38,406 nt of DNA from Thermoanaerobaculia bacterium (GCA_027067575.1 JAMOVQ010000104.1:1-38406); one strand, 5' to 3'; shown: positions 1-38,406, counted from the first letter of the stretch. Notes: generated by a model from the letters alone, not told the origin. Program-made: numbers and translations.

Positions 1-20
1 TCCCTTAATATTTGCGGACG

Positions 21-410
21 TCACCCCTCGTCCACCCACTCGGTGGTGTAGGTGGCGGTGCGGGGGACGATGCAGAGGAAACGGACGGGGACCTCGCCGC
101 GGTTCTCGTAATGGTGGGTGACGCCAGCGGGGATCAGGACGCAGTCGCCGGGGCGGACGGTGACCTCCTCGCCGTCGAGGCCCAGCACCATCTCGCCCTC
201 GAGTACGACCTGCTCGTGCTCGATATCCGGGTGGCGGTGCGCGGGGATCGAGCCGCCGGGCTCGATGGAGAACCGCCTGAGCACGAAGTTCGGGACGCCT
301 TCGGCCGGGCCGAGCAGCACCTGGATCGTGGCGCCCCTGGAGCGCCCCACGGTGCTCCACTCCACGTCGTCCATCCTGCGGACCACGGGCCGTGTCGTTC
401 CCTTCGCCAT
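21..410 (-). CDS. Small single-domain cupin protein
   Basis: This 129-residue protein is one double-stranded beta-helix (cupin) domain. Cupin motif 1 is visible as HRHPDIEHEQ followed by EGE, and motif 2 ends in a PAGVTHHYEN stretch, so three His and one Glu could bind a metal. No second domain, signal peptide or membrane segment is present. The ATG at 410 follows a good GGAGG Shine-Dalgarno sequence, so translation probably starts here although the open frame continues upstream. It is transcribed away from recN. Small cupins of this kind may be enzymes, sugar-binding proteins or stress proteins; the substrate cannot be read from the sequence. Confidence 0.85.
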   Translation of the reverse strand: MAKGTTRPVVRRMDDVEWSTVGRSRGATIQVLLGPAEGVPNFVLRRFSIEPGGSIPAHRHPDIEHEQVVLEGEMVLGLDGEEVTVRPGDCVLIPAGVTHHYENRGEVPVRFLCIVPRTATYTTEWVDEG

Positions 411-452
411 GGCACCTCCCTCGCGGGAAGTGTACCTCGATCCGCAGGGTGG

Positions 453-458
453 TACGAT
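453..458 (+). promoter_or_regulatory. TANNNT -10 element of recN, possibly leaderless
   Basis: TACGAT lies exactly six bases before the GTG start of recN and no Shine-Dalgarno sequence lies in between. A transcript starting about seven bases after this element would begin at or next to the start codon. No convincing -35 element is visible. The same spacing recurs at both starts of the divergent promoter near 30150. Confidence 0.45.
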
Positions 459-464
459 CGCCCC

Positions 465-2171
465 GTGCTGGAGCGGTTGCACGTCGTCGATCTCGGCATC
501 ATCGAGGAGGTCGAGCTGGAGCTCGGTCCCGGCCTGACGGCGTTGACCGGGGAGACCGGAGCGGGCAAGTCGCTGCTCGTCGGCTCCCTGGAGCTGCTGG
601 CCGGGGGGCGGGCCTCCACCGATCGGATCCGGACCGGCGCCCGCGCCCTGCGGGTCGAGGGCGCGTACCGCTTGCCGGAGCGGCATCCCGCCCGGGGGGT
701 GCTCGAGGAGCTCGGGATCCCCGCGGAGGACGACGGCGTGGTGGTCCGGCGGGAGCTGAGCGCCGGGGGGCGCGGACGTGCGTGGATCAACGACGTGCCG
801 GTGACAGCCGGGGCGCTCCAGGCGCTGGCGCGGTCGCTCCTGTCGATCCACGGTCAGCACGAGCAGCACGGGCTCGCCGACCCCGCGGTCCAGCGGGCGC
901 TGGTGGACGAGGCGGCGGACCACCGGGAGCTGCTGGAGGCGACGGCGGCCGCGTTCGGCCGCTGGGAGGCCGCGGCGGCCGAGGTCCGGCGGCTCGAGGC
1001 TGCCCGGGCCGCCCGGCGTGACCGGCTGGACGCCATCGCCTTCCAGCTCGCCGAGATCGACGCCGTGGCGCCGGAACCGGGCGAGGACGAGCGGCTGCGC
1101 GCCCGGCGTTCGGTCCTCCGCAACGCCGCACGCCTCGGGGAGCTCGCGGCCTCGGCCACCGGCCGCCTTGGCGGCGAGGACGGCGGCGCGGTGGACGAGC
1201 TCGCCCGCGCGCGGCGGGAGCTCGAGGAGATGGTGGAGCTCGGTCTCGGAGCGGCCGAGGCGCTCCGATCCCTGGCCGAGGCGGAGATCCACGCCTCGGA
1301 GGCGCTGCGGGAGCTGGAGGCCGCGGCGGCGGGGATCGAGCACGATCCGGCGGCGCTGGAGGAGGTGGAGGCGCGGCTCCACGCTCTGGAGAACCTGATG
1401 CTCAAGTACGGTGAGCCGCTGTCGGCCGTTCTCGAGCACCGGGAGCGGCTGCTCGCGGAGCGGCGGGAGCTGGAGGGCGTCGAGGAGGACCTGGCCGCGG
1501 CGCAGAAGGCGGCCCGGGCAGCGCTGGAGGCGTACGACCGGGCCGCCCGCGAGCTCCAGCGGTCCCGCGAGGCCGCGGGCCGGGTCCTGCTGGAGGAGGT
1601 CGCCGCGATCCTCGCCTCCCTGGCCATGGCCGGGACCCGCCTCGAGTTCCGGTGGGCGGCGCGCCCGCGGGAGGGCAGCCCGCTGGAGCGGGACGGGACT
1701 CCGGTGGCGTTCGACGCCGGGGGCGTCGAGGAGTGCGAGCTGCTGATCGCGCCGAACCCCGGCGAGGCGCTCCGCAGGATGTCGCGGATCGCCTCCGGCG
1801 GCGAGCTCTCGCGCCTCCACCTGGCGCTGCGGACGGCTCTCCGGCGGCGGCGCGGCGCGGCGCCGGTAACGCTGCTGTTCGACGAGGTGGACCAGGGGCT
1901 CGGTGGCGCGACGGCCGCGGCGCTGGGGACCGTGCTCGCCGACCTCGCCGCGACGGACCAGGTGCTCGTGGTCACGCACCTGCCGCAGGTGGCCGCCCGG
2001 GCCCACCGGCAGCTCCTCGTCCGCAAGGGTCCCCGCGACGGCCGCACCGTGGTCTCCGTGACGCCCCTCGACCACGAGACCCGGATCCGCGAGCTGGCCC
2101 GGATGCTCTCGGGCGACACGATCGGCGAGACGGCCATCTCCCACGCCCGGGAGCTCCTGGAGGGCGCGTGA
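465..2171 (+). CDS. recN: DNA repair protein RecN (SMC-like ATPase)
   Basis: RecN is an SMC-family ATPase that acts in the cytoplasm on double-strand breaks during recombinational repair. The 568-residue protein has the family layout: Walker A GETGAGKS at about residues 29-36, a QHEQH segment, two long Glu/Arg/Ala-rich coiled-coil arms, the ABC signature SGGELSRL at about 444-451, and Walker B LLFDEVD near 470 followed by a D-loop GLGG. Length is normal for RecN (about 550-570). The GTG at 465 is chosen because the protein begins there with the conserved L-LxxLxVxxLxxI-type start; upstream codons are antisense to the cupin. Its stop overlaps the start of tsaC, so the two are probably cotranscribed. 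Confidence 0.95.
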   Translation: MLERLHVVDLGIIEEVELELGPGLTALTGETGAGKSLLVGSLELLAGGRASTDRIRTGARALRVEGAYRLPERHPARGVLEELGIPAEDDGVVVRRELSAGGRGRAWINDVPVTAGALQALARSLLSIHGQHEQHGLADPAVQRALVDEAADHRELLEATAAAFGRWEAAAAEVRRLEAARAARRDRLDAIAFQLAEIDAVAPEPGEDERLRARRSVLRNAARLGELAASATGRLGGEDGGAVDELARARRELEEMVELGLGAAEALRSLAEAEIHASEALRELEAAAAGIEHDPAALEEVEARLHALENLMLKYGEPLSAVLEHRERLLAERRELEGVEEDLAAAQKAARAALEAYDRAARELQRSREAAGRVLLEEVAAILASLAMAGTRLEFRWAARPREGSPLERDGTPVAFDAGGVEECELLIAPNPGEALRRMSRIASGGELSRLHLALRTALRRRRGAAPVTLLFDEVDQGLGGATAAALGTVLADLAATDQVLVVTHLPQVAARAHRQLLVRKGPRDGRTVVSVTPLDHETRIRELARMLSGDTIGETAISHARELLEGA

Positions 2172-2761
2172 GGCGGCTCCGGTTCCTCGACGGTCCCGAC
2201 ATCCGGCCGGCCGCGGACGCGGTCCGGGCCGCACTGGTCCTGGGCGGCGTGGCGTTGCTCCCCACCGAGACGTTCTACGGTCTCGCCGCCGACCCACGCT
2301 CGGCCGGGAGCGTGGCGAAGGTGTACGCGCTCAAGGACCGGCCCGAACGGATGCCGTTGCCCGTACTCGTGGCGGACTGGGACGGGCTGGAGGCGCTGGT
2401 CACCGTGCCCGACCGCTTCAGGGTCCGGCTCTCCCGGACGTGGCCCGCCGCCCTGACCGTCGTCCTCCCGGCGCGGGAGCCGGTTCCCGCGGCCGCGGGG
2501 ACCGGGACGCTGGCCGTCCGGATCCCCGCCCACGATCGCCTTCGAGCGCTTCTCTACCTGACGGGACCGCTGACCGGAACCTCGGCGAACCGTCACGGCA
2601 CGCCGCCCCCGGTGGCCGCCGACGCCGCTCTCGCCTCGCTCGCCGCGCCTCCCGACGTGGTGCTGGACGGCGGCGTGACGGCCGGTGGCCGTCCCTCGAC
2701 CCTCGTCGACCTGACGGGGCCCGAGCCACGGGTCCTCAGACCGGGTCCGGTGGCCTGGTGA
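2168..2761 (+). CDS. tsaC: Threonylcarbamoyl-AMP synthase (TsaC/Sua5/YciO family)
   Basis: This family makes threonylcarbamoyl-AMP from threonine, bicarbonate and ATP for the t6A37 modification of ANN-decoding tRNAs. The 197-residue protein is a single YrdC domain: the PTETFYGLAAD motif near residue 30, the KDRPERMPLPVLV nucleotide-binding segment, the TGPLTGTSAN motif and a C-terminal STLVDLTG segment. It lacks the extra C-terminal Sua5 domain, so it is of TsaC length. The GTG start at 2168 overlaps the recN stop (GTGA), which suggests translational coupling. YciO-type paralogues have a similar fold, so the exact activity is slightly uncertain. Confidence 0.9.
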   Translation: MRRLRFLDGPDIRPAADAVRAALVLGGVALLPTETFYGLAADPRSAGSVAKVYALKDRPERMPLPVLVADWDGLEALVTVPDRFRVRLSRTWPAALTVVLPAREPVPAAAGTGTLAVRIPAHDRLRALLYLTGPLTGTSANRHGTPPPVAADAALASLAAPPDVVLDGGVTAGGRPSTLVDLTGPEPRVLRPGPVAW

Positions 2762-2787
2762 GCGCCTGATCGCCACGGTCATGTCCC

Positions 2788-2878
2788 TGTGGAAAACCCT
2801 GTGGAAAACGTTGTGGAAAACGCGGTAAGTCCGTGGAAATGGAACACATCTCGATTCCGGCCCTCCGATTGCGGAAAA
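2788..2878 (+). repeat. Tandem DnaA-box-like sites in the tsaC / carbonic anhydrase gap
   Basis: Three perfect copies of TGTGGAAAA start at 2788, 2800 and 2812, exactly 12 bases apart. Degenerate copies follow at 2832 (CGTGGAAAT) and 2870 (TGCGGAAAA), all in one orientation. The reverse complement TTTTCCACA differs by one base from the E. coli DnaA box TTATCCACA and resembles boxes known from other phyla. The rest of the 319-base gap (2762-3080) is clearly less GC-rich than its flanks up to about 2990 and holds no gene. It could be a DnaA-regulated promoter, a titration site or part of an origin. Confidence 0.55.
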
Positions 2879-3080
2879 ACTCAACCTCAATGCCTTCAAT
2901 ACGTTGCGCGCATCATGCCGAAAATGAGGGGGTTGCGTCCGGCCGGATTTCGAAAGGATTCACAGAAGGAACGCAAACACTGGAGATCGCACCCTTTCCT
3001 GGTCCCGGCGGCCGGAGTGTGGTAGCGTCGGCGACGCCCGGCCGGACGGGGGTCTTGCCGGGGATCCGGGAGGGTGGTTC

Positions 3081-3620
3081 ATGGCGCTGATCGGGTTCGA
3101 CGGCAGGGTGCCACAGGTCGGCCGGCGGGTGTTCCTGGCGCCCTCGGCCGAGGTGATCGGCGAGGTCACACTGGAGGACGACGCCTCCGTCTGGTTCAAC
3201 GTGGTTCTCCGGGGCGACATCCACTGGATCCGGGTCGGCGCACGCTCGAACCTCCAGGACGGCGTGGTGGTCCACGTGGAGAACGGCCGTTGCCCGACAC
3301 TGCTCGAGGAGGAGGTCAGCGTCGGCCACGGTGCGGTGCTCCACGGCTGCACCGTCCGGCGCGGTGCGCTCGTCGGCATGGGCGCCACGGTGCTCAACGA
3401 CGCGGAGGTCGGCGAGCGGGCGCTGGTGGCCGCTGGCTCACTGGTCCGGGAGGGGTTCACCGTGCCGCCGGGCACGCTGGCGGCGGGCGTTCCCGCCACC
3501 GTCCGCCGGGAGCTGACGGCGGAGGAGCTCGAACGGCTCGACCGGACCTGGCGCCACTACCTGGAGTACAAGTCCCGGTACCTCGCAGAGGGGATCGGGG
3601 CGACGGAGGCGAGCGAATGA
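3081..3620 (+). CDS. Gamma-class carbonic anhydrase-like hexapeptide-repeat protein
   Basis: The 179-residue protein is a left-handed beta-helix of repeated hexapeptides, ending in a C-terminal alpha helix. The gamma carbonic anhydrase metal site is visible: His65 in VVHVENG, and His83 and His88 in VGHGAVLHGC. The Arg/Asp/Gln positions RGDIHWIRVG and NLQDG are also kept. The His65-to-His83 loop is short compared with archaeal Cam, as in the YrdA/PaaY group. It may hydrate CO2 or be one of the family members with no demonstrated activity. The ATG at 3081 has a GGGAGGGTGG site upstream. The stop overlaps hisS (ATGA). Confidence 0.88.
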   Translation: MALIGFDGRVPQVGRRVFLAPSAEVIGEVTLEDDASVWFNVVLRGDIHWIRVGARSNLQDGVVVHVENGRCPTLLEEEVSVGHGAVLHGCTVRRGALVGMGATVLNDAEVGERALVAAGSLVREGFTVPPGTLAAGVPATVRRELTAEELERLDRTWRHYLEYKSRYLAEGIGATEASE

Positions 3621-4897
3621 TCCGGAAGGTCAAGGGAACGAGGGACATCCTCCCGCCGGAGAGCCGGCTGTGGCAGGCCGTCGAGGCCGAGGCCGTGCGG
3701 ACGTTCGGCGCGTTCGGCTACGACGAGATCCGCCTGCCGCTGCTGGAGCCCACCGAGCTGTTCGTCCGGGGCGTCGGCGAGGGGACCGACATCGTGGGCA
3801 AGGAGATGTACACCTTCACCGACCGGAAGGGCCGGTCGCTGACGCTGCGGCCCGAGGGAACCGCCGGCGTGGCCCGGGCGTACATCGAGAACGGCCTGGG
3901 GCAGCGGCCCCACCCCCTCCGGCTGTTCTACGCCGGCCCGATGTTCCGGTACGAGAAGATGCAGCGCGGCCGGTACCGCCAGTTCTCCCAGATCGGGATC
4001 GAGCTGCTCGGCGCCGCAACTCCCGAGGCCGACGTGGAGGTGCTCCTCGCCCTCCACACCTACTTGGGCCGCCTGGGGTTCGACGACCTCGTCATCCTGC
4101 TCAACGACCTCGGCGACCCCGAGGACCGCGCCCCGTACGTGGCGCGGCTGAAGGAGGAGCTCGGGCCCCACCGGGAGGCGCTCTGTGCCGACTGCCGCCG
4201 CCGGTGGGACGAGAACCCGCTCCGGATCCTCGACTGCAAGGTGGAGCGGTGCCGTGAGATCGTCTCGGGGACGACCCCCATCGCGGAGACGGTCTCGGCC
4301 GAGGCCCGGGCCCACGTGGACCGGGTGCGCGAGCTGCTGGAGACGCTGGGCGTCGCGGTCCGCCCCGCACCGAGGCTGGTCCGCGGGCTCGACTACTACA
4401 TGCGGACGGTGTTCGAGGTGGTCTCGCCCGCACTCGGCGAGCACGCCGTCATCTGTGGCGGAGGCCGGTACGATCGCCTGATCGCCGACCTCGGCGGCCC
4501 GGCGGTTCCAGGCGTCGGGTTCGCCATCGGCGAGGACCGCCTCGTGGACGTGCTGCCCGAGGCGTACTGCCGGCGCGTTCTCGAGGTACCGTTCGTGGCG
4601 GTCGTGCCGGTGGGCGCCGCGGCCGCGGCGGCCCAGGCGCTGGCGCAGCGGTTGCGGGAGGCCGGGGTCCGGACCGAGGTCGAGGTCTCGGGACGTTCCC
4701 TGCGGGCGGGCCTCAAGTGGGCGGCGAAGACCGGCGCCCGGGTGGCCGTCATCGTCGGGGAGGACGAGGCGGCGCGCGGCGAGGCCGTGGTCCGCGACAT
4801 GGCGGCGGGCGAGCAGCGGACGGTGACCGTGGATGCGCTCGTGGAGGCCGTGGAGCCGCTCCTGGAGGCCGACGGGGGGGCCGATGACGGGCACTGA
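3617..4897 (+). CDS. hisS: Histidine-tRNA ligase
   Basis: The enzyme charges tRNA-His with histidine in the cytoplasm. The 426-residue protein has the class II layout: start MIRKVKGTRDILP, motif 2 FRYEKMQRGRYRQF at about 110-123, the histidine-specific RGLDYYMRTVFE loop at about 256, motif 3 GVGFAIGEDRL, and a C-terminal anticodon-binding domain with FVAVVPVG and a SGRSLRAGLK segment. Length is normal (about 420-430). The ATG at 3617 overlaps the preceding stop (ATGA) and marks the conserved start. Its substrate tRNA-His is encoded at 17198. Confidence 0.97.
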   Translation: MIRKVKGTRDILPPESRLWQAVEAEAVRTFGAFGYDEIRLPLLEPTELFVRGVGEGTDIVGKEMYTFTDRKGRSLTLRPEGTAGVARAYIENGLGQRPHPLRLFYAGPMFRYEKMQRGRYRQFSQIGIELLGAATPEADVEVLLALHTYLGRLGFDDLVILLNDLGDPEDRAPYVARLKEELGPHREALCADCRRRWDENPLRILDCKVERCREIVSGTTPIAETVSAEARAHVDRVRELLETLGVAVRPAPRLVRGLDYYMRTVFEVVSPALGEHAVICGGGRYDRLIADLGGPAVPGVGFAIGEDRLVDVLPEAYCRRVLEVPFVAVVPVGAAAAAAQALAQRLREAGVRTEVEVSGRSLRAGLKWAAKTGARVAVIVGEDEAARGEAVVRDMAAGEQRTVTVDALVEAVEPLLEADGGADDGH

Positions 4898-5108
4898 ACG
4901 GTGGAGCACCTGCCCCATCTGTGGTGCGTTGATGTCGTGGGATTCCGGGGACGGACGGTGGGAGTGTTCTGGCGTCATCCAGCACTGCTACCTGGAGGAG
5001 GTGGACGGCGCACGGCGCTGGCTGGTGCTGACGGCCTCGAGTTCCGGGGAGGATGCCGAGCTGTTCTCCCGCTGGCCGTTCCCCGGCGAACCGGGGACGC
5101 CCGCCTGA
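4884..5108 (+). CDS. Small hypothetical protein with a putative Cys-rich zinc site
   Basis: This is a 74-residue reading frame starting with ATG inside the end of hisS (14-base overlap) and ending 26 bases before the convergent efflux operon. It carries CPICG near the N-terminus, then single Cys residues in WECSG and QHCYLE, which could form a small zinc ribbon or treble-clef-like site. There is no signal peptide or membrane segment. The family is not recognised. The overlap with hisS suggests coupled translation, but no other evidence of expression is visible. Confidence 0.5.
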   Translation: MTGTERWSTCPICGALMSWDSGDGRWECSGVIQHCYLEEVDGARRWLVLTASSSGEDAELFSRWPFPGEPGTPA

Positions 5109-5134
5109 GCCCGCAGCCGCCCCGGCTCCGCGCC

Positions 5135-6688
5135 TCAGTGGATCGGGCCCTCGACCTTCCGGATCCGGGCGCGGATGAGGAGGACCGCCAGGGCGGCGGC
5201 GATGGAGAAGAGACCGAGGTGCTGGTAGGTGGCGTGGTAGGCGTACCCGGCCGCACGGCGCAGCATCAGCCCCTTGCCGGTGGCCAGGAACAGGTGCCAG
5301 GCGTCCGGGTCGAACACCGGCCCCGAGGGGACGCCGGCCAGGGTCGCCAGCCTGGCGGCGAGCTCCGCAACCCGTGCGCTGCCCGCGGTCAGGTTGGAGG
5401 CCATCCCCTCGTAGAACGCCGAGGTCCGGGAGACCATGACCGTGGTGGCGTAGGCCGACCCCAGGGAGCCGGCGACGAGACGGGACACGTTGACCAGGGT
5501 CGACCCGTCCGCGATGTCACGGGCCTCGAGGGTGCCCAGGGCGATCAGCGTCACCGGCGCGAAGACGCCGCCGACGGCCAGCCCGAAGAAGACGTTGTCC
5601 AGCGTCAGTAGCCACCGGGGAGTGTCGGGGTCGGTGTGGAACAGCCAGCACGCGGCGGCGGTGGCGAGGAGGAACAGGATGGCGATCCGTTTCGGGCTGA
5701 GCCGGTCGGAGAGCGCACCGGTGACGGCGGTGCTCAGGCCGGACAGCAGCGCGCCCGGCAGCATGATCAGCCCCGCCTGGAGCGTCGTGTACCCGTGGAC
5801 CCGCTGGAGGTAGACCGGCAACAGCAGGAAGAAGCCGTACGCCGTGATGGAGAGCAGGAACATGGCGGCCAGCCCAAGGCGGAACGGCCGGTGGCCCAGG
5901 ACCCGGCGGGGGAAGAGCGGCCGGCGCGCCAGGGTGAACCACGCCACGGCGGCCAGGCCGGAGAGGGCGAGGAGGACGAGCATGGCAACGATGAAGTCCG
6001 AGTCCAGCCACCCCTTCTCCTGGCCCTTGCCGGTGAAGACGATCAGCGCCGAGAACGCCGTGGCCAGCAGGGCGAACCCGACGAAGTCGAACGGCTTCGG
6101 TCCGTCGGAGCTCCTCAGGTTCGCGAACAGCAGCCAGACCAGCAGGACCGTCACCACCCCGATGGGAACGTTGATGTAGAACACCCAGCGCCACTCCAGG
6201 TGCTCGGTGATCAGGCCGCCCAGCGTCGGGCCCACCGCCGGCGCGAAGGAGGCCGAGAGGCCGTACAGCCCCATGGCCAGCCCGTGCTCCGTCTCGGGGA
6301 ACGCCTCGTACAGGATGACCAGGCCGACCGGGATCAGGATCCCCTCCCCCATCCCCTGGAACAGCCGCGCGGTCAGCATCACCGGGAGTGACGGCGCCAC
6401 CCCGGCCAGCGCCGACATGGCGATGAACAGCGACGTCCCGAGCAGGAAGGTGTTCCGGTGCCCGAGAACCTCCGCCATCCACCCGACGGCGGTCATGGCG
6501 ATGGCCGAGCCGAGGAAGTAGATGATGACGACCCACTGGACGCCGTGGATGTCCGCGTCCAGCGAGGCCATCATGTGGGGCAAGACGATGTCGACGATGG
6601 TGGTGTCGAGCAGGGCGATGAAGATCCCCACCGACACGAGGGCCGCCACGACCCACTTGTTCGGCCCGACCACCGTCTTCCCGCCCAT
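5135..6688 (-). CDS. DHA2-family drug:H+ antiporter (EmrB/QacA type)
   Basis: The 517-residue inner membrane protein is a major facilitator of the 14-helix DHA2 group, which exports drugs or other hydrophobic compounds in exchange for protons. Helix 1 carries the group motif LDTTIVDIVLP. A motif A-like loop (AEVLGHRN) follows helix 2, and motif C (GPTLGG) lies in helix 5. The ATG at 6688 sits behind a G-rich ribosome site, eight bases after the stop of the adaptor gene. With the adaptor and TolC-like channel upstream it should form a tripartite efflux pump. Its substrate is unknown. Confidence 0.93.
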   Translation of the reverse strand: MGGKTVVGPNKWVVAALVSVGIFIALLDTTIVDIVLPHMMASLDADIHGVQWVVIIYFLGSAIAMTAVGWMAEVLGHRNTFLLGTSLFIAMSALAGVAPSLPVMLTARLFQGMGEGILIPVGLVILYEAFPETEHGLAMGLYGLSASFAPAVGPTLGGLITEHLEWRWVFYINVPIGVVTVLLVWLLFANLRSSDGPKPFDFVGFALLATAFSALIVFTGKGQEKGWLDSDFIVAMLVLLALSGLAAVAWFTLARRPLFPRRVLGHRPFRLGLAAMFLLSITAYGFFLLLPVYLQRVHGYTTLQAGLIMLPGALLSGLSTAVTGALSDRLSPKRIAILFLLATAAACWLFHTDPDTPRWLLTLDNVFFGLAVGGVFAPVTLIALGTLEARDIADGSTLVNVSRLVAGSLGSAYATTVMVSRTSAFYEGMASNLTAGSARVAELAARLATLAGVPSGPVFDPDAWHLFLATGKGLMLRRAAGYAYHATYQHLGLFSIAAALAVLLIRARIRKVEGPIH

Positions 6689-6696
6689 GGCCCCCC

Positions 6697-7872
6697 CTAC
6701 CGCGCCACCGCGACCTCGACCGAGAGCCCCGGCACGATCTCCGGGTACTCGTCCACGTCGTCGATCCGGATCCGGACGGGGACCCGCTGGGTCACCTTGG
6801 TGAACTCGCCCGCCGTGATGTCCCTCGGGATCAGCGCGAACTCCGCCGCGGAGGCCGGCGCGGTCAGGACGACGTGGCCGGTGAACCGCTTCCCCGGCAG
6901 GGCGTCGATCCGGAGGGCGACCTCCTCACCGTCGTGGATGTACCGCAGCTTGGTCTCCTCGAACCGCGCCTCGACGTACCGCGTCCGCGGGTCGTACAGC
7001 CCGATCACGGGACGGCCCGGCGAGGCGAAGTCGCCGACCTCGGCCAGGATGCGGGCCACCACCCCGTCGAGCGGCGCCGTGATATCGCACCACGACCGGG
7101 CGAGCCGGGCCATCCGGACGCCCTCCTCGGCCCGGGCGACGGCGCGCTCCGCCTCGGTGACGCCCGCCTTGGCCTCGCCGATCTGCGCGCGGGCGGCACG
7201 GGCCTCCCCGAGCCGCGCCTCGGCCACGGCGACGCCTGCGCGGGCGGCCTCCTCGTCGGCGACGGCGGACTTCCAGGCGGTTTCCACCTGTTCGTACCGC
7301 GACCGAGGGATCGCGCGCTTCTCGAGGAGCCTCTCAAACCGGTGGTACTGCCGCTCCAACCGCTCCCGGGCCGCCGTGGCGCGGACCACCTTCGTCCGGG
7401 CGGATTCGAGCCCCGCCTCGGCGGCCGTGATGGCGGCGGGAACCTGCCGGGTGGCGAGCTCCAGCTTCTTTGCCACACGATCCCGGGCCGCCCGGGCCTG
7501 GGCCAGCGCGGCCTCGGCCTCGGCGACCTGCCGATCGTACCGGTCCGGGTCGATCCGGAGCAGCACGTCACCCCGGTGGACGGTCTGCCCCTCCCGGGCC
7601 TCCACGGCGACGATCCGGCCCGCCACCTGCGGCGCCACGTCGGCGATGTCGGCCTTGACGTACGCCGCATCGGTGGTGGCATGCCCGATCCGCCAGACGA
7701 CCCAGCGGATCGAGACGATCGCGCCGGCCACCAGGCAGAGGACGACCAGGACGAGGAGAATCCTCCTCCCCAGTCCCCTCCGCTTTGCCTTTGCTGCGTC
7801 CTTCGGCTCCTCGCCGTTCTCCGGCGCCTCGACTTCGGGCCTCGTCTCCACGTTTCGGCGTTCATCCGTCAT
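6697..7872 (-). CDS. HlyD/EmrA-type periplasmic adaptor protein
   Basis: The adaptor links the inner membrane antiporter to the outer membrane channel. The 391-residue product has a short charged cytoplasmic start, one membrane helix (about residues 37-57), a lipoyl/barrel-sandwich half-motif (APQVAGRIVAVEAREGQ), a long Ala/Glu/Arg-rich coiled-coil hairpin, the second lipoyl half (ITAPLDGVVARI) and a beta-barrel domain with ARFEETKLRYI. The ATG at 7872 is preferred over an in-frame one at 7905: it has a GGAGGGG site about 10 bases upstream and gives an 11-base overlap with the tolC stop. Confidence 0.92.
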   Translation of the reverse strand: MTDERRNVETRPEVEAPENGEEPKDAAKAKRRGLGRRILLVLVVLCLVAGAIVSIRWVVWRIGHATTDAAYVKADIADVAPQVAGRIVAVEAREGQTVHRGDVLLRIDPDRYDRQVAEAEAALAQARAARDRVAKKLELATRQVPAAITAAEAGLESARTKVVRATAARERLERQYHRFERLLEKRAIPRSRYEQVETAWKSAVADEEAARAGVAVAEARLGEARAARAQIGEAKAGVTEAERAVARAEEGVRMARLARSWCDITAPLDGVVARILAEVGDFASPGRPVIGLYDPRTRYVEARFEETKLRYIHDGEEVALRIDALPGKRFTGHVVLTAPASAAEFALIPRDITAGEFTKVTQRVPVRIRIDDVDEYPEIVPGLSVEVAVAR

Positions 7873-9208
7873 GGCGTTGCCCCTCCCTCTCTCCGCCGCT
7901 GCCACCGAGCTGGGCGAGCAGGTCGCCGCCGGCCAGGTTCTCCAGCGCCAGCCGGGCCGCGGCGGCCTCGGTCCTGGCCCGGACGAGCGCCTGGCGCGCC
8001 CGGACCGCGTCGGCCTCGGCGTCCAGGAGCTCCCGGTTCGTGATCAGCTCCTCCCGGTACCGCAGCCTGGCCTGGCGCAACGCCTCAGTGGCCGCGTCCC
8101 GTGAGGCTCCCGCCGCCTCGACGGCCGCCTCGGCAGCCCGCAGCCGGATGGCGGCCTGTCGCACCTCCCGCCGGACCTGGCGCTCAAGGCGGCTCCGCCC
8201 CGCCTCGGCCTCCCGTGCCTCGGCCTCCAGAGCGGCGGCCCGGGCGACGGCGAGACCGCCGTCGAGGACCGGCAGGGTCAGGCCGACGGCGACGAGGGCG
8301 TTGTCCTTGTGCAAGAGGTAGTCGTCCTCCCGGTGCTGGATCGCCGCACGGCCACCGAGGACCGGCCGGCGCTCGGCCCGGGCGGCCTCGGCACGCGCCC
8401 GGAGGGCGGCCGCCTGCCGCGTGAGCGCCTCGAGCTCCGGCCGGGAGGCGACGGCGCGGGCGACGGCATCCCCGGCCTCCTCCGGTGGAACCGCCGGCAG
8501 GGGGGCCACCGACGCCACGGGCTCGCCCGTCAGTTCCTCCAGGGCGGCCAGCGCGCCGTCCAGACGGGCCTGAACCCGGATCCGGTCCAGGCGGGCGGCC
8601 TCCAGCGCCGCCCGGGCCTGGAGCTCGTCGGCCAGCGGGAGCTGCTCCTCCTCGACGAGCGCCGTCACCTGGTCGAGCAGCGCCCGGTACTCGCGGATCG
8701 ACGCGTCGGCGACGCCCAGGAGCTCCGCCGCCACCGCGGCCTCGCGGTACGCCGTCAGCGTGGCCAGGTCCACGGCCCTGAGAACCGCCCTCCTCCGGGC
8801 CTCCGCTGCGGCCGTCGCCTCGCCGGCCGCCTCCAGGAGAGCGTGGGTCCGCCCGGCGTCCCAGATCAGCTGCCGGAGCTCGACCGACGCCGTCCAGACG
8901 TTGCGCTCCCCGGCGACGAGCGGGAGATCGACGGGGTTGCCGAAGGCGCCACGCGGCACGATGAACCCGGGATCGGACCCCAGGAACCGGTCGTCGATCG
9001 TGGCGTCCAGGTGAGGCCGCCGGGCGCTCCTGACCTGCGCCTCCAGCGTGGCGGCCCGGTCAACGAGCGCCGACGCTTCCTCCACCGCCGGGCCGGTCCG
9101 GGCCAGCTCCAGCGCCCGGACCAGCGTCAGCTCCGCACCGGCCGCCCGGCCGGTTCCCGGCCACCCTGCCAGCGCCGCCAGGACGAGCGCCGCCACCGTT
9201 CGTCTCAT
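7862..9208 (-). CDS. TolC-family outer membrane efflux protein
   Basis: This is the outer membrane channel of a tripartite pump. The 448-residue product starts with a signal peptide (MRRTVAALVLAALAGW, cleavage probably after GTGRA) and contains two tandem outer membrane efflux protein repeats, each with long amphipathic helices, for example ELRQLIWDAGRTHALLEA and VGLTLPVLDGGLAVARA. Length fits the family (about 420-480). The ATG at 9208 overlaps the tetR stop by four bases (ATGA). An open frame continues far upstream, but that part is antisense or out-of-frame to tetR and is not coding. Confidence 0.92.
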   Translation of the reverse strand: MRRTVAALVLAALAGWPGTGRAAGAELTLVRALELARTGPAVEEASALVDRAATLEAQVRSARRPHLDATIDDRFLGSDPGFIVPRGAFGNPVDLPLVAGERNVWTASVELRQLIWDAGRTHALLEAAGEATAAAEARRRAVLRAVDLATLTAYREAAVAAELLGVADASIREYRALLDQVTALVEEEQLPLADELQARAALEAARLDRIRVQARLDGALAALEELTGEPVASVAPLPAVPPEEAGDAVARAVASRPELEALTRQAAALRARAEAARAERRPVLGGRAAIQHREDDYLLHKDNALVAVGLTLPVLDGGLAVARAAALEAEAREAEAGRSRLERQVRREVRQAAIRLRAAEAAVEAAGASRDAATEALRQARLRYREELITNRELLDAEADAVRARQALVRARTEAAAARLALENLAGGDLLAQLGGSGGEREGQRHDG

Positions 9209-9801
9209 GGTTCCCTCCCGCCGGCCTCGGGCCGGACGATTCCGTAGAAGAGCACGTCGAACAGCTCGTCCACCGTCGCCTCCGTCTCCCCGTCCTCCGC
9301 AAAGACCAGGGTGGTCTCGAGGTCCCGGAGCGCGTTCTGGACCCCACGGGCCAGCCGTTCCCGCGACGCATCCCTGAAGATCCCGCGGCGCTGGCCGTCC
9401 TCGAGGATCGCCTCGAAGAGGGCGCGCTCCCCGGCGGCGAACCGGCGCTCCTGGACCTCGCAGAGCGCGCGGATCTCCTCGCCGACCTCCTTGCCGATAC
9501 CGAGCACTTCGCGCAGCCAGGCGAGGTGATGGAGCCTCGCGAGCACCGCGCCGCGGAACCGCTCCCGGGGATCGGACGCCGCCTCGGCCGCAGCCCGCAT
9601 CCGCGCCAGGATCCGGTCCCCCTCGGCGTCCAGGACCGCCCCGAGGATCTCGTGTTTCCCGCCGGGGAAATGGTGGTAGAGCGCCGCCTTGCTGACACCC
9701 AGCGCCCTGGCCACGTCGGCCAGCGACATCTTCCGGGGCCCGTACCGCCCAAGCTGGGCCCTCGCCGCCTCCAGGATCCGTTCCCGCGTCAGCCGTGCCA
9801 C
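9205..9801 (-). CDS. TetR-family transcriptional repressor of the efflux operon
   Basis: The 198-residue protein has an N-terminal TetR DNA-binding domain: a LTRERILEAARAQL helix, then the helix-turn-helix SLADVARALGVSKAALYHHF with a GGKHEIL helix. A helical ligand-binding domain follows. GTG at 9801 lies behind a GGAAGGA site. It is the first gene of tetR-tolC-emrA-emrB, so it probably represses its own operon and is released by a pump substrate. An inverted repeat lies between the promoter and this gene. The ligand is not predictable from sequence. Confidence 0.92.
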   Translation of the reverse strand: MARLTRERILEAARAQLGRYGPRKMSLADVARALGVSKAALYHHFPGGKHEILGAVLDAEGDRILARMRAAAEAASDPRERFRGAVLARLHHLAWLREVLGIGKEVGEEIRALCEVQERRFAAGERALFEAILEDGQRRGIFRDASRERLARGVQNALRDLETTLVFAEDGETEATVDELFDVLFYGIVRPEAGGREP

Positions 9802-9823
9802 CGGGGTCCTTCCCGGAGATCTG

Positions 9824-9870
9824 AACGATCTCCCATTTCGTTAGGATAGTCGGAGAGCCGCGCCTGTCAA
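9824..9870 (-). promoter_or_regulatory. Efflux operon promoter with probable TetR operator
   Basis: On the minus strand TTGACA (9865-9870) and TATCCT (9843-9848) are separated by 16 bases. Directly downstream of the -10 element lies an inverted repeat, AACGA (9824-9828) and TCGTT (9838-9842) with a nine-base spacer. It covers the expected transcription start, which is where a TetR dimer would block RNA polymerase. This supports autoregulation of the tetR-tolC-emrA-emrB operon. Confidence 0.65.
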
Positions 9871-9885
9871 GCCTGACCCCGCGTT

Positions 9886-10011
9886 CGCGGCTCCCCCGGG
9901 TCGCTCTGCTCCCCGGGGCCGTGGGGGCGGGGGCGCCCCGGCTCCTCCGGCTCGGGCCGCACCCCGTGGCGACGCACCCGGACGGCGTACTCACCGTCTT
10001 ACCCTTCCCCC
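9886..10011. repeat. About 125-bp GC-rich dispersed repeat, copy 1
   Basis: This segment, from CGCGGCTCCCCCGGGTCGCT to TTACCCTTCCCC, recurs in the same orientation at 38280-38406 with only scattered mismatches. It contains the self-complementary core CTCCCCGGGGCCGTGGGG and a CCGGCTCC/GGCTCGGG part. Neither copy encodes a plausible protein. It begins just upstream of the tetR promoter and belongs to the gene-free stretch 9802-10494. Its function is unknown. Confidence 0.7.
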
Positions 10012-10117
10012 TCCCACCCACCCCATCGGGCCAGGACGGTTGCGCTTACCGCCCGGGCACGCCTCCACGGGGATTGCCTCCCCTCCGTCGCCGGACCGCC
10101 CTCGCCCCCACGCCGGC

Positions 10118-10180
10118 CCGGTCCTCGTCGGGGGTTCCGGTCGCTGGATGGCGGTGGGCTCCGTTGAGGGGACACTCCCC
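10118..10180 (+). repeat. 62-bp dispersed repeat ending in GGGGACACTCCCC, copy 1
   Basis: The segment begins CCGGTCCTCGT, contains TCGCTGGATGGCGG and ends in the near-palindrome GGGGACACTCCCC (10168-10180). An inverted copy lies at 31023-31085, and the terminal 13-mer recurs alone at 25941. This resembles REP-type intergenic palindromes mobilised in trans, but no transposase is in the window. Confidence 0.6.
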
Positions 10181-10289
10181 ATCGTGGAGCGGCGGGGTTT
10201 TCCGGAGCGCCAACCGGGACGTCGCCTCGCGCGTCCCTGAATCGAGACGGGGACACCATGTATCGATACCCTCACCACCATGGGGGTCG

Positions 10290-10373
10290 GCACACCAGCG
10301 GCAAGCTGGGGTACCGGATCCCACGGGAGTCCGGAACGGGCCGCCGGCCGGGGAGACTCCCGGCCGTTTCTGT
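10290..10373 (+). other. Three consecutive hairpins upstream of the antiporter operon
   Basis: Three stems follow each other: CCAGC/GCTGG (10295-10299 with 10305-10309, loop GGCAA), CCGGA/TCCGG (10314-10318 with 10330-10334, with an inner CCC/GGG), and CGGCCGGG/CCCGGCCG (10345-10352 with 10359-10366). The third is followed by TTTCTGT and looks like a weak terminator. This could be a structured leader or attenuator, but a possible promoter at 10431 lies downstream of it. No known riboswitch class was identified by eye. Confidence 0.4.
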
Positions 10374-10430
10374 CCGCGGTCCATCCGGCCGGCCCGAAGA
10401 GGGACGCGGCGCAACGGTCTGATTCCGGTC

Positions 10431-10458
10431 TTGTGTTCCTGCCAGCGGACGGTATCAT
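10431..10458 (+). promoter_or_regulatory. Possible promoter of the antiporter operon
   Basis: TTGTGT (10431-10436) and TATCAT (10453-10458) are spaced 16 bases apart and lie about 37 bases before the ATG of the first gene. A good AAGGAGG ribosome site follows. The -35 element matches only TTG well, so this is a moderate call. Confidence 0.45.
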
Positions 10459-10494
10459 GGGGCGAGATCCGGTCAGGATGCGAAGGAGGGATCG

Positions 10495-11052
10495 ATGAAC
10501 GACGAGCTGAACGGCACGACACAACAACCGGAGAGCCCCCAGGAGCCTGGGAACGTTCCACCACCGCCACCACCGGTGCCCGAGACGCCGCCACCCCCGC
10601 CTCAGCTCGGAACATCCGTTGGGTCCGCGGGCGGGCTCCGGAAGGCCGATCTGCTGAAACGGTTCATCGCCGCCGTGATCGACGCTGTGCTCGCCGGCAT
10701 CGTCAGCTTCGTCCCGGTGATCGGTGGGCTCGTGGGAGCCGCGTACATGCTGCTTCGCGACGGACTCGAGATCGATTTCATGGACGGCCGATCGCTCGGC
10801 AAGAAGATCATGAAGCTCCGGCCGGTCCGGCTCGATGGCGGCCCGATGGACATCGCAACCTCGGTCAAGCGGAACATCCCGTTCGCCATCGGCCCCGTGA
10901 TCATGATCGTCCCGGTGATCGGATGGATCATCGGGCCCATGGTCGCCATCGTGGTCGACCTCGTGGAGTCCGTCCTCGTCCTGACGGATCCCCAGGGCCG
11001 GCGGATCGGGGACAAGATGGCCGAGACCATGGTGATCGAGGTGGACGAGTAG
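10495..11052 (+). CDS. RDD-family membrane protein with proline-rich N-terminus
   Basis: The 185-residue protein has a disordered Pro-rich N-terminal region (about residues 1-45, with runs of six and five prolines) followed by an RDD-like domain. The first helix contains LLKRFIAAVIDAVLAGI with the usual Arg and Asp. A DGRSLGKKIMKLRPVR loop follows, and two more hydrophobic helices lie near IGPVIMIVPVIGWIIGP. RDD proteins are poorly understood; some have been linked to Na+ or other ion transport. It opens a tight operon with EIIA-like, PII-like and two antiporter proteins, so a role in ion homeostasis is reasonable but inferred. AAGGAGG precedes the ATG. Confidence 0.8.
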   Translation: MNDELNGTTQQPESPQEPGNVPPPPPPVPETPPPPPQLGTSVGSAGGLRKADLLKRFIAAVIDAVLAGIVSFVPVIGGLVGAAYMLLRDGLEIDFMDGRSLGKKIMKLRPVRLDGGPMDIATSVKRNIPFAIGPVIMIVPVIGWIIGPMVAIVVDLVESVLVLTDPQGRRIGDKMAETMVIEVDE

Positions 11053-11514
11053 GTGCGCCTCGCCGAGCTCCTCGATCCGGAGCTGGTCCTGATCGACCCG
11101 CCGGTCGGGACGCGGGAGGAGCTGTTCGCCCGGTTCGGTGCCGTGGTGGCACGGCGCCATCCGCAGCTCGATCGGTCGCGGATCGTGGAGGTGCTGCTCG
11201 AGCGGGAGGCGATCCTCGCCACCGGGGTCGGGAAGGGGATCGCCGTCCCCCATGGGCAGCTTCCCGATCTCGACGGTCTCGTCCTCGCCGCCTCGACGCA
11301 CCCCGGCGGGCTCGCCTATCCGTCTCTGGACGGCGAGCCCGTCAGGCTCGTCTTCTGCCTCCTCGGCGGACCTGGTAGCGCCGCACGGCACCTGGCGTGC
11401 CTTGCGCGGATCGCGCGGCTCGCCCGTCACGCCAGCTCCCTGGACCCCCTGGTCTCGGCCTCGTCGCCGCAGGAGTTTCTCGACCGTCTGCGGGGGCTGG
11501 AAGAGGAGGTGTGA
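11053..11514 (+). CDS. PTS EIIA type-2 (PtsN/fructose-type) domain protein
   Basis: The 153-residue protein is a single EIIA type-2 domain, which accepts phosphate from HPr on one histidine. The active site is clear: REAILATGVGKGIAVPHG, with His67 as phosphorylation site. Length matches stand-alone PtsN-type proteins (about 150). No EIIB or EIIC sugar-transport partner lies nearby. Instead it is followed without a gap by a PII-like protein and two antiporter-fold proteins, so it probably regulates ion transport, as PtsN does for K+ systems in E. coli. GTG start directly follows the stop of the RDD gene. Confidence 0.88.
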   Translation: MRLAELLDPELVLIDPPVGTREELFARFGAVVARRHPQLDRSRIVEVLLEREAILATGVGKGIAVPHGQLPDLDGLVLAASTHPGGLAYPSLDGEPVRLVFCLLGGPGSAARHLACLARIARLARHASSLDPLVSASSPQEFLDRLRGLEEEV

Positions 11515-11835
11515 GTGCACCTCCTGCTGGTGGTGGTCAACGATGAGGAGGCGCTGGACGAGGTGTTGACGGTCCTCGTGGAGCACGGTCTGCTGGACAC
11601 CGTGGTCCTCGAGGCACGGAGCGGTCTCGAGTTGCTGGAGCACGATCTGCCGATCTTTGCGGGCCTCCGCTCCCTCGTGCCGGGTGGGATCGACTTCTGC
11701 CGCCTCGTCCTGGCACCGGTTCCGGACGGCCTGGGCGACGCCGTCCTGGCCGACCTCAGCCACGTTCGCCACGATCCCGAGAGCCGCCCCGGGTTCGCCC
11801 TGCTCCTCGAGCCTGGCCGTCTCCTGACGATCTGA
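11515..11835 (+). CDS. Putative PII-like (ferredoxin-fold) regulatory protein
   Basis: The 106-residue protein begins MHLLLVVVNDEEALDEVLT and continues with a beta-rich DTVVLEARSG segment, IFAGLRSL and a second beta-alpha part. This beta-alpha-beta pattern resembles small trimeric PII-like proteins encoded beside transporters, where they bind nucleotides or other ligands. There are no membrane segments. The GTG start directly follows the EIIA stop, with GGAGG inside the end of that gene. The family assignment is from pattern and context, not a strong motif. Confidence 0.55.
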   Translation: MHLLLVVVNDEEALDEVLTVLVEHGLLDTVVLEARSGLELLEHDLPIFAGLRSLVPGGIDFCRLVLAPVPDGLGDAVLADLSHVRHDPESRPGFALLLEPGRLLTI

Positions 11836-11838
11836 GCC

Positions 11839-12981
11839 GTGGTCTCGGGTTCCCTCGCCTTCCTGGTGCTGCTGGTTCTCGCCGTCGGCGCATGGGAGGT
11901 GCAGCGGCTCGTCGGCCACCGGCTGCTCCTGCTGGAGGGTGTCGGTGTGCTCGGCCTCGGCATCGCCGCCGGGGGGCACGGTCTTGGGATCCTTCCCGAG
12001 GATCTCGTCAGGAACCTCCATCCTGTCGTTCTGGTCGGGATCGCGTGGCTCGGACTCCTCTACGGGCTCCAGATCGACCTCCGGGTGATCCGGAGACTCC
12101 GGCCGTGGCACCGGTGGAGCGGCCTTCTCCTGCCGGTCATCCCCGCCGCACTGGCCGGGCTAACCATCTTACTGGCATCGGGGAGGCCGGGGCCTGCCGT
12201 TCTCGTGGCCTCCGTGGCGACCATCGCCTCTCCCCGCCTCGCCGGGCTGGTCCTCGAGGGGAGGCGCCCGGCCGACCGTGGGCTCGTCCGGCTCCTCCGG
12301 GTCGTCATGGCGTTCTCCGGGATTCCGGCGGTGATCCTCCTGGCGGTGGGGACGACGCTGCTGGCAGACGGGGCCGTCGAGGGGCTGTCGGGGCTGGCCG
12401 GGGCGCTCATCCTCGGCCTGGCGTGCGGGTTCGCGCTGGTCCATCTCGGCACCGGTGAGCGTCAGGATATCCGGCTCATGATCCTGCTCCTCGGAGCCGT
12501 TGCGCTGACAGGAGGTGGTGCGGTCTGCACGGCCCATTCTCCCGTTCTGCCCGCGGTGATCGCCGGTGCCGTGGTCATCAACCGGACCTCGTCCCACCAC
12601 CGGCTGCTCCGTGTGGCCCACGCGCTGGAGTCGCCGCTGTACGTGGCGCTGCTCGTCCTGATCGGTGCCTCCTGGTCTCCGCACCGCCTGGACCTGGCGG
12701 TCCTCGGGGCGCTGACCCTGGCGCGGGGCCTGGGTTGGGTCGTGGCGGGGTCGATCCTCCGGCGTGTGGCCGGGGCGAGAGGGATCGTCCTCGGGGCCCG
12801 GACACCCGGCCTCGGCTGGCTGCCACAGGGTCCGCTCGCCATGGGGATGTTGCTGGCCGTGACGGAGCTGCTACCGGGCTCCGGTGGAATCCTCGAAGCG
12901 GGTGTGCTCGCCATCGTCGTCAACCACGTGGCCGGGCACCTGTGGGCCTCCCGCACCCTGCCGTCCCGGGAGGCACGATGA
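11839..12981 (+). CDS. CPA2-like antiporter-fold membrane protein lacking the usual ion-binding acidic pair
   Basis: The 380-residue protein has about 11-12 hydrophobic helices and the general layout of the NhaA/NapA (CPA2) fold: an early GHRLLLLEGVGVLGLG helix, a GLQIDLRVIRR loop typical of the family, and repeated Gly-rich helices. Where active members have an acidic pair in helix 5, this protein reads VVMAFSGIPAV (about residues 155-165) with no Asp. It may be a non-transporting partner of the next gene or a divergent transporter. GTG start three bases after the PII-like stop. It overlaps the next gene by four bases (ATGA). Confidence 0.72.
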   Translation: MVSGSLAFLVLLVLAVGAWEVQRLVGHRLLLLEGVGVLGLGIAAGGHGLGILPEDLVRNLHPVVLVGIAWLGLLYGLQIDLRVIRRLRPWHRWSGLLLPVIPAALAGLTILLASGRPGPAVLVASVATIASPRLAGLVLEGRRPADRGLVRLLRVVMAFSGIPAVILLAVGTTLLADGAVEGLSGLAGALILGLACGFALVHLGTGERQDIRLMILLLGAVALTGGGAVCTAHSPVLPAVIAGAVVINRTSSHHRLLRVAHALESPLYVALLVLIGASWSPHRLDLAVLGALTLARGLGWVVAGSILRRVAGARGIVLGARTPGLGWLPQGPLAMGMLLAVTELLPGSGGILEAGVLAIVVNHVAGHLWASRTLPSREAR

Positions 12982-14288
12982 CAGTCCGGTGGATCGTCCT
13001 CGCCTTTCTTGCGGCGGGCACCGCCCTCCTCCGGAGTCTGGCCCCCGTTCCCGGCGCCGAGCTGCTGAGCCTCGGGCTGATCCTCCTCGCCGGACTTCTC
13101 GCCGGAGACCTGGCCGAGCGTATCCGGCTCCCGCGGGTAACGGGTTACCTCGCCGTCGGGATGGGGCTCGGTCCGTCCCTCCTCGGGATCGTCCCCGGGG
13201 CGGACGTGGTGCGGCTTCGATCGTTCGAGGAGATCGCTTTGGGCCTGATCGCCCTGACGGCCGGCGGAGAGTTCTCGACCCGGATCATCCGCTCCCGGTG
13301 GAAGTTGCTGGTGGCCGTGACGGGGACCCACGCAGCGGTCATCGCGGCAGTCGTCGGGGGGATCGTCTGGGCTGCGCTGGGACGGTTCCCGTTCCTCGGT
13401 CCGCTGGAGCCGGGGGCCCGGAGCGCGGTGGCGCTCCTCGTGGGGGTCGTGGCCGTGGCGGTCTCGCCGGCGACCACAATTGCCGTCATCACCGAGACGC
13501 GGGCCCGGGGGGACCTCGTGGATGGTGTGCTCGGGATCACGATCCTCAAGGACCTCGTGCTGCTCCTGCTGTTCTCCGTGGCGTCGGGACTCGCCTTCCG
13601 GTGGACCGGCGGCCAGGCGCCTGGCGGTCTCGGCGGGCTGGCGATGCACGTCGGGCTCTCGCTGGTGGCGGGAGGGGCGCTGGGCGTGGGGCTCGGAGCG
13701 TACATGCGCTGGGTCGGGCGGCACACGGAGTTGCTGGTGGTCGCCCTGGCGCTGCTGGCCACCGAGATCGGGGCCGGTGGCACGCTCGAGCCGCTGCTCG
13801 TCTGTATGGCCGCAGGGTTCACGGCTCGAAACCTGTTCCCGTCGGCTGCGGAACCGTTCCTCCACGCGCTGGAGCGGGCTTCCCCGCCACTGTACATCGT
13901 CTTCTTCGCCCTCGTGGGCGCGGGGCTTCCGCTGGACGTCCTGGTCGCGGTAGGCCCCGCGGCCCTCGGCCTGGCCGTGGTCCGGCTCCTCGTGGTGATG
14001 GCCGCAACCTGGCTGCCCGCTGTCGCCGTGGGTGGCTCCCCCGTGTTCCGCCGCTACGGGTGGACGGGGTTCGTGGCGCAGGCCGGGCTCTCGCTCGGCC
14101 TGGCGGCGCGGATCGGCACCGAGATGCCGGGGTTCGGACGGGTGCTGTCCACGCTGATCATCGGCGCCATCGTCATCAATCAGCTGGCCGGTCCGATCCT
14201 CTGGCGGTGGGGGCTCGTGGCCGCCGGAGAGGCCGGAACGGCTCCGGATGGTGGTGCGGGCAACGGCCGCCACATGGAACGGCGCTGA
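12978..14288 (+). CDS. CPA2-type cation:proton antiporter
   Basis: The 436-residue inner membrane protein has about 12-13 helices of the Na+/H+ exchanger fold. Recognisable family parts are RLPRVTGYLAVGMGLGPSLLG near residue 50, FEEIALGLIALTAGGEF, the SPATTIAVI unwound-helix motif and ILKDLVLLLLF. The last carries Asp192, the likely ion-coupling residue, preceded by Lys191 instead of Asp or Asn. C-terminal helices include GFVAQAGLSLGLA, another family signature. It probably exchanges Na+ or K+ for H+. It is the last gene of the operon, and its ATG overlaps the upstream stop. Confidence 0.87.
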   Translation: MTVRWIVLAFLAAGTALLRSLAPVPGAELLSLGLILLAGLLAGDLAERIRLPRVTGYLAVGMGLGPSLLGIVPGADVVRLRSFEEIALGLIALTAGGEFSTRIIRSRWKLLVAVTGTHAAVIAAVVGGIVWAALGRFPFLGPLEPGARSAVALLVGVVAVAVSPATTIAVITETRARGDLVDGVLGITILKDLVLLLLFSVASGLAFRWTGGQAPGGLGGLAMHVGLSLVAGGALGVGLGAYMRWVGRHTELLVVALALLATEIGAGGTLEPLLVCMAAGFTARNLFPSAAEPFLHALERASPPLYIVFFALVGAGLPLDVLVAVGPAALGLAVVRLLVVMAATWLPAVAVGGSPVFRRYGWTGFVAQAGLSLGLAARIGTEMPGFGRVLSTLIIGAIVINQLAGPILWRWGLVAAGEAGTAPDGGAGNGRHMERR

Positions 14289-14306
14289 GAACCGGTCCGG
14301 TCCGCT

Positions 14307-15467
14307 TCAGGGACGTCGGCCCCCGGCGATCGTCTCCACCGGGAACGTGCCGTTGCACCCGGATGCCTCACCGGTGAACCCGCTCCCGACAGCGGTGACG
14401 GTTCCCGTCATGCCGGCCGTCCCGTCGAGGGCGATGGTGAACGTCCACTCGATGGTCCCGCCGAGCTCGGGGTACTCCGACGTGAACGTGATCCCGTCGG
14501 CCAGCTCGGCCGGCGTGAACGGCGGATCGAAGGCGGCCGAGGCCAGAAAGATCCAGGTGCATTCGGGCTCGTCCTGGTCGTTCAGCTTGTCCCAGTTGGT
14601 GTAGGTCGCGTCGAGCACCGTGGCCACGCCGTTCTCCACCGTCAGGCTTCCGCCCGTGGCGTACCCGAGGGAGTCGTAGATCGCCAGGAAGTACGACCCG
14701 TCGAGCCCGCCGCCGCCCCGCCACCACGCCTCGAGCGTCGTGGGATCGCCGGAGCCGTCGTCGACCTTCGAGCCCACGACGATCACGGCGCCCGAGGTCA
14801 CCTCGGCGTGGACCGTGCCCTGGTCGAAGCTGCCGGCCCCGAGATCGGTGATCGGCAGGTACAGCGCCGCCATTGGGGGCAGCGTGTACCCCTTGCTGGC
14901 CATCGGGTTGCCCGCGGTGTCCAGCAGCTCAAACGTGACGCCCGCCTCGGAGCTTCCCGTGTTGACGGCGAACAGGTTCGTGTGGAACGTCCCGTTCTGT
15001 GCGAGACCGACGATGTCCGTCGCATCCCCGGCTCCCAGAGCCGCAGTCGCCGGAACCCCCTCGAACCCCTGGCCGAACGTCGCGCCGCCCGCCGTGTTGT
15101 AGATGCGGGAGTTGGCCACGAGCTCGCCCGTTGCGGCGATCCGGAACGCGCCACCTCCCGACTCGATTCCGAACGTGTCGAGGATCACGTCTTCGAGCAC
15201 GAGCGTCTGGCCGGGAGCTACGGTGAACGAGACCGGGGTCGCACCGGAGTTGTCCGTGTTACGGGCCAGCCAGGAGATATCGGCCGTCACCGACACGGTG
15301 CCGGGGTTGAACAGGTAGAGATCGGTCATCCAGACCGAACCGCCGGTTCCGGCGCCACGGGCGGCGGCCGGAACGAACAGCTCGGCACCGGGGTTCAGCG
15401 CCAGTACGCTGCCGGCGGCGAGTACGGTGACGAGGAACGGAATGGTGAGGGTGCGGCGAACGGTCAT
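14307..15467 (-). CDS. Secreted protein with LNPG/VPAAAR N-terminal module, paralogue A
   Basis: The 386-residue protein starts with a signal peptide (MTVRRTLTIPFLVTVLAAGSVLA) directly followed by LNPGAELFVPAAARG and VWMTDLYLFNPG. About 245 residues of beta-rich sequence are shared with the next gene upstream, including TFGQGFEGVPA, ITDLG and VVGSKVDDGSGDPTTLE. After a Gly-rich linker the C-terminal 130 residues (YFLAIYDSLG to the end, two Cys) are unrelated to the paralogue. It is exported and beta-sandwich-like; the role is unknown. The ATG at 15467 has GGAGG four bases upstream. The in-frame extension to 15524 lacks a signal peptide start. Confidence 0.8.
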   Translation of the reverse strand: MTVRRTLTIPFLVTVLAAGSVLALNPGAELFVPAAARGAGTGGSVWMTDLYLFNPGTVSVTADISWLARNTDNSGATPVSFTVAPGQTLVLEDVILDTFGIESGGGAFRIAATGELVANSRIYNTAGGATFGQGFEGVPATAALGAGDATDIVGLAQNGTFHTNLFAVNTGSSEAGVTFELLDTAGNPMASKGYTLPPMAALYLPITDLGAGSFDQGTVHAEVTSGAVIVVGSKVDDGSGDPTTLEAWWRGGGGLDGSYFLAIYDSLGYATGGSLTVENGVATVLDATYTNWDKLNDQDEPECTWIFLASAAFDPPFTPAELADGITFTSEYPELGGTIEWTFTIALDGTAGMTGTVTAVGSGFTGEASGCNGTFPVETIAGGRRP

Positions 15468-15540
15468 CGGTACCTCCATGGATCTCCGGATCATCGTAAC
15501 ACGAGGAAGGGACGTTCGGCCCACGGGGGCGGTTGACAGG

Positions 15541-15565
15541 AAAACGCGGGGGCCGGAGCCCCCGC
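15541..15565 (-). terminator. Intrinsic terminator between the secreted paralogues
   Basis: An eight-base-pair GC stem, GCGGGGGC/GCCCCCGC (15546-15553 with 15558-15565, loop of four), is followed on the minus strand by TTTT (15541-15544). It sits 25 bases after the stop of paralogue B, so the two secreted genes are probably separate transcripts. Confidence 0.8.
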
Positions 15566-15589
15566 GCCGTGATCACCCGACGTTGCGCG

Positions 15590-16756
15590 CTACTTGGAGA
15601 GCGTCAGGATCGTGTGGCCCGCGTAGAAGCCGACCGTGTTCATGTCGCCGGCGCACTTTCCCGAGCCCATGCCGGAGACGTTGAGGTCGAGGTTCCCGAG
15701 GAGGGTGTCCTCCTGGAGCGCGCCCTGGAAGTTGAATGTCAGCACCCCGCCGCTCGAGTACTCGACCTGGAAGCTGGCGGTAAAGGTACCGTCCGCGGCG
15801 ATGGCGACCGGCGTGTCCGGCTCCCAGCCCCACCCGAAGACGTTGGCGCAGTTCATGCCGCCGTCGTCCGGGCTGAACAGCACGTTGGCGCCCTGCATGT
15901 AGGTGATGGCGTTGTTCTCCACCACGACCAGCAGGCCACCGACGTAGGTGTAGTTGGTGTACCCGACGTAGATGCCGTCACCACCGCAGGCACCGCCGCC
16001 GCCGCCGCCACCACCGCTGCCCAGGGCCCACCAGGACTCGAGGGTGGTCGGGTCGCCCGAGGCGTTGTCCACCTTGGAGCCCACGACGATCGCCTGGCCC
16101 GCCGTCACCTCGGCGTGGAGGGTCCCCGCATCGAACGACGGACCGCCCAGATCGGTGATGTTGCGGTAGAACGCCGAATACGGCGGCAGGGTGTACGCCC
16201 GGGAGGCCAGCTGGTTGCCGGACGGATCGGTCAGCGTGAAGGTGATGGACGCCGCCTCGCTCCCGGTGTTGACCGCGAAGAAGTTGCTCCGGAAGGCGTC
16301 GTTCTGAGCCAGGCCCACGATGTCCGTGGAACCGCCGGCGGCGAGGGCCGCGGAGGCCGGAACGCCCTCGAACCCCTGGCCGAACGTCGCCGAGCCGTCC
16401 GTGGAGTAGATCCGGCAGTTGGCCACCACGTCGGCATCGGAGGTGATCCGGAACGCGCCGCCCGCCGAGTCCAGACCGAAGGTCGTGGAGATCACGTCCT
16501 GGAGGATCAGCGTCTGGCCCGCATTCACCGTGAAGTTCACCGGGCTCGCACCCGAGTTGTCCGTGTCGCGGGGCAGCCAGTAGACGGACACGGCCGCCGC
16601 GCTGTCACCCGGGTTGAAGATGTACAGGTCGGTCACCCAGGCTCCGGCACGTGCCGCGGCCGGCACGAAGATGTCCGATCCGGGGTTGAGGGCCAGGGCC
16701 GGTGCCGCCATGGCCAGCAGGGCCACCAGCGTCACTGCGAATACCGTTCTTCTCAT
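15590..16756 (-). CDS. Secreted protein with LNPG/VPAAAR N-terminal module, paralogue B
   Basis: The 388-residue protein has a signal peptide (MRRTVFAVTLVALLAMAAPALA) followed by LNPGSDIFVPAAARAG and WVTDLYIFNPGD. The first roughly 245 residues align closely with paralogue A. A run of eight glycines then leads to a different C-terminal domain with three cysteines (GGGACGG, MNCANV, GKCAG). Shared segments include NTDNSGASPV-like DTDNSGASPVNF and SWWALG. It is exported and probably all-beta. GGAGG lies eight bases before the ATG, and a TTGCAG/TAGGAT promoter lies further upstream. Function is not known. Confidence 0.82.
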   Translation of the reverse strand: MRRTVFAVTLVALLAMAAPALALNPGSDIFVPAAARAGAWVTDLYIFNPGDSAAAVSVYWLPRDTDNSGASPVNFTVNAGQTLILQDVISTTFGLDSAGGAFRITSDADVVANCRIYSTDGSATFGQGFEGVPASAALAAGGSTDIVGLAQNDAFRSNFFAVNTGSEAASITFTLTDPSGNQLASRAYTLPPYSAFYRNITDLGGPSFDAGTLHAEVTAGQAIVVGSKVDNASGDPTTLESWWALGSGGGGGGGGACGGDGIYVGYTNYTYVGGLLVVVENNAITYMQGANVLFSPDDGGMNCANVFGWGWEPDTPVAIAADGTFTASFQVEYSSGGVLTFNFQGALQEDTLLGNLDLNVSGMGSGKCAGDMNTVGFYAGHTILTLSK

Positions 16757-16803
16757 CTCTCGTCCTCCTTTCCTCTCTCGAGGCGCTGATCTGTCCGCCG
16801 TTC

Positions 16804-16832
16804 ATCCTACCCCAGGCCGGAGGCTCCTGCAA
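16804..16832 (-). promoter_or_regulatory. Promoter of secreted paralogue B
   Basis: On the minus strand TTGCAG (16827-16832) and TAGGAT (16804-16809) are separated by 17 bases, about 50 bases before the ATG at 16756. The same -10 sequence TAGGAT is used by the tRNA-Val operon. Confidence 0.6.
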
Positions 16833-16930
16833 CAGCTGGATCGGCCATCCCGCGCCGGCAAGCCCGGGTCCGGATCACACGACGGGCGGATGGTTGGACC
16901 TCCGCCGGCCGGAGAGGGGCGGGAACCGAT

Positions 16931-16959
16931 TTGACAGTGGCAGGAGCCCTCCCTATACT
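16931..16959 (+). promoter_or_regulatory. Promoter of the Pro-Arg-His-Arg tRNA operon
   Basis: TTGACA (16931-16936), a 17-base spacer and TATACT (16954-16959) make a near-consensus vegetative promoter about 49 bases before the first tRNA. Confidence 0.85.
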
Positions 16960-16995
16960 CACTCTCCCCTCCGGGGGAAGGCTCTTTGCAAACAC
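16960..16995 (+). promoter_or_regulatory. tRNA operon leader: 5-prime hairpin and boxA-like element
   Basis: Just after the expected start is a hairpin TCCCC/GGGGA (16965-16969 with 16974-16978), followed by GCTCTTTGCAAAC (16981-16993). The latter resembles boxA (TGCTCTTTAACA in E. coli rrn), the binding site of NusB-S10 antitermination complexes. The tRNA-Val leader at 19672 has the same arrangement. Confidence 0.5.
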
Positions 16996-17007
16996 GGTAC
17001 CGTACGT

Positions 17008-17084
<77 letters not shown>

Positions 17085-17106
17085 TCCCGGCGGAGAGGGT
17101 TGAGAA

Positions 17107-17183
<77 letters not shown>

Positions 17184-17197
17184 GGAGCCGGACTCGT

Positions 17198-17274
17198 GGT
17201 GGGCGTAGCTCAGCTGGTAGAGCACAGGATTGTGGCTCCTGTGGCCGTGGGTTCGAGCCCCATCGCCCACCCCA
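17198..17274 (+). tRNA. tRNA-His (anticodon GTG) with encoded G-1
   Basis: Acceptor GTGGGCG (17199-17205) pairs with CGCCCAC (17264-17270). An extra G at 17198 (G-1) faces C73 at 17271, the identity pair of tRNA-His, so G-1 is genomically encoded. The anticodon loop is TTGTGGC, and CCA is encoded at 17272-17274. It is the substrate of HisS at 3617. Confidence 0.96.
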
Positions 17275-17277
17275 TGT

Positions 17278-17354
17278 GTGCCCGTAGCTCAGCTGGATAG
17301 AGCGTCAGACTCCGGATCTGAAGGTCGCGCGTTCGAATCGCGCCGGGCACACCA
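17278..17354 (+). tRNA. tRNA-Arg (anticodon CCG)
   Basis: Acceptor GTGCCCG pairs with CGGGCAC (17344-17350). The anticodon loop is CTCCGGA within CAGA/TCTG arms, the T arm has CGTTCGAATCG, discriminator A, and CCA is encoded at 17352-17354. It starts only three bases after tRNA-His. Confidence 0.96.
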
Positions 17355-17366
17355 CCTCGAAAACAG

Positions 17367-17390
17367 CGCCACCCCGAGGGGTGGCGTTTT
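17367..17390 (+). terminator. Intrinsic terminator of the four-tRNA operon
   Basis: A nine-base-pair stem CGCCACCCC/GGGGTGGCG (17367-17375 with 17378-17386) with a two-base loop is followed by TTTT. It lies 12 bases after the last tRNA and 40 bases before the convergent transporter gene ends. Confidence 0.9.
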
Positions 17391-17430
17391 CGTGTGTCCC
17401 GGAACCGTGGGCGGGGCGGTCCGCCTCCGC

Positions 17431-19428
17431 TCAGCGGTCTTTCAGCGCGCTCCGGAACATGTAGGCGGCCACGAGGATAAACATGACGAACCCGAGGATC
17501 TCGCCTCCGGAGGACTCGGACCAGTGGGCCAGCCCGAGGGCGCCGGAGAGCGTCCATTCGCTGCCCGCCGCCTTCTTCCCGAAGTAGTTGATGAACGCGG
17601 CCACGACGCCCATGATCGCGCCCCCGGCGATGAACCCCGAGGCGATCAGGGTGCCCCGCTCCCGCCGCCTGGCGTTGACCGCCTCGTCGCCGGACCGGGT
17701 GGCGACGAAGTGGGCGATCAGCCCACCGGCGAGGATCGGCGTGTTGAGCTCGAGCGGGAGGTACATTCCGAGAGCGAACGCCAGGGGCGGGACGCCGATC
17801 ATCTCGAGGATCAGGGCCAGGAAGATTCCCGCGAGGTACGCCAGCCACGGGGCGGGCTGCCCGGTCATCAGGGGCTGGATCACCGCGGCCATGGCGGACG
17901 CCTGGGGGGCCGGGAGCTCCGGCGTCCCGAACCCGTAGGTCTGGTTGAGCACGAGCATGACGACCCCGACCGAGGCCGCCGCGGCGAGCGTCCCGGCGAA
18001 CTTCCACCGCTCCTGGGTCCGTGGGGTGGTGCCGAGCCAGTACCCGATCTTGAGGTCGGTGATGAACCCGCCGGCCGTGGAGAGTGCGGTGCAGACCACG
18101 CCGCCGATGATCAGCGCGGCGAGCATCCCAGTGTTCCCCTTCAGTCCGGCCTGGACGAGCACGACGGAGGAGATGATCAGCGTCATCAGCGTCATCCCCG
18201 AAACCGGGTTGACACCGACGATGGCGATGGCCCGGGCGGCCACCGTGGTGAACAGGAACGCGATGACGACCACCACGGCGAGCCCCACCGTCGCGTGGAA
18301 CAGGTTGCCGGTCACGCCCTTCCAGAAGAACAGCCAGGTGACGCCGATGGTGGCGAGGATCATGGTCATCACCCACTTCATCCGGATGTCGAGCTGGGTC
18401 CGCTCCGTGTCGCCGGTGTGGCTCCCGAGCCCGCCGCCCGTGATCTCGCGAACCGCCAGCCCGAACGCCCCGACGATGATCCGCCACGACTTGACCACAC
18501 CGATGATCCCCGCCGCGGCGATCCCGCCGATGCCGATGTGGCGGACGTAGTCGAGGAAGATCTCCATCGGCGCCATCTGGGCGATGGTCTTGCCCGTGTG
18601 GGTCAGGAACGGCTCGGGGACGTGGGCACCGATGAAGTAGACGAGCGGAACCAGGACCCACCAGGCGACGAACGATCCCGCGCAGATGATCGCGGCGTAC
18701 CGCAGGCCGACGATGTAGCCGAGCCCCAGGACAGCGGCACCGATGTTGAGGCGGAACTCCCACCGGATCGTCTCGGCCAGGCGGCGGCCCCACCCGAATA
18801 CAGTGGTGGAGACCACCTCCTTCCACGCCCCGATCCCGGAGACGAGGAAGTCGTAGATCCCGCCGACGATGGCGGCGCCCATCAGGATCCGGGCCTGCTC
18901 CCCGCCGGACTCGCCCGCGACGAGGATCTCCGTGGTAGCGGTGGCCTCCGGGAACGGGAACTCCCCGTGCATGTCCTTGACGAAGTACCGCCGGAACGGG
19001 ATCAGGAACAGAATCCCCAGGAACCCCCCGAGCAGCGACGACAGGAACACCTGCAGGAAGCTGGCGTCCAGGCCGAGGATGTAGATCCCTGGTAACGTGA
19101 AGATTGCGCCGGCCACGATGACGCCCGACGCGGCGCCGATCGACTGGACGATGACGTTCTCCGAGAGCGAGTTCTTCCGCCCCAGGGCGGTGGAGAGACC
19201 CACCGCGAGGATGGCGATGGGGATCGCGGCCTCGAACACCTGGCCGATCTTCAGCCCGAGGTACGCCGCCGCGGCCGAGAACAGGACGGAGAAGAACAGC
19301 CCCAGGCCCACGGAGTACGCCGTGGCCTCGGGCAGGACCGTCTCGGGCGGGACGACGGGGACGAACTCCTCACCGGGCTCGAGCTTCCGGTACGCGTTCT
19401 CGGGTAGGCTGACTCGGGTCGGTTCCAT
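17431..19428 (-). CDS. OPT-family oligopeptide/metal-chelate transporter
   Basis: The 665-residue inner membrane protein has about 15-16 hydrophobic helices and belongs to the OPT superfamily, which takes up oligopeptides or metal-siderophore complexes with protons. Visible family parts include the first helix with SAAAAYLGLKIGQVFEAAIP, the SLSENVIVQSIGAASG motif, FPEATATTEIL, VGVNPVSGMTLMTL and a C-terminal GVPPLAFALGMYLPLEL segment. Length is typical of bacterial members. The ATG at 19428 is chosen over upstream in-frame starts because GGAGGA lies six bases before it. It appears to be a single-gene transcript. The substrate cannot be predicted. Confidence 0.92.
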   Translation of the reverse strand: MEPTRVSLPENAYRKLEPGEEFVPVVPPETVLPEATAYSVGLGLFFSVLFSAAAAYLGLKIGQVFEAAIPIAILAVGLSTALGRKNSLSENVIVQSIGAASGVIVAGAIFTLPGIYILGLDASFLQVFLSSLLGGFLGILFLIPFRRYFVKDMHGEFPFPEATATTEILVAGESGGEQARILMGAAIVGGIYDFLVSGIGAWKEVVSTTVFGWGRRLAETIRWEFRLNIGAAVLGLGYIVGLRYAAIICAGSFVAWWVLVPLVYFIGAHVPEPFLTHTGKTIAQMAPMEIFLDYVRHIGIGGIAAAGIIGVVKSWRIIVGAFGLAVREITGGGLGSHTGDTERTQLDIRMKWVMTMILATIGVTWLFFWKGVTGNLFHATVGLAVVVVIAFLFTTVAARAIAIVGVNPVSGMTLMTLIISSVVLVQAGLKGNTGMLAALIIGGVVCTALSTAGGFITDLKIGYWLGTTPRTQERWKFAGTLAAAASVGVVMLVLNQTYGFGTPELPAPQASAMAAVIQPLMTGQPAPWLAYLAGIFLALILEMIGVPPLAFALGMYLPLELNTPILAGGLIAHFVATRSGDEAVNARRRERGTLIASGFIAGGAIMGVVAAFINYFGKKAAGSEWTLSGALGLAHWSESSGGEILGFVMFILVAAYMFRSALKDR

Positions 19429-19461
19429 CGGGTCCTCCTCGGTGGTTCGTTCTGCCCCGCG

Positions 19462-19491
19462 AGAGTAGGGGGCGACCGGGAGGGTTGTCAA
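19462..19491 (-). promoter_or_regulatory. Promoter of the OPT transporter gene
   Basis: On the minus strand TTGACA (19486-19491) and TACTCT (19462-19467) are 18 bases apart, about 34 bases before the ATG. Confidence 0.6.
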
Positions 19492-19528
19492 CGAGGCACG
19501 TCTTCGAACCCGTTGTCATGCCGAGAAG

Positions 19529-19547
19529 GGGACAGGTTTTTTGTCCC
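19529..19547. repeat. GGGACA/TGTCCC inverted repeat with T-rich loop
   Basis: GGGACA (19529-19534) and TGTCCC (19542-19547) flank a loop with six T residues. It lies in a 341-base gap (19429-19769) that otherwise holds the two promoters and no gene. It resembles intergenic REP-like palindromes; it could also act as a weak terminator. Confidence 0.4.
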
Positions 19548-19639
19548 ACCCGACGAACCTCGGGGTGGCCTGACAAGGGCCGGCCACCCTCCGGTGCTTC
19601 GGGAGAAGCGGGAGCGAGCGGGACGGCAGGACCGCGGAG

Positions 19640-19668
19640 TTGACAGTGGGGGCACCGGTTGCTAGGAT
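19640..19668 (+). promoter_or_regulatory. Promoter of the tRNA-Val operon
   Basis: TTGACA (19640-19645), a 17-base spacer and TAGGAT (19663-19668). The layout matches the tRNA promoter at 16931, including GTGG directly after the -35 element. Confidence 0.8.
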
Positions 19669-19671
19669 GCC

Positions 19672-19703
19672 GCTCCCCTTCGGGGGGATGGATCTTTTGC
19701 AAT
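19672..19703 (+). promoter_or_regulatory. tRNA-Val leader: 5-prime hairpin and boxA-like element
   Basis: A CTCCCC-TTCG-GGGG hairpin is followed by GATCTTTTGCAATCC (19691-19705). Compared with the leader at 16960, the hairpin and the CTTT-GCAA core are conserved while flanking bases differ. It is a candidate antitermination leader shared by the tRNA operons. Confidence 0.5.
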
Positions 19704-19769
19704 CCGGACGAGACGGACGAGGGCGGGTTCGAAGCACCCTTCGGGGTCACCTGCCGGCAGCCGGTTCGT

Positions 19770-19846
19770 AGGCGCGTAGCTCAGCTGGTTAGAGTGCTAC
19801 CTTGACACGGTAGAGGTCAGCGGTTCGAGTCCGCTCGCGCCTACCA
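19770..19846 (+). tRNA. tRNA-Val (anticodon GAC)
   Basis: Acceptor AGGCGCG pairs with CGCGCCT (19836-19842). The anticodon loop is TTGACAC within CTACC/GGTAG, the T arm has CGGTTCGAGTCCG, and CCA is encoded at 19844-19846. Confidence 0.96.
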
Positions 19847-19849
19847 CGA

Positions 19850-19926
19850 AGGCGCGTAGCTCAGTTGGTTAGAGCGCATCCCTCACACGGATGAGGTCCG
19901 CGGTTCGAGTCCGCGCGCGCCTACCA
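19850..19926 (+). tRNA. tRNA-Val (anticodon CAC)
   Basis: It has the same acceptor stem as the preceding tRNA-Val, with anticodon loop CTCACAC within CATCC/GGATG and an encoded CCA at 19924-19926. The high similarity to its neighbour suggests a local duplication followed by anticodon change. Confidence 0.96.
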
Positions 19927-19937
19927 GTGAAACCCCC

Positions 19938-19968
19938 GCCCCGGCGCATCCGTAACGCCGGGGCTTTT
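19938..19968 (+). terminator. Intrinsic terminator between tRNA-Val and thrS
   Basis: A nine-base-pair stem GCCCCGGCG/CGCCGGGGC (19938-19946 with 19956-19964) is followed by TTTT. It ends only 17 bases before the thrS start. No separate thrS promoter fits between, so some read-through into the thrS operon is likely. Confidence 0.85.
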
Positions 19969-19985
19969 CGGTTCAGGAGACGATC

Positions 19986-21929
19986 ATGAGCGAGACGACG
20001 ATCACCATCACGCTTCCCGACGGCAGCACGAAGGCGGTCCCCGCGGGGACCACGGTGCTGGAGGTGGCGGCGTCCATCGGCAAGCGGCTCGCGAAGGACG
20101 CGGTGGCCGGCATCGTCGACGGGCGGCTGGTGGACGTGCGGACGCCGCTCGAGTCCGACTGCGAGCTCAGGATCGTCACGACGCGGGACCCGGAGGCCGG
20201 CGAGGTGATCCGCCACTCGGCGGAGCACGTGCTGGCCGACGCGGTGAAGCGGATCTGGCCCGGTACGCCCATCGACGCGGGCCGGCAGGACCACTCGGAG
20301 AAGTTCCAGTACGACTTCCGGTTTCCTCGCCCGTTCAAGCCGGAGGACCTGGAGCGGATCGAGAAGGTCATGGAGGAGATCCTCGCCGAGGACCTGCCGT
20401 TCGAGCGGACGGAGGTGACCCGGGAGGAGTGCCGGAAGCTGATGGAGGCGCGGGGCGAGGCGCTCAAGCTCGACCGCCTCCGGGACATCCCCGAGGGCGA
20501 GGCGATCACGCTCTACCGGCACGGCGACTTCGTGGACCTGTGCCGGGGCCCCCACGTGCAGCGCACGGGCCAGATCGGCGCGGTGAAGCTGCTCGAGGCG
20601 TCCGGCGCCTACTTCCGAGGCGACGAGTCGGGCGAGCTGCTCCAGCGGATCTACGGCACGGCGTTCGCCTCGAAGAAGGAGATGGCGGCGTACTTCGAGC
20701 GGCTCGAGGAGATCCGGCGGCGCGACCACCGGCGGCTCGGGCGGGAGCTGGGGCTGTTCAGCTTCCACCCCGAGGCCCCGGCCAGCCCGTTCTTCCTGCC
20801 GCGGGGCGCCATCGTCTACAACGCGCTGGTCGACCTGATGCGGGAGAACTACCGCCGGTACGGCTATGAGGAGGTCATCACCCCGCAGATCTTCGACGTG
20901 GCGCTGTGGAAGCGCTCGGGCCACTACGACAACTACCGCGAGAACATGTTCTTCGCGGACGCCTACGACGACGTGGAGAAGCGCCAGTTCTCGGTCAAGC
21001 CGATGAACTGCCCCTCCCACTGCCTGATCTACTCCGAGGCGACCCACTCCTACCGCGACCTGCCGATCCGTCTGGCGGACTTCGGCCGGCTCCACCGGTA
21101 CGAGCGCTCCGGCGTGGTGACGGGGCTGACGCGGGTGCGGTCGTTCGCCCAGGACGACGCCCACATCTACTGCACGCCCGAGCAGATCGAGCCGGAGATC
21201 ACGGCGCTGTTCGACTTCATCTTCGGCGTCTACGAGCTGTTCGGCTTCTCCGAGCCGGACATCTACCTCTCCACCCGGCCGGAGAAGGCGATGGGCGACC
21301 CGGCGATCTGGGAGCACGCCGAGGCGGTGCTGGCGCGGGCGCTGGACGCCCGGGGCGTGCCGTACACGGTCAACGAGGGCGACGGCGCGTTCTACGGGCC
21401 CAAGATCGACTTCGTCGTCCACGACGCCATCGGCCGGGAGTGGCAGCTGGCGACGATCCAGCTCGACTTCCTGCTGCCCGAGCGGTTCGACCTGGCCTAC
21501 GTGGACGCCGACGGGACCGAGAAACGGCCGGTGATGATCCACCGGGCGATCCTCGGCTCCATCGAGCGGTTCTTCGGCGTCATGCTGGAGCACTTCGCCG
21601 GCGACCTGCCGCCGTGGCTGGCGCCGGAGCAGGCGCGGATCCTTCCGATCACCGACGAGGTCCACCCGGCGGCGGAGGCCGTCCGGGAGCGGCTCGCCGC
21701 CGAGGGGATCCGGGTCACCGTGGACACCCGCAACGAGAAGCTCGGCTACAAGATCCGCGAAGCCGAGGCCATGAAGGTGCCCTACCTCCTGGTGGTGGGC
21801 CGGCGCGAGGCCGAGGCGGGGACCGTCTCGCTGCGCCTGCGCCACCGCCGGGACGAGGGCGTCCACCCGGTCGAGGACGTGGTCGGCCGGATCGTCAACG
21901 CCGTCAGGACCCGGTCGCTCGAGCTGTAG
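19986..21929 (+). CDS. thrS: Threonine-tRNA ligase
   Basis: The enzyme charges tRNA-Thr. The 647-residue protein has the full bacterial layout: an N-terminal TGS domain ([17 protein letters not shown]), an editing domain with [13 protein letters not shown] and DLCRGPHV, the class II catalytic core with zinc ligands in MNCPSHC, DDAHIYC and the late [13 protein letters not shown] motif 3, and a C-terminal anticodon domain ([15 protein letters not shown]). Length is normal. The ATG at 19986 follows AGGAGA. It leads the order thrS-rpmI-rplT-pheS-pheT, but infC, which usually follows thrS, is not present. Confidence 0.97.
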
Positions 21930-21957
21930 CGGCCGGAGGAACGAAAGGGAGGCTCGA

Positions 21958-22158
21958 ATGCCCAAGCTCAAGACCCATCGCGGCGCGGCCAAGCGCGTCA
22001 AGCGGACCGGCACCGGCCGGTTCAAGCGCCACAAGGCATACCACTCGCACATCCTGTCCAAGAAGACCCGCAAGCGGAAGCGCAACCTGCGCTCCGCCAC
22101 CCTGGTCTCCGATGCCGAGGCCAAGGTGCTCAAGATCATGCTGCCGTACGGCGCGTAG
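21958..22158 (+). CDS. rpmI: Large ribosomal subunit protein bL35
   Basis: The 66-residue basic protein begins [20 protein letters not shown] and has the bL35 signature [15 protein letters not shown]. Length and composition are normal. A GGGAGG site precedes the ATG. It follows thrS after 28 bases, with no room for infC. Confidence 0.97.
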
Positions 22159-22170
22159 GGAGGCCGTGAG

Positions 22171-22524
22171 ATGAGAGTCAAGCGTGGACCGCACCGCAAG
22201 AACCGCCGCAAGAAGATCCTCAAGCTGGCCGAGGGGTACTGGGGCGGCAAGCACCGCCTGCACCGGATCGCCAAGATTCAGGTGGAGAAGTCGTTGCAGT
22301 ACGCCTACCGCGACCGCAAGCAGCGCAAGCGCCAGTTCCGGTCGCTGTGGATCACCCGGATCAACGCCGCCGCCCGCCAGAACGGGATGAGCTACTCCAC
22401 GTTCATCGCCGGGCTCAAGGCCGCCGGGTGCACTCTGGACCGGAAGGTGCTGGCCGACCTCGCCGTCCACGATCCGGCGGCGTTCACGAAGCTGACCGAC
22501 CTCGCCCGCAAGGCGCTGGGCTGA
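22171..22524 (+). CDS. rplT: Large ribosomal subunit protein bL20
   Basis: The 117-residue protein shows the family pattern: [20 protein letters not shown], a [18 protein letters not shown] helix and a C-terminal ribosomal domain with [21 protein letters not shown]. bL20 binds 23S rRNA early in assembly and in many bacteria represses its own operon by binding its mRNA. It lies 12 bases after rpmI. Confidence 0.97.
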
Positions 22525-22534
22525 GGGGGCGGCC

Positions 22535-23551
22535 GTGGGGGTCGAGCGCCTCGAGGAGGTCCGGCGCGAGTTCACCGCCGCGATCGAGGCCGCCGGGACC
22601 GACCCGGAGGCCGTGGAGCGCGTGCGAGTCCGGTTCGCCGGCAAGCGGTCCGGCCTGCTCAACGAGCTGACCGCCGCGCTGCGGGAGCTGCCGCCCGAGG
22701 AGCGCCGCGACTACGGCCGCGCGCTCAACGAGCTCAAGCGGTTCATCGCCGAGCGGCTGGAGGCCGCGAAGGCCGCGGCCCAGGCCGGGCCCGCGGCGGG
22801 GTTCGCCGTGGACGTCACCCTGCCCGGGCGGCGGCCGCCGCGCGCCGGGCGGCACCCCGTGCACCTGGTCCGGCGGCGGATCGAGTCGATCTTCCTGCGG
22901 ATGGGGTACACGGTGGAGTCCGGCCCGGAGGTGGAGGACGACTGGCACAACTTCGAGGCGCTCAACATCCCGCCCGACCACCCGGCCCGGGACGACCAGG
23001 ACACCTTCTACCTGCCGGGCGGCTTCCTGCTCCGGACCCACACCTCGCCGGTGCAGGCGCGGGTGATGGAGCGGCAGGCGCCGCCGATCCGGATCATCGT
23101 CCCCGGGCGGGTCTACCGGCGCGACTCGGACCTCCGGCACTCGCCCATGTTCCACCAGGTGGAGGGGCTCCTCGTGGACGAGGGGATCACCTTCGGCCAC
23201 CTCAAGGCGACGCTGGAGACGTTCCTCCACGAGCTGTTCGGCGACCGGGTCGCCGTGCGGTTCCGTCCAAGCTACTTCCCGTTCACCGAGCCGTCCGCCG
23301 AGGTGGACATCTCCTGCATCTTCTGCGGCGGCTCGGGGTGCGGGGTCTGCTCGGGCTCGGGCTGGATCGAGATCCTGGGCTCCGGGATGGTGGACCCGCG
23401 GGTGTTCGAGCGCGTGGGCGTGGACGCGGAGCGGTACACGGGGTTCGCCTTCGGGCTCGGCCTCGATCGCGTGGCCATGCTGCTGTACGGCATCCCCGAT
23501 CTCAGGCTGATGTTCGCGGGCGATGCCCGGCTGACGAGGCAGTTCTCATGA
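22535..23551 (+). CDS. pheS: Phenylalanine-tRNA ligase alpha subunit
   Basis: This is the catalytic subunit of the alpha2beta2 PheRS. The 338-residue protein has an N-terminal coiled coil (KRSGLLNELTAALREL, RDYGRALNELK), then the class II core with FLRMGYTVESGPEVEDDWHNFEALN, LLRTHTSPVQAR, GRVYRRDSDLRHSPMFHQVEG and FGLGLDRVAML. A Cys-rich insertion CIFCGGSGCGVCSGSGW, common in this family, could hold zinc. It starts with GTG at 22535, 10 bases after rplT. The stop overlaps the pheT start (ATGA). Confidence 0.97.
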   Translation: MGVERLEEVRREFTAAIEAAGTDPEAVERVRVRFAGKRSGLLNELTAALRELPPEERRDYGRALNELKRFIAERLEAAKAAAQAGPAAGFAVDVTLPGRRPPRAGRHPVHLVRRRIESIFLRMGYTVESGPEVEDDWHNFEALNIPPDHPARDDQDTFYLPGGFLLRTHTSPVQARVMERQAPPIRIIVPGRVYRRDSDLRHSPMFHQVEGLLVDEGITFGHLKATLETFLHELFGDRVAVRFRPSYFPFTEPSAEVDISCIFCGGSGCGVCSGSGWIEILGSGMVDPRVFERVGVDAERYTGFAFGLGLDRVAMLLYGIPDLRLMFAGDARLTRQFS

Positions 23552-25587
23552 GGTTCGACTCGAGCTGGCTGCTGGAGCTCCTCGAGGGGGAGCACGATCC
23601 CGACACCCTGGCCGAACGGATGACCGCCGTGGGGTTCACGGTGGAGCTGCGCGAGGCCGTGGACGGCGGCGAGGCGTGGGACGTGGAGGTGACCACGAAC
23701 CGGCCCGACGCCATGAACCACCGGGGGATGGCCCGGGAGGCCTCCGTGGCGCTGGGCACCTCCGTGCGGCCGCTGGAGTTCGGCCTGGAGACTTCGGGGC
23801 AGCCCACGGATGCGCTGGCCTCGGTCACCATCGAGGATCCTGAGGCGTGCTCCCGGTACGTGGCCGTGGTGGTCTCGGGGGTCTCCATCGGCCCCTCGCC
23901 CGACTGGCTCGCCCGGCGGCTCGAGCGGTGCGGGGTGCGGCCGATCAACGTGGCCGTGGACGTCACCAACCTCGTACTGCTCGAGCTGGGGCAGCCGCTC
24001 CACGCCTTCGACCTGGCGACGCTGGAGGGGTCCCGGATCGTCGTCCGGCGCGCCCGGGAGAACGAGCGGCTGACGACCCTCGACGGCGAGGAGCGGAGCC
24101 TCGACCCCTCCATGCTCGTCATCGCCGACGCGGGGCGGGCCGTGGCGCTGGCCGGGATCATGGGCGGGGCCGACACGGAGATCTCCGGGGCGACCACCGA
24201 CATCCTGATCGAGAGCGCCCACTTCGACCCGATCGTGGTCCGGCGGGCGGCGCGCCGGCTCGGGATGCACACCGAGGCGTCCCACCGGTTCGAGCGGGGC
24301 ACCGACCCGGAGATCGTCCCCGTGGCCGCCCGGTACGCCGCCGCGCTGATCGCTGAGCTCGCCGGCGGGGCCGTCCACCCCGGGCCGATCGACGTCCACC
24401 CGAGGCCGTGGCAGCCGCGGGGGATCGCCCTGTCCGTCGCACGGCTCGGCCGGTTCGCGGGGCTCGAGATCCCCGCGGTCCGGGTGGTTGCGATCCTGGA
24501 CGGGCTGGGGTTCGCGCCCGAGGCCGACGGGGACACCGTCCGCGTCACCGTCCCCTCGTGGCGCGTGGACGTGGAACGTCCCGAGGACCTGTACGAGGAG
24601 GTCATCCGGCACGTGGGGTACGACGCCGTGCCCGCCGTGCTGCCCGTGCTCTCCTCGCGGCCCGGCGGCCGGAACCCGGCGTGGGAGCGGGTGGACCGGG
24701 CGCGGGACGCCGCCCTGGCCGCCGGCCTGGACGAGGTCGTCACCTACGCCTTCATCGACCCGGAACACGACGCGCTGGCCGGGGAGCTCCCCCTCTGCCC
24801 GGGCGAGCCGCTGCCGCTCGACAACCCGCTGTCGCGCAACCAGGGCACCATGCGGCGCTCGCTCCTGCCCGGGCTCGTGGCCGCGGCACGGGAGATGCTC
24901 AACCGCGGCGAGCGGGAGCTCTCCGTGTTCGAGCAGGGCCGGGCGTTCGCCATCCGGGACGGTAGGCCCGTGGAGGTGGAGCGGCTCGCCGTGGTCCTGA
25001 CCGGACCGCGCGGGCCGTGGGACGCCCGGCGGGAGACGGACTTCCTCGACGTCAAGGGGATCGCCGAGGAGCTCGCGGCGAGACTCGGCCTGGCAGCGGA
25101 GCGGTGGGAGCGGGGCGGCGCACCGTGGCTCGACGAGGGCGAGGGCGCCGTGGCCCGCAACGGTTCCGGCCGGGCGCTGGCCGTGGCGGGGCGTCTGGCG
25201 TCCGATGTGGCGGACCGGTTCGACCTCAAGGTGCCGCTGTACGTGGCGGAGCTGGACATGGAGGCCATGGCGGAGCCGGAGGAGCCGCGGTTCGAGCCGC
25301 TGCCCCGGTTCCCGGCGGTGACCGCCGACCTGACCGTGGAGCACGACCGTTCGCTGGAGTACGCCGAGCTCGAGGCCGCCGTCCGGCGCCTCGCCACCGG
25401 GCCGGTGGAGCGGATCGGCCTCGTGGTCCGGTACGAGGGGAAGAACGTGGCGAAGGGCCGGGTCCGGACGACGCTCCGGCTCGTCTACAGGCACCCCGAA
25501 CGGTCGCTGACCCGCGAGGAGGTCAACGCGATGCAGGAGACGCTCCGGGAGCGGCTGGCCGCCGGGCTCGGCGTCACGCTGGTGTAG
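23548..25587 (+). CDS. pheT: Phenylalanine-tRNA ligase beta subunit, short form
   Basis: This subunit carries editing and tRNA-binding functions of PheRS. The 679-residue product is about 110-120 residues shorter than typical bacterial PheT. The N-terminus (MRFDSSWLLELL, LAERMTAVGFTVE) passes straight to EVTTNRPDAMNHRGMAREA, so the EMAP/Trbp111-type OB-fold domain normally inserted here is missing. The B3/B4 editing region (RPINVAVDVTNLV, GQPLHAFD), B5 (PSWRVDVERPEDLYEEV), catalytic-like core (NPLSRNQGTMRRSLLPG) and C-terminal FDX-ACB domain are present. It overlaps pheS by four bases. No frameshift is evident. Confidence 0.95.
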   Translation: MRFDSSWLLELLEGEHDPDTLAERMTAVGFTVELREAVDGGEAWDVEVTTNRPDAMNHRGMAREASVALGTSVRPLEFGLETSGQPTDALASVTIEDPEACSRYVAVVVSGVSIGPSPDWLARRLERCGVRPINVAVDVTNLVLLELGQPLHAFDLATLEGSRIVVRRARENERLTTLDGEERSLDPSMLVIADAGRAVALAGIMGGADTEISGATTDILIESAHFDPIVVRRAARRLGMHTEASHRFERGTDPEIVPVAARYAAALIAELAGGAVHPGPIDVHPRPWQPRGIALSVARLGRFAGLEIPAVRVVAILDGLGFAPEADGDTVRVTVPSWRVDVERPEDLYEEVIRHVGYDAVPAVLPVLSSRPGGRNPAWERVDRARDAALAAGLDEVVTYAFIDPEHDALAGELPLCPGEPLPLDNPLSRNQGTMRRSLLPGLVAAAREMLNRGERELSVFEQGRAFAIRDGRPVEVERLAVVLTGPRGPWDARRETDFLDVKGIAEELAARLGLAAERWERGGAPWLDEGEGAVARNGSGRALAVAGRLASDVADRFDLKVPLYVAELDMEAMAEPEEPRFEPLPRFPAVTADLTVEHDRSLEYAELEAAVRRLATGPVERIGLVVRYEGKNVAKGRVRTTLRLVYRHPERSLTREEVNAMQETLRERLAAGLGVTLV

Positions 25588-25600
25588 GGAGGAGGCGGCG

Positions 25601-25906
25601 ATGGCGATGCGGAAGGTTCTGGAGCAGCTCGAGGAGAGGCTGGAGACCCTGGTGGCACGCCACGGGGAGGCGCGGGAGCGGATCGGGGCGCTGGAGGCGC
25701 GGGTCGCCTCCCTCGAGGAGGAGCTCGAACAGGCCATGGCCGACCGCGCGGCGCTCGAGGAGGAGCTCGAGGCGGCCCGGAAGGGAGACGCCCGCGTGGC
25801 CGAGCTGGAGCAGGAGCTCGAGACGCTCCGCACCTCCACCGCGGAGCGCCTCGAGAAGGTCCTGAAGCGGATCGACGAGGCTCTCGACGAGAACGCCGGG
25901 GCCTGA
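25601..25906 (+). CDS. Small coiled-coil protein downstream of pheT
   Basis: The 101-residue protein is almost entirely heptad-repeat coiled coil rich in Glu, Leu, Ala and Arg (for example [31 protein letters not shown]), with no signal peptide, Cys or membrane segment. In several phyla a ZapB-like coiled-coil gene or zapA follows pheT, so a cell-division role is possible. The sequence alone does not prove it. GGGAGGAGG precedes the ATG. A second in-frame ATG lies two codons later. Confidence 0.65.
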
Positions 25907-25940
25907 CTCCCCTCCCCGGCGACCAACGAGTCAACCGGAA

Positions 25941-25979
25941 GGGGACACTCCCCTGACGTCCTCCGTGGGAACACTCCCA
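25941..25979. repeat. Paired short palindromes GGGGACACTCCCC and TGGGAACACTCCCA
   Basis: GGGGACACTCCCC (25941-25953) is identical to the end of the repeat at 10168-10180. TGGGAACACTCCCA (25966-25979) is a close variant. Both have complementary arms around CAC/ACAC. They lie between the coiled-coil gene and rpmE. Confidence 0.5.
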
Positions 25980-26069
25980 ATCGCGAAGGGCCTGCTGCTA
26001 TGGAGGGCGCACCGGTCCGTCGCTTCGCTGGTCCCTGGGTTGCCGCAGGTCGTGGGGATCGGTATGAGG

Positions 26070-26098
26070 TTGCGCGAAGGGGGAAGCGAGGGTATACT
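26070..26098 (+). promoter_or_regulatory. Promoter of rpmE
   Basis: TTGCGC (26070-26075) and TATACT (26093-26098) are spaced by 17 bases. The short leader that follows contains a GCGGC/GCCGC hairpin (about 26107-26121) immediately before the AAGGAG ribosome site. Confidence 0.7.
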
Positions 26099-26135
26099 CC
26101 GCCTTCGCGGCCGTTCGCCGCAAGGAGATGTGCGT

Positions 26136-26357
26136 ATGAAGCCCGGAATCCATCCCGAGTACCACGAGGTCGAGGTCCGCTGCGCGTGCGGCAACACGTT
26201 CACGACGCGCTCCACCAAGAAGGAGCTCCGGCTGGAGATCTGCAGCGCCTGCCACCCGTTCTTCACGGGCAAGCAGAAGCTCGTGGACACCGCCGGTATG
26301 GTGGAGAAGTTCGAGCGCCGTTACGGGAAGAAGTTCGCGGCGAAGACCTCCGAGTAG
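26136..26357 (+). CDS. rpmE: Large ribosomal subunit protein bL31 (zinc-binding type)
   Basis: The 73-residue protein begins [20 protein letters not shown], and [14 protein letters not shown] follows. The four Cys in CAC and CSAC form the zinc site of the C+ type of bL31. Length is normal. The ATG at 26136 has AAGGAG eight bases upstream; an in-frame GTG at 26130 is too close to that site. Confidence 0.97.
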
Positions 26358-26387
26358 ACCGACGAACCGCCGCCTCCGGGCGGCAGG

Positions 26388-26422
26388 AAACCCCGCGCGG
26401 GGCGCGACCGGCGCGGGGTTTT
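26388..26422 (+). terminator. Intrinsic terminator between rpmE and prfA
   Basis: An eight-base-pair stem CCCCGCGC/GCGCGGGG (26391-26398 with 26411-26418) is followed by TTTT. It ends 14 bases before the prfA start, so prfA expression may depend on read-through. Confidence 0.8.
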
Positions 26423-26435
26423 CCATGGACGCATC

Positions 26436-27506
26436 ATGCTGGAACGCCTCGAGGAGATCGCCGAACGGCACCGCCTGCTGCTCGAGCAGCAGGCTGATCC
26501 CGAGGTGGCCGTCGATCCCGTCCGCTCCCGCGAGATCGCGCAGAAGCTCGCCGAGCTCGAGCCGATCGTCACGGCGTACCGCGAGTATCGCCGGATCGCC
26601 GCCGAGCTCGAGGGGGCGCGCGAGATCGTGGCCGAGGCGGACGATCCGGAGATGCGGGCCCTCGCCGAGGAGGAGGCGTCCGAGCTGGCCGGCCGGCTGG
26701 AGAGTCTCGACAAGCGACTCCGGCTCCTACTGCTGCCGGAGGATCCCAACGACAAGCGGAACGTCATCCTGGAGATCCGGGCGGGCACGGGTGGGGAGGA
26801 GGCGGCCCTGTTCGCGGCCGAGCTGCTCAGGATGTACACCCGGTACGCCGAAAGCCGCGGCTGGAAACTCTCGGTCACCGAGCTCAACGAGACCGGGCTT
26901 GGCGGGATCAAGCAGGCAGTGGCCATGATCGAGGGGCGGAAGGTGTACTCCCGGCTCAAGTTCGAATCGGGCGTCCACCGTGTGCAGCGCGTCCCCGCCA
27001 CCGAGTCCTCCGGCCGGATCCACACCTCGGCCGCCACCGTGGCGGTGCTCCCCGAGGCGGACGAGGTGGAGATCGAGATCGACGAGAAGGACCTCCGGAT
27101 CGACCGGTTCTGCTCCTCCGGGCCCGGCGGGCAGAGCGTCAACACGACCTACTCCGCCGTCCGGATCACCCACCTGCCCACGGGGATCGTCGTCTCCTGC
27201 CAGGACGAGAAGTCCCAGATCCAGAACAAGGCCAAGGCGCTCCGTGTTCTGAAGGCGCGGCTTTATGAGATCGAGGAGGAGCGCAAGGCCCGGGAACGGG
27301 CGGAGAACCGCCGCAGCCAGATCGGCTCGGGTGACCGCTCGGAGAAGATCCGGACCTACAACTTCCCCCAGGGGCGCGTCACCGACCACCGGATCGGCCT
27401 GACCGTGCACCGTCTCCAGGAGATCCTGGACGGGAACCTCGACCTCGTCCTCAACCCCCTCATCACCCACGTCCAGGCCGAACGGCTTCGGACGGAGCTC
27501 GCCTGA
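26436..27506 (+). CDS. prfA: Peptide chain release factor 1
   Basis: RF1 ends translation at UAA and UAG codons. The 356-residue protein has the RF1 tripeptide PAT at residues 187-189 and the catalytic GGQ at 231-233 (within [12 protein letters not shown]), plus the N-terminal coiled-coil domain 1 and [12 protein letters not shown] near the C-terminus. Length is normal. No clear Shine-Dalgarno sequence precedes the ATG, which lies just after the rpmE terminator. prmC, the methyltransferase for this GGQ, usually follows directly; here it is 2.7 kb away with two minus-strand genes in between. Confidence 0.97.
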
Positions 27507-27646
27507 TCTCCTCCCTCTAGAGGCCAGTCCCATTCTCTCCTCCGGGGATGGTCCCGTTCCCGTCTGGCAGGGAGTCGTCTCCGATTGGAGAGCCCGGAAC
27601 GCCGTCGGCTTTCTCGTTGGTCTGGAGCTGGAGGGAACGGGTGGGA

Positions 27647-28969
27647 TCAGATTCCGAGGCTCCGGCGCAGGCCGCGGTACCAGCGTTCGGAGTAGACGTA
27701 GCTGACCATCAGGCCACAGGACTCCGCCAGACCGCGTGGGGTCCTGTTGGCGGCAAAATGGATTGTCCGGCGTGTGACCGTTGCTCCGTTTCCGAGATGG
27801 AAACCGGCTACGGGGTTGAGAGGCCGCCCGTGAGGATCGTGCTCGCGTGTCAAGTAGTGATGAGCGATCTCGACGAGCGGTCTCCGGAGCAATCCGGGGA
27901 GAATGGCGTCATCGATCCAATCCGGACGCTCGAAGATCTCGAGAAGTGCCTCGACGATGGTCTGTGGACGGTGGCCGAGAAACCGTGCGGCAGTGTCCAA
28001 CAGGCGAGGCGACCTCTTGCCCGTGAACAACGCCTCCACGTCCTGCTGGCCGAGATTGAAATCCGTATCTCCCTTGAGGATCGGCCGTAGGTACCGTGGC
28101 CAGAACCCCGGAATGGGGCTGAGGGTGACGAACGCCCCGAGCTCCTTGTGCTCCTCCCGAAGTGCTTCGGTAACCCTGAACACGAGGACCTTGCCAAGCC
28201 CGAGGCCGGCGAGGCCGTTCTGGGTGTTGTTGATCGAGTAGAACACCGCAGTATCCGGTGACCGGCCCGCCCTGTCATCGTCACCCTCGATAATCTCGTG
28301 GATGCTCCTTGGAATCCCAGCAGTCAAAGCTACCTCGATGAAGACGACCGGAACGTCCGGCATGGCGCAGTGGAACAGGCCGAAGCACCGTCGATCCTTT
28401 CCGAGCCTCTGTCCCATCTCCTCGAGGGAGACCATTGGATGAACGAGCTCGCGTTCCTTGAGGTATCGGATTAAACGGTACGGGGACTCCGGCGTGATCT
28501 CCCGCAGCACGAGAAACCCGTGCCGGAACCACTCGTTGAGGAGTGACGCAATGGCACGTTCCAGCGGTGCGGTTCCCGTCTCGCCCCCGCGCTGCCCTGC
28601 CAGGAGATCCGCCCGAAGTCCCATCAGGAGGGGCAAGCCTCCCGGAAGATCGGCGATCCGCTCGAACAATCCGGTCAAAGGCGAACGAAGGAAGGGACCG
28701 AGGTCGCCCAGGACCGCGGACGTCTTCTCGCCTCTCTCAAGACGATCCACCGCATTGCGGAGTGTCCCCAGGAGGTTCTCCCGTGGAACCGAGAACGCGT
28801 CGAGCAGACGTCTGTGGAAGGCCGCCTGGCCCTGGCGCGGGAGCGAGCGGTACAGGTCCCGGGCCGCATCCAGCGCCTCGGAGGCACGACGAGGTTCCCT
28901 GGCCACGATGTGCGCCAGCGAGATCAGTTTCCGAAGCTTCCGTTCCATGCCGCGTTCGCTTTCCGCCAT
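27647..28969 (-). CDS. Malonyl-CoA decarboxylase
   Basis: The enzyme turns malonyl-CoA into acetyl-CoA and CO2. The 440-residue protein follows the MCD family: a helical N-terminal domain, then a GNAT-fold catalytic domain with CAMPDVPVVFIEVAL, FYSINNTQNGLAGLGLG, TLSPIPGFWPRYL, IAHHYLTRE and NPVAGFHLGNGA, and a final YVYSERWYRG. The Ser and His regions known to be catalytic in the family are present. Base composition appears less GC-rich than its neighbours, which hints at acquisition by transfer. It lies 21 bases after the upstream membrane-protein gene on the same strand; GGAG lies seven bases before the ATG. Confidence 0.9.
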   Translation of the reverse strand: MAESERGMERKLRKLISLAHIVAREPRRASEALDAARDLYRSLPRQGQAAFHRRLLDAFSVPRENLLGTLRNAVDRLERGEKTSAVLGDLGPFLRSPLTGLFERIADLPGGLPLLMGLRADLLAGQRGGETGTAPLERAIASLLNEWFRHGFLVLREITPESPYRLIRYLKERELVHPMVSLEEMGQRLGKDRRCFGLFHCAMPDVPVVFIEVALTAGIPRSIHEIIEGDDDRAGRSPDTAVFYSINNTQNGLAGLGLGKVLVFRVTEALREEHKELGAFVTLSPIPGFWPRYLRPILKGDTDFNLGQQDVEALFTGKRSPRLLDTAARFLGHRPQTIVEALLEIFERPDWIDDAILPGLLRRPLVEIAHHYLTREHDPHGRPLNPVAGFHLGNGATVTRRTIHFAANRTPRGLAESCGLMVSYVYSERWYRGLRRSLGI

Positions 28970-28990
28970 GATCCTTCTCCCGCAACGTCG

Positions 28991-30142
28991 TCAAGTCTCC
29001 TCGTCAAAAAGGAGTTCCGCCTTGATCTCGTCCTCCTCCTCGAGGTTGCCGCCGAGGGAAGCGGCTAGGACGCCGATGGTGGCCATGAACGCTGCGTAGG
29101 CAGCCACCCGCAGGTGGTCCGGATCGGTGTGGGCCCAGCCGGAGAACACGCCTCGTGGAAGGACCGAGGCCATTCCCCAGGAGACGAGGAACAGGACGAT
29201 CCACAGGGACGCCAGGCCGAGCAGAAGTGTGCCGAACAGGACGATCCGCGTGCGGGCGAGCTGTTCCCGCCATCCGTGCTCCCGGCCCACCTGACCGAGG
29301 TTCTGGCCACGGAAGACGAACACGGTGGCCAGCAGGACAGCGGCGGCGGGCCCGACCGTCAGCCAGCGGAGGTCGAGGCTCGTTCCGACCTCCCACGGCT
29401 CGGAGGCCAGGAGGAGGTAGACGAGGGAGATCGCTGCCGCGGCTGTCAGACGGCCCAGTGCGAACGGCATCCTCCACGGGCGGTACCCCAGCACGTCCCG
29501 CACGATCCCCCTCGGATCGGCCCAGAACGCCCGCCAGTAGAAGGCCACCCGCCCCCAGCGTCGGCCCTGCTCCTCGAGTCTGGGATCCGTGCTCTCCTCG
29601 AGCTGTCTGCGGATCGCCTCGAGCTGTTCCGGGGGAAACGGTTCGACGCGCATCTCCTCCGGCTCCTCGAACGGCCGCATGGGTCCCTCCGCGGTGTGCT
29701 CCAGACCGAACAGGTGGCCGAGCAAGTGGAGCACCAGCGCGGCCAGACGTTCGGCGAGCGCCTCGCCGGAGCCCAGCCGGGCGGTGGAGGCCACGGCCGT
29801 CTCCAGAGCCGAGGATGGCACGCCCACCACCGCGATCCGCCGGCGGGGCCTGAGCTCGTTCGGGACGAGCACTACTGCGTAGTCCCAGTGGCGGTGCAGC
29901 TTTTCCTCGGCGCCCAGCTCCAGCAGCGGCAGCGGATCGAGGGCGCCGCGGGGCGGGTTGACCCGCCGTTCCACCCACGGCATCTCCCAGTCGTACGCCG
30001 GAAACTGGTGTGAGAGCGCCTCGAGGACCCGTTGCCTGGCCGTGGTGTACGCCGACAGGAGCTCGCTGTCCCTGAGATCCGCGCCGAGCACCCAGCCCGC
30101 GACAAGCCGGGCCCTGTGGCCGTTTCGGTAGGGTTCGTCCAT
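28991..30142 (-). CDS. Membrane protein with a degenerate archaemetzincin-like motif
   Basis: The 383-residue protein has two parts. The N-terminal part (to about residue 215) carries HLLGHLFGLEH, which matches the metzincin HExxHxxGxxH zinc motif except that the catalytic Glu is Leu. The codons read CAC TTG CTC GGC CAC. The metal ligands are all kept, so zinc may bind without protease activity. The C-terminal part has about four to five hydrophobic helices (ISLVYLLLA, AAAVLLATVFVF, TLLLGLASLWIVLFLV, AAFMATIGVLAAS) and an acidic end. The ATG at 30142 is set by TACCCT six bases upstream and the divergent prmC. Function is unknown. Confidence 0.6.
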   Translation of the reverse strand: MDEPYRNGHRARLVAGWVLGADLRDSELLSAYTTARQRVLEALSHQFPAYDWEMPWVERRVNPPRGALDPLPLLELGAEEKLHRHWDYAVVLVPNELRPRRRIAVVGVPSSALETAVASTARLGSGEALAERLAALVLHLLGHLFGLEHTAEGPMRPFEEPEEMRVEPFPPEQLEAIRRQLEESTDPRLEEQGRRWGRVAFYWRAFWADPRGIVRDVLGYRPWRMPFALGRLTAAAAISLVYLLLASEPWEVGTSLDLRWLTVGPAAAVLLATVFVFRGQNLGQVGREHGWREQLARTRIVLFGTLLLGLASLWIVLFLVSWGMASVLPRGVFSGWAHTDPDHLRVAAYAAFMATIGVLAASLGGNLEEEDEIKAELLFDEET

Positions 30143-30148
30143 GATCGG

Positions 30149-30175
30149 AGGGTACCACGGGACCGGTGGTAGCCT
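30149..30175. promoter_or_regulatory. Divergent TANNNT elements for prmC and the membrane-protein gene
   Basis: TAGCCT (30170-30175) lies six bases before the prmC GTG. On the other strand TACCCT (30149-30154) lies six bases before the ATG at 30142. Neither start has a Shine-Dalgarno sequence and only 39 bases separate the two genes. Both transcripts could be leaderless. Confidence 0.5.
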
Positions 30176-30181
30176 TGGACC

Positions 30182-31021
30182 GTGGACCGGCCGACCGTCG
30201 CCGCGCTTCTCACCGAAGGAGCAGCCGAGCTCCCGCGGCGGGAAGGAATCCCAGATCCCCGCCGGGAGGCGGTGTGGCTTCTGGCGCGGGCGTGGGGCCG
30301 GAGCGAGGTCACCGTCCGGACGGACGCCGCTGCCGTTCCGCCCGACGTGGTGGTGGGACGGTACCGCGAGTGGCTGCGGCGGCGTGCGGCCGGGGAGCCG
30401 GCCCACCACCTGACAGGAAGCTGCCCGTTCTGGGGGAGGGAGTTCCAGGTCTGCCCGGATGTCCTGGTCCCCCGGCCGGAGACCGAGCTGATCGTCGAGG
30501 CCGCCCTGGCGCTCGAGCCGGGCCGCGTCCGGAGAGTGCTCGACGTGGGTACGGGGTCGGGCTGCCTCGCGGTCACCCTGGTGTGCGAGCGTCCGGGCTG
30601 GCGTGTGACGGCGACGGATCTCTCACCACGCGCGCTCCGTGTGGCCGCGGCCAACGCCCGCCGGCACGGTGTACGGGTCGGCTTCGTCCGGTGCGACCTG
30701 GCATCGGCGCTTACCGGCCCGTTCGACCTCGTGGTGGCGAACCTTCCGTACGTGCCCTCGGCGTCGCTGCCCGACCTGCCCCTGGAGGTACGGCACGATC
30801 CAGTCTCGGCGCTTGATGGCGGTCCGAACGGCCTGGATCTCGTGTCACGGCTCGTGAAGGATCTGCCGCGGCTGCTGGCACCGGCAGGTCAGGCCCTCCT
30901 CGAGGTTGGTGCAGGACAGGCGGAAAGGGTTCGGGTGGTGGCAGGGGAGGTCCTGGCGTGGGAGAAGCCGGTGAATGACCTCGGCGGCGTCCACCGCGTC
31001 GTGCGGTTGCATCGCCAGTGA
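30182..31021 (+). CDS. prmC: Release factor glutamine N5-methyltransferase (PrmC/HemK)
   Basis: PrmC methylates the Gln of the GGQ motif in RF1 and RF2. The 279-residue protein has an N-terminal helical domain, the HHLTGSCPFWGREFQVCPDVLVPRPETE segment typical of PrmC (read here as separate motifs HHLTG and VPRPETE), the SAM-binding DVGTGSGCLAVTL and the catalytic motif as NLPY (187-190), a variant of the usual NPPY. A LLEVGAGQ motif lies near the end. GTG start at 30182 with no Shine-Dalgarno sequence. Confidence 0.94.
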   Translation: MDRPTVAALLTEGAAELPRREGIPDPRREAVWLLARAWGRSEVTVRTDAAAVPPDVVVGRYREWLRRRAAGEPAHHLTGSCPFWGREFQVCPDVLVPRPETELIVEAALALEPGRVRRVLDVGTGSGCLAVTLVCERPGWRVTATDLSPRALRVAAANARRHGVRVGFVRCDLASALTGPFDLVVANLPYVPSASLPDLPLEVRHDPVSALDGGPNGLDLVSRLVKDLPRLLAPAGQALLEVGAGQAERVRVVAGEVLAWEKPVNDLGGVHRVVRLHRQ

Positions 31022-31022
31022 A

Positions 31023-31085
31023 AGGGAGTGTCCCCGCAGCGGAGCCATCCGCCATCCAGCGATCGAGCGCCCCACGAGGACCGGT
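31023..31085 (-). repeat. 62-bp dispersed repeat, copy 2 (inverted)
   Basis: Read on the minus strand, this starts CCGGTCCTCGT, contains TCGCTGGATGGCGG and ends GGGGACACTCCCT. It aligns over its whole length to 10118-10180. It fills the space between the convergent prmC and glycosyltransferase genes. Confidence 0.6.
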
Positions 31086-31098
31086 GTGGGGCGGGGCG

Positions 31099-31863
31099 TC
31101 AGCCCTCGGGGGGGCGGTGCTCCAGCTCCCAGAGGAAGCAGTACTTGAACAGGACGTAGACGTACTTGCTGGCGGCGGCGATCAGGCCGGGCATCCCGTC
31201 GAGGAACCCGCCGCGGAGGACGTACGACTTGAACACCCCCGCCAGAGGGCTGAACAGGATCTTCCCGACGCCGGAGCGCCGGCCCTGCTCGTGGTACGAG
31301 CGGGCCGCGATCCGGGCGTACCCGACGAGCCGCCGGAAGTGGTCGTCCAGGTCGCGGTACGAGTGGTGCTCGAGGAAGCCGCCGTGGAGGCGGGCGGTCC
31401 TGCCGTCGATGCGGAGGCTGTCGTGGGGGTCGTACCCGCCCCAGACCGGGTTCGCGTCCCGCCGGAGGAGCCGGAGCTTCCAGTCCGGTTGCCACATGTG
31501 CCGGAGCGTCCGCCCAAGGTAGACGGTGCGCCGGTTGACGAGGTAGCCGTCCGCCGCGGGCTCGCGCACGGCGGCGACGATGGCGTCCCGGAGGCCCGGC
31601 GAGACGACCTCGTCGCAGTCCAGCGCCAGAATCCACGGCTGGGAGCACTTGGCGAGCGCCGAGTTCTTCTGGGCGATGTGGCCCTTCCAGTCCTCCTCGA
31701 AGACGCGGGCCCCGAGCTCGGCCGCGATCTCGCGGGTCCGGTCCGTGGAGTGGGAGTCCACCACGACGATCTCCGAGGCGATCTCCCGCACGGCCTCCAG
31801 CGTGCGCCGGATGTTCTGCTCCTCGTCGAAGGAGATCATGGCCACGGAGAGGGGCAACCGCAT
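31099..31863 (-). CDS. Family 2 glycosyltransferase (WaaE/KdtX-like)
   Basis: The 254-residue protein is a GT-A fold transferase that probably adds a sugar to a lipopolysaccharide core or similar glycolipid at the inner membrane face. It starts with [18 protein letters not shown], has the [11 protein letters not shown] motif and a metal-binding ALDCDE (DxD-like) segment, then [12 protein letters not shown] and [10 protein letters not shown], which are usual in the WaaE/KdtX group. A hydrophobic C-terminal part ([14 protein letters not shown]) may sit at the membrane. The ATG at 31863 has AAAGGA about 10 bases upstream. An in-frame GTG lies six codons before it. Confidence 0.88.
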
Positions 31864-31977
31864 CGGAGAGGATCCTTTCACCAGCCGGCCGGGGTGGCGG
31901 GAAGGGGCTCGCCACCGCCGCCCCAGTGTACCAGCCCGGCTGGCGGCCCGGTGCCGTCCGGCCTGCCCGCGATGCGG

Positions 31978-31983
31978 TAGGAT
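31978..31983 (+). promoter_or_regulatory. Possible -10 element of the CHSA-tail operon
   Basis: TAGGAT lies 29 bases before the ATG at 32013, which has GAGGAGGA in front of it. The same hexamer is used at 16804 and 19663. No good -35 element is visible at the right distance. Confidence 0.35.
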
Positions 31984-32012
31984 TGCGCCGAGTCGCCCCT
32001 GCGAGGAGGAGC

Positions 32013-34676
32013 ATGACGGGTTTCCCAAGACGGTGCGCCACCCTGCTGACCGGTCTCGCCCTGGCCGCGGGCGCCGTGGCGGCATCGCCCGTGGACCTGC
32101 TCGAGACGGACTCCCAGGTCTTCATCCGGCCGAACGGCTCGGCCGACGTCGTCTACACACTGACCTTCCGGGAGAACGAGGGGCGCACGGCGATCCGGAA
32201 GATCGGCCAGTTCTCCGAGCCGGTCCACTTCAACCGGGCCTCCCTCACGGGCGACGGGGTCGAGGGGCCGGTGCGGATGGAACCGCTGGGCGACGGGTAC
32301 TACCGGGCCGTGCTGCCCGGCGCCACGCGGGCCGGGGGCACCTACCGGATCGAGCTCCACTACCGGTCGAACCACCGGTACGCCGATCCCACGACGGACG
32401 GCGACGGCACCGCCCTGCTGGCGGTGTGGTTCAACCCCGTGCGGTGGGGCCTGCCCGTGGAGCGCTCGGTCATCAAGCTTGTGCTGCCGCTCGAGCTGCC
32501 CCCGGAGGTCGAGACCCACGAGGACATCACCCCCGCCGTGGTGAACGGCCTGGGGGTGCGGGTGGACCGCGGCTCCCTGGACGCGCAGGACCACTGGGCG
32601 TTCGTCCGGTCCGTCGTGGACGGCGTCGCCCGGCTGACGCTTTATGCCGAGCGGCGGAACCTGCCGCCCGAGGCGGTCCACTCGGTACGGATCTACATCC
32701 CCGCCGCGGCGCTGCCCGGGGTGGCGTCGGGCCCCGACGTGGAGGCCTCGGGCGCGGCGGAGGGTGAGCGGCTGACGGCCACGGGGACGCTTCGCCTCCT
32801 CGGGCAGCGCCACGTCCTGGCCACCCTGGCCGAGCTCCCCGAGGCGGCCGGGGGAGGGAAGGGGGCCGTGATCTGGAGCGCGCTCCGGTTCGAGGAGACG
32901 GGCTCCCGCAACTTCCTCGACTTCCCGCCGGTCCGGGCCTCCCTGCCCACCGTGGGGCGCTCCATGAAGGTCGTGGTGGACGGGGAGGAATCGGGCACCT
33001 TCGACCCGGACGCCGGGCGGGTCGTCCTGGACGAGCCCACGAAGGCCGGTGCCCGGGTCCGGGTGGAGACCGTCCTCACCTGCCGTCCTCCGGGCGCCAC
33101 CGGCGTCCTGGTCCGGGACGGGGAGGCGTGGTACGAGGCGGGGTTCGCGGCGTTCGCCGACACCACGGTGGAGGGGCTGGACACGGCGCCGGTCCGGCTC
33201 GAGGTCTGGACAGGGCTTCCCCCGGGGCCGGACGGGGAGCCGGCCGTACGCGTCCAGTACCCGGCGGACGCCGGCTGGCGCGTGGGGAAAGGCGAGGTGT
33301 CCGACGCGCGGGGCGTCCCGCCGGGGGTGCTTCTGGTCTCGCAACCGGCGCCCGGCCCCGTCCGGCTCTCGGTGCTCGCGCCTGCGGACCCCCTCGGGCT
33401 CCCCGTGGGGCCCGTCGGCAGCCTCCGGCTCCTGGGCCACCACCTCCTCCACGGCGGGCCGACGCGGGCCGACGCCGTGCGGCTGGCCACGTTCCTGACC
33501 ACCCTGGGGTTCCTGGCGCTCTTCACCCTGATCGCCAACCTCCCGCTGCTCGGCATGGAGGTCCTGCTGTTCGGGATCGTGCTGGGGATCGTGGACTCCC
33601 TCGCCGGCACCCGCCTGTTCCGGAAGGTGTTCGGCGGGGAGGGCGGCTGGAAGCTGATCCACCCGGCCCGCGGGCTGATCCTGGGCTGGAACGCCGTGCT
33701 CGCGCCGTTCCGGCTCCTCGGGGTGATCGTGGCGGGGATCGTCAGGCCGCTGCTCCGGCTCCACCCGTACTTCGCCGTGCGGCTGGCGCCGCCCCCGCCG
33801 GAGTACGAGGCGCCGGAGATCACGGTGGCCACCTTCGCCCGCCCCGGGAACGTCCCGGACCTCGACCCGCCCGAGGCGGCGGTGCTGGCGGGGCGGCCGA
33901 TCAAGGCGGTCAACCTCGTGGTGCTCGACCTCGTGCGGCGCGGCGCGGTGCGGATCCTCTCCCGGAACCCGCTCCAGCTCGAGGTGGTCGACGCTTCTCT
34001 GGCGTCCGGACCGGTCCAGGAGGCGCTCCTCGGCGCGCTGGACGCCAACGGCCTGCTGCCGGCCGAAGGGGTCCGGGCCGTCCTCGGGGCGATCAGCGAG
34101 GCGATGCAACCCAAGCTGTGGCGCGCCGACCTGCCGGCCACCGAGAAGGCGATCGAACGGAAGGCCGAGGCAGCGTGGGAGACGTTCCGCTCGGCGCCGG
34201 CCGGGAGGCGGCGGGAGCTGTTCGACACGATGTACGGGGATCTCTACCTCCACGACCGGTTCTTCGAGAACCTCCGGGCCACCATGGGCGACGCCCCGGT
34301 CCCGGACGACTCCTCCTCCCCGCTGGCGGCGCTGGCGTCGAGCCGGGCCGTCAGGACGCTCGAGGGTGGTGTCGCCTCGGTCCAGGAGATGGCGGAGGGG
34401 ATCGTCTCGGGGATCGAGAACGTGGCCGCCGCCACCGTGGACCGGGTGGAGCGGTTCTTCGCCTTCGACGGGGAGAGCCTGGCGGCGGCCGCCGTGGCCG
34501 CCTCGCCCGTGGAGTCCGCCGCCTACGCCGTGGGGTACGACGCCTGCCACTCGGCGTGCCATTCGGCGTGCCACTCGGCGTGCCATTCGGCCTGCCACTC
34601 GGCGTGCCACTCGGCGTGCGCCTGCCATTCGGCGTGCCACTCGGCGTGCGTCTCGTCGTGCGCGGGGAGCTTCTGA
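32013..34676 (+). CDS. DUF2207/TIGR04222-like membrane protein with C-terminal CHSA-repeat tail
   Basis: The 887-residue protein starts with a signal peptide ([20 protein letters not shown]). A large beta-rich region (about 25-480) opens with [15 protein letters not shown], as in DUF2207-type domains. Three hydrophobic segments lie at about 491-535 and 553-580, followed by a helical region with [19 protein letters not shown] and LEVVDA that resembles the winged-helix part of DUF2207/TIGR04222 proteins. The last 43 residues are a Cys-His-Ser-Ala repeat tail (845-883) with 11 Cys and 8 His. Its stop overlaps the radical SAM start (TGATG). The tail may be modified by that enzyme or may bind metal; both are inference. 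Family assignment is from layout, not from a search. Confidence 0.72.
34545..34661 (+). repeat. 12-bp coding repeat giving the Cys-His-Ser-Ala tail
   Basis: The unit TGCCAYTCGGCS is repeated and encodes C-H-S-A. Cys residues fall at 845, 849, 853, 857, 861, 865, 869, 871, 875, 879 and 883 of the membrane protein. The period of four is broken once by an extra Cys-Ala pair (869-870), and the last unit before 883 reads C-V-S-S. His codons alternate between CAC and CAT, so the units are not identical at DNA level and the array is not a very recent expansion. Confidence 0.9.
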
Positions 34677-36085
34677 TGGACACGGCTGCGATGGACGCCT
34701 TCGTCGCCTCCACACGGGCCGCCGTGTTCGTGCGGCGGGCGGACCGGGTCCTGATGGTCCGCCCCGACAAGGCCATGACCCTCAACCGGTCGGCGGCGGC
34801 GATCCTCGGGGCGCTCTACGACCGGGAGGCGCCGCCGGCCCGGGAGGCGCTCGAGCGGCTGGCGCCCGAGCTCGGCGTTTCCGTGGAGCGGCTCCTCGAG
34901 GACGCCGGGACGCTGCTCGAGGCGCTGGGGGCCGTGCTCGAGGACGACTTCTCGCCGCGGGAGGGGCTGCGGTTCGCGCCGTTCGACCGCTCCGCCGTGC
35001 GGTACCCGACCCTCTCCGAGATCGCCCTGACGTACGGCTGCCAGAACCGGTGCACCTTCTGCTACGCCTCGAGCCCCCACCGGGGCCGCCGGGAACGCCC
35101 CATGACCACGGAGCAGGTGGTCACGGTGATGGAGAAGATCTTCCACCAGGCCCACGTGCCGTCCCTCTCCTTCACCGGGGGCGAGGCGACGCTGCGGCGG
35201 GACCTGCCCGAGCTGATCCGCCGCGCCAAGGACATCGGGTTCCGGGTCAACCTGATCACCAACGGGATCCGGCTGGCCGACCCCGTCTACGCCCGGACCC
35301 TGGCGGAGGCGGGGCTGGACTCGGTCCAGGTCTCGCTGGAGGGTCCCGACGCGGCGGTCCACGACGCCATCGTCGGCCGGCCCGGCGCCTTCGACGCCAC
35401 CACCGCGGGGGTCCGCAACGTCCGGGCGCTCGGGCTGCACGTCCACACCAACACGACCCTGTGCCGCGGCAACATCGCCGCGGCCGACGCGCTGATCCGG
35501 TTCGTCCGCAGGGAGCTCGGGCTGGGGACGCTTTCCATGAACATGGTGATCCGCACGGGCGAGGCGCTGGCCTCCGGGACGACGGAGGTGACGTACACCG
35601 AGGTGGCCGGCCGCCTCCCGGCGCTGCTCGGGACCGCCCGCGCCGAGCGGGTCCGGCTCGTCTGGTACTCGCCGATCCCGTACTGCCTGTTCAACCCCGT
35701 GGAGCACGGGCTCGGCGCCAAGTCGTGCGCCTGCGTGGACGGGATCCTCTCGGTGGACCCCGCCGGGCGGGTGCTGCCGTGCTCCTCGTTCGGGGAGGGG
35801 ATCGGCTCCCTGCTCGAGGAGGACTACGCCACCATCCGCTCGGGTCCGGCGGCACGGTACTGGGAGCGGAAGGCGTTCGTCCCGCCGGTCTGCCGGGACT
35901 GCCCCGACGTGGACGTCTGCGGCGGGGCGTGCCCGCTGTACTGGGACGCGGCGGGCAGCTTCGCCGAGCTGCCGCGGCCGGGCTCCGGGGGGCGGTGGAT
36001 GCGGGCGTGGTGGGAGTGGCGGCGCCGCAGGGGCGGCAGCTTCGGGGTGCGCCCGGAGCGCGCTTCCACCGGGACGGAGGGCTGA
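34676..36085 (+). CDS. Radical SAM/SPASM enzyme with N-terminal PqqD-like domain
   Basis: The 469-residue protein has three parts. Residues about 7-90 resemble PqqD/RRE peptide-recognition domains (VRRADRVLMVRPDKAMTLN, then helices). The radical SAM core carries CxxxCxxC at Cys122, Cys126 and Cys129 (GCQNRCTFCYAS), followed by SFTGGEATLRRDL and VSLEGPD. A SPASM-type C-terminus has CACVDG, VLPCSSFGEGIGSL and CRDCPDVDVCGGACP, enough Cys for one or two extra iron-sulfur clusters. Such enzymes commonly modify ribosomal peptides. It overlaps the stop of the CHSA-tail gene, which makes that tail the prime candidate substrate. The reaction type is unknown. Confidence 0.88.
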   Translation: MDTAAMDAFVASTRAAVFVRRADRVLMVRPDKAMTLNRSAAAILGALYDREAPPAREALERLAPELGVSVERLLEDAGTLLEALGAVLEDDFSPREGLRFAPFDRSAVRYPTLSEIALTYGCQNRCTFCYASSPHRGRRERPMTTEQVVTVMEKIFHQAHVPSLSFTGGEATLRRDLPELIRRAKDIGFRVNLITNGIRLADPVYARTLAEAGLDSVQVSLEGPDAAVHDAIVGRPGAFDATTAGVRNVRALGLHVHTNTTLCRGNIAAADALIRFVRRELGLGTLSMNMVIRTGEALASGTTEVTYTEVAGRLPALLGTARAERVRLVWYSPIPYCLFNPVEHGLGAKSCACVDGILSVDPAGRVLPCSSFGEGIGSLLEEDYATIRSGPAARYWERKAFVPPVCRDCPDVDVCGGACPLYWDAAGSFAELPRPGSGGRWMRAWWEWRRRRGGSFGVRPERASTGTEG

Positions 36086-36086
36086 G

Positions 36087-37331
36087 ATGGGCCGGCTCGA
36101 GGACGTCCGGGAGTACCTTGCAGGCCGCCTCGACGTGGTCCGGGAGGCCGAGACGCGGCTCGGGGCGCTCCTGGCGAAGTACGAGACGTTCTTCCAGGAG
36201 GTCTCGAGGGCCCGGGAGCACGAGCTCGACCAGCTCGTGGAGGCCACCCTGGCCGACCCGGCCTCCCTGCCCGGCTGGTACCGCGAGGCCGTGGATCGGG
36301 TCCGGCCGGAGGTGGAGGCCGAGCTGGCGGCGCGCCGCCGGGAGCTCGGGCAGCGGCGGGACGCGCTCCTGGAGGAGGCCGAGGCGCTCCGGGAGGCGTC
36401 GGCGCGCGGCGAGGCGGCGCTGGCCGAGGCCGGCCGCGAGCGGGACGCCCGGGAGTCGGAGCTCGAGGACGCGCTCCGGAGGCTCGAAGGCGAGATCGCC
36501 GGTCTGGACGCGCGGATCCGGTCGCTCTCGCGGGGGCTCGGGTTCCTGACCAACTGGGCCCGGATGCGCCCCCTCGCGCGGCGCCGGAGGAAGGCCGACG
36601 CCGAGCGGCGGGAGCTGGCGGCGAAGCTCGAGGCGCTCAGGACCGCCTGGGCCGCCGAGCTCTCCAGAGCCCGGGAGGCCGAGGAGCGGCGGAGGACGGA
36701 GTGGGTCGCGAAGGAGACCGACGCCGCGGCGGTGGCGGCGCGGCTCGAGGCGCTCGAGCTCGAGGCGCCGCGGATCGTCGCCCGCACCGTGGTGGAGCGG
36801 GTGCTCGGCGGGCGGGAGGGGCGGCTCCCGGAGGGCGGTTCCGAACGGCCCTGCCCCCGGTGCGGGATGCCCAACCCGGAGGCCGCCTCGTTCTGCCGCA
36901 CCTGCGCCCTGCGCCTCGCGCCGGACCGGGAGGACTTCGCGGGCAGTGTCGAGGAGATCGCGGAGCTCGAGGTCCACCACGGGCGGTTCGCCGAGGGGAT
37001 GAAGGCGGCGCAGGAGGCACTGGCCCTCGTGCGCGGGATCCGTGCGGGGCTGGAGGCGCTGGTCAAGAGCGTGGACGGGATGATCGAGGCCCGGGACGGA
37101 CACGGCCTCGGCGAGCTCGACCTCGAGGTCCCCGCCTCCAGCGTGGCGTACGGCGCGCTGTTCGACGAGATCGCCGCCGTGGCGGGAGAGGGTTCGAGGC
37201 TCCACCCCCGGGAGTTCGCCCGGCGGATCCGTGAGGTGACCGAGGGGCGGACCTCGAAGGAGGAGCTGGCCGCCTACTTCGAGGCGATCGGGAACGAGCT
37301 CTCCCGGGCGGCCGGGGAACGGTGGGACTGA
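36087..37331 (+). CDS. Coiled-coil protein with central zinc ribbon
   Basis: The 414-residue protein is soluble and mostly helical. Residues about 1-240 are long coiled coils rich in Arg, Glu and Ala. A zinc ribbon follows with CPRC (Cys256, Cys259) and CRTC (Cys270, Cys273). The last 130 residues are helical again. There is no signal peptide or membrane segment. The family is not recognised. It starts one base after the radical SAM stop, so it is in the same operon. A scaffold or adaptor role at the membrane protein is a guess from context. Confidence 0.75.
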   Translation: MGRLEDVREYLAGRLDVVREAETRLGALLAKYETFFQEVSRAREHELDQLVEATLADPASLPGWYREAVDRVRPEVEAELAARRRELGQRRDALLEEAEALREASARGEAALAEAGRERDARESELEDALRRLEGEIAGLDARIRSLSRGLGFLTNWARMRPLARRRRKADAERRELAAKLEALRTAWAAELSRAREAEERRRTEWVAKETDAAAVAARLEALELEAPRIVARTVVERVLGGREGRLPEGGSERPCPRCGMPNPEAASFCRTCALRLAPDREDFAGSVEEIAELEVHHGRFAEGMKAAQEALALVRGIRAGLEALVKSVDGMIEARDGHGLGELDLEVPASSVAYGALFDEIAAVAGEGSRLHPREFARRIREVTEGRTSKEELAAYFEAIGNELSRAAGERWD

Positions 37332-37353
37332 GCGTGCCGGGGAGGGAACGGTG

Positions 37354-37908
37354 ATGCGACGGGGTGCGGGAACGGCGCTGGTGGCCGTGGGGATCGTGAT
37401 CGTGGCGTTCGGCCTGCTCTTCCTGGTCGGCTCGGCGGGCATGGCCCGGCGGCTCGCCACGGCCGCCGTGCTGCTCGTCGGCGGCGCCGTGGCGGCCGGG
37501 CTCGGGCTGCGGGGGATCCGCCGCTCCGACGCCGTGCGCCCGGAGCTCCTCGAGGCCGCCATCCTGGAGCTGGCCCGCCGGGAGGACGGCGAGATCTCCC
37601 GGGAGGAGATCGAGGCGGCGCTGGGCTGGCGGGCGGAGTACGCCTGGCCCGTGCTCGACCGGATGGCGCTGGAGGGCCGGTGCCTCCGGGAGGCGCGGGG
37701 CGGGACGTTCCACTACCGGTTCCCCGACCTCCAGCCCCGGCTGTTCCTGCTCGTCTGTGACTACTGCGGGGCGGAGTACCCGATCCGTTCCGGGATCACC
37801 ACCTGCCCGAAGTGCGGCGGGCCGGTCACCCGCCGGGTGGTGGCACGCTCCATGGCGGGGAAGGACCTGTTCGGCATGGAGGACGAGGAGACGGGGCCCG
37901 AGGCGTAG
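37354..37908 (+). CDS. Two-helix membrane protein with winged-helix-like and zinc-ribbon parts
   Basis: The 184-residue protein has two hydrophobic helices at the N-terminus (TALVAVGIVIVAFGLLFLVG and TAAVLLVGGAVAAGLGL). A helical region about 60-115 follows, which looks like a small winged helix (ISREEIEAALGW, PVLDRMALEGRCLRE, HYRF). The end is a zinc ribbon with CDYC (135, 138) and CPKC (151, 154). The ATG at 37354 is preferred to the GTG just before it because GGAGGG is then seven bases upstream. It is the last gene of the four-gene operon. Function is unknown. Confidence 0.72.
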   Translation: MRRGAGTALVAVGIVIVAFGLLFLVGSAGMARRLATAAVLLVGGAVAAGLGLRGIRRSDAVRPELLEAAILELARREDGEISREEIEAALGWRAEYAWPVLDRMALEGRCLREARGGTFHYRFPDLQPRLFLLVCDYCGAEYPIRSGITTCPKCGGPVTRRVVARSMAGKDLFGMEDEETGPEA

Positions 37909-37911
37909 GCG

Positions 37912-38010
37912 CACCCCGCGCGAACGGCGGAGCGTGGGGTGAACCGGCGGCCGGCCCCTGCGCTTCGCGCGGGCGACGCGCCTCGCCCGCTCGCTCCGGT
38001 GGGAGCGAGC
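37912..38010 (+). terminator. Hairpins after the CHSA-tail operon
   Basis: A ten-base-pair stem CACCCCGCGC/GCGTGGGGTG (37912-37921 with 37932-37941, one G-U pair) begins three bases after the stop of the last gene. A second perfect nine-base stem GCTCGCTCC/GGAGCGAGC lies at 37989-37997 with 38002-38010. Neither has a T run, so they may be 3-prime end or rho-dependent structures. No gene is seen in the remaining stretch to 38279. Confidence 0.4.
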
Positions 38011-38279
38011 TCCCCCCGGTTCGCCCGTGCGACGCGCTGGCGCCGCCTGCGGCGTCGCTGCCGGCCGCCTGGGCTTCGTTGGAGGGCTTCGGGTCATCGA
38101 CTCTTGTATGAACGGGGCCGCGAGTCTCGCGCCCCGGGACCGCCCCCGCCGCGGTCGCTTCGTCGTCACGACCCCCAGGTCAGTTTCTCCTCGCGCCCTT
38201 GCGGGAACGGCCCCAGGGCACGATCCGCGCGGCCCCTCCTCGGCACGGCGAGCGGCGGTCGCAGGCCGGGCGCCGCATG

Positions 38280-38406
38280 CGCGGCTCCCCCGGGTCGCTG
38301 CGCTCCCCGGGGCCGTGGGGGCGTGTGCGCCCCGGCTCCTGCGGCTCGGGCTGCACCCCGGGACGGCTCGCCGGATACGCCGTACTCGGCGACTTACCCT
38401 TCCCCC
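38280..38406. repeat. About 125-bp GC-rich dispersed repeat, copy 2 (cut by window end)
   Basis: This copy matches 9886-10011 in the same orientation, from CGCGGCTCCCCCGGGTCGCT through CTCCCCGGGGCCGTGGGGGC to TTACCCTTCCCCC at the last base. The middle third (after CACCCCG) is less conserved. The element probably continues beyond the window. Confidence 0.7.

Follow-up and report, generated by a model that had tools for sequence, protein, structure and literature searches.

The DNA analysed here (the window) is a stretch of 38,406 nucleotides from a Thermoanaerobaculia bacterium (Acidobacteriota). Five genes in the order RDD, EIIA, PII-like, AP1, and AP2 occupy positions 10495-14288. The two flanking genes lie on the opposite strand and were named from our own reading of the sequence. 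The features are as follows:

9205-9801, strand opposite to the operon: TetR-type ORF
10495-11052, plus strand: RDD-family membrane protein, 185 aa, first gene of the operon (PF06271, 2.6e-11)
11053-11514, plus strand: EIIA phosphoacceptor of the PtsN/fructose type, 153 aa (PF00359, 6.8e-20; H67 in GIAVPHGQ)
11515-11835, plus strand: PII-like protein, 106 aa, ferredoxin-like fold, conserved loop DLPIFAGLR (from the model and relatives)
11839-12981, plus strand: AP1, CPA antiporter-fold protein, 380 aa (from the model and alignments)
12978-14288, plus strand: AP2, CPA cation/proton antiporter, 436 aa (PF00999, 8.9e-21)
14307-15524, strand opposite to the operon: secreted-protein gene

The junctions of the five genes are 0, 0, 3, and -4 bases, and GC3 is uniform (0.85-0.87) in all of them. 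The ATG start of AP2 is internal to a longer mechanical ORF. We infer that the five genes are cotranscribed. The first-pass annotation had described five adjacent genes with the RDD gene first, and all five ORFs were recovered at these positions on the plus strand. It had also noted that sugar permease parts are missing. This was correct for the operon, in which no EIIB/EIIC or other sugar permease part is encoded, and a sugar PTS reading was therefore dropped. The Rfam search returned tRNAs only.

Components of the operon

The operon EIIA matched PF00359 with 71.9 bits (cut-off 27), in agreement with the earlier reading of a PTS phosphoacceptor within an antiporter operon. Its acceptor histidine is H67 of the GxAxPH motif, which was kept in 13/13 and 61/61 of the relatives compared. 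The score against the PtsN equivalog model (TIGR01419) was 69.1 bits, below the cut-off of 138.7. The possibility that the genome lacks HPr and EI does not hold: HPr (position 46419) and EI (47450) are encoded together on one contig (G000:C47) of the genome that carries the operon. A separate PtsN-type EIIA is encoded at 43663 of the same contig beside HPF, the two genes spanning 43.0-44.0 kb. EIIAs of other classes (L046-L049, L051) were considered as remote copies of the system and rejected, as no PII-like, AP1, or AP2 gene was nearby.

The PII-like protein of the window had no Pfam match itself. Its relatives matched PF00543 (P-II) at 8e-8 in Omnitrophota, 7.9e-6 in Bacillota, and 2.3e-5 in a Spirochaete, all above the curated cut-off. 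A family profile of 22 relatives, compared with the PDB, ranked PII proteins first (2.5e-4). The AlphaFold model (pLDDT 77) gave its best matches to GlnK (Z 10.8) and PotN (Z 10.6), and also matched PII; 49 of the best 50 structure entries were PII or PII-like. Judged from these profile matches and the predicted fold, the small protein is PII-like, as had been proposed from the window sequence. The alignment lacks both the T-loop uridylylation tyrosine and the TGxxGDGKI nucleotide motif (as defined in PMC6516651) of canonical PII proteins (GlnB/GlnK), and by these residues the protein is not a canonical PII. The alignment also showed that the NKT and GTG motifs common to other family members are lost in the window clade, which makes ligand binding by the window protein uncertain. 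A loop with the pattern (D/E/H)-(V/L/I)-P-(I/L/V)-F-A, whose position falls in the T-loop region, is conserved in CPA-linked as well as Mrp-linked members. Another PF00543 protein is encoded in the same genome on contig C60.

AP2 matched PF00999 (Na_H_Exchanger) with 74.6 bits (cut-off 26.2) over residues 36-407 of 436. Its D192 is invariant (11/11) and aligns with the aspartate of the ND pair in MjNhaP1; the preceding residue in the AP2 proteins of the window family is lysine (K191-D192). AP2 is by profile a CPA antiporter, and by alignment it retains the ion-binding aspartate. According to Pfam, the protein ends 29 residues past the PF00999 match and carries no C-terminal RCK, RCK/CorC, or other domain. 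AP1 (380 aa) had no Pfam match, and no RCK or similar cytoplasmic domain was found in it. Its model (pLDDT 90) matched MjNhaP1 with Z 29.1 and an rmsd of 4.4 over 365 aligned residues, and NapA with Z 28.1. AP1 and AP2 are homologous (hhalign, 99.6%).

The first-pass annotation had named both as antiporter-fold proteins. They share this fold, seen in AP2 from PF00999 and in AP1 from the model (Z 29), but they are not equivalent, as AP1 lacks the acidic pair. In the alignments, AP1 has S160-G161 where NapA has D156-D157 in TM5, and DD is found only in distant AP1 proteins. Since AP1 combines a full fold and homology to AP2 with the replacement of the acidic pair, it is probably an inactive or degenerate partner subunit. 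The complete fold of a protein without the acidic pair could also be read differently. AP1 and AP2 may be independent homodimeric transporters of different substrates, with AP1 as a cation-independent carrier, and crossover-elevator carriers that are independent of a cation gradient are known (PIN, PMC9477730). We consider this rather unlikely. AP1 lies beside AP2 in most AP1-bearing genomes, whether or not the regulators are present, and this adjacency suggests a joint function. The question of two homodimers bears on just the transport half of the system and does not conflict with the regulatory reading given below.

Distribution of the gene set

Within the window family, the order RDD-EIIA-PII-AP1-AP2 is found in the window and in L033, L035, L037, L038, and L045. 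The five-gene order described at first stands for these loci; elsewhere the RDD gene is swapped or absent. A different small membrane protein precedes EIIA-PII-AP1-AP2 in L034 and L036. EIIA-PII is convergent to AP2-AP1 in L041, and G011 has a divergent AP1-AP2-EIIA-PII set. RDD is kept in six same-family loci, including L042, which has no antiporter and in which RDD stays with EIIA. A five-gene unit with RDD was thus rejected as the core: RDD turned up only in the window family, is swapped in two loci, and is retained with EIIA in the antiporter-less one. It is probably a positional, local neighbour, as judged from gene order.

Both regulators were present at the AP1 locus in all same-family genomes found with AP1 (10/10). 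Six relatives have EIIA alone, mostly at the same genomic position, adjoining the secreted protein and dnaX. Genome searches found no PII-like or AP1 gene elsewhere in these six genomes, several of which are incomplete, and a relocated antiporter was rejected on this basis. The EIIA-only relatives are nested among system-bearing ones in the EIIA tree, which makes loss the simpler reading of their state.

Among 396 Acidobacteriota genomes, the PII-like gene was found in 29. By our count, EIIA adjoins it in 28 of the 29 and AP1-AP2 in 22. In two genomes of one family (f75; L082 and L083) a single ORF encodes EIIA fused to the PII-like protein. The EIIA/PII-like pair lacks adjoining antiporters in the seven genomes of families f19 and f60, although in one of them (G153) the contig stops just past the pair. 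Conversely, AP1-AP2 occur without either regulator within several kilobases in at least 11 Acidobacteriota regions (L131-L136, L138-L141, L144). The expectation that relatives would carry the antiporters together with these regulators was therefore right for the window family and only partly right outside it. A PII-like gene and a CPA gene without EIIA were found in G407. The hypergeometric co-occurrence (29/29 versus 62/396) was not taken as proof because some of the loci used to build the AP1 profile are PII-linked and because the genomes are related to each other. Since the antiporter pair occurs without the regulators and the regulator pair without the antiporters, two modules (EIIA/PII-like and AP1-AP2) that combine often, though not always, are a better reading of these gene neighbourhoods than a fixed five-gene system.

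The association extends to other phyla. Desulfobacterota L092 and L093 each have a PII-like gene convergent to AP2-AP1, and in L093 EIIA stands with it. Mrp subunits follow the PII-like and EIIA genes in Omnitrophota (L097) and in Spirochaetes (L094 and L096, with partial evidence for L095). The Pfam matches in L094 were MnhE, MrpF, MnhG, MbhE (slightly under the cut-off), MnhB, MnhC, and MrpD, and subsets of Mrp subunits were found in L095-L097. Mrp and CPA antiporters are unrelated in sequence and fold. The Mrp association is thus separate from the CPA one and involves the same physiological function. In Bacillota, where EIIA is missing, the PII-like gene adjoins either one CPA antiporter (L152) or a DcuC/YfcC carrier (L151). 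A PII-like gene with a CPA gene and no EIIA is carried on a Bacillota plasmid. The operon is real and conserved, and it is broader than first seen and not a fixed five-gene system. The linkage is not due to chance, since it recurs in ten same-family genomes, in other families, and in other phyla. The EIIA/PII-like pair appears to be a portable module that regulates cation/proton antiport.

The pair itself is the most conserved unit, being adjacent in nearly all Acidobacteriota carriers, fused in f75, and alone in f19 and f60. The two proteins might accordingly be a signalling pair that act on each other, in which the PII-like protein would modulate EIIA or the phosphorylation of EIIA, with their main targets elsewhere and the antiporter genes as mere frequent neighbours. 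We regard this as improbable, since the transporters linked in several phyla are mostly cation/proton antiporters, drawn from two unrelated classes, and since the Bacillota PII-like gene lies beside a CPA antiporter even where EIIA is missing.

The EIIA tree (deep-branch support 75-92) placed the EIIA of the window family near PtsN-type EIIAs and away from most PII-linked EIIAs of other families, with modest support; the fused EIIA of f75 sits apart. The tree suggests that EIIA may have been recruited repeatedly to its PII-like neighbour. That the PII-like protein alone controls the antiporter, with EIIA a displaced PtsN copy that acts as a general regulator and entered the operon by chance, would agree with the position of EIIA in this tree, with the six relatives that hold EIIA without PII-like and AP1, and with the EIIA-less loci of the Bacillota plasmid and G407, but it is improbable given the 28/29 adjacency and because repeated recruitment of EIIA to one neighbour, if it occurred, argues for a function there.

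Proposed model

We think it reasonably probable that AP1 and AP2 form a CPA heteromer, with AP2 active and AP1 degenerate, that is run by EIIA and the PII-like protein from one transcript. The complex would be a CPA-type cation/proton antiporter that exchanges Na+ or K+, most likely as a heteromer. EIIA would signal how far the EI-HPr relay is phosphorylated, that is, PEP/pyruvate status. The PII-like protein would report a small ligand, probably a nucleotide. Both would bind the antiporter directly and control it in one direction or the other, as an equivalent in trans of the RCK domain in YcgO or KefC. Regulators supplied in trans would fit AP1 and AP2, which have no cytoplasmic regulatory domain. 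The same module would also be attached to Mrp-type antiporters. Several points speak against this explanation: AP1-AP2 without regulators, the regulator pair without antiporters, the EIIA-only relatives, the loss of the NKT and GTG motifs, and the apparent restriction of PII control to trimeric transporters (PMC10710835), which is taken up below.

A wider proposal, to which we give somewhat less than even weight, is that a dual-input module of EIIA and a PII-like sensor was attached independently to CPA heteromers with a dead subunit and to Mrp complexes. Ion and pH homeostasis would then respond directly both to PEP/pyruvate and to another metabolite, and this would be a case of a PII-type regulator that acts on a non-trimeric transporter. 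If true, cation/proton homeostasis would be tied to carbon status in several phyla. The gene neighbourhoods suggest a coupling of ion exchange to metabolic state in bacteria. They may also offer a handle on the ligand of a PII-like protein without canonical motifs, and the AP1-AP2 pair raises the question of whether CPA antiporters exist as heteromers with a dead subunit.

Comparison with known systems

An antiporter under PTS control and transporters under PII control are both known, from separate systems. In the open-access literature we found these separate precedents and no described system that unites control of the PtsN-YcgO type with that of the SbtB-SbtA or GlnK-AmtB type. The first-pass annotation had likewise named no experimentally described system with this gene set. 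The kinds of regulator and transporter are known, and it is their combination for which no description was found there.

In E. coli, PtsN in its unphosphorylated state binds to YcgO, a K+/H+ antiporter of CPA1, and inhibits it (PMC11808508). As in our proposal, a PtsN-type EIIA controls a CPA antiporter by phosphorylation-dependent binding. PtsN-YcgO differs in that binding occurs at the cytoplasmic RCK/CorC region of YcgO, which has no counterpart in AP1 or AP2, and in that it involves a single antiporter instead of a pair and no PII-like protein. The ptsN gene is not in one operon with the gene of the YcgO antiporter. KefC and KefB are likewise CPA antiporters, for K+ efflux, under metabolite control, but their RCK control domain is fused to the antiporter, their ligand is glutathione, and they are not linked to the PTS.

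The cytoplasmic domain of band 3 (SLC4) has an EIIA fold, although band 3 belongs to another transporter family than AP1 and AP2. A Spirochaete EIIA matched PF07565 at 3.1e-6, below the cut-off. LacS carries an EIIA-Glc-like domain attached to a secondary transporter (PMC10710835), but both its transporter family and its EIIA class are different.

The PII-like protein SbtB binds SbtA, a Na+-dependent bicarbonate transporter (PMC8352866), whose crossover-elevator topology is grouped with that of NapA (PMC9477730). In both cases an operon-encoded PII-like protein accompanies a crossover-elevator transporter, and here linkage and fusion are the evidence for a putative regulator-transporter complex. 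SbtA differs in being trimeric and of another family, and the SbtB-SbtA system has no EIIA.

CPA antiporters are dimers. In GlnK-AmtB, the PII gene adjoins that of the transporter, as it does here, and GlnK plugs AmtB (PMC10710835); AmtB, however, is a trimeric ammonium channel, and GlnK is a canonical PII with uridylylation. According to the same review, regulation by PII proteins seems to be restricted to trimeric transporters. A PII-like protein acting on a dimeric antiporter would thus either depart from this rule or require a different geometry, and the system described here would put the review's statement to the test.

Regulator genes in relatives and other phyla

The gene for the small PII-like protein lies between two EIIA genes at loci L071 (985-2316) and L074 (1012-2317), where the second EIIA gene is convergent and belongs to a different EIIA clade. 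The EIIA gene of one relative (genome G003, locus L043, 7706-8341) carries an in-frame TAG close to its start, and that of another (G013, L045, 8891-9350) has a reading frame broken across two frames; these two cases may reflect either decay or assembly errors. The Spirochaete EIIA (L094, 2026-2478) showed an additional match to the band 3 cytoplasmic domain (PF07565) at 3.1e-6, below the cut-off.

Genes beside the operon

Two tandem paralogues encoding secreted proteins with the motifs ALNPGxDxxVPAAxR and TDLYxxNPG were annotated in the window, together with two groups of tRNA genes:

14307-15524, minus strand, first secreted protein
15590-16756, minus strand, second secreted protein
17008-17354, plus strand, four-gene tRNA cluster (Pro, Arg, His, Arg)
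19770-19926, plus strand, two paired tRNA-Val genes

In most relatives, the EIIA locus likewise has a member of this secreted-protein family next to it (L032, L034, L039-L044).

Antiporter-fold pairs and another carrier

Tandem genes for the antiporter-fold proteins AP1 and AP2 occur without EIIA or PII-like genes in other Acidobacteriota (regions L131-L141 and L144). The PII-like gene directly follows a DcuC/YfcC carrier gene in Acetoanaerobium noterae (L151, 6383-8348), hinting that the transporter-linked PII-like family is a broader one.
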